NCBI GenBank assembly: GCA_021307315.1
Contig: JAJSPD010000027.1
Location: forward strand, 372,001-436,000
DNA: 64,000 nucleotides
Reading direction: 5' to 3'
Source: Bisporella sp. PMI_857
Taxonomy: Eukaryota > Ascomycota > Leotiomycetes > Helotiales > Helotiaceae
A program made the translations under genes and the position numbers. This document shows, piece by piece, positions 1 to 64,000 of the stretch. Below the pieces are notes generated by a model. The model did not search any database. It saw only the letters and a program-made list of their open reading frames with translations, and was not told where the DNA came from. Each line of letters opens with the position of its first letter. Within the stretch, counting starts at the first letter, position 1.

Positions 1-172
1 CTCCAATAGCCGCGCTTTGTCTTTGAAGGTCCTATGCTCAATTAATAACGTTTTCTTGTCAAAATCCAACACAGATAGGAGCGACAAGCCTTCAAAATCC
101 ACTCTGCAATCCCGTCCCCTATCAAATCACCACTGGAAACCCGAATATCTACCGTCCCATCTGCAGCCTCAT
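1..172 (-). CDS. possible 5' end of an unrecognised gene running off the left edge
   Basis: On the minus strand a frame is open from about position 103 to the window edge and reads like protein (it contains LLSVLDFDKKTLLIEHRTF). It can be joined to an ATG at 172 through a 49-nt GT-AG intron (104-152, acceptor TTGCAG), giving a start MRLQMG followed by the open frame. A second, longer ATG frame starts at 281 in another phase and reads through to an internal stop near 42, so the two may be alternative models of one gene or a broken one. No domain is recognisable in the roughly 40 residues visible. The call rests only on composition and a plausible intron. Confidence 0.3.
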
Positions 173-281
173 AGTGCAAGATCTGTAGAAAAGAACAGCG
201 ACTGTCGCTGCTAAAATCGATACCCTGCTCCAGTGACCGGTATCCGTATTCACGCTCGCGCCTGTTATGGGATCGCTCCAT

Positions 282-1663
282 AATATATAATACTGAAATC
301 AGAGGTTATTGATGGTAGAGTTTGGCGGGCGGTTAGGGTGGAGTGAGGCCTTCGAAGTTCAGCTGAAACAGGGTAGCGAAGTGATTGGATACGTTTGAGG
401 CCGAGGCATTCCGTCAACCTAGGAACACGCCTTCATCCTAAATTGAAGAGCTGGTAATATGTACCGGTAGTGCTCTATGAAATATAAACCGAAGCACTCA
501 AGAGGTTACTGATGATATCATGATTGTTCAGAAGAAATATAGTCTCCACGTTATCCTTTAATAAACAGTGGCCAGCGGCATGACTGGTGCAGGTGGGAGA
601 GGCTGTACCGAGTCGTGAATGAAATACAGACGAGGATAGAGTGTTGGATAGGAAATGAGAAGAATGAGCAGGGATAGAGGGAACGGAAGGAGAAGGGAGA
701 AGTTTGCGTTTGTATAAAACCTGTGCGATGGTGAATTGGATGGGAAAATGGTGGCTGTCAGAGGATCTGCATTTCTTGCGCGGTCTGTATTGACTAGGTT
801 TAACTGTTTAGAAACACAGGAGTTTCATAGTATAGCGGAGTTCAAATGCAGAGACCGAATTGCGTATACACACCTACAAGGATATCTAGAAGACCCATTC
901 CAGAGAAGTGTTCATGCTCATATTCAAAATGCTCAAGCCATTACTGCCTCCTATCCAGTTGGGCAGGTATGGCTGACGCATCCATACCACATAAGATCTG
1001 CACCCTTCATCACGGCCGAGTTTTCCAAGATATCTATTCCCCACGCATTTATTAGGAAATAGACTGGGAACTATGTGATAAGTAAGAGCTATGTATCAAA
1101 CAGGGATTTGCGACTCACTCATCTTGTCAAATAGGACATAGTGAAGGCATCTACTTCACAGTCGAAGGCCACCGAGTGCATGAAAACTATTAACATTGTG
1201 ATAAAGTTAAGTATTCGACATTACTAATATGCTTAATTTATAAATAGTATTTATAAGCAGTAATTTTGCTCCGTTTAGCGTTTTCCAACTGCCAGGTTTT
1301 CAGTTTCGGCATTTTTACAACTATTAGTATTATGCTTTAATGCAATATTTTCGCCAGCTAATAGAAATTTATTCGCAATTTAACGCTAGTGTACAACCGA
1401 AGCAATATCACATTGTAATTTGGTTGCAATTTTAATAGCGGTTGATTTAATACAAGGCTGGTTGTAGCGCAAATAAAGTTTTGGCACACAAGTTTGTTAG
1501 TTTATTAAGCTATACAATCAATTTATCATAGTTTTTATCTCAAACTCCATTACATTGTAGATTAGGGGACATGGTGTAGGCATAATTAGTCTCAATTTAA
1601 ATAAAATGGTTCTATTTGCTAATATCAGACATAAGTCTTGAATTGCGAGTTTGTTGCAACTGT
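282..1663. other. intergenic, AT-rich right half
   Basis: No gene is supported. The short open frames at 736-1062 are not protein-like and have no splice partners. From about 1190 to 1660 the base composition becomes strongly AT-rich, with TAATA/TTTATAAA runs unlike the neighbouring coding DNA. This resembles decayed repeat DNA, but no terminal repeats could be found by eye. Confidence 0.5.
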
Positions 1664-3772
1664 TTATGCATGTTTGCTCCCGTTGGTTAAAACTGTGTCA
1701 GTTAACCCTTTAGTGCCCGTACATCGAATGCCCTTAACCTGAGCCCATTTAGGATCAATCTTGTCCGTTCCGATGTGGGGACTATCATCCAGCTCTGGGT
1801 TAGACATTTCCGGCACCCACCCCATCCCCAGGTAGCTGAAAGGGTTATCCTCTACTCCCGTCTCATTCTTTTTGTATCCAAATTCAAAATCCTCCCATCG
1901 AGGCGTCGCCATCACTCTTGCAAAGTGCAGTGTGATTCCTGGCCAAATGCTCTGGACTCTACCTGTCTTTGTGTTCTTATACCATGATGGGCAGTAGTCA
2001 GACCATACTGTATGCTTGTACCATTGCTGGCAGTGTTGAGCAAATTTATCTGTAACAGTTTGGCTGGGGCAGATAGACTTGATATTCGGTTGAAGCTGAA
2101 ACTTTTTGATCACTTGGCATACGTACATGGCAGATGCATTGGAAGCGCCAATGAGGGAGCCATTCGCGACAGGCCAATACGGGCCACTGCTGAAGAAGTA
2201 ATTTGGGAATCCAGGGCATGAGATCCCCATATAGGAGTCGGGATGGACTGCCCACTTATCGCGGAGATCGACGCCGCTCCGGCCGAGGATGGGGAATCTT
2301 GGCTTGTATGCAACGTCAAAACCTGTGCAAAAGTTAGTCATACGAGCAATAAGGGGAGATTGAATTCTACCGGTGGCGCATATCACAGCATCTACTTTCC
2401 TTTCAATGCCATCAGCACCCACGATGCCGTCTGAAGTGAGTCTTGTCACAGAGGTAAAGTGCACATCGATGTTCGGTTGTTGTATTGCTTTGATATATGG
2501 ATCACCAGGGGTCACTCTACGACATCCCAACTGGAAATCCGGGCTAAAGCCTTGCAATTTCGTTAGCTCGACCATATTTCGGTATCTCAATGGCGATATA
2601 CTTGCCTTGTAGAAGGCGCTTGTCCTTGATCAGTTTCGCCATACGATCTCGGAACCTGTGTTGCTGAAGGGTTTGCTCTTCGGTCTGTTTGTAGAATGCT
2701 GGAAAGAGGGCATTGAGATCCCGTTCAATTCCCTTGCCATGAGCAACCAAATCTTTTGCGTCTCTGAATTTCTTTCGATCTTCAAGGCTGTCTGGTACAT
2801 ATTGATCAGCTTTGGATGGCATAATTCTCTCCTTCGCTGAAAGCGACCTCACTCGACTTACAGGGTGTATTTTCGGCTGCTTCAGATCCTAGCCCCACGA
2901 ACCATACTCCAGTTCGCACAAAAACGTCCATGTGCTTAACATATGGCTAGAGAAAATTTCAGGGAAGCTTCATCTCACGAAGTATATCTGACGGCTTACC
3001 TGCATTCCAGGAACTGTTTGCACTGATGAGGCACCTCCACCAATTACGGCGACATTTTGGCCTTTCCATTGCTCCGCTTGATATTCAGGATCCCATCTTG
3101 CCGTATGTAGCAACTTGCCCCTGAAACTGTCAATTCCTTCAATTTCCGGCCACTTCCAATCGTTTTGGATTCCACAATTATTCAACAGGATATCAGCGAA
3201 ATCTTGGAACTCTCGAATTGTGCCGTCTTGGGTGGTTTCCCGACACTTGACTTTCCATTGGCCTTCCAATTCCATCCATTCGGCGTGGTACACGTCGGTG
3301 TTGAAGCGCATGTACTTTTTCAGATCGAAAACATCGGATACATTTTCGAAATATTCTGTGATCTCAGAAGCGCTGTGAAGCACGTTACCGCCGTTTGAGA
3401 AATGCTTTCATTTGCAGATATTGTTAGGCCGTATGCAGGGTTGGGCATAACTTACTAGCTGAAAAACCGAGGCCAGTCAGGGTTGGACGCCCATGAAAAC
3501 TGGTACACATGCGAAGGAACATCGCAAGCCACGTTGGGGTACCGATTTACCAACCACGTGCCCCCTAGTGAAGCATTTCTTTCATACAGCACGAGCTCAA
3601 AATTTGAACAATGCTTCTGGATGTGATACGCATTGTTGATACTATTCAGGCCTGTTCCGATGTTGATGACGCGAACTTTGCGATTAGTGGGATCCCCAAG
3701 CGTGATCTGAGGAATCTTATAGTTGGTCTCAAGAGAATCATAGAACGAAGTTGGTGGATAGTGTAAAGGCAT
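1664..3772 (-). CDS. Baeyer-Villiger-type flavin monooxygenase, 599 aa, six exons
   Basis: FAD- and NADPH-dependent monooxygenase expected to insert oxygen next to a ketone, giving an ester or lactone. Exons: 3772-3456, 3372-3000, 2946-2862, 2791-2606, 2550-2371, 2322-1664; they sum to 1800 nt, in frame. Visible motifs: an N-terminal Rossmann motif GTGLNS (about residues 39-44), [10 protein letters not shown] (70-79), the Baeyer-Villiger fingerprint [11 protein letters not shown] (F-x-G-x3-H-x3-W, 189-199), a second Rossmann motif IGGGASS, a CATGFD motif after intron 5, and a C-terminal SWYKN...GR...WPG block seen in fungal members of the moxY/stcW type. Oddities: the third glycine of the first Rossmann motif is Ser; intron 5 (2323-2370) is 48 nt and stop-free; intron 4 fits best as GC-AG (2551-2605), although a GT-AG alternative shifts the junction by a few residues. 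It is divergent from the reductase at 4091, with a shared 318-bp promoter. The family call is firm; the substrate is unknown. Confidence 0.9.
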
Positions 3773-4090
3773 TTTGGCATGTAGACTGTGGTCTGCATCA
3801 AGGACGACTTCATTAACTTTGGCCGCTTGGTTATTCTATGTATAGTACAGTATTCAATTGATTCCGCCGATGCGCCCCTGGCCATTCAGAACGGAATCTT
3901 GTTGCCCTTTCCGTGTTATCACAATAGAATAAAAATTTACACTTCGCGCGGCGGGGTGTGAGGTGACTTCGGAACTTCCGCAAGTTTCTCGCTTCAGAAC
4001 GGAGCGGATTCCTGCTTAACCACAAAGCAAATAGCCGACCCCTCCTATCTTTATTTTACATGAGAAGCCTCAAATTAAGATACGGCAACA
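3773..4090. promoter_or_regulatory. divergent promoter of the monooxygenase and the reductase
   Basis: 318 bp between two start codons. It contains the palindrome TCGGAACTTCCG at 3969-3980 (CGG-N5-CCG with matching inner AA/TT). Two further CGGA half-sites lie in AGAACGGA contexts near 3890 and 3990. Inverted CGG triplets are the usual target of Zn2Cys6 regulators, and two such regulators are encoded nearby. Confidence 0.6.
3969..3980. promoter_or_regulatory. palindromic CGG-N5-CCG box (pair 1)
   Basis: TCGGAACTTCCG: arms CGGAA and TTCCG around a single C. The same core recurs at 12791-12803, and a spaced version occurs at 8104-8118, each inside a divergent promoter of the same cluster. Inferred binding site of a cluster-specific Zn2Cys6 protein. 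Confidence 0.6.
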
Positions 4091-5140
4091 ATGGCAACTT
4101 CCAATAAAGCAATCTGGATATCTTCCGAAAACGAGCTCAGCCTCCAAACCATCACCGATCGTTATGATCCAGTCGGCGAGCAGATCCTCGTTGAGGTTGA
4201 ATACTCCGGAATCAATCCTGCCGACATCAAACATGGCCTGATCCTTGGCCTTAATGACTATCCTTCAGGGTATGAGTACTCCGGGAAAGTAATCAGGACT
4301 GGAGCTCAAGCCAAATTCTCTATCGGAGATCTGGTTCTGGGTCACAATCGAGTTAACAAGAAAAAGCCAATATATCACGGTAGCCACCAAAACTTCCTCA
4401 TTGGCGAGCATGCCATCTCCAAAGTCCCCCAAAACATGCCTATGCAAGATGCAGCCTGCATCTCCATAATGGTTCAGACAGCTGCCGACGCGCTGTTCAA
4501 TCAGCTTGAGTTTTCTGCCGGCACGGTATTGGGCGAGGAGCCAACCCGACGCCCGATTCTAATTTGGGGTGGGGCAACAAGTGTGGGAGTTGCAGCAATC
4601 CAACTTGCGAAAGCGGCAGGGCTCTCGCCGATTCTTACCACGGCCTCGAAGCATAATCACGATACGCTGAAGTCTCTGGGTGCCACGGCTTGTTTCGACT
4701 ATCGCGATGAAGACGTCGTGGAAAGGATCCAAAGCGCGATTCAAGATTTTGGGCAGCTACAAGGAATCTTTGACACGGTCGGTTCGAGTGTATCATCTAG
4801 TCTTTGCGAGAAGTGCGCGGGGGACAAAGGCATCACGCTGGCAAACACATCGCCACAGCCAGAGAAACCGCAGTGGAAAATGGTGCTCGCCACGAGAAAT
4901 CTGGATTTTCCGATGCCGCAGGCTGGAGGAAAGATCGGTATTATGAAGTCGAACCATCAGTGGCAAGACAAAATTGATAGAACCTTTGCCTGGTGCTTGA
5001 GCCACTATGGAATTGATCAACAATTTATTATCCCAAAAGTAAGGGTAGTTAGAAGTGCTGATGAGGGCATAAAAGCGATGAAATTTGTTGCTGAGGGGAA
5101 ATCAAGCATGGAAAAGGTGGCTATAAGGCATCCACTTTGA
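4091..5140 (+). CDS. zinc-independent MDR-family oxidoreductase (trans-enoyl-reductase / quinone reductase type), 349 aa
   Basis: Single-exon gene for a medium-chain dehydrogenase/reductase of the fungal ToxD-like class, expected to use NADPH to reduce a C=C bond conjugated to a carbonyl. The N-terminal catalytic fold holds the typical SGINPADIKHG and YEYSGKV segments (about residues 36-70). The nucleotide-binding motif GGATSVGVAAIQ lies at about 159-170, and the C-terminal segment with DEGIKAMKF and EGKSSMEKV is characteristic. The cysteine/histidine zinc ligands of alcohol dehydrogenases are not seen. The length matches the family (340-370 aa). In fungi this class works either as a trans-acting enoyl reductase beside a highly reducing PKS or as a stand-alone tailoring enzyme; no PKS is in the window. 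It is tail-to-tail with the regulator at 5258 (117 bp). Confidence 0.9.
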   Translation: MATSNKAIWISSENELSLQTITDRYDPVGEQILVEVEYSGINPADIKHGLILGLNDYPSGYEYSGKVIRTGAQAKFSIGDLVLGHNRVNKKKPIYHGSHQNFLIGEHAISKVPQNMPMQDAACISIMVQTAADALFNQLEFSAGTVLGEEPTRRPILIWGGATSVGVAAIQLAKAAGLSPILTTASKHNHDTLKSLGATACFDYRDEDVVERIQSAIQDFGQLQGIFDTVGSSVSSSLCEKCAGDKGITLANTSPQPEKPQWKMVLATRNLDFPMPQAGGKIGIMKSNHQWQDKIDRTFAWCLSHYGIDQQFIIPKVRVVRSADEGIKAMKFVAEGKSSMEKVAIRHPL

Positions 5141-5257
5141 TTTAGAGGAGTCAATGGATACGATTATTACGGGCTAAAAGCACTCTGTTGACAAAGCATT
5201 ACTTCCATCAGTGAGCGTTACATTTCGAATCTAGTCTTCCTCTGCCACTCGTATTGC

Positions 5258-7404
5258 TTATCCAAGATGCGAATACTTTCCTTCGACAGCCTGATTCGCC
5301 ATAGCTTGGTCATTCCAAAATTGATCTGACCAAACTTGATCTGACGAGGGCTGCCAAAAGCTATTCAACTCTGAATAATCTAGAGAAAAGTTTGGATAAG
5401 GATCTGAGCTCTGTATATTCTCATTTTCGAGCACATCCCTGGCTTCTTGGTTATCAAAATTGGAAGACGACTCTGGCGTAATAGTTGTTGTAAAGAGACG
5501 ATAGTCTGATGGCCAAGATACAAGACCTTTAACTCCATTGGCATTAGAAAAAAAGTGGCTAGCCTCGCCCGCGATTCCTTCATTTGAATCTGCTGTACTC
5601 GAAATTGGTAAGATTCCCTGGTGGATTTGCGCCTGTAAGCTGTCTTCCGTATATCGAAGTAATCCGAGTCTTAACTTGCCAAGAGAACCCTCCAGTATCC
5701 GAACCGTCTTTCCCAGGTTTTCTGAGGCAATGGGAGAGATTGAGATTGACTTCAGAGTTTCAAGACCTTTCGAATATTCAGATACGATTTTGCCAAATTG
5801 GTGGGGTGCACATCGAATGGCGAGATGCAGAACAACAAGTGCTGAGATAAGGAAGTACTTGAACTGCAGTCCCTGAAATTCGCGAACATGGGCGGAATCT
5901 TCTTGCGAACTGCTAAGGGCCGTGATATTATCGAGAGCCGCCTGAACAGCCAAAATAGCAGTTTTAGGGTGCTTCAGTATGTTCTTTGTAGAGTAAAGTG
6001 AGTGCTTGTAGAGGCTCAGGCGCATTTGATTGCCACGAATGCGGAAGAATAAGTTGGAATGACGCAAGCGTTTTATTTCGAATGTTGTGGAACCAATTGC
6101 TGTGATTGGAAAATGTCTATTAGTAGTGCGGGCCCACTGGTCAATTTGACGTCCTAGAGATGTACAAATATTCTCCTTGAGGTCGTCATTGTGAGAGCCA
6201 AATTTCGGAACCACTGGCATTATCTCACCTCCTAGACGTCCATAATTGACCATTGAAAGCATGTATGGGCCTAATTTGCTCTTCATGGAGGTTAGTCCTT
6301 GGCGAGTAATAGTAGAAAGATAGTGCTCCTCACCCGCTGCAGGATATTGAAATCTATGTCTCTGTCCTGTAAAGCAAACGGGAGGCTCGTCATGAAACTG
6401 TACCGACGATCGAGAATATAGACGCACCAGAACATTTTTGTTTCCCAACCAGCATAGGGCCTTCCAGCAGTGTCAATTGCTGGATCGTTCATTTGATGAA
6501 GTCCTAGCTCTAAGCAACACCTTGCTGCGGAAGCAATTTTTCTCCACGCCAGCTTCAAATTATCGCATATAAAATCGTATATGCTCTTCCGTTTTGTTAG
6601 TCCTGTTCCTATAATTGAAGACACAAAGCGCTAGATGGGGAATCCGAAAATTCAGAGCTGAGTGTTCAGTAACTATAGGGTGGAACATGAAAGCGAATGA
6701 CATACCAGCATAGTAGAAATGGCAATATCTTTAACATCTACTTCCAAGCTTCGTAGCCTCTCGAAGTTGTTTTCCTCTACGGTCGACACATATTTGTGTT
6801 TTAGCTCTTCTCCCAGTCTCATCTTAGTAGACATGGAGCAAGCGAGCAGAACTTTTAGAAAATCCACATTCCGGTCATCCTGATCGTCCCATCTCATGAC
6901 CAGCATATTCGTGTCATTATTGCCGTGCTTTTGCTGGCGGTTATAGAGGGTGTTTACAAGACTTTTGATCTCGAGTAGATCAATGAAAGGATAGAGCATC
7001 TCGATATCCTCGGTGAAACTCTCGATGAACTCAAGTACTTCAGAACTTGATAAAGGATGCAAAACATGGTGACTTGCGGCTTCATTCAAGACAGGCAACT
7101 TCCTGGCTGGGTCGGTATTTTTCTGTGTATTTGATGGCAGCGTCGTTAATTCCAGAGGGAGTATTCGATCGTAGATGCAATCGGCAGGCGCCCGCTTTGC
7201 GCACTGCCAACAAGGAACACCGCCGCTGCATTTTGTTTTCCGCTTTTTGCACCTTTCGCTACCAGAAAGAATCAGCAATGCTCAGAGAAGTGCGATAGAA
7301 ATTATTTCTCACCATGCCACAAGTACATACTGCTGCCGCTTTGCTGGCCGGGTTGCGCCAGTCTTACGGCAACCAGCTGCAGCTGGAGACGGATCTTTAC
7401 CCAT
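5258..7404 (-). CDS. Zn2Cys6 transcription factor with fungal-specific regulatory domain, 654 aa, four exons
   Basis: Probable pathway regulator acting in the nucleus. Exons: 7404-7313, 7258-6706, 6630-6334, 6280-5258 (1965 nt, in frame); introns of 54, 75 and 53 nt, all GT-AG with CTAAC/CTGA-like branch points. The zinc cluster is split by intron 1. Cysteines at 31, 34, 41, 47, 50 and 58 give C-x2-C-x6-C-x5-C-x2-C-x7-C, with the basic run KKRKTKC. The middle-homology region is recognisable around DRRYSFMTSLPFALQDRDID. The start ATG at 7404 is the first one in frame with the spliced cluster. Divergently transcribed from the MFS transporter, sharing a 1-kb promoter with the palindrome at 8104. 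It is the natural candidate for binding the TCGGAA-TTCCG boxes of this cluster; that is inference. Confidence 0.9.
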
Positions 7405-8429
7405 AAGGTTACCATTAATAGATTACAAGCCTTAACAATGCAAGCCCTGTAAGCCATGCAATGCATTACAATCGCCGCAGGTGTAGTGTACAAAGTCGAG
7501 GAGTGTCTACCAGAGAGAAGAGGCTGACTAAAATCTGGGGGCGATACTTAGTGTCCGTAGCGGGAGTCGCTGGATCGGGGATGGGGTGGGCGTCCACCTG
7601 AGCTGCCCCCACCCCTTCCGCAACGTGGAGTGCTCCGCTGCTCTTCCTCAAACGTAAATCACGTGTACGGGGTCCGCCTCCCTTTCTTTTCATTCTGGGC
7701 CTGCTCATCTCTCCATAAATAGTGTCCCATACATTACTGTTAGATTAATACTGTACAAGCTCCCGGTGAAAACAAGCGGTAGCTTCGGGTTTTTAGCTTC
7801 GCTGGCTAATTGTTAAATAATTTGTCAAGGTTGAAGTATTATTTACTTTCGCTTAAGAAGAGTATAGTGTTTTGGTGTCCACCGGCAGACGAGGTACTGA
7901 CCACAAAATCCGGGGTCCCGCATGAAGGCTCTCTCCCCCCACCACCCCCGTTGTTGGATGATGATTGGTGGCAGCAAACTATATAAATTTTGGGGGGATC
8001 ACGACTGCATGTGTTGGGGACCCAAATGCATGCAGCTTCATCATGGAATTTCCGAACCTATAATGCCAGGTACCAGTGGGAGTACCTAATGCACGAGCCA
8101 TCATCGGAAAGTTTTCCGTGGTGTCGAAGTGAAAGTGGGTCGTGGGATGGTACGTGGAGATGAGACATAGAGATGAGACATGGAAACCAACTTATATGAA
8201 AAGGGCAGATACTCGCTGTTCGACGATGTTCATTCCCATGGGAACCGGCCGGCCCCTTACCACCAGGAATCTAGTCCACTCGTCCAGACAGATAGCAAGT
8301 TACTTTGAATACTTTTCAACAAGATTTCTTTTCTCCTTTTTCCCTTCCCGAACCACGACTCATCTGCTTTTGACCCCTGCCAAGCAAACACCCAATTGAG
8401 TAGAACTGCGTTCCGGCAGACCTTTCAAT
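7405..8429. promoter_or_regulatory. divergent promoter of the regulator and the MFS transporter
   Basis: About 1 kb with no supported gene. It holds the palindrome CGGAAAGTTTTCCG at 8105-8118, a TATATAAA run at about 7980-7987, a CCGGCCGG palindrome near 8247, and a short direct repeat of AGATGAGACAT at about 8159-8180. An 85-codon frame at 8142-8399 has no protein-like content and lies in the presumed 5' untranslated region. Confidence 0.5.
8104..8118. promoter_or_regulatory. palindromic CGG-N8-CCG box (pair 2)
   Basis: TCGGAAAGTTTTCCG, perfect arms CGGAAA/TTTCCG around GT. Same half-site as the boxes at 3969 and 12791, but the triplets are three bases further apart, so it may bind the same regulator more weakly or a partner regulator. 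Confidence 0.5.
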
Positions 8430-9998
8430 ATGGCCATTAATTCTCATGTAAGGCATTCAAGTATTCAGATGTGTAGAGATAGGAGCAGAGTTACTGACGT
8501 TCTTGATCTCAGGAATGGCCACTGTGGTGGCGAATTATGATCTTAACCAACATTTGTGTCTACACGACCATGGGCAACTTTTTCGCCGCATGCGTTTCTC
8601 CGCTTCTCGTAGTCCTTGCCAAGCAGTTTCATGTGTCAACCACAGACACTTCACATCTTGCGATATATGCTGTTCTGACCATTGGTCTCTCCGTAAGCGT
8701 CATATTTTCTCATTGACATCAATCACACTCACCAGCACTAGAATCTCCTGGCAATTCCAATCTCGCAATATATCGGGAAAAGATATACAATCCTCCTCTC
8801 TATGATCCTTTTCATTGGTGTGAACATTTGGGGGGCTTATTGCACTACTTACAACGAGCTTCTCGCATCTAGAATAGTTGGAGGACTTGCTGCGGGCATA
8901 GTCGAGGCGCTGGGTCCTTTAATAATAGCAGAATGCTTTACTGAGGCGTATTTGGCATCTGCCATGGTGGTTTACACTCTTTCCCTCGGCGCTGGTGCTA
9001 GTCTGGGCCCTCTAGTTGCAGGCCTTGTCCACAATGGAACCCACACTTGGCCCTGGACTTTCGGAATTTCTGCATTCATCACAGCAGTCAATCTTTTATC
9101 CAGCATTCTTATGCTTCCAGAAACGACAGGATTGGAAAATTTCTACGAAGTAGCTCCGCCTACGAATGCCACAGTAACTGCCGATGCAGAAAAAGCAGTC
9201 ACTGATGAGATTGAGCAAGCTCGCGATGCAGTTTCCTCTGCCGAGTCTGAATCCTTATACGATCAATGGATCCATAGGTCATTCTTTTGGACGCTGCCGG
9301 ATATAAAGCCAGAAGCCAACTTTCTCGTTCTCTTCTTTCAGCCACTTTGGCTCCTCTGTTCACCCGCCGTCGTATTCACATCCGTTATCTTTGGCATCTT
9401 GATTGCTTTCACGGTCATTATATCAATTGTTTACGGTACAGTTCTGGGACAACCTCCAATACTCTGGACGCCACTCAAGATTGGATTACTCAACCTCTCT
9501 CCACTTATTGGACTTATAGTTGGTATGCCTACCGGTGGCTATCTTGCCGACGTCCTCTATCGACGGAGCGCCCGAAACCATGAGGGAATCGGTTTACGCG
9601 AGTCCCGAATTTTTGCCGCACTTCCAGGGGCCATCATTAGTCCTCTGGGACTTATTGTCATTGGCGTTTGCTTACAAAAACATCTCAGTTGGGTCGGACT
9701 TGCTTTTGGGTGGATGATGTCGAATATTGGCCTTACGGCTGTCGCAAGCGTTTTACTTACTTACTGCGTCGACTGCTATTCTTGGAAATCAGCTCACATC
9801 GGTGTTGTGGTGAATGTAATCAAAAATATGGTCAGTTTTGGGGTCAGTTATGCTGCTGTACCATGGTATTTGGATCTTGGGCCACAAAAGCAGTTCGGAA
9901 CGATGGCTGGCATCCTTTTATTTTTCTTGCTGCTTATCATCCCTCTACGAATTTACTCAACAAAGCTCAGGGAGCTCTCGCTGAAGTATATCGCATAA
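8430..9998 (+). CDS. major facilitator superfamily transporter, 484 aa, three exons
   Basis: Multi-pass plasma-membrane exporter of the drug:H+ antiporter type. Exons: 8430-8447 (only six codons), 8513-8692, 8742-9998; sum 1455 nt, in frame. Introns of 65 nt (branch TACTGAC, acceptor CTCAG) and 49 nt (GTAAGC...CACTAG). After EWPLWWR the hydrophobic segments start; the loop between helices 2 and 3 has the family signature (ISQYIGKRYT), and helices 4-5 carry SRIVGGLAAGIVEALGP and LGAGASLGPLVAG, the latter resembling motif C of antiporters. A central cytosolic loop of about 60 residues (after LPETTGLENF) separates the two six-helix halves. Head-to-head with the regulator at 7404. Likely exports the cluster product or a toxic substrate; no substrate can be inferred. 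Confidence 0.9.
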
Positions 9999-10635
9999 AG
10001 GAGGTCCGGCAATCGAGACAAATTGGCTTATTTCAGAGTTGTTTAGGTGTGCGTGGCTTAGAGTATGATCATTTGAGCTCAGTGCAACCAAGTAATTTCG
10101 ATGTGGAATGAACCGTTTTCACCTGCGCAAAACAAATGGCGCATGTTACCAGAGGTTCATGTGACGATCATCTCAAACAAAAGAAATCACTTAACCGATG
10201 GCTGAGTCCAAACATTCCTTTCTTTCTTTTACTTCATCTGGTCCCGAGTGTCTCCCTTCCAGTATCATTGCATAATCGAACACTTTCGGGTGACTCTATA
10301 TCGCTATCAAAGTATCTGATGAGTTCTTAGTCATATTCACATGATCTCACAAAGAGCATCAAGAAAAAATTATAGTCTCGCGAACATATTTTACCGTATC
10401 TTAAATTTCACTAAGTATTCTATTTCATTTGTGTTTCGAAAAGAGCTAAACCTTCGAATCAAAATTTTACTCACTCCGTCTCTCGCATAACTAAAGTTCT
10501 ACCAGAATTCGATTCCACCTCCAATGCTACATTAAGTACCTCACCAGGTCAGGCCACTTTTGCCGCCATTTTTTTACCATTGTAAACGACCTCGTGGCTG
10601 CTCACAGCTATGTCCTGAGGAGAAGACATCCAAGA
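9999..10635. other. convergent 3' intergenic region
   Basis: 637 bp between the stop codons of the transporter (+) and the NmrA-like gene (-). No gene is supported. The sequence is AT-rich at about 10330-10500, consistent with 3' untranslated regions. Confidence 0.5.
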
Positions 10636-11898
10636 TCATCTCTTCCATTCCGCTGCCAGCTTCACAACATAGTCTTCGTACTTGGCTGGCTCACGTCCCA
10701 AAAACTCGACTTGCAAACGATATTGTTCTTCAGACATTCCGAATCCAGTGAGGATAATACCCTCATATAGCTAGATACCCCTCGGTTAGCAGATCAAAAC
10801 GGCCATGTTGAGAGCTAAAAAATGGGAATCCCTACCAAAGTAAGATCCCTAGCCCAGACAGGCCCAAGATGCTTTCGAAACTCTCTCTCCAACGCATCTA
10901 GGCTTTCATTATTGCTCGGCACGGCTTGGATGGGGAAATCCAACGCATCGCTCCAAAGCTTTGCGCATTCTCCGCTCTGAAGAATCAATCAGTATCCATT
11001 TATGGCGCTCGAGATGTCTGCTCACAGTATACTGTTTTAATGTTCCAACATTGATCTTGATCTTATTCCACTTGCGACCTCGGTCAAGAAGGGCAATCAA
11101 CACCGCGTCCGCAATGTCAGCTACTGATACTCTGCTCGCTCCTTTTTTGCCAAAAGGCTCCACCCATTGTTTGCCGTGGAAGATTGCGTCCTTGACTTTG
11201 TTGTCGTTCTCAAAAAATAGTGTTGGTCCAATGACAGTATGGGTAAATGATGTGATATGTTGTAGTGCATTCTCAACAGGCGGTTTTATCTTTGTGTGAG
11301 GGCACATCCAACCAAGCAAATGGTCGGGCCTGCCAAGGAAGTCACCACAAGCGGAGAGATATCTATGAATAACAGATCAGTGTGGGACAATATGAAGTGA
11401 TGGCTGTGAAATATCGTATAGCAAGCCTAAAGAAAGACAGAGACGCGCCATAAGCGAATACCTTCATTTGGAAGTATTCGGAGATTGTACTGGCTGATAC
11501 CCATCAACGCAATTTAGAAATATGAATGGGAGAATGCAAAGCGAGTCAAAACCAAGCGAGAAATAAAATGGAAACTTTACGGGCACTTACACAACATGTT
11601 TGAGACTCTGCGATCGTTGCATAGCATTCAAGAAGTTGAATACTGTAAATATTTCATCGATGCCAAACAGGCAGAGGAAAACGGTATCGACCTCGTACAC
11701 CTTGAGCTGCGTTTCTACCCATTGCGGATCGGCGATGGGACCCTCCGCAATTGTCACAGCATCAGAATCTGCGAAACACTGTAATTTATCAGCACTGCTG
11801 GTTACGAGTACCAGGTGCACCGTGTTAGTTGCAAGCAGCTTTGGAATCAGCTCAGACCCTATGTTCCCGCTGGCTGCTGTGATCAGAACTTTTTGCAT
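10636..11898 (-). CDS. NmrA-like / atypical short-chain NAD(P)-binding protein, 306 aa, four exons
   Basis: Rossmann-fold protein of the NmrA/isoflavone-reductase-like group: either a redox-sensing regulator or a reductase. Exons: 11898-11591, 11362-11026, 10976-10836, 10770-10636 (921 nt, in frame); introns of 228, 49 and 65 nt. The N-terminus carries the dinucleotide motif VLITAASGNIGSELI (residues 4-18; the first glycine of the usual G-x2-G-x2-G is Ala). HTVIGPTLFFEN follows, then SVADIADAVLIALLD in the middle. The spliced C-terminal part includes KLWSDALDFPIQAVPS and EEQYRLQVEFLGREPAKYEDY, which is typical of these proteins. Shares a 1.2-kb divergent promoter with the alpha/beta hydrolase. 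The long first intron is unusual here and could hide another small exon. Confidence 0.85.
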
Positions 11899-12017
11899 GA
11901 TTGAGAAATCAGGTTTGACTATTGAAACTGTTTTAGAAACCTGTCCTTTATTATGAAAACGGCAAAGGGATCATGACAAAATAGTGCTGGTAACTAATGC
12001 GATATCCTGTGCGGAAT

Positions 12018-12621
12018 TAGTGTGGTTAATAATATACCATATATAGTGGTACTATAATATAGTGGACATAAATATAAGATTTTGAATATTACGCTATTCT
12101 CTACATTATATAATATCCTATAAGCGGACCGCCTCTTGATTGGCAAAACGAAATAGCGACAAAATCCGGCATTACATGCTACACCAACACATGTTTTACA
12201 TGAGCGACCATTAATGTGCTTGCTAATAACGCTATAAATACTGATACAATTTTTGGAATGCTGGATTATTTGATTCTACTATTTACAAGCTTTTTATTAG
12301 GGTAGCTATCAGCCTACTTTGTACTATACAGCTATCGGTATAAGCTGATTTGTGTTACAGGAGTAAATGTGAATCAGGACTACAAAGTTGACATCGGAAG
12401 TCCGGGCTTGGCAGGGTACATTTAAGGGTTGTAATAAACCTGTTATATATGTTTTGCAAATCGCGAATTTTCCCCTGTAACCATTGGTATTGTTATATCA
12501 TATTCTATAATATAATATAGCTATATAAGTGCGGTAGGCATAGAATTAAGCTATCTTATATTGACTATCTAGTCAATATAAGATTTTTGAGGCTACGTAT
12601 ATTTTAAATCATTAACCACAC
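12018..12621. mobile_element. 604-bp non-autonomous TIR element (MITE) with 10-bp target duplication
   Basis: The left end is TAGTGTGGTTAAT (12018-12030) and the right end is the inverted match ATTAACCACAC (12611-12621); the terminal repeats extend to about 14 bp with one mismatch. TGTGCGGAAT occurs directly outside both ends (12008-12017 and 12622-12631), a perfect 10-bp target-site duplication. The interior is AT-rich, has no coding capacity and contains a 14-bp perfect palindrome. A 9-10 bp duplication fits Mutator-like elements better than hAT (8 bp); the boundary can shift by 1-2 bases. No transposase is present. Confidence 0.75.
12553..12584. repeat. perfect 14-bp inverted repeat with 4-nt loop
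   Basis: ATCTTATATTGACT, loop ATCT, then AGTCAATATAAGAT. Located inside the inserted element near its right end; probably subterminal structure of the element rather than a terminator of a host gene. Confidence 0.7.
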
Positions 12622-12790
12622 TGTGCGGAATAGGAGCCCAAATGGGTTCGGAATGCTTTACTCGTTTTCTGTTAATTCCAGAATTCCCTTTTTGGCAAAG
12701 CAGGGATAAGTCTACTGATCCGTGCTATGAAGTGAGACATGGCTCGAGTGAAGCTCGGGCTTCAAAGGATGATCACAGAATGTGGGGTTG

Positions 12791-12803
12791 TCGGAATTTC
12801 CGA
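12791..12803. promoter_or_regulatory. palindromic CGG-N5-CCG box (pair 3)
   Basis: TCGGAATTTCCGA, extended to a 15-bp palindrome by the flanking G and C. Same core and spacing as the box at 3969-3980. It lies 283 bp upstream of the hydrolase start and outside the inserted element. Confidence 0.6.
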
Positions 12804-13085
12804 CGAAGCACAAATTCCGCAAGGGAATCCAATCTCTACTCTTGCATTTAGATGTCTCCACAGTAGGGATAATTTAAACTTTCTACTCGAACGGAACATG
12901 CATTAAGAGAGCGGATTGAGCGGCACCGCAACTTTAGAAAAGACATGTAAAGAATAGCGCCGTTTTTTAAATCGGACTTGTTGAAATCTCTACATATTCA
13001 CACCACGGCTAAATCTCGTTCTTTGAAATCCACCTACCTCAAAAATTTCACGGAACATCTTTTTAGAAGCATCTCGGACTAAGAA

Positions 13086-14377
13086 ATGGGTTCAGCCAGA
13101 CCTTACTTTTCCCTAGAATGGCTGGAAGTAAGCGCAACATATCTCGATATTCTTGAAGTTCATTGGAACAAGATTGCTGATAAGAATGATAATTTACAGC
13201 TCGAAAAGCATTTGGGATTTCGACCTGGATTGAAGGGTTCTCTGGAAGAGATCTTGGAAGCTGGAAAGAATCAGTTGCATCACAAACCCCCAGTCAATGA
13301 CCCTGCTGCGCCTGTGCAGTTCTGTATGTATTCACCATATTTCACAGACGTTATGGCCTTGTCAATATTTCCAATTCTCCCCTCTCGTAAAATTTAGGGT
13401 CAGAATTTGTCTTAGTACAAAGACGTCTACCATGCTGAAGATTCTCACTTGCATAGATGACGACCAGATTACTCCAAATATCAGAGTACGAGTCTACACT
13501 CCAAAATGTAAATCAAATTGCCCAATGCCCATTGGTGTGTTTGGCCACGGAGGTGGCTTCTGTGGTGGCGATCTGAACTCGGACGACAACACTGCGAGAT
13601 ACATGGCCGAACATCTGCCATGTATTGTCGTTAGCATAGACTATCGACTAGGTCCCAAGTATAAGTTTCCGACGATGCTCGATGATTTCGAGATTGGGTT
13701 CAACTGGGTAAGCTCAACCTGTCCACACTTGAAAGTTAGAACAGTCGTTAGTAGACTGTTTGCTCACACGAGTTAGGCTTATGATAATGCCGAGAAACTC
13801 AATGGCAACAGATGCAAAGTCTTCGCCTGGGGATGTTCAGCAGGGGGTACACTATCATGCGGCCTAGCGAAGAGATTTGTGGAGAAGGGACTAAAAGACA
13901 AACTTGCTGGCATCATGAACCTTGCTGGGGGAACGATGCACCCAGACAATATCCCTGACCATCTCAAGGACCAATACAAAGCAGTGTACGAGAATGCAGT
14001 GGACGTACCAATTGTCGATCGGCATGTCATGGACATTTTTAACAGTAAGACAACCCCCAAAGTCATTATGAAGTTTTGCTCGTGCTGATATAACATCTAT
14101 AGAAGCCATCGATGCAAATCCTCACGACTTGGATTACACCCCAGCCTTATTTGGAAACCTTAAAGAATTCCCTAAGGCATACTCGGTAGCGTGCGGTCTT
14201 GACCCGATGCGTGACGACGCTATAATCATGGATAGCGAATTGAAGAGGGCAGGTGTACTAACAAAGATAGATATATATCCCGGTTTGCCACACATTTTCT
14301 GGGTGTTTCCTCAACTGGCCAGTAGCCCAATTTTCCTCAAAAATATGATAGAAGGCGCAAAATTTATCCTTTCATAG
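13086..14377 (+). CDS. alpha/beta hydrolase (esterase/lipase, hormone-sensitive-lipase-like), 343 aa, four exons
   Basis: Serine hydrolase expected to cleave carboxylic esters. Exons: 13086-13323, 13457-13707, 13777-14044, 14103-14377; sum 1032 nt, in frame. All catalytic elements are present: oxyanion-hole motif HGGGF at about 110-114, nucleophile in GCSAGG (Ser184), acid in GLDP (Asp286) and base in LPHIFW (His316). The usual residue before the nucleophile (Asp/Gly/Glu) is Cys. Intron 1 (13324-13456) was placed by phase: a donor GTATGT and acceptor TGCATAG keep the frame into DDQITPNIRVRVYTP. Paired head-to-head with the NmrA-like gene. Next to a Baeyer-Villiger monooxygenase, an esterase is the classical second step (ester hydrolysis); that link is inference. 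Confidence 0.87.
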
Positions 14378-16129
14378 ATATTAGTTGCAATTGTGCAATC
14401 AATGCTATCCTAAAAAAATTATCTCGCCCGCCCAAAGACCTTCTTTCGATCTTGAGAATATCAACTGCTAAGAGAGCAGCAAGTCCAGTACATGCAGGTG
14501 AAATACTGTGACTATTCCTAATTGCTGAAAAAAATGCTAGTCCCGACAGGAGCCAATACAAAATTAAGGTTGGAAAGGCTACCACGGTCGACAGAAGGAT
14601 CATGAGACTCTTATTGGAATATGTTATAATTTTCAGTGATAGTGTATTAAATCTATAACATAGGTTATCATCTGATTACATAATGTATCTGGTTTCTGGG
14701 GATCTATAGTACAATCTTTAATCTCTGTCGCACATTCATCCGGACTCTTTTTTTATCCCTTTTTTACTTATAGTCTTGTAGAAATCAGGCTTGCTTTTTG
14801 TTTTTGCTCTTTTTTAGTTGCTTTTTCAGCTTTTATCACTGCATATTATATAGTTCCGGTGGAAAAACACACACGAAATTCAGACATGCTCCTAAATCAC
14901 TTGAGATCTCAGGCGGAAGTGGCGATACTAAGTGATATTTTAGGTACATGAACGAACGGTACGTGATTAAGGGACAAGGAAAAGTACAAAAAAAGCAGAA
15001 GAAACATCTCTATGGGGAAAAAAAGCTGTGAGGAGTTCCGGCGAGGTGTAGTTACAATGCACACAGGGTTGCTTGTCTAAATTCAGGTGGGCCGGAACAA
15101 AAGGGGCGGGCGCACAGGTACACAAATATTGGAAGATAGTTATATACGCTTAAATTAAGTTCTTGATATACTAACCCCTAAAGGATTCGCAAGCCTTGCC
15201 AGATTACAGTAAGGTTGAATGTGTACGCGGGATGTGTAAAGGGGAAGGATCTATCGGAGTATGCGTATACACCCTGTTGAATTTGTTGGCATTGATAGGA
15301 CTTGAGAAGCGTTATTACTTTGTACAAGAGAGGCTTAACGTTCCCGGCAAGAAGGCATCCAGGGGAAGCGAGGCGTGGCATGTAGAGCGTTATATAGACG
15401 TCGCGAGAACCGTTAGGTTCAGACATATACAATATAACCTATACCCTCTTCACCGCTCTACGAACCATCAATTTTCCCGAGGCTATGAGCAATAGAATGA
15501 AGCTGAAGGGCTGATTTTCAAGCTAGGTCTGGGGGCCATCCGGGCTTGAGTAGAGTTACGGGTGAGTAGTAGTGGAGTGATTTTGAAATCACGTATTTTT
15601 GGGGGAATATGTAAGACTCTTACCTGCATGTATTTAGCTCACCGCCAATGCCACACACTTGAAAAATTCTAGTTCTCCTCTCTACCCTCTATCCTAGTGG
15701 GATTAATCTACTAGCCTCTTTGTGACCTCTACCTTTCTGTAGTCTCAAGGTAGCATATGACCCTGAACCTAGACCACCTTCCAAGCTAATTTTATCTCAC
15801 TTAGCTTCCACCCTCTATCAATCTCTCTTCCTCCATCATCTCTGTCAACCATTAATCATCAACTATGCCATCGGTGGTTTGTAGACTAAGGCTTCGGTCT
15901 GAGAAACTATAGGTCTCACAATCTATCCCCCCCAAAAAAAAACTTTCTCTCGCTCCCACTTGGAATGCGAAAAAGATAGTATGGATACTCTTTCTCGCCA
16001 TTATCTACTTTCTGAGCTCTATTTCTGAATAATGCTCGTCAATACGCCAAATAGCCCATACCAATTCAAATATTATCTACCACGAGTTTCTTTTATCATC
16101 ATCCGATCCTAACAATCTTCCGACTTTCA
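14378..16129. other. intergenic, low-complexity
   Basis: No gene is supported. Contains T-rich stretches (14740-14830) and CT-rich stretches (15650-15900), and short open frames without protein character (15178-15495). Confidence 0.5.
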
Positions 16130-18160
16130 GCCAAGCCGCGATTTCCCTCTTTAGTGCAGGGAATCTTAACAGTCAATGAGCCAATAGCCATTGAAGCAGC
16201 AGTTGTTTTCTACTACCCGAATACATTCAAGATTATGAAATCAGAAGAAGGTCACTCCATCCATTGCTGGAACCCGCTCTACTCCCTCCTTTATCTGATC
16301 GGTCTAGTAAATCGAGAAAGTCTCCGCTACCTCGAAACAGACATCTCCCGACCAGAACCAGTACTTATAGATATTTACGGGAATACCTCTTCGCGGTGCA
16401 AAAAGAAGCTATCTTAGTTGCGAAAAATACACCTACGAGATCAGCACACGAGAATCTACCCCTTTGTTAACTACGATCCAAACCTAGGACCATCAGTCGA
16501 TTCAATTTTCCAGTTATCGAGGCCACATTTAGACTTCTAGAATTAGAAGGCTTTAAGTTACAACTATTACTTATTATGGGATTCTAACATCTGCCTAAAC
16601 TACACGCATGCCCACGAAGCAGCTTCCTTAAAGAATGGAGTTGAGAGGTTCCAAACTTCATTGAGATTATGATAAGGCGATTGAGTTGTAGTGAGGATGG
16701 GACACATAGATCCGATGTCCTGTGGAAAGGGTCCGACTCTAAGCCGCAGTTTGAGCGGAAAATTGAGGTTGATGGATCATGTCCCTTTTATTGTGGACCG
16801 TGTTTAAGTGCTTTGTGACAAATTGAGTGCGGGTACAGGGCGAGAAATATCTCTGGATGATTGTGCCACACCTTAACCACAAAATCATTATGAAAGTTAC
16901 TCCGTCAGTATCAATCTAAGGAAAGAGATGGGGACATACCGACTAATCTATTTCTTAGCGATGCTAATATCGACTATCAGCGCTCTGATCATGTCCTTTC
17001 TACCACATTCGACAAAATCGTAAAATTACATTCGTTCTGGGATCCACGAGTATTATTAAATCCTTTTCGACCGTTCATTCAGATATATTATGACCGCATC
17101 GTAAAGAAATATATTATGAAAGAATTAGAGCAGAGGTTCATTGAGTTAAAGGACAGAGGCTCTCGTCTCGAACTGAAAGTTTCAAAAAAAAAACCAGAGT
17201 TAGTGATTGTTCTGGCATTAGAATCCTTAGTCAAAGAGGACCCAAAAAAAAAAAAAAGGCTCGAGCAAGGGAAATTAGATAATAATTTCGCGAATCTTGT
17301 GGTATCTTAAGGCACAACAATCGTGAGAAAGAGAGGAAACTCGGCAGTAGCCTCTGCCACCCCATTTATGGTTTTGCAGAAGTATCTTTTGCTCTTAGTC
17401 ATCCATTTCGACATCCAATTCGTTGTACCCGTTCCAAGTGGAGGTGATACTTTGGCGATCTGAGACCGGTGCTTTTAAAGAATCCTCATCCAACGGCGTA
17501 TATGGTGGCATTAAGAGTCTTATGACAAAGCCACCCATAGATTTCGTCGATCTAATCATTCTAGGCGATATCTTTTGCGCACCTTGGGGCTTCCTAACCG
17601 TGCTTTCTCACGACCTAAATAGAGGATGGGGTAAGTCACATCTCCCCGCAAGAATGCTAATGAATTTAGATGCAGCTAACAAACTTCAAGGTACTCTCAA
17701 CTTTGGACAATCAAGAGTAGGGCGAAATGGCTTGCAGTCTGGCCAAGACTTGTAGCTGATACGCGCACAATCTTGGATGCAGCAGATATAGACCTAACAA
17801 GTGATCGCATATGGGATATGATGGAAGTACAGAGTTGTTATGGAGGATCAGATGAAGCCGTCCGAAAACTTAGGGACCCCCCTCCACCAATCGTGGATGA
17901 AGAAACCGGTATTATATTCAATGGGATTCACAATGAGTGCGTTCAAGTGCTTTATGAGATACGACACAATAAACGGAGTGTTGACTGAAACATAGTGGTT
18001 GCGAGCCATTTGTTCTTGAACCTTTTCCACAGCCACCATATGAAACAGAGAAGTTGACCTTCAGTTGCAAGACTAATCGTAGGCCATATGATACGGTTGT
18101 GTGCGCCGTTCTAACTAGAGCTAAGCAACTCCTAAGGGATGCTTTCTATGCCGGGTGATC
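16130..18160 (+). pseudogene. decayed gene, large unrecognised fungal protein
   Basis: Protein-like blocks follow each other in changing frames on the plus strand: about 16286-16417 (LYSLLYLIGLVNRESLRYLE), about 16420-16545 (VNYDPNLGPSVDSIFQLSRP), 16916-17310 (DGDIPTNLFLSDANIDYQR up to ERFIELKDRGSR), 17460-17700 (CAPWGFLTVLSHDLNRGWG), 17705-17985 (WPRLVADTRTILDAADID) and 18038-18160 (RPYDTVVCAVLTRAKQLL, ending in a natural stop). Lesions: a frame change near 16890, one near 17700, an in-frame TGA at 17986-17988 where the frame continues as NIVVASHLFLNLF, and an apparent one-base loss near 18036. A Lys-rich run next to A-homopolymers (17185-17260) may reflect G-to-A decay. Introns could explain one frame change but not all. 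The family is not recognised; the P-loop or helicase-like flavour is only an impression. Confidence 0.6.
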
Positions 18161-18270
18161 CTTCTGTTCCAAGTAGACTCAAGTTGTGTTTTGATAGCTG
18201 ATATGGCCATAGATTACCCACAAAAAGCCAAGCAGATGATGAAGATGACGGATGGGCTCGGGCCTTTTCT

Positions 18271-20040
18271 ATGATCGCGCTCTTATGGCCGGAGGACGAT
18301 ATTCCTGAAGAGGCTGATGAGAGTTGGGAAGACTGGGAAAGAAATGCCGAGGAAACTGAATGCATGGATTCTAAACAGCCAACCATCAAGTCACCTCTTA
18401 ATAGGGGATCTGAAGGAAGGAATTTGGGACGACCACAAAATGGCGACATGGGCGATACTTTGCAAAAACAACTTCTGCCACTTGAATTCTCGGGCAACCC
18501 GTGGAGCACAATTCTTCACTGGATACAACATTGCGACATCAATGACGCTGGTCACGAGACATGCCACGCCACTAGGCCTCTCCGTCATTTGCCGCTCATG
18601 AGGCTCATTGATGTGCAGAGGGGATGTATTGTTCCTGCCCAGCCCAATACCATATATGTGGCGTTGAGTTATGTGTGGGGCAGCCCCCCACAAAGCAGCC
18701 TCTTAAGTAGCAATTTTGTTCAATTACATGAAGATGATGGGTTCCGTAAGCACGGAATTAGGCTCTCAAAAACAATCTCCGACTCTATTGCACTTTGTCA
18801 GCGACTTGGATACCGATATCTCTGGGTAGATGCTTACTGCATCCTTCAAGACAATCCACATGACAAAGTTCTACAGCTCAATACAATGCGATATGTGTAT
18901 AGCAATGCCATTATTACTATAGTTGCTGCAAACGGAACTCACGCAAACTCTGGGTTAGGTGTTCCTGGTAGGGAGATTGCCCCCCTCGCTATGAAGGAAA
19001 ACTCGAACATTTGGGCATCATTCACACAAGCTTTGTCCAAAACAGTATGGGATACACGAGGGTGGACATTTCAGGAAAAAGTGCTTTCCCGGCGCTTGAT
19101 CCTGTTTTCCCATGATGGGCCATTCTTCCTTTGTGGAGCCAGGGCGTATAGTGAACATGGTTTTCAGCAACTACAAAACAACGTGGGGGGTTTTCTCTAC
19201 CGTCCTGGGTGCTTCTATAACATGCTTTCTGGGACCCAGTTGGAATTATACTTGGCGACTGTGCAGCATTATTCAGCGAGGAAGCTTACGGTAGAAACCG
19301 ACTTTGAGAATGCCATGAAAGGAGTTCTGAAAGCATTTGGCCATTCGATAGATGGAAGACCAAACAGCTTCTTCCAGGGTATCCCTACTACTTTCTTTGA
19401 TGACTTATTCTGCTGGAAGGTTGCAGAACATATACCCAAAGCACGTCGATGTGGTTTCCCAAGCTGGTCTTGGCAGGGATGGAGACAAACACCTATCTTT
19501 CCTCATCAAATCATGGATAGGGTTAATTTCAAACGTAAAAATGACCTCTGGGGTAGTCGTATTTTGGCCTACGACCGTGGCAACTTCAAAAAGATTACAA
19601 ATGTTGACTCTTTTGGCTTGAATACCTCTGGACCCAACCCGTTGATGCTGAGTTGGAGTGGCGCACCACTCGAAGTTGAAATGAAAAGCAGTGAAGATGT
19701 CGGATCCACCAATGGGCTGTTCCGCGTGTTCTTACCTGCCAACGGCCGAGTTGCGGGCCAAATCCAGCTCCATAAGCAATGGCGAGCCAGACAACCAGCA
19801 ATGATGGAATTTCTACCAATCTTCACTGAAGAGTTAAATGGGAAGGCCAAAATTAAGGTACTTATGTGCCTTGAACATTCTCACCAAGATTTAAGAGGGG
19901 TAGGAGGCCCATCGGACTCGTTTGAAAGGGTGCAGCTCATGGACTGCGACATTGAAGAGACTGACTGGATATTTAAAGAAAATACCATGGATTTTGGCGA
20001 CAAGCCTGTTTGTATGAAGCCCACTCGTTGGATCTATTAA
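18271..20040 (+). CDS. HET-domain (heterokaryon incompatibility-like) protein, 589 aa
   Basis: Intronless gene with the HET domain at about residues 125-290. Visible landmarks in order: YVALSYVWG, LSKTISDSIALCQRLGYRYLWVD, YCILQDN, MRYVYSNAIITIVAA, and WDTRGWTFQEKVLSRRLILF. This domain is fungal and is linked to self/non-self recognition cell death; many copies have no known trigger. The C-terminal 300 residues show no repeat domain (no WD40, ankyrin or NACHT). The same frame continues upstream of 18271 without a stop to about 18207, so an upstream exon or a later start (ATG at 18364) is possible. It sits just after a decayed gene and between two parts of the metabolic cluster. Confidence 0.88.
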   Translation: MIALLWPEDDIPEEADESWEDWERNAEETECMDSKQPTIKSPLNRGSEGRNLGRPQNGDMGDTLQKQLLPLEFSGNPWSTILHWIQHCDINDAGHETCHATRPLRHLPLMRLIDVQRGCIVPAQPNTIYVALSYVWGSPPQSSLLSSNFVQLHEDDGFRKHGIRLSKTISDSIALCQRLGYRYLWVDAYCILQDNPHDKVLQLNTMRYVYSNAIITIVAANGTHANSGLGVPGREIAPLAMKENSNIWASFTQALSKTVWDTRGWTFQEKVLSRRLILFSHDGPFFLCGARAYSEHGFQQLQNNVGGFLYRPGCFYNMLSGTQLELYLATVQHYSARKLTVETDFENAMKGVLKAFGHSIDGRPNSFFQGIPTTFFDDLFCWKVAEHIPKARRCGFPSWSWQGWRQTPIFPHQIMDRVNFKRKNDLWGSRILAYDRGNFKKITNVDSFGLNTSGPNPLMLSWSGAPLEVEMKSSEDVGSTNGLFRVFLPANGRVAGQIQLHKQWRARQPAMMEFLPIFTEELNGKAKIKVLMCLEHSHQDLRGVGGPSDSFERVQLMDCDIEETDWIFKENTMDFGDKPVCMKPTRWIY

Positions 20041-21486
20041 AGGGTCATTAAATGGATATTTTATATCTTGACTTCCTGTAAACATTCAACTAGTGAGATA
20101 TAGCTTTAGCAGATTGCTTGGGGTTGTGTTTATAAATCACCGATTGAAAGCTGGATGAGTTAAGTCTTACAGGTGTCGCCCCAATTTAGCAATTCGAGGG
20201 TTGACAAGCACCAACTTTGGTTTGTTGTCATAAAATTAAGGCTATAGTAATCCACTTCTCACTAACCTGCTCTTATAATCACAACATGCTAATATTATTT
20301 CGCATCCCTCGCATAGAAAGTTTTATGCACTGAACCTTCATCATCGTCATGATTGATTAAACGCAGCGACCCTCTGCTTCCTGGTATTTTGTGTCATCCT
20401 TCCACCAGGACAATAGGATAGCTGGCGCGTGATTAAAGAAAAAGTGAGTAATACCATGCGGAGGTAGACCGCTCGAGACAAGAGTTACTTGATATTCGGT
20501 AAAACATTAACATACCTACGTATAAAGTTTAATGAATAGTAAAGATCAATTCCAACAGGGCTTTGATTGGCTCCATTTTATGCTTACAATAGGCAAATCT
20601 GATCTTAAATGGTGCTACCAGAAGAGTTTGGAGGAGTGAGTAACCTTGGCAGCCATATCAGCTACATCAAAAGAGAGATTGAACACCAGAGTGACTCCAG
20701 CTCTAGTAGGTCAGAGATCGTGTCATGGATCTACATTCTATTTAAGCCAGCTATTTGCCCAAGTAAGGAGGGGTGAGTTAATGAGGGAAAGAATGCAGTA
20801 CGCTACAGCGGTGTATTATGTCATTGCGACATATGTAATATTTAGTGAGATCCATACGTATACAACTCCCGCTTTGTATAACCATGTTTTATCTAAGGCT
20901 CCCATTGTTACGCTGCTACCCATTTAAGTGTCGGAAAGCATATCGTACAATAGAGGCCTGACTTTAATGCAATCTTTCTTTTATGACTAATCATACGAGA
21001 GGATAAAGATTGAGCTTGTTCTGGTCCACTGCCAAGAAAAAGGGGTCTAATCCCCATAGAAGGCTTCCCTAGTCAACCGCCCAAAAATATAGTAGGAACA
21101 CCAAAAAAAATCGAAAAATTTCAAAATGGTCAGATTATTCTCAAATTAAGGGATCTAATGTAAATTAACTCGAAAATTACCGTGGCAGTGTTCAAATTCT
21201 GATTAAATAATGTTGTTGTGGCAAAATTCTAATAAAACCAAAATTTGGGCGGTTGACTAGGGTGGGCGGTTGACTAGGGAAGCCTTCTTACTCTTACCAC
21301 TACCTCAGAGCCCGAGCCTCACTTTGTACGTAAATCTCATCTCCAGCTCACTTTTTCAACCCATCTTACTGTATTTTCTCTCTTCTACCCTCATTTCATA
21401 ATTGATCCTTGTGTTTTTTCCTATCCAAACCTGCAGAATCATATTGTTGGGAACACTTTGGTGCAGCCAACTTGTATATAGAAGCA
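20041..21486. other. intergenic with one small inverted-repeat element
   Basis: No gene is supported; a 93-codon frame at 20646-20927 lacks protein features. The only structure is the element at 21059-21288. Confidence 0.5.
21059..21288. mobile_element. 230-bp TIR mini-element (Tc1/mariner-like MITE?)
   Basis: A 26-bp perfect inverted repeat bounds the segment: left arm 21058-21083 (contains GGCTTCCCTAGTCAACCG), right arm 21263-21288. TA lies outside each end (21057-21058, shared with the arm by one base, and 21289-21290), suggesting a TA target. The last 17 bp of the right arm are duplicated in tandem (21246-21262 and 21263-21279). The interior is A-rich without coding capacity. Confidence 0.7.
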
Positions 21487-22777
21487 ATGACCACACCTAA
21501 TGGCGGCTCTAATGAGCCATGCAAAATCATTGTGAGACGAGCATTCAAGAAATCGCGCCGTGGTTGTCGAACTTGCAAAGCTCGAAAAGTCAAAGTTAGA
21601 CAATGATCCCTCGATTAGGTCTTATACGTCCTGACGTCGAATACTATAGTGCGACGAGAAACATCCTTTATGTGGCAATTGTCGGCGGCGCTTTGTGGGT
21701 ATCGACTCATGTGACTTTGAGGATTTTATTCTGTCTTCCACTGCAGCCAACGTGGTTGCTAAGCATTCAAGAGGCGAGACTCAGCAAAGTGCAATCCAAC
21801 CTCAAATCACAATTTCCCCGCGCAATGGAGTACAGTCCTCGGAGTCGAGAGTTCTTGAGTTGCGACTCATGCACCATTACTCGACTTTCACGTGCAATGA
21901 GCTGCCCAAAGCCCACAGTTCACAAGGGAAACAGGTTTGGTCGATAAACATCCCGCGTTTATCATTCTACTCTGATGATGCGCTTAATGCTTTACTTGCA
22001 ATCTCGGCACTGCATCTTTTTGCACTCTGCCATGAAGATGCATCCCTTGCTTATAGAGCAAAGCTCTACTTCGACCGTGCTGTCAAACAGCATCGAGTGG
22101 CATTGAGTAAAGCGAATTGTGACAACGCGGAGTCCTTGCTCGCAACCGCCATTTTGATCACCCATTACACCTGGCTGGCTGCGCACACTCATGTAGGAGA
22201 TCAACCGTATGAGATTCCTGTACAGACATACCACATGGCAAGAAAAATAAAATCTTTAATAGAGTATTTGTGGCCATTATTCAAAGATTCAGGGTATCTG
22301 TGGTACGTTGAACAGGACCAAGAGGAAGAACCAGACACAGAGGTGGGACATCCCTTTCTAAGCAGCGTTCAAGAAGATCTTGCACGACTGTCTGAATCCT
22401 TTAATGACCAGAATACGTCTATTACCGATAGAATGGTGTATATGCATGCCATTCAAGAGCTTTCCTCATTGTCCAAAGCAATCGTCTCTTCGAAATACGT
22501 ACAGAGGACGCAAAATCGACTGGCGACAATGCCGCTACGCCTTCCTCCGAGGTTCCTCGAGCTTGTGGAGCAGAAAGACCCACGGTCACTAGTGTTAATA
22601 GCAAGAAATATAGCCCTGTTAAAGCTGATAGATGATGTCTGGTGGTTGCATGGTATTGGGCAGTCTCAGAGAGTTGCAGAGTACTCTATCAACGGAATCA
22701 AGGCAATGGTTGCGAGCGAATGGATGTGGGCTATGGACTGGCCACTAAGCCTTATTTGCCACAAAAACAAAGCATAA
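21487..22777 (+). CDS. Zn2Cys6 transcription factor, 411 aa, two exons
   Basis: Second regulator of the region. Exons 21487-21594 and 21650-22777; the 55-nt intron (GTTAGA...CTATAG, branch CCTGACG) falls inside the zinc cluster, as in the first regulator. Cysteines at 27, 30, 37, 44, 47 and 57 give C-x2-C-x6-C-x6-C-x2-C-x9-C; the last spacing is one longer than usual. The rest resembles the fungal-specific domain of short regulators: LEKRLMHHYSTFT-like start (LRLMHHYSTF), SIPRLSFYSDDALNALLAISALHLF-type helix, and a final SEWMWAMDWPL block. The predicted end comes soon after that block; an undetected terminal exon is possible because protein-like sequence continues in another frame to about 22839. 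Tail-to-tail with the methyltransferase. Confidence 0.82.
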
Positions 22778-23006
22778 CGAACCTTCTCGAAGCGAAGACT
22801 TACTGGCTAAATGAATGCCCTCAGAATTGCCCGGATTAGAGCCTTCCATTCTCTGCGTACATGACGCAGTCCACGGAACAATGGCTACAATACAACAAAC
22901 CCCAAGTCACCATCCTAGAAAAAAGTCGATTCCAATAATGGACAAGAACACCTCTATAGCAGCTTTCTCGTATGAACATAACTGAACAAGTTTGCTATAT
23001 ACCTAC
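22778..23006. other. convergent 3' intergenic region
   Basis: 229 bp between the stops of the regulator (+) and the methyltransferase (-). Nothing is recognised. Confidence 0.5.
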
Positions 23007-24366
23007 TCACCTCCTTTTAACGGCTTCAATCAGACCTTCAGTATCGCCCTCTCTCTCCCAGATACGGACAAGATCGAGTCCGACCTCATTTAACAACCCA
23101 GTCCACTGCGCCTTGCTTCTCTCCATGCCACTAAGTAGAGCGATCATGTTAATATCGAGTAATGCTGGCCAAAGTGGGGTTCCCATTTCAGGGAGAACTG
23201 ATTCAAAAATCAAAAGTTTGGAGTACCCAGGTTTCATTGCATTTACAATATGCCTAAGGATCTCGAGGCTTTTGGGGTCGGAATAGTCGTGCAAGATGTA
23301 ACGAAGGTAGTAAGCTCGTGCACCTGGCCTGAAATCAGCGATGCTTGGTCACCCGGAATGGGAGTCGTATTCTGTACCCTTAATTGGCTGTGGGGTGAAG
23401 AAATCATGTTTCATACGAACAATATCTTCGCTGAGCTCCTTTATATCATCGATCACAGGTGGCAAATCTTGCACCACAAGTTTTCCTTGTGCATCGGGGA
23501 ACGCCCGCTTGATTGCTTCGAGGTCTTCGCCTCTATTACCACCAACATCGACCAGGAGAATGGGGTCTTGCCCATCTACCTTGTAGCCATCAAAGAGAAT
23601 TGATTTGGCATCTGCAAAAGCGAACCAATCCACGCGATTCATCTTCTGGCCTGCCATTAAGTCATTAAAGTACCTCATTTGATCCGGATGTTGGATGAGC
23701 CAGGGGAACATCTGAAGATCAGTCTGGAAAGTGTCTTGGAAGCAGCCCATTGGACCTTGGGGGTTCTTGTAAGCAGTTTTATGAAGAAACTCAGGCATGT
23801 TAACCACTGATTTTGCTGCTTCATCAAACCTGCCAGCCGCGTTAGCAAGAGTTCGAAAATTAATAGGTGGGCGAGGCGAGCTTGCATGAACTTGAATCCA
23901 CCCTTAATAGCCTGAACCGTGAGAATTCGGGATATTGGATTGGCGTTGTAGGTTTCAATCCCGACCTCATCCACAATTTTCATGGCGGTTAGCGGTCTCA
24001 AGACACGAACTAGATGAGTGATACTTAGTTAGGGTTTGATGTAGTTTAGTCGAAAGGAGAAAACGAACCGATGAGCTGCTTGTCGGCGTTGGTAGCATTG
24101 GCTAGGTCTGCCGATGTCGTTGGACCATTACTACTCGAAATTGCATCAATCACTCCCATCTCCAGCGCAGTCCTTACACTTGCACTCTTATGAGGTTCCA
24201 TTATCATGCGCCAAATGAACTCCGGTGGTGACTCCAGAGATGTAGCATAGTTGTTAAGCATTCCTTGAAATTCTTTGCGAACAATATCGTTTCCCTGGAC
24301 TTCCTTCTGCAGTATCTTCAAAGTATTCTCGAAGTCGAGTAATCGCTCATGCAAAGAGGCAGACAT
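23007..24366 (-). CDS. S-adenosylmethionine-dependent O-methyltransferase (fungal natural-product type), 396 aa, four exons
   Basis: Methylates a hydroxyl on a small aromatic or polyketide-like molecule. Exons: 24366-24069, 24009-23886, 23829-23378, 23323-23007 (1191 nt, in frame). An N-terminal dimerisation helix region comes first; a winged-helix-like part with ALEMGVIDAISS follows, then the SAM-binding motif VDVGGNRG (about 234-241), KLVVQDLPPVI, and the catalytic-base segment YYLRYILHDYSD (His at about 303). Intron 1 has donor GTTCGT; intron 2 can be read as GC-AG (23830-23885, branch GCTAAC) or as a weak GT-AG six bases longer, both in frame. A TATATAAA sequence lies about 130 bp upstream on the minus strand (near 24499-24507). 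Typical of secondary-metabolite clusters. Confidence 0.9.
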
Positions 24367-26262
24367 ATTAATGAAGGAGAATAACTCAAATATACAGAGA
24401 TGGTGAAATAGATAATTGCAGGTAGCTGGTCGTTAGCAAAGCGTGGTGACAGGTTGACGATTGAGAAGATTTACTGAACATATTGGAATCGAGGCTTTTT
24501 ATATAAATGATGGGTCTCCCATTGAACTCAATGCTATGCCCGTTAGGAAAAATAGAGGAACCCGAACGCGAGCGTAAATATTATCTTCCACCTAGTCTCG
24601 TCCTTGTTAATCAATAGGCCGCCACTCCTCGTCAGAACTGCATAGCAAGTATCATGCTTCGATATAATAGGGTGGGGTTTGTTCTACAAAAGCCAAGATA
24701 TGTACAAGTTAACACATGAGCTGCATAAATATTTCGGGTTCGTGACATTTCCCTAGAAAGTCCTATTTCCAAGCCCACCGCTTGAGCTACTGAAATAGAC
24801 CACCTTGTGGCTGATGTGGTAATTTCAGAGAGGAGATTTATTTTTCTCGGGTTCGTGAGAATTCCTGTATAGGGCTTAGCGTCTGGGAGACAATTCCAAC
24901 TATAGAACAGGGAAAATATTATATAACTTACGGCAACGTCCCTTTGACAACCACTTTCACTTCCATTCCTAATTCAGGGGCATACTATTTCGCATCTTCA
25001 CAAGATCAAATTTTCCTCAAAATTATATAATCTTAAGAAATAACTACCAGCAAAGGGAATCAAACCTTATGCTCTATCAAGTTCAGAGAACTACCCAAAT
25101 AATGCCATCGGTAATCTTCCGTATATGTTAGAGCAAGGAGCGCAGTCTTGGGTCCTTAATACATGGTCCTGCTTTGTATTTAATGCGCCACCCCAAATTG
25201 AAAGTCAGTACGAAATGGTCAAGTTTACTGATAGGCCGTTTGATTTTAAACAGCAATTGAAGGTTTCAGATAAACTGGTATGCTCTAAATGTGCTCGAGC
25301 CTTACATTGCTGATATGAAATTTGCGGGAGCATCTGCACGACCTTCTACTTTCACATACTCCAGTCAACCTTTGATGTATCGAGGCTTGTTACATGGGAG
25401 ACTTCCACATAGCGGAATAACACTTTGAAACAGCCGATTTTAAGGTGCCCATATTGGAACTCATCATATAGAAAACCTCTCCATATCAGAAGACCGGCAT
25501 GGGAAGTAGGCTTCGGATGTATGAAATGGAGACTATAGCAAGCCTTTTGTCACTAGTCTTGAGTGCCGAGATTTTTATAAGCTCAGCAATTTTGTTCGTA
25601 TACCTACTTGACAGAAAAGAGCCTTCTTACTTGTAGAAGTGGAATGCATGATTGGATCATTTTTTGCCTAGGTTAACTGCGGAGGAGGATTTGGGTGCGG
25701 GAGCCTTATCTTGTGGGAGCCTCTTGTTTGTACAATTGAAACGTCGACCATTAGAGCCTTGGCATAACCCATGATAGTTAAACGAAGCTTTTACTTGCGC
25801 TTCTTAACCTTACAACAAAACACATATGAATATATATTTTTTTGTGATTTGTTTTAATTAGATTTAAATAAATCAACTTTTAAATCTTTTCGTTGTTGTT
25901 TAAAATACAAGCGGCATGCCTTGGTTTGGTGTGGTAAGAATGCTAAGGCGCTAGGATACATGTGACCCAAAGTCTTACAAACTAAACCAAAAACTCCCAA
26001 TTAGGAAAATTCAAGCAGAATGATTGAGCTACGTGTATATGCATAAGAAGCATATGGAATGTGCTCCAAGGAAACAACGGAGCCGAGTCTTCATGGAATA
26101 TGATGCTACTTATAACACCTGTAGCGTTCTTTCGGTCCTCCAAGGCCAGGAGTCGCGTTCATAACCTTATTATACCTTCAATTTTCCGTCTTTGAACCAG
26201 TTACAGAAACATCTATGAACTCCTTTATGGTAATTGACAAACTACAGCAGTTAAAATTCACC
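24367..26262. other. intergenic between methyltransferase and GST
   Basis: About 1.9 kb. No TCGGAA-TTCCG palindrome was seen here, unlike the three divergent promoters to the left. A 62-codon frame at 25125-25313 reads somewhat like protein but has no start context or splice partners; it may be a decayed fragment. Positions 25840-25900 are very AT-rich. Confidence 0.45.
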
Positions 26263-27007
26263 ATGCCGCACATCACATTCTATTACGCTCCAGGTGCATG
26301 CTCCTTGGCACCTCATATCCTCCTCCGAGAAGCTGGTCTTGAGGTCGAACATATGGCGGCTACGGTAAACCAGACAACTGTCAGATTCCCGGATGGATTT
26401 GAGAAAATAAACCCAAGCATGCAGGTTCCTGTGCTTTCCCTTGATGGGGTGTATATCACTGAAGTATCTGCGATCGCAACAGCAAGCAAGTCATCTCCCA
26501 GGGAACCCCATTAGAAATTTACTTATGAGGCTGTTTTCACTGCATTATGCTTACTGCAAATATTCACTAACCGCTACCATTTATGCAGTCTCAAATCTCG
26601 TTCCCGATATGCACCTCATGGGCAAGACATCTATTGAGAGAGTCAGAGTCTACGAATGGATGAATTGGTTGTCTGGGACATTGCACGGCCGTGGTTTTGG
26701 CCCGCTCTACAGACCGGAACGTTACACAGATGAGGAGGCTGCCTTCGACGGTCTCCAGAAGAAAGCAGTGCAGCACATCAAATGGTGCTACGAGTTTATC
26801 GAGAAAAAAATAGATGGTACGCATGCGGTCGGAGGCTTACTCACAGCCGTAGATCCGTACCTGCTAGTCTTCTATAGATGGGGCAATGGCGCGGTTGGCC
26901 TCGACATGAAGGATTATCCAAAATATACCGCCCTGATAAAGAATCTAGTGAATCGTGCGGAGGTCAAGGCTACCCTAAAGATTGAGGATATTGACTCGAC
27001 TTTGTAA
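26263..27007 (+). CDS. glutathione S-transferase, 213 aa, two exons
   Basis: Cytosolic GST with an N-terminal thioredoxin-like half and a C-terminal helical half. The start MPHITFYYAPGACSLAPHI is the family N-terminus, so ATG 26263 is preferred over the upstream ATG 26215. Exons 26263-26485 and 26589-27007 sum to 642 nt, in frame. The intron (26486-26588) has a GC donor (A|GCAAGT) and acceptor TATGCAG; the join gives TAISNLVPDMHLMGK, and no GT donor in the correct phase was found. VPVLSLDG (glutathione-site loop) and ERVRVYEWMNWLSG (start of the helical domain) are clear. May conjugate a reactive intermediate of the neighbouring pathway. Confidence 0.9.
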
Positions 27008-27602
27008 TGCGGTGGAAATCTTGCCAGTCACCCAGGCATGGCAACAAGTCAAGTTATTGTCTCTGCTTTAGAAAATGCCCCAGGAATAACAAATTCTATG
27101 CCAGCAACTTCTCTCTATGTGTTACGGTATAGATTTAGGATTAAGACGTGATGCTCTTGCAACGCCAGTTTGTGCAATCTAAGGCAGCAAAGAGTACTAC
27201 AACCTGAGACATTTCATAACATATACAACATGATACCAGCAACGCAAGCATCGAGCTCATTGAATTCATTCCATCAAGGATCCCCCCAAACATCTGCAGA
27301 TAACAGCAGTCCAGCACGTAATAGGCCATAGAAACCTGTTGAACATGCATTGTGAACTTTCACAGCATATTTCACCGCACCGTCCAAACTATCAATAACT
27401 TCACTTTGTAGGCTCTAGGACAACCTGTAGACCACCATACGCTCATTCACAAAAGGAACAAGGAAAGCCAGCAAACATGGACTCAAGTACAGCATTTGTC
27501 AAACCCGCAATACTTTTGCTATGCAAGTACTCTTCTGCCGTATAATACACTCCGGGTATCCATCCCAAACGCCATGCCGTGCATTCATACGCTTCATACT
27601 CG
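27008..27602. other. convergent 3' intergenic region at the accessory/core boundary
   Basis: 595 bp between the stops of the GST (+) and SEC11 (-). No gene is supported. Confidence 0.5.
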
Positions 27603-28189
27603 TTATTCTCGCTGTAGGACTACCACCAAACCCATTATACCCAGCATTACAGTCTTCAACCACGGATGCTCACTCAGGAGAATAGTCACATAGCCCACAA
27701 ACGGAATGTATCCGACTACACTACCAATAATATCCTCTCTCACTAGGTAATCCTGGCCGCGGGCATATAATTCGGTATCATCGGAAAGATTGTTGTCACC
27801 CTTTGTCAGAAGCTGTGCTTTTGGTCTATTGCGCAATTAATCTTCGATCATATCTAACGACGGCACAATTTGGCCAGCACAGCATGAACTCACCCTTGAC
27901 CGAATTTCCTTACCACCCGGTGCACAATTGGGATGTCCTTGCCTTTAACATTATATACCACAATCTCACCAACCTTTGTTTCTTCGACTAGGTTGCGGTT
28001 CCATAGGAACAGAAGATCTCCACGCTGGAAAGCCGGCTCCATGGAGCCGGAGAGGACGACGACAATTGGTGAGGGCGAATCTGCAACGACAGAGATACCT
28101 TTCCACATCATGAACGCGGTGGAGAGGACGAGGCCGAAGTTGAGGATTTGGGCGGCAGCTTGCCGAGGATTCTGGAGGGCCGAGAGCAT
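27603..28189 (-). CDS. sec11: signal peptidase complex catalytic subunit SEC11, 172 aa
   Basis: ER-membrane serine protease that removes signal peptides during translocation. Exons 28189-27894 and 27825-27603 (519 nt, in frame); 68-nt intron GTGAGT...CAATAG. One N-terminal membrane segment (about residues 15-35), then the catalytic signatures: Ser49 in LSGSMEPAF, His90 in IVHRVV, and Asp109/Asp115 in KGDNNLSDD, with the same order and spacing as the yeast Ser-His-Asp set. The C-terminal hydrophobic segment ends in [10 protein letters not shown]. Essential single-copy gene in fungi; marks the start of the conserved part of the window. Confidence 0.96.
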
Positions 28190-29429
28190 GATTGCTGTTG
28201 CAGTTTTCGCTCAGAAAAGGTACAGGCTGGCGGGATGAGGTATACGTATGCAATTTTATGGGTATGTATGCGCGTACGTGTATGTGGCGGATGAACAGAG
28301 AGGTATTCTGATATACTCTGATTTTCCTTCGTGTTAAAGTTGTGGACACGATAATAGTTCTTGGGTGCATTAGATGCGGCACACGCGAGTTGCAAGGTGG
28401 CTGTTGTGTCGGCTGTCTGTCTGTGTTGGGGCTCCCGGTAGGCTACTTAAGGTTAACCGATCTGCCCTGAAGAGCCCCCAACCAGAAGCCCAAGAGCCTG
28501 AATGCAGGGGCTACTGAACGATGGTACTGGGCTTATTGTTCCACTAGTGTCGCCCGGGTGAGATTGATTATGTCATCATTTTTTCAGCATTCACCAGATT
28601 TATAATCTACACGTAATAAGGTTATTAATAAGAAAGTATACAATGAACACTTACATCAACGTCATCTTCCATCCTCTATGGTATTGCTTTCTTCTATTGT
28701 GTTTCCGGTCCAGGAGGCTGTGGTAATTGTACCCTCATAAGAAAGTGTCTGATAAGAAAAAGCTAGGATTATCTTGATCTATTTCTTCCGTGGAGGTGGG
28801 AGTCTGGTCTCACAAGAATATAAGAAGGACTTGGTGACCATGCGGTCATGGTTGTATTTCTTCGGTGTTTTATATGCTCTACATAAAGCTGCCGTGGTTA
28901 CGAATACTATACTTTACCATAAAGTAAAGGCCCCGGCCTCTATCGCTCCTGCTTAACACTGGCATCGAGGTTCCTTCTACCATGAGCATCATATACCCGG
29001 CATGGGAAGTCAAGTTCCCTTTACCTCCTTTCCTTTTTATTTCTTCCTTCAAGTCTTTCTCTTCCTCCCATATAATCACATCCCTTCAACAGCCAGCTTC
29101 TTGTCCTTGCCACGCAACGTTCAAAATCTTCAACTGTCGATAACACTACCTGCGGACACTTCACCGTCCCATCTACGGTAACATTGTCTCACACCTGCTA
29201 TCTACTACACCAACCAGTGAGAACACGCGACCTTTTGGTGTCGTCAGGGGTTGCATCGGGATTTGTGTAAAGGTACGTCGGTTTCCTATCATCCTCGGAA
29301 GGGACTTCACCAATTTGTCTTTGTTCCAACCTCATTCAGCGCCGTACGTGCTTTACAAACTAACAAGTTCTGAGGGAAAGCAGTTTAGCACTGTATCCTC
29401 AGAGTCGTCCTATAAGCCTTCCTTACGTT
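28190..29429. other. divergent intergenic region
   Basis: 1.24 kb upstream of both SEC11 (-) and the membrane protein (+). Low-complexity CT-rich tract at 29020-29080. No gene is supported. Confidence 0.5.
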
Positions 29430-30603
29430 ATGTCTTCCTCAACCTCGCTACTACCAAAGGACATCCAAAAGAAGGATGATCATGTAAGAGCCGGCAGAAA
29501 CTTCTTCTTGTGCTCGGATCTGACAAGCTAATTAGCCCATCTTCTCTCGGATTTGTCATTCTCCATGGATAAGCATTGGTCAAAAGACGTTAGTCATACT
29601 TCGCCTTGCGATCGCCATATACTCGATTTCTAGCCTCATTTCCATAGTTCACTTTGAAGTAGACTACTTGCGCTTTGGCGCGCTGGTTTTCTTCGACTTT
29701 GCAAACTATAGTTGGCTGCTCCAAGTCATATACTCAATCATAGCAGCTGTAGGTCTGGGTTCATGGGAGCAGATTAATCCTCACGCTGATGGTCTACTTT
29801 CACAGATCTGGACTTTTATGCATCTCTATTACCCTGAACATGAACAGCCAGGTGATGGCTCGCCAGGGGATCGTCTACAGCGATTCTTTTCTCCACCACA
29901 TCAGAACGCTAGAGGTTGTTGCACTAACAACCGTATCTTTTTCAGCATCTTTCATACATCAACCGTAACCTACCCATTCGTAGTCACCTTCATCTATTGG
30001 GCAATCCTAGTACCACAGAAGAAGACGTTAATCCCAGGTAGTTGTTCCATAAGATGCTGTGTTGAGGATTACTGACATGAGCGCAAGCTGGTGAGACCTT
30101 CCAACACGGTTGGCACACTGGATTTTATCTTCTGCACAAGTATTGTATCAATGTCCTCCTTGCGATCATTGAGGTGTTCTTCCTGAGCAGTATCACCCGT
30201 CAATATGTAAGTCTCCGATCTAGCTCTTATCCCTTTCTATCTCCTTAACGAATTTGTGCCGCGGCTGACCGAAGCACAGCCAATCTGGGCTCATGTCAAC
30301 GGTTTGATTGTGGTGTCACTCATCTACGTGGGATGGGCGTTTATTGGGAGATACACTGTTGGTCGATTCACCTACTACATGTTCGATCATAGATTGGTGG
30401 GCTGGGAGTACGTTATCACTGCGATTGTCATCTTCATTGCATTGGGTCAAGCATGTAAGTGCGGCTAATCTTCCTCAAAACACGAGCTGACTAGTGTAGC
30501 CCTTACGGTTATCCATTTTCTCACCCGTTTTCGCGAGGTACTGTGCAGTAAGTGCCAGGAGAGGAACAACGATTACCAGCGCATTGATCATGGAAGCGAT
30601 TGA
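29430..30603 (+). CDS. multi-pass membrane protein, about 300-317 aa
   Basis: Hydrophobic protein with about six membrane segments, similar in layout to FAR-17a/AIG1-like proteins: first helix near LVILRLAIAIYSISSLIS, then WLLQVIYSIIAA, HTSTVTYPFVVTFIYWAIL, FYLLHKYCINVLLAIIEVFF, HVNGLIVVSLIYVGWAFIG and YVITAIVIFIALGQA, with a cytosolic tail KCQERNNDYQ. Exons: 29430-29483, 29536-30037, 30088-30206, 30280-30454, 30500-30603 (954 nt, in frame). A stop-free 57-nt intron probably lies inside exon 2 (GTAGGT near 29749, acceptor TTTCACAG at about 29805), and the poorly conserved-looking stretch at 29855-29940 may hold another that could not be resolved. The function is not known; the family call is tentative. 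Confidence 0.6.
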
Positions 30604-31861
30604 AGAGCTATTCCTCCGGAAGACGGGCCAGCGGGAGCTACCGTACGAGGAAGCAGCTTTGTACACGCGAAGTGAAAGCATGACTAGACCGGAAAGGGTA
30701 TTATTTGATTAGGCTGTGATGGTTTCCTCTATGTTAGACCTATAACACTACGTTATTAGTGAAGCACGAAACTGGTTGATGAGGTATCCTTTTACACCGG
30801 TACTTGGGCATCTTTATCCGATAGATTGTACTTCTTAATGAGAGGGAAGGTGTCTAAGTGCACGACTTCATTCGCGGACACTCCCCTGGCCTCCCTGGGA
30901 CTCGTGACCTAATCTGTGCATGTTATCAATACACTGTCGTGTCACTTACTGAGAGGCGTCTAATCTGACCAAGTTAAGTATCTCTGGTTCACAGCTTCAT
31001 CTCATGGAAGGCCATCGACTCCTGAGGACGTTTGTCGTGACTTGCAGCCGCATCTCCCAAATGTTCCCCATGCAACTGCCATGCATGTGTGATGTGTCCC
31101 AGGGACGGGTGGCTCTGATTTGCCTGCTCCGCCTCAACCTCCCACGTCTCCCACCACAGCAACACAATCCACACCCTAGCAGGCATCAATCGTGACGCAT
31201 CTCTGCCCTGAACATATGGTAGACGAATTACAAGCACCGCAGCACACAACAGTTAATACATCTCATATGCAATATGGCGAGCCGCCGCCAATGGGAGGCG
31301 CCTAATTCGCATCATGTGATCCCTGCCTAACGTACACAGGTTTTCTTCCGTGTCGCGATGCTCATTCTTTCTGTTTCCTTCTCCCTCACCACACCATTCG
31401 GGTCGCAAACAACACACCAAGCAACTTCTCTAGTCTTTCTTTAATTTTCAATTGAAGAGAGGATAGTGATTTGGCTTCCTGGACCCTGTCAATCCTTTTA
31501 TTGTGCGTCAGTCAAGTAAGTCATGTAAACACTTCCCCCACCAGGCACCCATCGCCGCTTGCGCCCGTGTTATTATTGGTCGGTGCACATTGCTCTTCTC
31601 TCTCTCTACTTGCAGTCACGGCCATATGGCATACTCAATATGGTTAGGCATCAAAGTACATACCGCTGACTTTGCCATCATCACCAATAGGTAAGGTGGG
31701 AGGTTGAGATTCACGCTCTTTTCGTCACTCGTTCAAATTCTCTTCGCGGGAGGAGGGGTATAAGATATCAACAACTGTCAATCCAAAACCTAGTCAAACA
31801 TCGCGATCCCTTTTGCATACCACGAAAGCGTATCTGCCGAAAATCTAGGAACCACACAATC
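30604..31861. other. intergenic, promoter side of the BTB gene
   Basis: 1.26 kb; no gene is supported. A CT-rich region (31370-31440) and AAC-rich leader precede the ATG at 31862. Confidence 0.45.
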
Positions 31862-32787
31862 ATGTTTCGCTCGTTTCGCTCTCAAGATCGGGTGGAGAAG
31901 GTTGTCAAGTTGAAGAAGTCATATCGCGACCCTGCGAAGTTGGCGAAAGTGCAGCAGTCGTTCGAGCAGAGAAGCCCTCCCGTGGGCTCCGTTGGTTCTC
32001 GCAGTCAGCCTGCGCTGGGCCGGAGCTCGTTAGAAACGGGCCATCTGACCTCGCCCATTGTCACCTTTACCGTGGGTAAGGAAGGACGACTGTTTGCGGC
32101 GCATGAGGATGTATTGGCGGCGAGCCCGTACTTTGCGGCAGCTTGTCGTACCCAGTTCAGATCCGATGCGCCGAGTAGGAGAATCGATCTTCCGGATGAA
32201 GAACCGGAGATATTCAGCTGTGTTCTGGAGTACCTATACGTAAGGATCATACTTTCCATATTGAGCGTGACGAACATGCTAACCACCCAACGCAGAAGGG
32301 AGATTACTACCCCCGTTTGTTGCACAACAAACGCCGAAACTCTTGGGAACTCGAAGACGCAGTGAAGTCTCCAAACCCCGAAAACCCAGGTGGTCGCGGC
32401 TCCGTCGAGGCTACAAGCTATATATCTAGCGTGGGCGAGCACTTGCTCAAGGACACCGTCATATACTGCGCGGCTGAGAAGTACGGACTTGAAGAGCTCA
32501 AGCGCCTTGCGCTTCGGAAGCAAGGTCTGCAGAGCGGCATCGAGGTCGCCACTATCCTCCGTTCAGCGCGGTATGCGTATGACAACACGCCAGACTCGGA
32601 CTCACGGCTCCGCGCTCATTATCTCGCCCTGATTATCAGATGTCGCAAGACATTTAAGCGGAGTGGTACCATGCAGATGGAAATGGAGAGTGGTGGGAAG
32701 CTTTTCTTTGACCTGTTTGTGGCATTGTGCAATCATGTTGATGATATTGTGGATATAGGGTATGTTTTGCCTTCGGAGTATGGATAA
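31862..32787 (+). CDS. BTB/POZ-domain protein, 289 aa
   Basis: Two exons (31862-32239, 32296-32787; 870 nt, in frame) with a 56-nt intron GTAAGG...ATGCTAACC...CGCAG. After a basic, Ser-rich N-terminus of about 60 residues the BTB fold starts: PIVTFTVGKEGRLFAAHEDVL is the start, ASPYFAAACR the oligomerisation helix, and IDLPDEEPEIFSCVLEYLY the core end, continuing across the intron to YYPRLL. The rest, with VIYCAAEKYGLEELKRLA, is the usual helical extension. Fungal proteins of this shape may be substrate adaptors of CUL3 ubiquitin ligases or simple scaffolds; no second domain is visible. Confidence 0.88.
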
Positions 32788-33947
32788 CGAAGATATACTG
32801 ACTTGATAGCAATGCTCATTCCCCGCAAACCATCTAAGGTTGAACATGTAACATCAGGTACTAGCATGGAGTTATGTTTTGTTTGAGGTTATGTCAAATC
32901 TCCATCAGATTGGAACCATGGAGATTGGCAAGTACAATTCTCCACTTCGCACATACGAGGTTGGCCGCCTTTTTGATGACTGAGACTCATCTCCTCTATA
33001 ACTTTCTAATACCCCCTGTATGTTCCCATTTGTTATACCCCTTCGTGCAGGAGACTGATCGTTCATACTTTGACAGGCTTTGTTGTTTTATGGAACGGAA
33101 GGAAATCTGACTTTTGCGTTGCTTATTTGAGCGAGTTTATCATTAGGTACGCTCTCTTTATGCCTCTCGCTCCAGACGCCAAGCTAACCACATAAACAGA
33201 TTGCATGCGATTTGGATAGACGGACTCACCACTTGGTCTACGACCACCACAATCAAATCTCTTTTTCTGTTGGGATATATGGTACTACTACTGTCTAGGG
33301 ATTGTCCGGAAAGGTATGGGATGGAATCTGTGATGAAATTTGATACCCTGGATCCGCTAGTTGGATCACGGATAAACTAGGCCTGCGTCAGGGCAAAATA
33401 ATTGAGAGATTCGGCCACCTCACTTTGATTGTACTCCCTTGATGTCGCCGTGACTATGAGATTATAGTATCTCAGCTCTCGTCCCCTATTGTATCCAGTC
33501 AGCCCACTGTAAGCATCGCATTACAGTTAAACCCAAGATGCCCCCCAGATATACAGTGAGGACTAGTCAATCGGTTTAGTGTCTACCTAGTGAATATTGA
33601 GGCAATAATGAAGATTATGCTTATTGATTCATTACCATTCTGAGCGTTACCCCTCTATCTCGTCCAAACCAAGATTAGCGCATAGCGGGGCTGGGAGCTC
33701 GGCAAAAGCGAGGTAGCTGGTTAGGTGCCTGTGACGAAAGGTTTCAAAATCTGCCTTTTCCAACTCCTATTCTTAATCAACCTAAATCTCTTCCTCATAT
33801 ATAGGAGATACCCGGGAATTGGTATCTGCAGAATCTACATACTATACCTTGCATTAGTGCGCAATACTTCCGCTGATATAGCCAAAACCCAACCTAGCAG
33901 ACCTACCCCACTACGCCATATCAGAACGACATAGACCTGAATACACA
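32788..33947. other. intergenic
   Basis: 1.16 kb; no gene is supported. Short frames at 32874-33110 and 33725-33934 have no start context or homology-like content. Confidence 0.45.
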
Positions 33948-34519
33948 ATGTCGAAGAGAATCGCCAAGGTGAGTCCCGTAGGCTTAGGTTATGTAATATA
34001 TTAACCTGGGATTGCGAGCAGGAATTTGCGGAGCTTAGCCAGTCCCCTCCGTCGGGTATCAAAGTTAGTCTAGTCAGCGAGTCCGATCTCCATCTCTGGG
34101 ATGTTGTTCTTGAAGGCCCAAAGGACACACCATATGCTGTAAAGCCTCCTTTCCCTTGATTCTAAGCACTGCTAACAGACCTTTAGGGCGGCAAATACAA
34201 GCTCCAACTAAGCCTCCCCAAAGAATATCCCTTCAAAGCGCCAGTTGTCAACTTCAAGACCCGCATCTACCACCCTAACATCACCAACGATGAGAAGGGC
34301 AGCATGTGCATCGGCATCCTGAAGCCTGATCAATGGAAGCCTGCTTGCATGATCTCTGGAGCGTTGGTTGCGGTGCAGGACCTGCTGCGCGAGCCTGTGC
34401 CAGACGACGCAGTGGAAACAAGCATCGCGGAGCAGTATAAGAATGATCGTGCAGGTTTTGATAAGACGGCAAAGGCAGCTACTAAGCAGCATGCTACAAG
34501 CTGGTGGGGTTCGAAGTAG
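33948..34519 (+). CDS. ubiquitin-conjugating enzyme E2, 156 aa
   Basis: Class I E2 consisting of the UBC core only. Exons 33948-33968 (seven codons), 34022-34138, 34187-34519; sum 471 nt, in frame; introns 53 and 48 nt with branch TGCTAAC in the second. The HPN tripeptide is at residues 75-77, the active-site cysteine at about 87 (GSMCIGIL), then WKPACMISGALVAVQDLL and the C-terminal helix to WWGSK. It transfers ubiquitin from E1 to E3-bound targets. The exact subfamily cannot be assigned by eye; it is not identical in pattern to the UBC4/5 group, having an acidic insert-like NDEKGS before the cysteine. Confidence 0.92.
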
Positions 34520-36482
34520 CACATATCATGAGAATAATTGGTTGGCGTAGTAAAGGGGAGCAAAGAGTAATGATATTATGTATGTACCAAGACGGCGTTT
34601 ATGGCAGGCATAGAGATGTTGGGACGGGTTTTCGATCGTCTTTTACTCGTCATGGATCAGGGAATGGCAGTACAGTCTCTGATAATTTGTGACTTTCTTG
34701 CCCAGATTGGAGAACCAACATGGATGGCAATTTGACTTCGCAATACAACTCATTCTTTCAATCTCCCGTGCCAACTTTATCTTTAGTTCCCAGCTATAAC
34801 ATGATCTACCTCCTAGTGCCAAATGACGTGTTGTATATGAGTACCTTAGGAAACCCACCCATCGGCATGATTGATATGGATATTGAGCTAGCGCCGTTTT
34901 ATACCTACGAGCTCTACATGACCTAGTTAGTAGAAATGAATATCGGCTTACACAATGTTGAACTCCAATGCCAGAGGACGAGTCAAATCGCATGAAAACT
35001 GTGATCCAGGGCATCCTCGTCTCAGGTCGAAGCAAGCGTGACACACAAGTCTCATTTGGGTGGAAATCGACTCTATGACCCATCTGACATCATATCTCAT
35101 CTAATTCCTCTGCCAGGTGTTGTGCACAGATCTTTCCCGATGGAAATAGAAACTTTTGGACCAAAGCATATAGAAGGAATTTGACGAAGGAGCCAAAGTG
35201 ATCAAGCCGATAGTTTACAGAAGTACCGCAAGATTATGCAGGATATTTCAGGCCCTTTGCGAAGATGGTGTTGTCCATAATTGATTGGTGTTTGGATCAA
35301 GGGAGTTGGGAAAGGGATGCGAGGCGAGTGATGGATTGTCTTGAGCCTCATCCTTCCAGGCCCCCAACTTAACTAAGGCCAAACGCTGAAAAGGAACCTA
35401 CTGCATAGTGCTGGATTCGAACGAAGTTCAAATGAATATGCTTGATCATGAACTCTGATTGGGGGGGGTTTTTTTTAAGTATTGGTTCCTTGATTGTCCA
35501 AGCGGACGTCAGGGGGTGGATTTACACTAGCTTATAGGATGAGAAGACCGTTGAACAGGAATGAGGCAATGGAAAAGATATATATAATTAAGATACGATT
35601 CTATGTAATGTATGATACTGTAACGGGCAGACAAAGAATGGCATTCATTAGGGGTGTCGGATAGATGGCGACACATGGGACATTCTACAGTAGAGATCAT
35701 TAGTGACGAGTTCAGCCGCCATATTCAGGGGTGCTCAAGGAACATCCACAACTCACTAGAGCAAGATTAGAGGAGCAAACATCGAATTGCTAGTACTCAT
35801 GCCACAGCGCAGGTGCAAGCAGCACTGGAGTATACTATACTATTATATACTAACCAGACTTTCTCCATTTTATCCCGGTCCCTGCCAGTACGACACTACT
35901 GTAAGTACACACTACCCTAGACTGCGCTTCATTGCAATGCACTACAAACTAAGTCAAAACTCGTAGCCCGGCGATGGGATGTTCCTGGTTGCGGTTCGAT
36001 GAAAATGACCTGCTGAATGACTCTTTGTGAAGTGAATCCACCAAAGTGCCTGATAATGATTGACAACAGGCATTTGTATTTCCAATTCTCGAGAGTTGCT
36101 GTTTTGCTTTTTGGGTGTCTGGGCTGATGGATAGCTTGATACCAGTAGCTTGGATGGACGGGAGAGTACGCCGAGAGACCGACTACTGTAGGTTTGCTAC
36201 AGTACATTTGTTTGTTCTTTCTGTAGGTATAATTAGTTACCAGTAAATTTACTGTTCAGCATCATCAGATTCACTGGTTGACCCTGCAAAAAGACCCCCG
36301 ACTCCAGGCCCTGCAGGGGCACGAGCTATAGTCGGCCGGGGTACGCGAAACTCGACTCAGTCAACCTTCTCAAAAGACAAAAGCAATCAAAGAAAGAAAC
36401 ACTCCCCCCCCCCCCTTCCTTCAGAATCAGAGTCCCAGAGCTGGCAACGGACGGGCAGCAAGAAGACTGGAAGGCAGCGGCC
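34520..36482. other. intergenic
   Basis: About 2 kb; no gene is supported. A run of G followed by T (near 35461-35476) and a 12-C tract at about 36404-36415 in the presumed leader of the downstream gene are the only notable features. Confidence 0.45.
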
Positions 36483-38966
36483 ATGGATGTGGTCAATGGC
36501 ATGAGCATTGCACCGGCCATGCCATTGCCGGACCATCAATCATCACATTCCGATGCTCAAATTCAGCGGCTTCGAAGCAGGAAGTACAGTCTCAATCACC
36601 CAACTACTCGTCCTCAAACCGCCAACCCAACTACCTCCAGTTCTCCTCCTCCATCCAGCTCGAATGACCATGCTGCAAGTTCTCCTCTGCCTTCGCCCAC
36701 CTCATCATCATCAATTTCCTCCAAGTCTTCTGCTCCATTGCCCCAAAGAAAAGACTCCTTGCTACATCGTCAGTCGAGGCGACCACAAACCTCGCATCAT
36801 CCTCCTTCGCACGAGCCGCCACGATCCTTCACTTCTCCGCCACAACTCCAACAAAGCATAAGGAAACGGCCTTCAGAGGCTTCACGTTTACGGGCCCTAA
36901 ATAATGGCTACCGGTCTCAATCGTCTGATGGCAGACAAACCCCAGATTCAATTCTAGAGAACTTCTCGCGTCCTCGCCAACCAAGTTTACGACGGAGGAA
37001 CGAGTCACCTAAACCTCTGCATCCCACATTCCCGTTGCATTCTCACGACGAAGAGCGCACACCCACGTATGACAGCGTTGCGCGGGATCGTGGGTTATCG
37101 ACCTCTTCCGTGCAATCCATCAATTACTCGGTCCCCATTCCTCTGCGCCCTTCTAATTCAATTCCAGACTACCACGCCGCAGAATCAATATACACGCGCC
37201 AAAGAAATCTTAATAGCTCAGCATACCGTCCTGATCGAGGCATGTCAAGACCAGATAGTAATTACTCTGCACATCGTAGGGAACCCATCACCCGGCCAGC
37301 TGGTTTCGACGATGAAGAGGTGCGCGCGAGCTTTCGCTCTGCCTTAACCACGAATTCAAGTTTTCTCGGCACGAGTGGAACGGAAAGGAGCAGTGTGCTG
37401 ACGAAGAGCAGCTCTGCCACGTCAGTATTTGGAAAGGATGAGGGGATGAGTGTAGATGATCTATTAGGGATGTACGAGGGAGGTTTCACGGATTCGGGAG
37501 TGGACGATACGCGGCCTACAACCGCCAACTCGGAGCAATTGAGGATATCAGCGCTGTGCGAGGCCATGAATGATACTCTGATGGTGCCTGGATCAAATAT
37601 CACGATCCGAGATTCTGCAGCGATCTTTCGAAACAGCAGTATAAACAGTGCTATGGAGTCGAGTGCAGAAGCAACCCCAATATCCCCACAAGGGCTACAG
37701 AATCAAGATGCGTACTTTGATCGACGGCCAGCTGCCAGTAGACCTATGACTGGAGCAGGGCGTGTTGACTTAGAATTTGACGCCACAAGAGATCGATATG
37801 GCTTCCGCAAGAAGAACCAGCACATTTCGCTCGAGCAGTATGATGCCTGGAACGGTCCATATACCGAATATCTAAGTCGCAGGCGGAAGAAGTGGGTGGC
37901 ACTACTGAAAGAGAACGGCCTCATGACGGATCATCCCAACCGATTTCCACCAAAATCGGCAAAGATAAAGCGATTTGTGAGAAAGGGAATTCCACCGGAT
38001 TGGCGAGGAGACGCATGGTTCTATTATGCTGGCGGCCCAGCCATGCTCTCGAAACACTATGGTATTTACGACGAGCTTACAGAGAAAGCAGCAGCTGGAG
38101 GGGTTTCCGAGACAGATGACGAGATTATCGAGCGTGACCTGCACCGAACATTTCCAGACAATGTCCGCTTCAAGCATGATCCCGTAGTTTCACCTAGTGG
38201 TCCAGATGTTCCGGAACCCGAAACCCCCATATTACAATCATTACGGCGCGTATTACAAGCATTTGCCATTTATAACCCTCGGATTGGTTATTGCCAATCC
38301 CTTAACTTTCTTGCTGGCCTACTTCTACTTTTCATGGATGAAGAAAAGTCCTTCTGGATGCTGAACATAATCACACGGATCTATCTCCCTGGAACGCACG
38401 AGGTGAACCTCGAAGGAGCTAATGTGGATCTTGGCGTTCTCATGATGTCCATCAAAGAAACAATGCCCTCCGTTTGGGCTAAGATAGGTGGCGAGCTTGA
38501 TGGTTCGCCATCAGATCCCAAAGTCTCCATGCGGCTTCCGCCGATCACGCTCTGCACCACTGCCTGGTTCATGTCTTGCTTCATTGGTACTCTACCTATC
38601 GAAACAGTACTTCGTGTCTGGGATTCCTTCTTCTATGAAGGCTCCAAGACCCTTTTCCGAATTGCACTCACCATCTTCAAGCTTGGGGAAACAGAGATCA
38701 AGGCGGTGACTGACCCTATGGAGATATTTCAAGTTGTGCAGACAATACCAAGGCGGTTATTAGATGCTAATCTAGTTGTGGAGTCTTGTTATCGGCGACG
38801 AGGTGGTTTTGGTGGGTTGAGCCAAGAGAAGATCGAGGTCAGGAGGGCGGAAAGGAGAAGAGGGTACGCTGAGGAACGTGCTGCTGCAAATGGAGAGATC
38901 AGCGTGGTGAAGAGGAAAGCAACCGTCTTTGGGAGGAGGAAAGTCAGAGAGGCGGTCATGGTCTAA
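36483..38966 (+). CDS. TBC-domain Rab GTPase-activating protein, 827 aa
   Basis: Intronless. The first about 430 residues are Ser/Pro-rich and disordered. The TBC domain follows at about 495-760: RKGIPPDWRGDAWFYYAGG at the start, ERDLHRTFPDN carrying the arginine finger (I-x2-D-x2-R type), then SLRRVLQAFAIYNPRIGYCQSLNFL with the glutamine finger (Y-x-Q), FWMLNIITRIYLPG, and VLRVWDSFFYEG. Both fingers are intact, so GAP activity toward a Rab in membrane traffic is expected. A basic tail with RRAERRRG and KRKATVFGRRK follows. Resembles the Gyp/Msb3 group broadly; the exact orthologue is uncertain. Confidence 0.93.
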   Translation: MDVVNGMSIAPAMPLPDHQSSHSDAQIQRLRSRKYSLNHPTTRPQTANPTTSSSPPPSSSNDHAASSPLPSPTSSSSISSKSSAPLPQRKDSLLHRQSRRPQTSHHPPSHEPPRSFTSPPQLQQSIRKRPSEASRLRALNNGYRSQSSDGRQTPDSILENFSRPRQPSLRRRNESPKPLHPTFPLHSHDEERTPTYDSVARDRGLSTSSVQSINYSVPIPLRPSNSIPDYHAAESIYTRQRNLNSSAYRPDRGMSRPDSNYSAHRREPITRPAGFDDEEVRASFRSALTTNSSFLGTSGTERSSVLTKSSSATSVFGKDEGMSVDDLLGMYEGGFTDSGVDDTRPTTANSEQLRISALCEAMNDTLMVPGSNITIRDSAAIFRNSSINSAMESSAEATPISPQGLQNQDAYFDRRPAASRPMTGAGRVDLEFDATRDRYGFRKKNQHISLEQYDAWNGPYTEYLSRRRKKWVALLKENGLMTDHPNRFPPKSAKIKRFVRKGIPPDWRGDAWFYYAGGPAMLSKHYGIYDELTEKAAAGGVSETDDEIIERDLHRTFPDNVRFKHDPVVSPSGPDVPEPETPILQSLRRVLQAFAIYNPRIGYCQSLNFLAGLLLLFMDEEKSFWMLNIITRIYLPGTHEVNLEGANVDLGVLMMSIKETMPSVWAKIGGELDGSPSDPKVSMRLPPITLCTTAWFMSCFIGTLPIETVLRVWDSFFYEGSKTLFRIALTIFKLGETEIKAVTDPMEIFQVVQTIPRRLLDANLVVESCYRRRGGFGGLSQEKIEVRRAERRRGYAEERAAANGEISVVKRKATVFGRRKVREAVMV

Positions 38967-40201
38967 TACTTTGACGATTTTGGCATAGGCGATGCTTAGG
39001 AATTCATATACGGTATTGATGGGCATTCAAAAAGGCATAAACTGAGAACAGCGGGAGGGTACATTTAATTGCATATTCGGCGTTCTTCAAGGCATCTGCG
39101 GAGTATGGTATGCGCACTTACTAGCCTGCAAGATAGATATATGGTATGAATGATTACGAATCGATACGAGTTAGCGCTTTCGTGCATCACAAGTTGCACT
39201 TGACGGGTTATGGTTGGGATATCAAGTAATTCTGCTAAGACGCTGTTTCATAACCCCATACTGGTATATTTCTTTAGTCACGCCCAAAATAGCCTATGAT
39301 TCCATCGCTACGGCATTATTTGTTCTTCATGCATCAAGAACTCCTTCACTGCGTCCTCTTTTCCCGCCTCTCCTTTCCAGGATATGCTTCTAGTTACGAG
39401 ATAGTATTAACTAGCCCTGACCCTAAGCTTGCTCTTTTGAATATATATATATATACAATAAAGGGACATCATGCTAACTGCGACTGATGTGTTTGTATAG
39501 CCCGCAGCTATCTACTTGCATCGTTTGATTGGCCCTCTGCTGCTTTTTTTTAAAAAAAAACGCATGTCCTTGATTTTTCTCTTGTGTCTACCTGATATCA
39601 AACTGAATTGTTCCCACTACCTACAAATGATATGTGGAAGTTCACATGCAATCTGGTATGCCATACCCAAGGTAGTGACCATGAGGCGCGAGTTTCCAGA
39701 CTCAAGGATACGTAGCACACCTTTGCAAAGCAACGTAACGCACTGAATTTGAAGTCTCGGTCCCAGAGCCTTTGCGGTCGAGGTATGTAAAGGGAAATGC
39801 TCTTTTATGAAGTATTTGCACTTCTAAAGCGGATATATCTATGCCACCAGCAGATGTAGATTATATCTGATGAAACTGGGGACACTTGCAGGTTTCTGCA
39901 ACACGATTGCCCCGTTACTGGCACTGGCTTTAGACGGCCGACAAGTGCGCTAGTATTTTGTATCAGGATGGTCAAATTACCACTTCTTCCAATGCCTTAG
40001 AAATGCCAGAGAAAAATCTTCATTAGCAGAGGAGTTTGCAAGGGAAGGAACTACTTCGAGGCGCAATCAGAGCTACAAATTCCCCTCAAAATGCTGTTGC
40101 TTAGCCAAACTTTGAAAGGCTTCGTCAAACTAAAATAAATATAATAGAAAGAAGACTCGTCATACATAAAGCAGCATATACGCTATTAAAGCGTTTCAAC
40201 C
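38967..40201. other. intergenic
   Basis: 1.2 kb; no gene is supported. Contains an abrupt T8-A9 run at about 39543-39559 and a TA-repeat at about 39440-39455. Confidence 0.45.
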
Positions 40202-40960
40202 ATGTCGACACTGTATTACTTGTATGGATAAATGCGCAACAGCTGCTCCAAACTCCCTTATCCTATCCTCAACACCCTTCTCAGAGATTTTTGGCCGCGG
40301 GGATTTGGCCAGAATTAGTTCAGATATCTCGGATGGACTATGCGTGGGCGAGTATTCGATCAAGGTGTAATGGCTGACTATGAGACGCTACTTACTTCGC
40401 CGCATCGATACCTGAGCCTCTCAGTCGATCATTATGCCAGAAGACATCCCCGCATCTTCTCAAGCCCTCCCCAATTAGAAATTCAGAGGTGGGCTGCGTA
40501 TATAGTTTGCAAGGTATGAAGTTGTGGTTCCTAAATCCAAGCCAGAGTTAGCTTGTCAAGGTCATTTCCCGAAAACTCTGTCTTTAAACCACCTTGTACA
40601 GCTTCCCTATGCGCTTGAAATTCAGGCGTTATATATCCTGAGCGATATGGATCCTCATCTAGTCCCTCAGCCATAGAAGTGTGAGTCAAATGTCTGGAGG
40701 ATTTCCCGATGATCTTCTGCAGAGCGTCGCCCTTTGCTTTTCGACATAATCTTTGATGCTACAGAATATCATATTGCTCATGCAATCTTATTTTAGCTCC
40801 AGCAACGACATGAGAGCGCAGGCATCCGATATTCTGAACTAGCTCAACTTCTGTAGGTTGATGCCTACTCCAGAATTTATGGGTTCCTAAGGATCTTTTG
40901 GCATGGTTACATCGTCTATGGAATGCTAGAGCCACATTATCAGATTGATCATATCAAAGA
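40202..40960 (-). pseudogene. decayed coding stretch, unrecognised protein
   Basis: On the minus strand one frame from about 40958 to 40531 reads like protein without an ATG: it includes FWSRHQPTEVELVQNIG, LRSHVVAGAKIRLHEQYDIL, an in-frame TAG at 40759-40761, then KAKGDALQKIIGKSSRHLTH and GLDEDPYRSGYITPEFQAHR, ending at TAG 40531-40533. A second block in another frame (about 40378-40202) contains HYTLIEYSPTHSPSEISELI and EKGVEDRIREFGAAVAHL. The missing start, the internal stop and the frame change suggest a relic, although an intron could account for the frame change. No family is recognised. Confidence 0.45.
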
Positions 40961-42553
40961 TGAACCATCCACATTCGACAAACGCTGCTCTGTTTATGCA
41001 GTCACCTCATCCTACTGCCTTATATAATAAAAATACGGTTTTTATGGCTGTAGGCACCTTTCTCCTAATAAGCACGATAAAAGTATCTAGATTAAACAAG
41101 ATCACCATTGCATTTTCCCCCCTGAGATAAGCGAGCATTGCTTTTCTTGGCATTGGTGCTAGCTCACATGAAATAACATATCCAGCAAACATACTGGATC
41201 ATGTCTTACTATTTACGATCGACGGGCGTATCTTGGGAAGAGGGGCTCCTAAGAAAACGGCAGTTTAGACCACGCGACATATACGGGAATAAATAATGAA
41301 TAATGGAAACGAGTGTAGCCACGTTCTCGGTGCAGGCTGTTCTTTCCGTAGAACCCGCCCAAGATTTTCATTACGATTCAACCTAATAGCTCCATCCCTC
41401 TTTCTGCTCCTACGCCTCGGTCCCTCTGGCTCCAATTGCCACCTCCCTCCTCCCTCCTTCCCTCCTCAACTCTAAATCCTCAGTAAGTGGCTTCTTCTGC
41501 TTCAACAATTTCTGCAAGATTCCAAGGAGCTTTGCTAGGATAAAGCCTGGCAATATTAGCAAATAAACCACCAGCTCCCAAACTCCCTCTCGAATACGGC
41601 ACTCGGCATCCAAAACCGCATCTGCACCTTCATATCAACCTAAGCAATCAAGAAGGCAAAAGCTGGTTTGCTCTTAGTAATCGCTTGGCTGCTAAGCTTC
41701 GTAGGTGACGTTACGACTATCAATTTTGTCTTCGGACCATAGTGTTGTTTTCCCGTGATAAATTCCTGGTTCGTGCCTTGATCGGTGCGAGGCACCTTGT
41801 TGCTGTTCATAGGTTCGTCTAGAATATGGAGCTGAGTGGCCATGCTTTAAAATCAAGTTCAGAACTTCCCACGTTCGAATTTGGCTTTTTAACGAACGCC
41901 AATGCGAATCTACACATGGATTGCAGCTAAAATCTGGTCTTCGTGTGTAGCCGACGCCGCTAGACTGAACATAGCTCTGGCTCATATAGGTATGCTTCCC
42001 TTAAACACTGGAATGTGTAATAACTAGGTAAAATGTAACTTTTATGTGTGGCTTATCTCATGATATCCGGCATAATCAACTGAGACAACGATGAATGTGA
42101 ATATAGATTACGAAGTCTCAACATCTCTAATGACCCGTCGACGATCTCTGGGACAGTCTGTTGTTGGCCAGCCCGGCTCTAGAAATGTCCAGAGCCGTTC
42201 TAGCCGTTACTCCACAGCATTTCGGCACTAAAATACATAACAATTGAGAGAAATCATCGTGATTGCTTCATGGAAGTCATTCAAATAGTCAAAAGTCTGA
42301 ATCATAGAACAAGGCCTACCTGGAAAGTACCCCACACAAGAACGCTCTCGCGAAGTCAAATTCAAATCTCTCGAATAAATGTTATATTCGCTGTCCTCCA
42401 TACCGGAGTGAATTCAAGTAATACTTGATAATACATTCGCCGCGCCTAATATGGCGTGCAAAGAGCCGAAATAGCAGAGGCACCATTAATTCGCCATGCT
42501 TAAGAATGCCAAAGGATCATACAAAGAGAATGCTGTAGCAAAGGAAGGCGTTG
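40961..42553. other. intergenic, gene-poor
   Basis: No gene is firmly supported. Two minus-strand frames (41640-41843 starting MATQLHILDEP, and 41410-41613 containing a hydrophobic segment WELVVYLLILPGFILAKLLG) could be exons of a small membrane protein separated by an acceptor GATTGCTTAG at about 41641, but no phase-consistent join was found. Confidence 0.35.
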
Positions 42554-45500
42554 TCACGAGAAGCGTGGCGCACTTCCAACAATTGGGCTTCCTATATCTC
42601 CGGGGTGGTGAACTGAGCGTTGAGAAAGGTGGAGGTCTGTTTCATGGCGGATTGACTGACGACCGCTGCTGTCCGTTCTGATATCAAAGAAACCGCCGCC
42701 GTTGCTTGAATTCCCCTCTGTCTCGCAGATGTCCAGAATGTCTTTCTCGGTAATTGCGCCAGGGCCCGCCTCATTTGACTGGTTCATATGAGATACTTGC
42801 TCTTGGATATCCTTGATATCGTAGAACCTATCAGGACTAGATCCATCGAGATTCTTACAAGCTCGACATATCATTAGCCGAATGGCAACCGAGCGTGGCT
42901 GCACTTGTCGTAACGAGGATGGGTTCGCATTCATCGAGGGATTTCCAGTCTGCGGCCATGCTCCAGGCCATCCAGCGCCAGGTAATACAGGCATTGAAGG
43001 CGCTCCAAATGGATTTGGCGGTCCTCCCCACGACTGAAACGGAACTATAGGACTCCCGAAAGCAGATGGCTGCATTCCGTAAGGCATAGAGTTGAAGTTT
43101 TGCTCATGTCTTCTACCAGGAATAATCTCTGGAGGCTCATCGTCGTCGTCCAACAGTGCGCTGCTGCCTAATTGGCCACTCAGGTCATCGATGTCAGTAT
43201 TTGAATTTTCCTCACGACGTTGGCCTAGGGCAACACTGGCAGGCCGACCAACGGGGGCAGGGCGTGCAATGGGCTGGGCTGGTGGACCTGGAACCATTGG
43301 GCTGTCGTAAGAACCGGATGGATTACGAGAATGCAATTGCACGTTTTCCTTGGCAAATGGTTGCCCAATACCTCCCAGACTATTTGGGCTCTGGGCGAAT
43401 CCTGGCGGTGGATGCTGCATTGGGAACCCTCTGCTCTGTTGCATAGGGTGCATGTTCATGCCAGGATGACCAATCCCATTAGGGCCTACCATTGGTCTGA
43501 AAGTTGCTCCTATAGGCTGTTGAGGAAACATCATGTCATGTGGAGGTCGTGCGCCAAATCCTGGAGGCATCATCGGCATTCCCGGAGGGGGAAAGCTCAT
43601 ATTTGGTGGCTGCATGCCACCAAATGCGCCTTGTTGAATTCCGGGAGGAGCGTTCTTCAGAGCTGAGTGTATTGGTGAAGATGCTTGCGGCTGATGCAGA
43701 AATGGATAATTTTGTTGTTTCGCAGGACCTCCAGCAGGACCGGGGCTCCCTTGGAGAGGAGTCGATGGAACAGGCGACACATTTTGACTTATGCCTCCTG
43801 TTTGCGGTGTCTGCGGTACCGACGAGCTAGCACTTGACTCTTGCTGAGATGTTGTCCGAAGCTTGGTCGGGGTTGGTGCCTTTGGCAAAGCGGGAGTGGC
43901 CACTGGAATATGAGGGGAAACTACAGTGGCAGGCGGCTGTGCTTGCAGGTTTACTGGTATGGGAACGGGAGGTCGCTTCACAGCTTGAGTTGCAGCATGA
44001 GCAGCCGACCTGGCAGCAGCTTGTTGAGCAATCTGTTCCTCACGTTGCTGTTGCTCTTTAGCTTCCTTTTCGCGCCTGTCACGTTCGAGCCTCTCTTTCC
44101 GCTCCTTGGCCTCACGCTCTTTGGTTTCCTTCGCCTCTCGCTCCCTTTGCCTCAATTCCTCTTTTTGCAAGCGCTCCTTCTCCTTAGCCTCACGCTTCTT
44201 TCGTTCCTCCTCGGCTTTCTTCTCTTGCAGCTCCTGTAAGCGTTTTGCCTTTTCATTTTCCTTCCTTAGGCGCTCCTCTTCTTCCTGCTTCTTTTGGGCT
44301 TCTTTTTTCTTCCGCTTCTCTTCGGCTTTTTGACGCTGCTCCTGGAGTCGCTTCTCCTCGGCTGCACGCAAAGCGGCTTCTTCAGCAGCCTTCTCGGCTT
44401 CTTTTCTAGCTCTCTCGTCCGCAGCAGCCTGTTTCTTCTGCGCTAGCTTTGCTTTCTTCTTCTCAGCGTCCTTTGCCTTTTTGGCTTTCTTCTCCTCTCC
44501 TGTGCGCTTTTCTTCTTCTAATTCTTCTAGAAGTTGTTGCTGCCGCTCTTTTGCTACCTTCTCCTTGTAGGCAGTCAGGACTCTTTGCTCAAACATTCGA
44601 GCTGCAAATATCTGGAACATTCGGCGCCCCTCCTCCATTCGCTGCTCTTCAGTCATAGTATCTTGCTACAAAAGGGAAATCAGTGCGATACTCAACAGTA
44701 ATCAAGACTATACGTACCAATTCATCCTCATCATAATCTTCATCCTGACTGTCATACTCGTCATCCTCTTCTTCCTCCTCATCATCATACTCGTCGTCTT
44801 CCGGAGGAGGTGGGTTTGGATGTGAATGTGAGTGCGAGTGTGGATGTGAATGATAATGATGACTATGTGCCATTGATTGAGGATGCATGCCATTTGGTGG
44901 ATGACCATAATTCGAATAGGATTGTTGCTTTTCAGCGTCTTCTTCACGCGCCATACGACGCTCAGCTAATTGCTCCATCATTTCTATGAACTTCTTGCCG
45001 TCGTTCTTTAATAAGTCATCTGCAACTGTAAGGATTCCTCCTTTCACAGTGAGACTCGCGCCGAAATTGAAAAAGTCCGCAGCGTGCGAGCTTCGCGGTA
45101 ATTCCTCAGGTTCTGGCTCTTCGTCGCTGGCATAATCATCCTCGTCGTCTTCTATGTCGTCCTGATCGCTATATTCTTCGTCTTCGCCTTCATCCTCATC
45201 ATCTCCTAGCTGTTCCACTATTCGCCCGCGCGAGGGTTGCTGAGAGATGAATGCGGGGGGTAAGCGATTCGGGGGTTGAAGTCCACCAACTGCGCCAAAG
45301 CGACGGGGAGGTGGCATCATAGGAGGAATGATATCACCTGCGACAAAAATTATTAGCATGACAGTCTTGATATGATCTCTCCCAGAAATGGAACAAATTC
45401 TTCAACACAGACTAGTGAGTCTAGCTTGCTCGCGCCTAGATATTCTCAAAGTACAAACTTAACCTACCTTGGTGATTGGCGTATTGTTCCAGTTCCTCAT

Positions 45501-46435
45501 AATATGCATCATACAATACCTCCAATTCTTCCTCGATAGCAATACGCTTTCGGCCGCATACAGTGCAGGTGCAAGAATGCTTTTGCTGCTCCTTCATTTT
45601 CTTCAGCACAGCATCTTTCTCCACCTTTACCAGCGATTTCCGTTCGTCTTCGCCCAATGATAACCAGAATTCCTTTATCCGCTCGCGTTCTTGATCGTTC
45701 GATGTATTCCAGATTTTTTCTCTAGAGATTCCCGGCCCTAAAACAGGTAAGTCCTAATGAGTCTGAGGTTATATCGCAGCGCCGAAGTACTATACGCACC
45801 TCGAGGCAGACTTGAGCTTAATGGAGGAATGGACAGCGAGGCAAGGTTGGAAGAATTAGGATTTGAGAAGCCGTTCGTATGCGGCGGAGCATGGCTCGGC
45901 GCTTCAGGGAGTTGAGGTTTCCTAGGCTTCTTCTTTTTTTGGATTTCTTCCCCCGAGGCTCCACATAACCATTGATTGGAGAGGTTGGTCCATATGATCC
46001 AGAGCCTTCCTCATCGCTATATTCAGCTTCGCCCTCAGCGGGATCAAATTGACCGTGCTCCTCGTTGGACTCTTCATATCCATGCTCCTGTGACCGAGAA
46101 TGGGCATCCGGATTCTGATGTGACGATGACGTGCGAACCGCTGCAAGTCCTTCCGCAGCGAGCTTCGCGGCTTGTTTCTGCCTGCGCTTCTGCTTCTTGC
46201 GATTTACTGTCGGTGCGGTGCCATTTGTCCCAGTAGGAGTCAAGGGCGCTTGGTCGTTTGATCTTGCTCCTGGCTGCGCCATTGCTGCTAAAGTTGCGTC
46301 GAGTGGCTTGGGGACAGTTATAAACTTGGAACCATCCTTATTTGTATATTTCGCAGTAGCTCTTGAAGCAGGAGATGTGGTTGGCTGAGTTGGGACTTGG
46401 GATTTGGCAGTCTGTTGCCGTTGGTTTGCGGGCAT
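42554..46435 (-). CDS. nst1: NST1-type coiled-coil protein, four exons, with an apparent one-base frameshift
   Basis: Fungal NST1-like protein (in yeast linked to salt tolerance and P-body/splicing factors). Exons: 46435-45800, 45737-45468, 45337-44718, 44665-42554; introns 62, 130 and 52 nt. Blocks in order: Gln/Pro-rich N-terminus, [32 protein letters not shown] acidic part, [20 protein letters not shown], a [10 protein letters not shown] cysteine cluster, long acidic runs, a His-rich [12 protein letters not shown] tract, [10 protein letters not shown], then a coiled coil of about 200 residues ([13 protein letters not shown] repeats) and a Pro/Met-rich C-terminus. The exons sum to 3638 nt, one short of a multiple of three: frame is lost in a run of seven A (about 45935-45941, plus-strand T7) between GKKSKK and [13 protein letters not shown]. 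Either a homopolymer sequencing error or a real disruption. The upstream start is uncertain; a non-ATG frame reaches 46468. Confidence 0.85.
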
Positions 46436-47619
46436 TCCGACTGGAGATATGGTGGTTGTTCCTGCCAACTCTGGTCAGATGGATGTCTGATCAGTCTTCT
46501 GCGTGAATCTGCAAGTCTCCTTCAAGTACAAGCTCACGAAAAGGATCATACGGGAGGCAGTGGATAGGTTCAAGGGTGCCCCACCAAGGTATTAGAATCT
46601 GCCAGTTCCCAGCTCCTGAGAAGGGGAGGATTTCGGATTTATGAATTCGTTCTTTGTGTTGCTATTCGGATGTTTCAGTGCGAGGCACGCGAAAGGTCAG
46701 TAAGCTGTCAGGAAAGGCAGAAGTTGGCGAATTCAGGCTCATCAAGCATGACCTGGTGTTGTTGAAGTGGAATTTACGGCCGTACACGTGATCACAGTAT
46801 CCTAAGCCTGAGGTATGCTTATGAGCGATTGCTGACTAATCTGCATCTTGCCAAGATACACAGTGATCCAATTTTAGCGTTCTAGACCCAAAAAGGCCTA
46901 GTAGGCGTTCTGCGAATAGTAAGCTTAGTGGTGTAGCTTTAGGGTTCATTTACCTTCATGAATAGGTGACACCAGGGGAAGGATCTAGGGAGAAGTAGTC
47001 AATTGGAAATGCTTATTCAGCTAAGGACATACAGCTAATCCATCAACACTTATTAGTGAAAAAGATCGAAATAATAAATATACATGTAAATACACAGATA
47101 TATGTATCTTGCGTCATAAGCCCCTTTTTCATGCCGCTCTGTTGTAGAAAGGGGAAAAAAATAATGGAATAAACAGCTCAATACGAGGCTCAACAAGGTG
47201 TTTACTTTATTCGTGGTTTGAAAGTCCGCAAGCCGAAACGTCATTGGATCAACAGCACTCTAGGCTCCCCGACTCAGCCCTTCTCTCAATTGGGCCCGCA
47301 AATCTTCATATCACCAACATTACAATCATATATCTTCTCTTCAGATTCTTCACCGGGTGAATCTTTCTTTTCTCCTCTTCTTTGTACACTCTTGGCCTTG
47401 AGCAAGCATCGAAGTCACCGCGTTTTCGTCTTATCCGCCACAGGAATCCCCTTCACCTCAACATTTGCGCCCCCTATCAACCCCTCGATCACCCCCCGAG
47501 GCACTGTCTTATTCTACGGGTGCACCTCTCATAGCTTCGCTGGCCCTTGAGAGCGCTACCATATCCTATCCTCGAATTAGATTAATCCACCTCCCGAACA
47601 ATATCAGACCACCAATACA
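46436..47619. other. divergent intergenic region
   Basis: 1.2 kb between nst1 (-) and the Rho GTPase (+). Frames at 47218-47650 lie in the presumed GTPase leader and have no domain content. Confidence 0.45.
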
Positions 47620-48593
47620 ATGGCAGAGTCACCAGCAGGGAATGTCATGAGAAGGTAGGCGAAGCCATTCAGTACTCCGCATCTTGCTATAGATATTCTG
47701 CTGGGTATTTAGGCTCTTCATCATGCGGTATAGCCTACGCAGTTCGCGGAACGATTAGATATGGGAATCTCATATCCGTTACGGGAGTAATTTAATCTCC
47801 TCCGGCGCTGCAAGTTTTTAGAATCATGTGCAAAAGGCGTACTATTAAGATGTTAGCTAATCCTTTTCTACCAGAAAATTAGTCATTATCGGTGATGGTG
47901 CTTGTGGCAAGACATCCCTATTAAGCGTTTTTACACTTGGTTATTTTCCAACAGTAAGTTTGCGCGGATTTGATAGGACAAAACTAACGTTTTCAGCACT
48001 ATGTAAGAAAAAGACCATATAATAACAAAACTATCACATCGTCCTAATGCTCAAATTATAGGTGCCTACCGTTTTTGAGAACTATGTGACAGACTGCAGG
48101 GTGGACGGAAAGAGTGTACAATTAGCCTTATGGGATACAGCAGGGCAAGAAGACTATGAGAGATTACGACCTCTAGCATACTCAAAAGCACACGTTATAT
48201 TAATTGGCTTCTCGATTGATACACCGGACTCCCTGGAGAATGTCAAGAGCAAGGTCAGTTATAATCTGCGAGTGCAAACATACATTCTAATAGTATACGC
48301 AGTGGATTGAGGAGGCAAATGAACGATGCCCCGGCGTGCCGATAATTATGATTGGTCTCAAGAAGGATTTACGGGAAGATCCAGTTGCAATTGAAGAGAT
48401 GCGGAAAAGATCACAACAGTTTGTGACTACACGAGAAGCAACAGAGATTGCAAATCAGATCGGGGCTCGGAAATATCTCGAGTGCTCCTCATTGACTGGC
48501 GAAGGAGTCGACGATGTATTTGAGGCAGCAACAAGAGCGGCTCTACTCACATTTGATAAAGGAGAAGGCGGAGGGTGCTGCGTTATACTGTGA
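47620..48593 (+). CDS. rho2: Rho-family GTPase, Rho2 type, 200 aa, five exons with a 6-nt microexon
   Basis: Membrane-anchored switch for cell-wall and polarity signalling. Exons: 47620-47654, 47875-47953, 47997-48002 (CACTAT), 48062-48253, 48303-48593; 603 nt, in frame. P-loop GDGACGKTS at 18-26; switch [10 protein letters not shown] at 40-48; [18 protein letters not shown] in place of the NKKD box, as usual in Rho; [10 protein letters not shown]-terminus GGCCVIL, a CAAX box ending in Leu and so likely geranylgeranylated. The microexon encodes His39-Tyr40; without it the conserved tyrosine before VPTVF would be lost. The Rho2 rather than Rho1 assignment rests on [12 protein letters not shown] and on the short tail. 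Confidence 0.92.
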
Positions 48594-49175
48594 CGAAGCG
48601 AAACACGAAATTTTGGCGGAACACAACAGCACATACCAGAAAGAAACCAGGCCAGTTCATTACCCACCATACGACTTTATAATACTTCCTCAGACACAAC
48701 GTCCGATTCGATTCGTTGCATGCACAAAAGTTATTGATAGCACGTACTGTTTATCGAGCCGCGAAGGGTATGATGTGGACAAAATTAGAGCTCTATGACT
48801 GATCATGATAAAGTGCTCATGCCTCTCTGACCATTGCCTGCTTTGCGTGGATTGGCACTTTGTTTCGCATTACTTGCAAGATAAATAGCGCTGGGGATGG
48901 TTCCGAGCATGTAGGAAAAGGGTTGTAAATTGTACATAAATGCATGACTGCATTTTGCGTTATATAACGAACGCTCCTCTGTGCTAAAACGAGCTCTTTG
49001 TATCATACATGTCTACAGAACCTCTTTTGGCTCAGAATCCATACTCCATATCTATAAGCCTTACCTCTCCCGACTTGGTTTATAAGTCCCAGTATATTCG
49101 TACAGATCCGTACCGACACACATACCCTATGAAGTTTGTGCTGCAGTTGATGTTGTCGTCTTCCAATTACACGGA
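48594..49175. other. convergent 3' intergenic region
   Basis: 582 bp between the stops of the GTPase (+) and the ribosomal-protein gene (-). No gene is supported. Confidence 0.5.
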
Positions 49176-49773
49176 TTACCTCACCCACCCATGATTCCAA
49201 GGCTCCTTCCCTGGCGTATCAGTCTGCCATCTCGCATACTCGATGGGCACACCACCGTGCCCAAATACGCCCCTCTTCTCCTGCGCGATTCGATATAGTC
49301 TACCCGCATCCTTAGTGCCCGGAGGATCCATCGTTCGTAGCAGTTCGTTCGCTCGCTCCATAGATTGATACATTCTGTTGCCGTTAGCCGCCCATTATAT
49401 CCAGCGAGTTCCCATTTCCACCAAAACAAAAACGCAAATGTGGTCGTCCAAGACATATATAAAGGTACATGTAAAAGAGCAGGGAGACATACCGGTGCAA
49501 CTCCCTTTCCTCCGCCTGCATCTTCTTCCTCCTGACTAGCATCCACGCTCTGTGAATGGTCCAGTGCCGCAACCATCGCATGCGACTAAATTTTAACGGT
49601 CTTGGGGTCTTTGGGTGCTGGAGATGGTATCGGATAAGGGTGATGCGCGGGTCGACTGTTTTCTTTGCCTGCCTGGCTGCTGATGCTACCGATGTCGTAG
49701 AGAACTGACGAATATATGGTAGAACAGATGAGAGGCGGGAGAGGCCTGGAGATATTGAGGTTGGCGGTAGCAT
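49176..49773 (-). CDS. mitochondrial large-subunit ribosomal protein, L28/mL40 type, 159 aa
   Basis: Component of the mitochondrial 54S subunit. Exons 49773-49493 and 49374-49176 (480 nt, in frame); 118-nt intron GTATGT...CAACAG. The N-terminus (LSSVLPYIRQFSTTSVASAA) is a typical mitochondrial presequence with an RQFST-type cleavage region. The mature part carries VDPRITLIRYHLQHPKTPRP, FSRMRWLRHWTIHRAW, an Arg/Lys-rich helix and VPIEYARWQTDTP near the end, the fungal Mrpl28 pattern. Nothing disrupted. Confidence 0.85.
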
Positions 49774-50556
49774 TTTGAGGTGGTTGAGCTAATGTGGTGT
49801 TAGATGTTAGAGCTTAGGAAACAATCGTTCGAGAAGTTGGTGAATTTTTGTGCGGATGGCGAAACGAACCCAAGATGTCGTTTTGGGTGGCCAAATTATG
49901 ACTGCTGTACTTATACCTATATTAAGTTGTAATCCCTCTCATACGATCCTTATATTATAGCGGATATAAGTTCTAATAGTTTCCGCGCCCAGGTTTTTTC
50001 TCTTTCTCATAAATTTGAAGGTACATTCCCTCAGGCTCGCCCCTGAGCATTTCCAACCCGTGTGTGACTCTCAACTTCAATAGATAACCCCCCAGAAGGA
50101 AAGGCCACCCGACAATGATTCCTCTTCACGCATGTCATTTGCTGTGTTATTGAATCCAATTAGGCAATGAATGGCCGGCCTACCAAAAAGACTGCTTTTT
50201 GAATCCTTTGGGCATGGAGGAAGTCATTCTTGCATTCGGCCAATACTTCCATTGACATTAGAATGCAGAGATCATTGATGCCAAGCCGGGGATTACATCT
50301 GGTAGTCAAGTTGCAGGTAGTTAGATGTATCATGTAATGGCTTACTTAAACCTTAGCTCTCTCTCTCGTTTCGATACCCCCAACAAGTCCTTATATATCA
50401 CTCTTTCCCTGAATATCCCAGATCATCGTTTCCTCATTCCGACGTACCTTATCTGAACTTGTGAGACGTGTCAACAAGACTGAGGCACTAGAACGGCCTT
50501 TGCATGTGACCATTCAAAACACAGAGTTTGTTTGACTGTGGCCGCATAACCGCAAT
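49774..50556. other. divergent intergenic region
   Basis: 783 bp between the ribosomal-protein gene (-) and the hydrolase (+). No gene is supported. Confidence 0.5.
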
Positions 50557-51940
50557 ATGGCTCCCAGGAGAGATGCTAGGAGGGGGTTAGTTCATAGATA
50601 TGTACCAGTGAGTAACTGATGTTGTGGTCTCGTCAAAGGCAATGACAAGACCTAACTTCCAGATCACATCTGTCGTCTGGAATCGTACCTCTATCTCCTT
50701 GTTACCGTATACTCACTTATGAATAGAATCATTGGCTTACAGCTTTTGAGCATACTCCGACACCTGCCTCAGAAGAAGCACAAAACCTGCTTATTCTCGT
50801 TGGAGGACTTTTTGATGGACTCCAGACGGTGCATTATGCTGACTCTATCGCCGATGCTCTTCCTGAGAACTGGAGTCTAGCTCAAGCACATCTCTCATCC
50901 TCGTATGCAGGATGGGGTAGTAAGTGCAGCCTAGGATCTTCAACATAATAATGGCACTCTATATTTGCTCTCTGCGACAACGCTGAATCAGATGCCACAT
51001 CACTTCTATACCATAAGCAGAAGAATACTGATTGTATTTTCTGCAGTCTCTTCGCTTATCAAAGATGCCACTGAGCTGGCGAAATGCGTCTCTTACTTCA
51101 AGAACTTCAAGGCTGGCAAAATTGTTCTTATTGGGCATTCAACTGGCTGCCAAGATGTAATGGAATATCTGACAGGCCCGGGCCATGAGGGAAGACCTAT
51201 AATCGACGGGGGCATTATACAAGCACCTGCTAGCGATAGAGAAGCTTTTGGAATGGTGATGGACCCAGATGTTCTGCGACACAGTAACGCTGTGGCTCAA
51301 AAGATGGTTGATAGTGGGGCTGCTGATGAAATCCGTGAGTAGTATTCTAAGAGGGATTAGTTTCTGTTTGGCGAAGGAGGAGATGATAGTATTAGGTCCA
51401 TTCGTCGAATACTTTGCCTCCTGGACTTATATGCCCTACTTCCAAAGAAACATCCACTAACTCAGCTCAGTTCCAAGACATGCAACCGACAGTTTTACTA
51501 AAACACCAGTTACTGCCCGGCGATGGCTGAGTTTAACCAGTCCAAACCATGATGGTGCCGATGATTACTTCTCATCTGATCTAGAGGACGAGCAATTGAT
51601 GAAGTCCTTTGGCGCCTTACCAGCCACGACTCCAATATGTGTGCTTGTATCGGGGGAAGATGAATATATGCCTCCAGCCGTCGACAAGTCTGCGCTCGTC
51701 AATAGATGGGCCAGTATTGCGAGAAGGTAATCTCAGCTTCACATTTATCGGAACTTTGAGAACATTTGCCCTCAAGCTGGATGGCCTTGGCTGACAATTG
51801 CTTTCTACAGAGGTGCAGGTCGGATTGATGTAGAGTACTCCTGTGTAATCAAAGGTGCTTCACACAGCCTCCGAGGAAATCCAGAAGAAGTAGTGTCAAT
51901 GCTGGTTCAAAAAGTAGTCGGCTTCTTGAACTCCCTTTAA
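50557..51940 (+). CDS. DUF1749-type alpha/beta hydrolase (SidJ-like), 301 aa, five exons
   Basis: Predicted serine hydrolase of a fungal family that includes siderophore-ester hydrolases. Exons: 50557-50611, 50743-50919, 51047-51334, 51471-51726, 51811-51940; sum 906 nt, in frame; introns 131, 127, 136 and 84 nt, long for this window. Motifs: FEHTPTPASEEAQNLLILVG then GGLFDGLQTVHY (oxyanion region), AHLSSSYAGWG, nucleophile elbow LIGHSTGCQD (Ser109), GGIIQAPASDREAF, the strand with VLVSGEDEYMP (acid) and KGASHSLRGNP (His). Exon 1 ends at an unusual donor GTAACT; the stronger-looking GTGAGT four bases upstream breaks the frame. The substrate is not predictable from sequence alone. Confidence 0.85.
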
Positions 51941-52739
51941 GAATTCGTAACCTGCACTCTGCTCTCCCCCAAATATTAGCAAATACGCCGCGCCAATCTG
52001 AGCAGGCAGGGATACCTGTGCCCTTCTTCAGTGCTCATGGGATTTCAGAGCAGTGACACATTAGGGAATGATTCTCACAAACCCGTCATCGTTGTCCTTT
52101 AACTTTGCATTTAGAAACAATGGGAAGCTCAGAAAATCACCATGCAATCACGACCTGTTCTACTTACTTTTGTATCAATCTCGAGGTAAGTTTTGTTCTG
52201 CTTTGGCGGTGTGCCCAACGGCTTCATACATGCCAAGATTTTCAAAAGGAGGGCTAGCGCTCAGGTCAACCTGAACAACCCAAATTCAGCGCTCCTTATT
52301 GGGCAGAAAGCCGGTTCAAGTGTATTTTTATAGCCCATATACGTAACAGCTGCTCCGTGCGCACTAGACAGACGTAGAATATTGCTTTTTTCTGTAAATA
52401 TGGCGCTGTTTGAGACTTCTGTAGATTTGTTTACGCTCTCGATATCTAAGCGAGAAGGTGATGGAAAGCGAACATTCTCAAATAGATGCGTACGCTTTTG
52501 CATTAAAAGACCAAGCTCACCTTAATTCTCATCCCCAATGTGGCAGGTGTGCTGGCTACTTTACTTTCGAGCCTTACTTCTCACATACGCTGTCGCCCTT
52601 TTCTATTCACTCCTCCCAACACGCAGGTCGTTGACAACACCAGCTACAAGACCTTCGTCCATTGGGACTAGCTTCTTACTATTAAACTTACATTCCCGGT
52701 TTTGTTTTCTCAGGGTTAGTTGACATAGAGAGACACAAG
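51941..52739. other. intergenic
   Basis: 799 bp; no gene is supported. The two small frames at 52261-52503 (-) and 52068-52274 (+) lack features. Confidence 0.45.
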
Positions 52740-53774
52740 ATGGATGTCCCAGCATTCAAGGCCTTCCTCCTCACGCAAGAATCATCGTAAGTCTTCTTCC
52801 CCAAGTGTCATATAGATCTATTGAGCTCCCTTGACTTGTCAGATCTTCAACTTAGGCTTATGAAATATTTCATGCTTTCTCACTTTTTCATGCCCTATCA
52901 TCACCCATATCACCACTAACATAACCTCAGGATCCACACCTTTCTCGAAGCCTCCCCTGGACTATCCCACGGTGAAGCACAAAAATGCCTGAACGAACAC
53001 GCAGCTAGCTTGATTAGAATGCTCCGCAATACCATTCCACCGCCATCGACCGCACCTGCAAAGTCTGGCATTTTCACATTCGCATCCAGCACCGCTTCAG
53101 CTCCCATATCCACCAAGAAATCCAAGCCCTTCCAAAACACCACCCCAACTTCTTCTAAGAAACAAGGAATGAAGACACCAAGCACGGGTAGGACACTTAT
53201 TGGCAGCGGAAGGCGGCGTATCGGAGGTGCCTCTACCCTTTTCAAGACTAAGTTTGGTTCGAGTGGAGGATCGTATAGAGAGGGGAAAAGCGGATTCAAA
53301 AATTATGATGTTGAAAACGATTTTGGTCTTCCTGGTTTATCCACCGATGAGGATAGCTCTAAGGGATCTGAGCCTGAGAGCCCTGTTCGAAAGAAGCGTC
53401 GTGAAAGGTCATGTTTTGCTACTACAACGATTCATCCTAATGGCGCGTTTGAGAATCCTAGTTCGTATATTGAGGATATTGATCCCGAAATCGCCCTCCG
53501 CAGAAAGCGTACTACCGGTGGCGGCGAGAGCTCAAAGTCCGCTTCCGCCTCGACTGCTCCATCCAGCTTCAGCAAGCGGCTTCGAGCCGGAATGGGTCCA
53601 CGACGAGACATTGGCGGCTGTGACATTAATTCTCCTTTCACATCCAGCACCGCCCGGCTTAATCTTCCCCGTACTTCTGACAGCGATAAGCGGTTCAGAT
53701 ACGAAAGGATAGATCCTGAGCATTTCGACAAGGACGAGGATGAGACTGATGCGGAGTTTGATCCGAAGGTCTAA
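52740..53774 (+). CDS. uncharacterised 296-aa Ser/Thr- and Arg-rich protein
   Basis: Exons 52740-52786 and 52931-53774 (891 nt, in frame); 144-nt intron with branch CACTAAC. The first 45 residues look folded and helical (MDVPAFKAFLLTQ ... IHTFLEASPGLSHGEAQKCL). The rest is disordered and carries RRRIGGASTLFKTKFG, an acidic/Ser block GLSTDEDSSKGSEPESP followed by VRKKRRERS (possible nuclear localisation signal), IDPEIALRRKRT, and a C-terminal acidic tail HFDKDEDETDAEFDP. No domain is recognised; composition suggests a nuclear protein. Complete, with a clear ATG. Confidence 0.75.
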
Positions 53775-55478
53775 ATATCCAGTAATAATAATTTTATTTA
53801 GCCATGAGCCGTGAAAATATGTGACTTGTACTATATCGAAAGGAAGCGGTTACAGTTTCGGCAGTGCTGGCTATTGAGAGCATTGCAAAATCTCTACTGC
53901 TTCTATAAATTGAGGGACTGTGATGCTTGTTACATCTTTGAGGTAGATAGGCATGGCGAGGGGATATTAGGTGGGAGCTTCTTTTCATCCATTATGATGT
54001 ATTATTGAATGACAATCAGGATTGAGCAGGGGTTATGGAAGTAGAATGATTATCGTACGCCTCAATCCAAGAAATAGGTTTGCTTCTTAAAAGAAATTTC
54101 TCAAATATTAGTATTTGTGCTTCATTGTGAGGCTAATGGATAGGTAGGCTTGGCCAACTTGTCAAATTGATATTCCAGTTCTAACGACTCCTTCAAGTAG
54201 ACTCAGGAGGGTCTTATGATGCTATGTGAAAGCTATGTGCGCCAATATTAAATAATCATAGGATACCGACTGATGAAATTTCACATTTTCTTGATATTCC
54301 GCTTTGAGCAGCTCCGTATAGTCTTGTTTCATTCAGATAGGGAGAGTCCCAGAGCCCAAACTGGATTACCAGTGTGAAAGTGCAGGCGCCACTTTTTGAA
54401 TTTCTAACCTAATAGTGAAAATATTGTCCGCTTTCTGCGTTGAGTTTTACCTTGGGCAACAGGTGATGATAATGAACAAAACACACAGTGAATCAAACTT
54501 GCATCATATTAACTTGTTTTGAGTCAAAATACATTATGGGCGGAGACATATTTTGTTCAGACGCAGAGCTTCCTTACTATTTCATGAGTCTGTATGGCGC
54601 TAATAAACAATGCCTTTGTCACACCTTTTCTGTTCGATTGTATATGTAATTGCACTGTGGTGAAACTTTTCGGCATACTGTCATATAGAAGAGACAGACC
54701 TGTAGTACTGAGAGCCGCCGTCGGATTACCAATGACTTTTTAACAACGACTTGTTTTACTTTTTAGTCCCTCAACGCTTGAATCATATGCTTTAGCTGCT
54801 GCTGCCGTTCGAGCTATGAGTCGCTAAACGTTCAGAAATAAAAATGACACAAATACCTCTTGAAATTAGATAGATCTCAGTAAACAACTACTAACCATTA
54901 GCCTCCATTGCAAGTGTATGCTATGGATAATTCAGCTGATCATTAAATGGCTTTGAGAGCGATTAACTCTAGCTGATCGTATTTATTCTGCCAACTCAGG
55001 AGGATAAGTAAATCAGCCCGTCAATGCAGCAAAAGGATCACGCTATCATGACTGAAAGGGTTACAACAAATACCTTATCTACAGCAGACCATATAGCCAC
55101 CAGGTGCAATCAAATCGTCTACATACACACATCCTTATCAAACTCCCTCCACCAAGGATTCCAGAGTTATATCAACAGGTGTTCGCCCAAAGACCCACTC
55201 CCTAGACAACATAGTGTCTCTCGCTTGGTATATTTGCGAATAGAGTCAAATTCGAACATGGCAATTCGAACATGGCATTTTTTCTGGCTACAGCATGCCA
55301 GCCAGGGTTTGGAATAAAATTGCGTATATATATATTGGCGTATTAAGTAAAATAGGAGGTTGCACAATATAGTCTGAAAATTTTGAGAAGATTTGACAGT
55401 GGCCGTCAAACTCTCCCATGGTTAGATCCAGCTCTGTGTGATTTTTTTTGGTGTGACTATGACGCCTTTGTGGCAGAT
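53775..55478. other. intergenic
   Basis: 1.7 kb, AT-rich, no gene supported. The frame at 55024-55317 has no protein-like character. Confidence 0.45.
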
Positions 55479-55985
55479 CTAAATAATGTCATTACATTTT
55501 AAGCTCAGGCGGTTTTTGGCTTTCTGCCACCACTCCCGAGACCGACTTTTCTCATCGTTCCCACCACGGATAGTAATCTCAGCAGTGGCTACATCCGCAG
55601 CCTTTGTACTCGAGATGCTTCTTCCTTCCCTTCCTTGGCATAACCTTTTATAAGCTTTCTCTTCTGCTGTTTGTCTTGCCCACTCTTTATCTATTAATAA
55701 GACCGCAAACTCCTTGTACTGCTCCGCTGACTGAGGATCTTCGTCTTCAAGGTCTTTTAGAGTTTGATAGCTCGATGCTGTGTATGGATTGTTGGCTTTG
55801 AACTCCATTAGGGCTAAAGAAACACATTAACGTTTTAGAGAGATCGGTAGGGCCGTGTGGGCGAAGGGAAATTGACGACAGATTGACTCACCTCGATTGC
55901 GAATTGTAGCTGAATTCAGTATTCTCCTCCTCCTATCCGCAGGAGATTCCGTGAATCTTCTCTTCCTATCCATCGAATTTGTCAT
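55479..55985 (-). CDS. uncharacterised basic protein, 142 aa
   Basis: Exons 55985-55892 and 55813-55479 (429 nt, in frame); 78-nt intron GTGAGT...TTTAG. Starts MTNSMDRKRRFTESPADRRR, a strongly basic N-terminus, then a helical middle with NPYTASSYQTLKDLEDEDPQ, KEFAVLLIDKEWARQTAEEK and a charged end REWWQKAKNRL. No family is recognised. A weak similarity in style to small HMG-like or coiled proteins is not enough for a call. Another ATG five codons downstream could serve as the start. Confidence 0.65.
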
Positions 55986-56602
55986 GATCAAGGACTTGTT
56001 GCGTATATATTGAAGATGATTCTTTGCTTAAGGTATTAGTGAGGAGATTCCGAAATATAATGCGTAGGTTGTGCGATGTATAGTTTCACGGACTAAATTT
56101 TAGGGAAGGGACCGCTTGAAGTCTTTCCGGAGCACTTTCTAGGGAATGTGGACCACTTTGGCCCTTAGTCTGTAGTAGGCTCTAACTTTATCGCTGCTTA
56201 AATATCTCAGGATGCTAGATTTACGACTTGTGTAGGCTTTCGTGGGCTTGCTTACATTCGAAGTTATGTTCGTGCAGAAAATAGTCTATTATAATACTTT
56301 CGGGACTACGACCCTACGATTCCACGTATAAAAGAATACTATATCCGATACCGTGCGGAGGAACGGCCGTCTCAGCCGTGTGATAGAAAAGTTTGCACAT
56401 GATTATGGGTATGACGGCTGTGGGAGAATAATGAGATACCCGCAGAAAATCATCTCTAACAGGATCATGTAGCCTTTAAAATCAAGCGGAAGGCATTGCA
56501 ATAGCTATGTATCCTTACTTAAGGTGGAAGCATGAAAATGATGTAGGTTTGACATAATTTGTAGATAAGGTATAATCCTTTGCTTTGTCGAATATAAGGT
56601 GC
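55986..56602. other. intergenic
   Basis: 617 bp between the 142-aa gene (its 5' side) and the SSF1 stop. No gene is supported. Confidence 0.5.
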
Positions 56603-57995
56603 TCAACCTTCAGCGATCTCTTCTCGCTCATTTTCCGACGCACCAGCCTCTTCCATATCTTCATTCACCTCCGTCTCACCGTCATCCCGCGACCCTTCGC
56701 TGTCCCATTCGTCTATCGGCTCGTCATCATCTGCTTCCTCGGCTCCAACTTTGGATTTCCGCTTCTTCTCTACGTTCTCTTTTTGAATCCTCCTTCTCGT
56801 CTCTTTCTCCTGCCGCCGCTTCTCCCAGACCTTTTCCTGTTCCTTGATTTCTTCTTTAGTCTTTGTGATATATTCGTGCCACATGACTTTTCCACCACAA
56901 ACGCCCTCTTCGACTTTTGTCATGCGTAGAGTCATCCGAGGTCCTAACTCAACGAGTTTCACGGCACGCTTCTCGACTCTACTCGGATCTCCAAATTCTT
57001 TCTCCTCACGGTCTCTCTCTCTTTGGCGCCTGGAAAGTACTTTCTTCGCTGTAGCTTCTACCACCTCAACCTCAGCATCAGTGTCTACCTCGCTACCACT
57101 GGTCGCATCTGTCATGTAACCCTCGCCCGCTTCTCCACCGATGATAAAGTCTGCAACATCTTCCATTTTCCCAAGGTTTGGCATACCTGCTTTCTTACTT
57201 TTTCCTGTGCTCTGTACATTGAAAACTTTCTCCGCTGCATTGAGTCGCCGTAGTGGCCGTGATAAGCCGATTCTTTTCGTAGTTATGGCATAATGCCTGA
57301 GCTGCAATACATAGGTTCCATCTTTATCCCTCACTCTTTGCAAAAGAAGGACACGGCGGATAGATGATAGCGGCGTGGTTTGTGGTGAAATGGGAGGAAA
57401 CAGAGATTGGAACACAGTCGTGGTAAGTGATTCAAGATGTTTTGGGATATTTGACTCTGGCTCGGACGCAGGAGATACGAAGTCATTCATGACAAGCTGA
57501 GACGATAGATTAGTTAGAGCCTTTTAAACTGATCAAAAGAGAGCATACTAATGGTGGATTCAAGTACTCTTTTCCACCTCCTTTAGGATGCCTGAGGGCT
57601 TTTCTCACATCCTTGCACAAACTATATTTTTCGACATGGAAATGCAATGTTGGTCCTCGTGGAGTAATAGCAAGTCTCATGTTCGTATTGCCTGATTCTG
57701 ACCTCGAGAATAACATCAAGTGGCTGACACCCAAAGGGCCAGCCATTGTAACATAATCTCTCAATTTGTTATTCTTCCTCTCCTTCAGCCTGGCTGCTGT
57801 GCCTGGCTCCATCATCTTTCGCACGTCCTTCACCAGTTGGCTCACACTGGGCCCAACTTCTCCAGCCCCAATGCGAATCACCATGCTCTTTGGCGAGCGC
57901 GAGACTTGGTTTGCAGAAACCGGCTTGGCTTTGGTAGGATTGCCATTGTTTGCGGCGCCTACGTGAGTGCGCTTTTTGGTTCGCCTTCGCGCCAT
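56603..57995 (-). CDS. ssf1: SSF1 / Peter Pan-type Brix-domain ribosome biogenesis protein, 446 aa
   Basis: Nucleolar factor for 60S subunit assembly (27S rRNA processing). Exons 57995-57549 and 57496-56603 (1341 nt, in frame); 52-nt intron. Begins MARRRTKKRTHV, then MVIRIGAGEVGPSVSQLVKD and VTMAGPLGVSHLMLFSRSE, the start of the Brix domain; RGPTLHFHVEKYSLCKDVRK and, after the intron, VMNDF, VFQSLFPPISPQTTPLSSIR, RVLLLQRV and LRHYAI complete it. EEGVCGGKVMWHEYITKT closes the conserved part; the last 90 residues are charged and acidic. It shares a 235-bp divergent promoter with RRP3. Confidence 0.94.
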
Positions 57996-58230
57996 TTTTG
58001 TATTATAGAATTCGTGCTTGAGGTTGCTAATAAAGGTTTTACTGCACTAGACTTCTACCCTCTGTTGGACTAAAAGTCGGAAGGGAAGCTCTATTTTTCT
58101 GTGGGGCAGAATGGCTAGAATAGCCAATCATATATCCCGATAAGCTGATAAGAAACTTGCGACCAAAAAAACTTTGGGAGCCGAAAAGTAGCCCTCATTC
58201 CATTATTTGGGGCTAACATCCACTTCACAC
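57996..58230. promoter_or_regulatory. 235-bp bidirectional promoter of ssf1 and rrp3
   Basis: Space between two start codons of opposite orientation. An AGCCAATCAT (CCAAT-box) is at about 58115-58124, and A-rich tracts follow. Both genes act in ribosome assembly, so shared control is likely. Confidence 0.6.
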
Positions 58231-59799
58231 ATGCGCACCACAACAGAAATGATGTCGTCAGTCAAGAGGAGGAAGGTTGAAAGGGAGGTGGATATGAGTC
58301 TGTCGCCATCAAAAATGGACAAAAAGGATCGGAAGGAGAATAAAGAGAAATGGGATAATCAGAAGGCGGTACCACCATCTGAATCAAAAACTTCCACGCC
58401 ACCATTACCGAGGCCGTCTGCAGATATCTTAGTGGAAGCTGAAGCAGACTTCGGAGAGGAGGCACCAAAGTCGTTCCAAGATTTGGTAGGGACCCATTAT
58501 ATCGCATCTATGACTCCTAACACTGTTTAGGGTATCGTCGAATCATTATGTGAAGCGTGCGAAAAGATAGGATACAAAGCTCCCACCCCAATTCAACGTG
58601 AAGCAATCCCACCTGCTCTTGGTGGCCGAGATCTCATAGGGCTTGCAGAAACTGGTAGTGGAAAGACCGCTGCATTTGCTCTACCTATCCTCCATGCCTT
58701 ATTAAAGAACCCACAACCACTATTTGGACTTGTTCTTGCGCCAACTCGTGAGCTTGCATTCCAAATTTCCCAAGCTTTTGAAGCACTAGGATCCCTCATC
58801 AACGTACGATGCGCGGTTATAGTAGGAGGTATGGACATGGTTCCGCAGGCGATTGCGCTTGGAAAGAAACCTCATATAGTTGTGGCAACACCGGGACGAC
58901 TTCTAGATCACCTGGAGAATACGAAAGGATTCCATTTGCGAGCACTCAAGTATCTCGTTATGGATGAAGCCGATCGACTGATAGATTTTGACTTTGGCCC
59001 GATCATCGACAAGATTCTAAAAGTGCTACCGAGAGAACGAGGAACGTTTTTGTTTTCCGCAACAATGAGCTCGCAGGTTGAGAATCTACAAAGAGCAAGT
59101 TTAAAGAATCCTCTGAGGATCAGCATCAGTGCCAACAAATACCAAACAGTTTCAACTCTGCTACAGAGCTACATATTCATACCTCAGGTACACAAAGACA
59201 CGTACCTAGTGTACTTACTCAATGAATTTGCCGGACAATCAGCGGTAGTGTTCACAAGAACAGTGAATGAGACACAGCGGATAGCGATTCTATTGCGAGC
59301 CCTTGGATTTGGTGCCATTCCTCTCCATGGCCAACTCAACCAATCTGCACGGCTGGGAGCTCTGAATAAGTTCCGTGCTGGTTCTCGTGAGATCCTCGTT
59401 GCGACCGATGTCGCAGCAAGAGGTCTGGATATTCCCTCTGTTGATGTTGTGCTGAACTTCGATTTACCAACAGACAGTAAAACGTACATTCATCGTGTTG
59501 GACGCACAGCCCGTGCTGGCAAGTCGGGACATGCTATCACCCTTGTCTCACAATATGACCTGGAGATCTGGCTGCGAATAGAGGCTGCATTGGGGAAAAA
59601 GCTAGACGAGTACGACACAGTCAAGGATGAGGTTATGGTGTTCAAATCTAGAGTGGAAGAAGCACAAAGACACGCAAGGAATGAGATGAAGGCATTGCAT
59701 GAGGATAGGGGCAATAAGGGAAGCGTTTTGAAGGGGAGGCGACCAAAACCTGGGCAGAAAAGAGACCGGTCTGAGATGGACAGAGGAGAGGAAGGATAG
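58231..59799 (+). CDS. rrp3: DEAD-box ATP-dependent rRNA helicase RRP3, 507 aa
   Basis: Nucleolar helicase for pre-18S rRNA processing (DDX47 group). Exons 58231-58485 and 58531-59799 (1524 nt, in frame); 45-nt intron GTAGGG...CTAACACTGTTTAG. About 80 charged residues precede the core. Motifs: Q-motif [14 protein letters not shown], Walker A AETGSGKT (124-131), [21 protein letters not shown] (230-233), SAT in [26 protein letters not shown] and [10 protein letters not shown]; all catalytic motifs are intact. The C-terminal tail is basic. The ATG at 58231 is the first; an upstream in-frame TTG is not used. [20 protein letters not shown] supports the RRP3 assignment. Confidence 0.96.
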
Positions 59800-60092
59800 C
59801 TACTACTTTAATGGAACAAAAATATACATTGCATCACCACGGGACGTCGTAATCAGAATCCTTAAATACACTCTCTCGGAGTCTGTCTAGCATGTTTAAT
59901 GAAGAAGTGACTCGATCATCTGGAGAATCTCCTCTCCTCTTGATATTCCATGATTCAAGACTGCCCTGAAGCCGCTGGTGCCTGACTCGATAGGCCCACT
60001 CCTCGGCATTTGGCAATGGAGTAGTGGGGTCCAACTTCCATGAAATCGTTTTTGGATCTCCTTCGTAAGAAAACCGTTTGCTTATACCAAGT
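59800..60092. other. intergenic; antisense open frame
   Basis: 293 bp between rrp3 and the CoA-transferase, both on plus. The minus strand carries a 113-codon open frame (59834-60172) discussed among the findings. Confidence 0.5.
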
Positions 60093-61652
60093 ATGATACC
60101 ATCACAGTCTCCCCGATTTGTTCCTACAGCTTCAAGATCATTTTGGCGCAGCAATGGCGTACGCTCGAGAAGCTACAGCTTCCGGCGCAATTTTCGAGCC
60201 ACCGCTAACGAGATGACTCTTCCTCTGAAAGGGATCAAGGTCCTTGATATGACCAGAGTCTTGGCTGGGGTATGCCACCTACTATTTACTGTATGGAAGA
60301 GGCTGAGGCTGTGACTAACCGAGTTTTAGCCATATTGTACACAAATACTTGGAGACCTGGGGTGGGGTGACTCGTGGAAGAGTGAAGTACAACAGGCTGA
60401 TTAGAGCTAGAGCAGAAGTGATAAAGATAGAGCATCCTACAAAAGGTGACGATACACGGCACTGGGGCCCACCATACGCTAAATATACGGATGACTCCTT
60501 AAGGACTGGTGTTGGGGAAAGTGCATATTTCATCTCTGTACGTAAGCTCTATCATCTATACAAACTCTCCATTTATAACGTGTAAACAGGTAAACAGAAA
60601 CAAGAAGTCTGTTGGCCTATCTTTTCAGCACAAAGCCGGAGTAAAGATCTTGCACAAGCTCGCTGCGGAAAGCGATGTCCTGGTAGAGAACTACCTTCCC
60701 GGAACACTGAAGAAATATGGCATGGACTATCCAACCCTTCAGAAACTCAATCCCAAACTTATATACGCCTCTATCACCGGCTATGGACAAACTGGGCCAT
60801 ACTCGGATCGTGCAGGATACGATGTCATGGTCGAGGCAGAGATGGGCCTGATGCATATAACCGGTTCACGAGATGGTCCTCCTGTCAAAGTCGGGGTTGC
60901 TGTTACAGATTTGACTACAGGACTATATACAAGCAATGCTATCATGGCTTCACTCATCATTCGAGGCAAAACAGGTAGGGGCCAACATATTGATGTAGCA
61001 CTGAGTGATTGTCAGGTTGCTACCTTGTCTAATCTGGCAAGCAGCTGCTTAATCAGTGGGGAGAAAGATGAGGGACGGTGGGGAACTGCTCATCGTAGGT
61101 CTGGTCGCGTCCATTGTAAGGAGAACGGGCTTCTAACACAACCCAGCTTCCATTGTACCATATCGATCATACAAAACACAAGACGGAGACATATTATTCG
61201 GTGGGGGAAATGACAGGTTATTCGGCCTTATCTGTGATGGTCTTGGTAAGCCTGAATGGAAAACAGACCCTAGATTTATTATAAATACTCAGCGAGTATC
61301 ACATCGACTGGTTCTTGACAATCTAATTGAATCTGTCACCATAACAAAAACAACACAGGACTGGTTAAAGGTCTTTGAAGGCTCTGGTCTACCATATTCC
61401 GCGGTCAACGATATCCAGGGAACTCTGAACCATAGCCACGTCATAGCAAGAGACATGGTTAAGGAAATGGAGCACCCATACGTGGGACCGATCAAGATGA
61501 TCAATACGCCGGTGAAGTATAGTGAGAGTAAGCCCAGTATCAGGAGTGTTCCTCCAGTACTTGGTGAGCATACAGATGAGGTCTTGAGGGACATCCTAGG
61601 ATTCAGCGAAGCAGATATTCAGGAATTAAAAGACGAAGGTGTGGTGAGATGA
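60093..61652 (+). CDS. mitochondrial CoA-transferase family III (CaiB/BaiF type), 448 aa, five exons
   Basis: Transfers CoA between carboxylic acids; fungal and animal mitochondrial members act on glutarate/succinate-type substrates. Exons: 60093-60269, 60330-60361 (32 nt), 60411-60537, 60590-61094, 61147-61652 (1347 nt, in frame). Residues 1 to about 42 form an Arg/Ser-rich mitochondrial presequence. Then KGIKVLDMTRVLAG|PYCTQILGDLG, VIKIEHPTKGDDTRHWGPP, GYGQTGPYSDRAGYDVMVEA with the catalytic Asp of the family (about 190), GVAVTDLTTGLY and SYKTQDGDILFGGGN. The C-terminal part is complete to VVR. Intron 4 acceptor ACCCAG restores PSIVPYRSY. Closest by pattern to SUGCT-like enzymes. Confidence 0.92.
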
Positions 61653-62195
61653 CCAAGTATAGATAGACCTTACATGCCTCCCTCTCAATAGACTTACTAT
61701 GATATTCTGAAACGGGATTTGAGCCCGGATTTTCTCTCAAACATGAGTTGGTAAACCAAGATAGGAGGTGAGGTGACCTGCACCTGACCTGAACCCACGT
61801 GATCGGCAAATTGATTTTGGTCTCCCTCCAATTTGGTGCGCCTCTGTAGTGAGAAGGCCATCAAACCACTTCTGCAGTCCTATATATCATCCGATTTTAG
61901 ATCGCGGACGTCTTTGCCACTTCTTTGCTACTCCTGTGCAGTCAATGGCACGTCTTTGATTTCGGAAGTCACGCGTGTTTGTTTACTACAAAGTCGGACT
62001 ACACAGCTCCCCAGAAGACTTGACACTATCCTACTACTCCGGGCTCTCAAATGAGTAGTATCTTCTCATAGCCTTACTGAGAGCTAGGCTTTTTAGCAGC
62101 ACGTTAATGAAGTGCTGGCAATTTTCAGCTGACTGAATCATCCGGCGCATACAGACACTTCTACACCAGAACCCCTAAGGCCAGTATATCACATA
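61653..62195. other. intergenic
   Basis: 543 bp; no gene is supported. A tRNA T-arm-like hairpin occurs at 61713-61727 but the rest of a tRNA is missing. Confidence 0.5.
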
Positions 62196-63938
62196 ATGGA
62201 GCCTACCGATCCAAGAACATCAGCGCCCTCTTCCGCAGCGGATGCATCTCCTGCGAAATATGTTCCTCAGTTCTCAGCAGCAACAGAGATGATCTTAAAG
62301 CGGATTAATTCTGGTGCTGGGTCGTCCAACCTTTCCTCTCTGGGCATCACACCGACCGGCGGATTGCCTTCTGGATATGAGGATATGAGACGAAGCGTGA
62401 TGATGGGAATGAAGACATCAATGAATATGGAAATCCCAAGCACACCTGTGAACAAAGGAGGAAGGCGCAATCAAGGCAATCGAGCAAGCATAGGAAGTGC
62501 AGCAAGCGCGTCCGTATCCAAGGCGGCTACGCCTGCGGTCTCCGCAACTGCACAAAAGAATGGCACTCCAAACAGCGTAGGCAAGGGGAAGAAGCCACGG
62601 GCAAAGGCAGGACAGAAGCGGAAGAGAGGACGACAAGAAACAAGCGATGAAGAGAGTGAAGAGGACGAGGATTCAGATGCCATGTCCAAATTGGGCGGGG
62701 ACTCAGACTCAGATGGTTCTGCCGATATCATGGACTTCCCTAAGGTTACGCAATCCGGTCGAGCAATTGTCAAGCCTGCACAGTTTGTGCCAGAAATTAG
62801 AACAACTTCGGCGAGGAAACGTGGCCCCAGTAAGAAGTCACAAGAAATGGCTTTGTGCAAGCGATGTGGACGAGGCCATAGCCCCGACAACAATATGATC
62901 GTGTTCTGCGATGGGTGCAATGGCGGATGGCATCAGATGTGTCATGACCCACAGATATCAAACGAAGAAGTCAAGGACGAAAGTTCAGAATGGTTCTGCT
63001 TAGAATGTTCCCAGAAGAAAGCGCGCAAGTCTGCTCCGAAGGCAGTCTCCGTTTCCTCCAATACCAATACTTCCGTTACGAATTCCAATGCTGCTAATAC
63101 GAATGCTGAGTTAGAGATTAATTCCCACCCTGTAGCGAATGCATCCAGCTCTAATGAATTCAATCCGGCCTTATCTCTTCCTCCTCCGTCGCCACTATTT
63201 GTCAGCTGGGAAGGCCGCAGCTCCGAGGACGTAAGTGATAACCTTTCCTCTTCCTTCCAGATATATAAGAAGTGCTTGGAGCTGAATGACTGACAGGAGA
63301 ATGATTTCAACTAACAGAAACGCGCTTATCTTTCTTCACTCTCGCCTCATAACCTCGTCTCACTTCTGATGCTAGCGACTACTCTCCATCCAGATCTTCC
63401 AATATTCCCATCAAGTCTGCCTGGCACACAAGCACTTCCTGTGTACATATCGCCATTTTCCCGTCCGCCGAGTCAATCAGTTCAGCCAGTTGGGCACGGC
63501 CATCCTGCACAGTACCAAAATTCCATGCATGACAGTAAACCAGCGGTACCACCAAGTTTTCCACCATCAGCAACAACAGGGCTTTTCGCTCGTGCCGAAG
63601 CCAACCCGAATGCTCCGATAAACTTCATCCGCAAGATCGCACCAGGCGCTTCCCAATCAAAGAATAGTCCAAAGAATAGTCCGAAAAATAGCCCAGTCCG
63701 AAAATTGCCAAGAGACTTCAAGCCTGCGAACTCTGCCCCTCCAACTTTGCCAGTACAAGGTGTACCGCAGAATGGTGGTAATGGAAGTCGGGAAAGCACG
63801 CCTCCTAGTCCACCATATCCGAAGGCTGGCCATGGTCTGATGGCAAAGCTCGGACCAGATGATGAAGACATGGAGTGGCTAGTAGATGATAGCGACTTTG
63901 ATGCATTTAGTCACCAGGTCTTTGAACCAGTCGCCTAA
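62196..63938 (+). CDS. PHD-finger protein, 551 aa
   Basis: Exons 62196-63230 and 63318-63938 (1656 nt, in frame); 87-nt intron GTAAGT...CTAACAG. Ser/Ala-rich N-terminus with basic patch KKPRAKAGQKRKRGR and an acidic block SDEESEEDEDSD; then a PHD zinc finger at about 219-270: CKRCGRGHSP...FCDGCNGGWHQMCH...WFCLEC (C4HC3 order complete). After the intron a conserved fungal segment RAYLSSLSPHNLVSLLMLAT and TLHPDLPIFP follows, then Pro/Ser-rich sequence with a KNSPKNSPKNSP repeat (12-nt units at about 63660-63695) and the acidic tail DDEDMEWLVDDSDF. Probable chromatin reader; the partner complex is unknown. Confidence 0.9.
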
Positions 63939-64000
63939 AGGCTGTGATGGGAATGTGAAGGAAGAACTGCAATGCATAACAAGAACTGACCTATGCCGAA
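63939..64000. other. right edge, 3' flank of the PHD-finger gene
   Basis: 62 bp after the stop; nothing is recognised. Confidence 0.5.

What the first reader, a model, noticed from the sequence alone, without database searches (positions are those of the whole stretch)
3969..12803. Same TCGGAA/TTCCG palindrome in three divergent promoters of one cluster
The boxes at 3969-3980 (TCGGAACTTCCG) and 12791-12803 (TCGGAATTTCCGA) share core and spacing; the one at 8104-8118 (TCGGAAAGTTTTCCG) has the same half-sites with three extra central bases. Each lies in the shared promoter of a head-to-head pair: monooxygenase/reductase, regulator/transporter, NmrA-like/hydrolase. This suggests a six-gene regulon controlled by the Zn2Cys6 protein encoded at 5258-7404 (or its neighbour at 21487). 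I did not see the motif upstream of the methyltransferase or GST.
Basis: partly seen in the sequence, partly recalled or inferred. Interest (0 to 1): 0.78.

Follow-up and report, generated by a model that had tools for sequence, protein, structure and literature searches.

The report
Local regulator's shared promoter binding sites
In a small fungal gene cluster that probably oxidises and splits a ketone-like compound, the three shared promoters carry an unusual excess of the short DNA word CGGAA, and the same word is in excess near related regulator genes elsewhere in the genome, so it is probably the landing site of the cluster's own zinc-cluster regulator.

Summary
The three boxes are real, each in the shared promoter of a head-to-head pair; any 5-bp inverted repeat common to these promoters arose in 1 of 4000 shuffles. 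But the palindrome is below its reversed control genome-wide (44, 19, 44, 45 sites for spacers 1-4 against 67, 76, 73, 72), and the 8104 box is spaced differently.

The stronger signal is the half-site: CGGAA/TTCCG occurs 19 times in the three promoters, 4.3 expected, rank 1 of 499 5-mers. It is normal in other intergenic DNA (11 vs 11.6; 82 vs 81.1) and upstream of 12 other Zn2Cys6 genes (35 vs 32.6). It is in excess again beside the closest genomic relatives of the regulator at 5258-7404, although two of those four loci were examined because they hold palindromes.

Best reading: this regulator and its close paralogues share a CGGAA half-site and act locally; half-site arrangement varies. The regulator at 21487 is not implicated. 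Binding and regulation are inferred; no related species' DNA was available. New member of a known kind.

The parts
3969..3980 (.). Box 1, TCGGAACTTCCG: inverted CGGAA half-sites, spacer 1 (CGG-N5-CCG)
3892..3913 (.). Second inverted pair in the same promoter, CGGAA-N12-TTCCG (spacer 11 bp longer than box 1); the same spacing recurs in the paralogous C282 locus; 46 such sites genome-wide, so weak on its own
8104..8118 (.). Box 2, TCGGAAAGTTTTCCG: inverted CGGAA half-sites, spacer 4 (CGG-N8-CCG)
12791..12803 (.). Box 3, TCGGAATTTCCGA: inverted CGGAA half-sites, spacer 1; its 12-bp core TCGGAATTTCCG is at five places in the genome, one of them upstream of an amino-acid permease beside a TF1 paralogue (C46:476847-476858)
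3773..4090 (.). Divergent promoter BVMO/ER; 5 CGGAA half-sites, 0.73 expected
7405..8429 (.). Divergent promoter TF1/MFS; 5 half-sites, 1.99 expected (weakest of the three, 0.038 of shuffles reach it)
11899..13085 (.). Divergent promoter NmrA-like/hydrolase; 9 half-sites, 1.64 expected; 6 within 300 bp, a density seen in 0 of 16221 (overlapping) background windows
1664..3772 (-). Flavin monooxygenase of the StcW/MoxY-like Baeyer-Villiger type (PF00743; FRGKLLHTARWD); listed relatives 46-55% identical
   Evidence: exon ends partly set by eye
4091..5140 (+). Zinc-type alcohol dehydrogenase/enoyl reductase (PF08240, PF00107), single exon
5258..7404 (-). TF1: Zn2Cys6 regulator (PF00172 and PF04082); CERCKKRKTKCSGGVPCWQCAKRAPADC read across the first intron by eye; candidate binder of the boxes
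8430..9998 (+). MFS transporter (PF07690)
10636..11898 (-). NAD(P)-binding reductase (PF13460; NmrA PF05368 just below cut-off)
13086..14377 (+). Alpha/beta hydrolase (PF07859); 13128-13199 is an extra intron according to database protein P0136

Best explanation
The boxes are part of a denser set of CGGAA half-sites in three shared promoters, recognised by the cluster's own Zn2Cys6 protein TF1 (5258-7404). TF1 would bind as a dimer, best on the one-base-spaced inverted pairs (CGG-N5-CCG) at 3969 and 12791, more loosely on the differently spaced pair at 8104 and on scattered half-sites, and switch on BVMO, reductase, transporter, NAD(P)-reductase and hydrolase together while controlling its own gene. 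The gene set suggests uptake of a ketone-bearing compound, Baeyer-Villiger oxidation to an ester or lactone, hydrolysis, and reduction of side products. Close paralogues of TF1 keep the CGGAA half-site and act as local regulators of other loci. Shown: the sites, their excess, its presence at loci of close TF1 relatives and absence in the controls, the gene families. Inferred: binding, dimer geometry, activation rather than repression, inducer and substrate.
For: CGGAA is the most over-represented 5-mer of 499 in the three promoters (19 vs 4.3) and of 456 in two divergent promoters of the C282 locus (10 vs 2.3), a locus reached through TF1 and BVMO homology rather than through the motif. It is also rank 1 of 495 in the C46 permease and C216 homogentisate-dioxygenase promoters (12 vs 3.3), which were picked because they hold a palindrome. 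Controls are flat: window intergenics 11 vs 11.6, rank 285 of 512; 58.6 kb of non-ORF DNA from 19 loci 82 vs 81.1; 12 other Zn2Cys6 upstream regions 35 vs 32.6. The same 1.6-kb upstream stretch of the five TF1-family genes: 27 vs 12.7. Rate 7.1/kb in the seven promoters vs 1.4/kb in background, binomial p 1e-8 even without the 10 palindromic half-sites. Spacer-1-4 palindromes lie within 6.5 kb of the zinc domain in 2 of 4 paralogues against 6 of 147 other domains (Fisher p 0.014). The basic stretch C-K-K/R-R-K-x-K-C is shared by TF1 and the C46, C216 and C282 proteins.
Against: No binding or expression data, and no DNA of a related species to test conservation. Spacing is inconsistent (1, 4, 3, 12), unusual for one Zn2Cys6 dimer. 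If four upstream regions of C282 are counted the excess is weaker (13 vs 5.5, p 0.005). The C46 regulator's own upstream shows none (1 vs 2.2), and C282's and C216's own upstream stretches are not significant alone (5 vs 2.7; 6 vs 2.7). The C253 zinc domain reads CKTKKVKC, off the shared basic stretch. The C282 and C253 loci have no spacer-1-4 palindrome. Two further N12 palindromes of contig C282 lie inside coding sequence. The monooxygenase has 86 matches in this genome, so one beside a TF1 relative may in part be chance. Of four more distant relatives one (C227) shows a nominal excess (7 vs 3.1, p 0.04). I chose promoters after seeing some half-site positions, and start codons there were set by eye.
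Confidence: 0.64

Rival explanations
1. The half-sites are bound by a different zinc-cluster protein, unlinked or the one at 21487, and TF1 merely sits in the regulated cluster.
For: Many Zn2Cys6 genes exist in this genome (150 domains scored of 406 candidates), and CGG triplets are generic to the class (PMC9000951 passages).
Against: The excess follows the TF1 subfamily to other contigs and is absent upstream of 12 other Zn2Cys6 genes and in the intergenic DNA before the 21487 gene.
Confidence: 0.18
2. The palindromes are a chance coincidence, chosen by eye out of many possible short repeats.
For: The palindrome is not enriched in the genome; 17 other 5-bp half-sites, some of them simple repeats, also have three or more inverted repeats in the window.
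Against: 1 of 4000 shuffles gives any half-site shared by the three promoters; separate excess in C282; flat controls.
Confidence: 0.1
3. CGGAA is read as single or tandem half-sites; the inverted arrangement is incidental. (Compatible with TF1 as the binder.)
For: In C282 direct pairs (gaps 2, 5, 12, 17, 20, 24) outnumber the single inverted pair (gap 12), with no short palindrome; 10 of the 41 half-sites in the seven promoters are in spacer-1-4 palindromes, 31 are not.
Against: One-base-spaced palindromes occur three times in family promoters (3970, 12792, C46:476848) against 44 in 55.6 Mb, though the C46 promoter was picked for its palindrome.
Confidence: 0.3

Closest known systems
Otf1p and Gtf1p of Candida parapsilosis, zinc-cluster regulators encoded inside the 3-oxoadipate and gentisate metabolic gene clusters (PMC8929692, passages seen)
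   Same: Regulator gene inside a catabolic cluster, with predicted sites in the promoters of that cluster
   Different: Gel shifts with extracts of wild type and deletion strains back them; another pathway; the letters of their motifs were not in the passages seen
AtrR of Aspergillus fumigatus, CGG-N12-CCG (PMC6414702, passages seen)
   Same: Zn2Cys6 protein on inverted CGG triplets
   Different: 12 bp between triplets against 5 or 8 here; close to 900 promoters against a local set
AmyR of Aspergillus, CGG-N8-CGG or CGGAAATTTAA (PMC5468973 and PMC12941744, passages seen)
   Same: One reported site begins with CGGAAATT
   Different: Direct repeat, starch regulon; relation to TF1 was not tested
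Hal9/Tbs1 and Oaf1/Pip2 of budding yeast, zinc-cluster paralogues with differing spacing or orientation (PMC9000951, passages seen)
   Same: Paralogues share CGG recognition while spacing or orientation changes, as proposed for the TF1 family
   Different: Whole-genome duplicates measured by genome-wide binding; here only inferred from promoters

Membership tests
Gal4-type Zn2Cys6 regulators | Six-cysteine zinc cluster C-x2-C-x6-C-x5-12-C-x2-C-x6-9-C (spacing range recalled) | tested here: met
   CERCKKRKTKCSGGVPCWQCAKRAPADC; PF00172 at 33.3 bits, cut-off 21
Gal4-type Zn2Cys6 regulators | Fungal_trans middle domain | tested here: met
   PF04082 at 40.7 bits, cut-off 23
Gal4-type Zn2Cys6 regulators | Binds spaced CGG triplets | not testable with these tools
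   only promoter statistics
Cluster-resident pathway regulator (Otf1/Gtf1-like in logic) | Regulator gene inside the cluster, shared motif in cluster promoters | tested here: met
Cluster-resident pathway regulator (Otf1/Gtf1-like in logic) | Deletion abolishes induction of the cluster | not testable with these tools
   no expression data
Type I Baeyer-Villiger monooxygenase | Fingerprint FxGxxxHxxxW[PD] (recalled) and FMO-like fold | tested here: met
   FRGKLLHTARWD read in the model by eye; PF00743 42.6 bits, cut-off 22
NmrA family | PF05368 over its gathering score | tested here: not met
   26.2 against 27 bits; PF13460 fits better
AflR-type site | TCG-N5-CGA (recalled) | tested here: not met
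   by eye: box 3 reads TCG-N7-CGA; boxes 1 and 2 do not end in CGA

The most novel reading that the evidence does not exclude
A subfamily of fungal Zn2Cys6 regulators keeps one half-site, CGGAA, while half-site arrangement diversifies from locus to locus (inverted spacer 1, 3, 4 or 12, or tandem), letting paralogous local regulators run separate catabolic loci (Baeyer-Villiger clusters, homogentisate dioxygenase, an amino-acid permease) in one genome; spacers 1 and 12 differ by 11 bp, about one helical turn.
Probability: 0.3. Interest if true: 0.5.

Novelty: new member of a known kind. Interest (0 to 1): 0.36.

Why it matters
As far as I know most fungal zinc-cluster regulators have no established DNA site; this gives a specific, cheap prediction for a small subfamily of them from one genome, and a starting point for the control of two Baeyer-Villiger gene sets. 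It also suggests a way to find such sites: half-site excess beside paralogous regulators is visible where the exact palindrome, at background in the genome, is not.

Tried and rejected
Genome-wide palindrome as a global regulon: rejected, counts are below the reversed control for spacers 1-4 and the 20 sites examined elsewhere show no promoter preference.

Regulator at 21487 as the binder: not supported, for lack of half-sites in the intergenic DNA before it and upstream of the methyltransferase.

Duplicated promoter DNA as the cause of shared half-sites: blastn among the seven promoters found only one 14-bp match.

Three CGGAA-N12-TTCCG sites on C282 as a second cluster of sites: two lie in coding sequence, so dropped. 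The palindrome at C216:237945 also lies in a coding frame.

C216 regulator as HmgR: considered because of the neighbouring homogentisate dioxygenase; HmgR is described as 40% identical to Aro80p (PMC3203155, section 21), and the C216 zinc domain does not look like Aro80p's as I recall it; not tested. A 2026 review lists HmgR's site as N/A (PMC12941744 passages); the Penicillium marneffei paper speaks of a predicted HmgR site whose letters I did not see (PMC4374905 passages).

Literature: the four exact 11-mers and two 13-mers (7 papers, none about a fungal regulator by title); Zn2Cys6 with TCGGAA and palindrom (none); Zn2Cys6 with CGGAA and fungi (6 papers, passages of 3 seen); CGGN5CCG and CGGN8CCG forms (3 papers, listing only); HmgR (13 papers, passages of 3 seen, one of them also); Baeyer-Villiger clusters (112 papers, 15 listed, listing only); zinc cluster with TTCCG (2, listing only); paralogues and spacing (26 papers, 12 listed, passages of 2 seen). 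None showed this motif for this family; subscription papers and preprints are not in that library.

Rows left out: the 12 control regulators are 12 of the first 14 rows. C227 was left out as a distant TF1 relative (fetched later, 7 vs 3.1) and C200:94316 was not fetched (it has a spacer-4 palindrome 206 bp from its zinc domain). Adding C227 to the controls would make 42 vs about 35.7. Of seven distant TF1 relatives (C218, C280, C227, C113, C112, C222, C276), four were fetched.

Full report
What was reported and what is there. The window is a stretch of a 55.6-Mb, 284-contig fungal genome (G000:C189:372001-436000). CGGAAN{1,6}TTCCG occurs in it exactly three times, at the reported places. The gene models put each box in the gap of a head-to-head pair: BVMO/ER (3773-4090), TF1/MFS (7405-8429), NAD(P)-reductase/hydrolase (11899-13085). 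The hydrolase model, apart from a 24-residue stretch that the database model treats as intron, reads the same by eye as P0136 from Bisporella sp. PMI_857, so the genome is probably that fungus or one very close.

Is it more than chance? Shuffling the three promoters 4000 times gave one set sharing any 5-bp inverted repeat with spacer 0-6, and none with CGG or CCG in the half-site. Genome-wide, spacers 1, 2, 3 and 4 give 44, 19, 44 and 45 sites (reversed control pattern 67, 76, 73, 72). These 152 sites form one triple within 15 kb, this one (expected 0.044 for its 8.8-kb span); five other pairs lie within 8.9 kb. Of the 42 spacer-1 sites outside the window, 20 were fetched; 13 of 20 lie in stop-free frames of at least 120 aa, where 52% of the bases lie. 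So the palindrome itself marks no general promoter class.

The half-site. Counting CGGAA/TTCCG alone, the three promoters hold 19 against 4.3 expected, the top 5-mer of 499; TF1/MFS contributes least (5 vs 2.0). Four other intergenic stretches of the window have 11 against 11.6 (rank 285 of 512); non-ORF DNA of 19 other loci has 82 against 81.1 in 58.6 kb, sites masked.

Following the regulator. A search of the own genome with TF1 gave as closest relatives C46, C216, C282 (E 4.5e-18 to 4.5e-17) and C253 (3.4e-10). A search with the monooxygenase gave 86 matches, among them one on C282, head to head with the TF1 relative there; that locus also has a hydrolase, a short-chain dehydrogenase and an MFS transporter, and, by eye, HMG-CoA-lyase-like and biotin-carboxylase-like genes, which suggests a catabolic set. 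The C282 TF/BVMO and hydrolase/SDR promoters hold 10 half-sites against 2.3, again the top 5-mer, of 456. With two further upstream regions of that locus included it is 13 against 5.5 (p 0.005). On C46 the core TCGGAATTTCCG lies upstream of an amino-acid permease (PF13520) next to the TF1 relative; on C216 CGGAAAAATTCCG lies upstream of a homogentisate dioxygenase (PF20510/PF04209). These two promoters were chosen because of their palindromes.

Controls by regulator. Twelve other Zn2Cys6 upstream regions (12 of the first 14 rows; C227 and C200 left out) have 35 against 32.6; the five TF1-family ones 27 against 12.7, of which C46 shows none in excess (1 vs 2.2) and C253 most (9 vs 2.6). Four of seven more distant relatives were fetched and have 4, 2, 7 and 2 against 3.1, 2.4, 3.1 and 2.6. 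In real sequence of 31 control loci, 5 or more half-sites in 300 bp occur in 0.13% of 16221 overlapping windows; 4 of the 7 family promoters contain such a window.

Palindromes near regulators. Of 150 scored Zn2Cys6 domains (of 406 candidates) 8 have a spacer-1-4 palindrome within 6.5 kb; two of these are the C46 and C216 relatives. Taking C282, which is not among the 150, and C253 with them: family 2 of 4 against others 6 of 147 (Fisher p 0.014). This is supportive only.

Arrangement. Inverted spacer 1 occurs at 3970, 12792 and C46:476848; spacer 4 at 8105; spacer 3 at C216:228906; inverted spacer 12 at 3892 and C282:24276; direct spacing 12 at C282:24181/24198 and 12798/12815. Spacers 1 and 12 differ by 11 bp. 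With some 20 close pairs this recurrence is marginal, and two further N12 sites on C282 proved to be in coding sequence.

How it most likely works. TF1 (Zn2Cys6 plus Fungal_trans) binds CGGAA half-sites in its own cluster as a dimer and switches on the six genes, its own included. The enzyme set fits ketone oxidation to an ester and hydrolysis. Zinc-cluster proteins are described as dimers on two spaced CGG triplets whose spacing and orientation set specificity, and some paralogues as differing in that spacing or orientation (PMC9000951 passages); the pattern here would fit such divergence. Binding, activation, inducer and substrate are inferred.

Against known systems. In logic this is a cluster-resident zinc-cluster regulator, as reported for Otf1p and Gtf1p (PMC8929692 passages). 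Sites seen in the passages read (AtrR CGG-N12-CCG, RhaR CGG-X11-CCG, LeuB CCG-X4-CGG, InuR CGG-X8-CGG, AmyR) differ. The searches showed no report of this motif for this family. New member of a known kind, with a testable prediction for a subfamily.

Noticed in passing
G000:C282:12501-31122 (L051, L032, L033): A second Baeyer-Villiger locus with a TF1 relative, hydrolase, SDR and MFS, plus (by eye) HMG-CoA-lyase-like and biotin-carboxylase-like genes, looking like a terpenoid or branched-chain degradation cluster.
   Followed up: partly
G000:C253:31001-40500 (L034): A TF1 relative with 9 CGGAA half-sites in the 1.6 kb that ends at its zinc domain, next to P450-like pieces and a carotenoid-oxygenase-like gene (by eye).
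   Followed up: partly
G000 genome-wide: CGGAA-N2-TTCCG is less than half as frequent (19) as spacers 1, 3, 4 and 12 (44-46), while the reversed controls are similar (67-76); unexplained.
   Followed up: no
window 18202-20037: HET-domain gene (PF06985) between the cluster and the second Zn2Cys6 gene, which may mark the cluster's right border.
   Followed up: no
window 21487-24366: Second Zn2Cys6 gene with an O-methyltransferase as convergent neighbour; no CGGAA excess, so probably a separate unit.
   Followed up: partly
database proteins P0127 and P0140: Aspergillus terreus relatives of the monooxygenase and of the hydrolase are each listed on a contig of 1423202 bp, hinting that the pair is also linked there.
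   Followed up: no
G000:C282:31958-35917 (L033): Retrotransposon-like frames beside the paralogous cluster (by eye).
   Followed up: no
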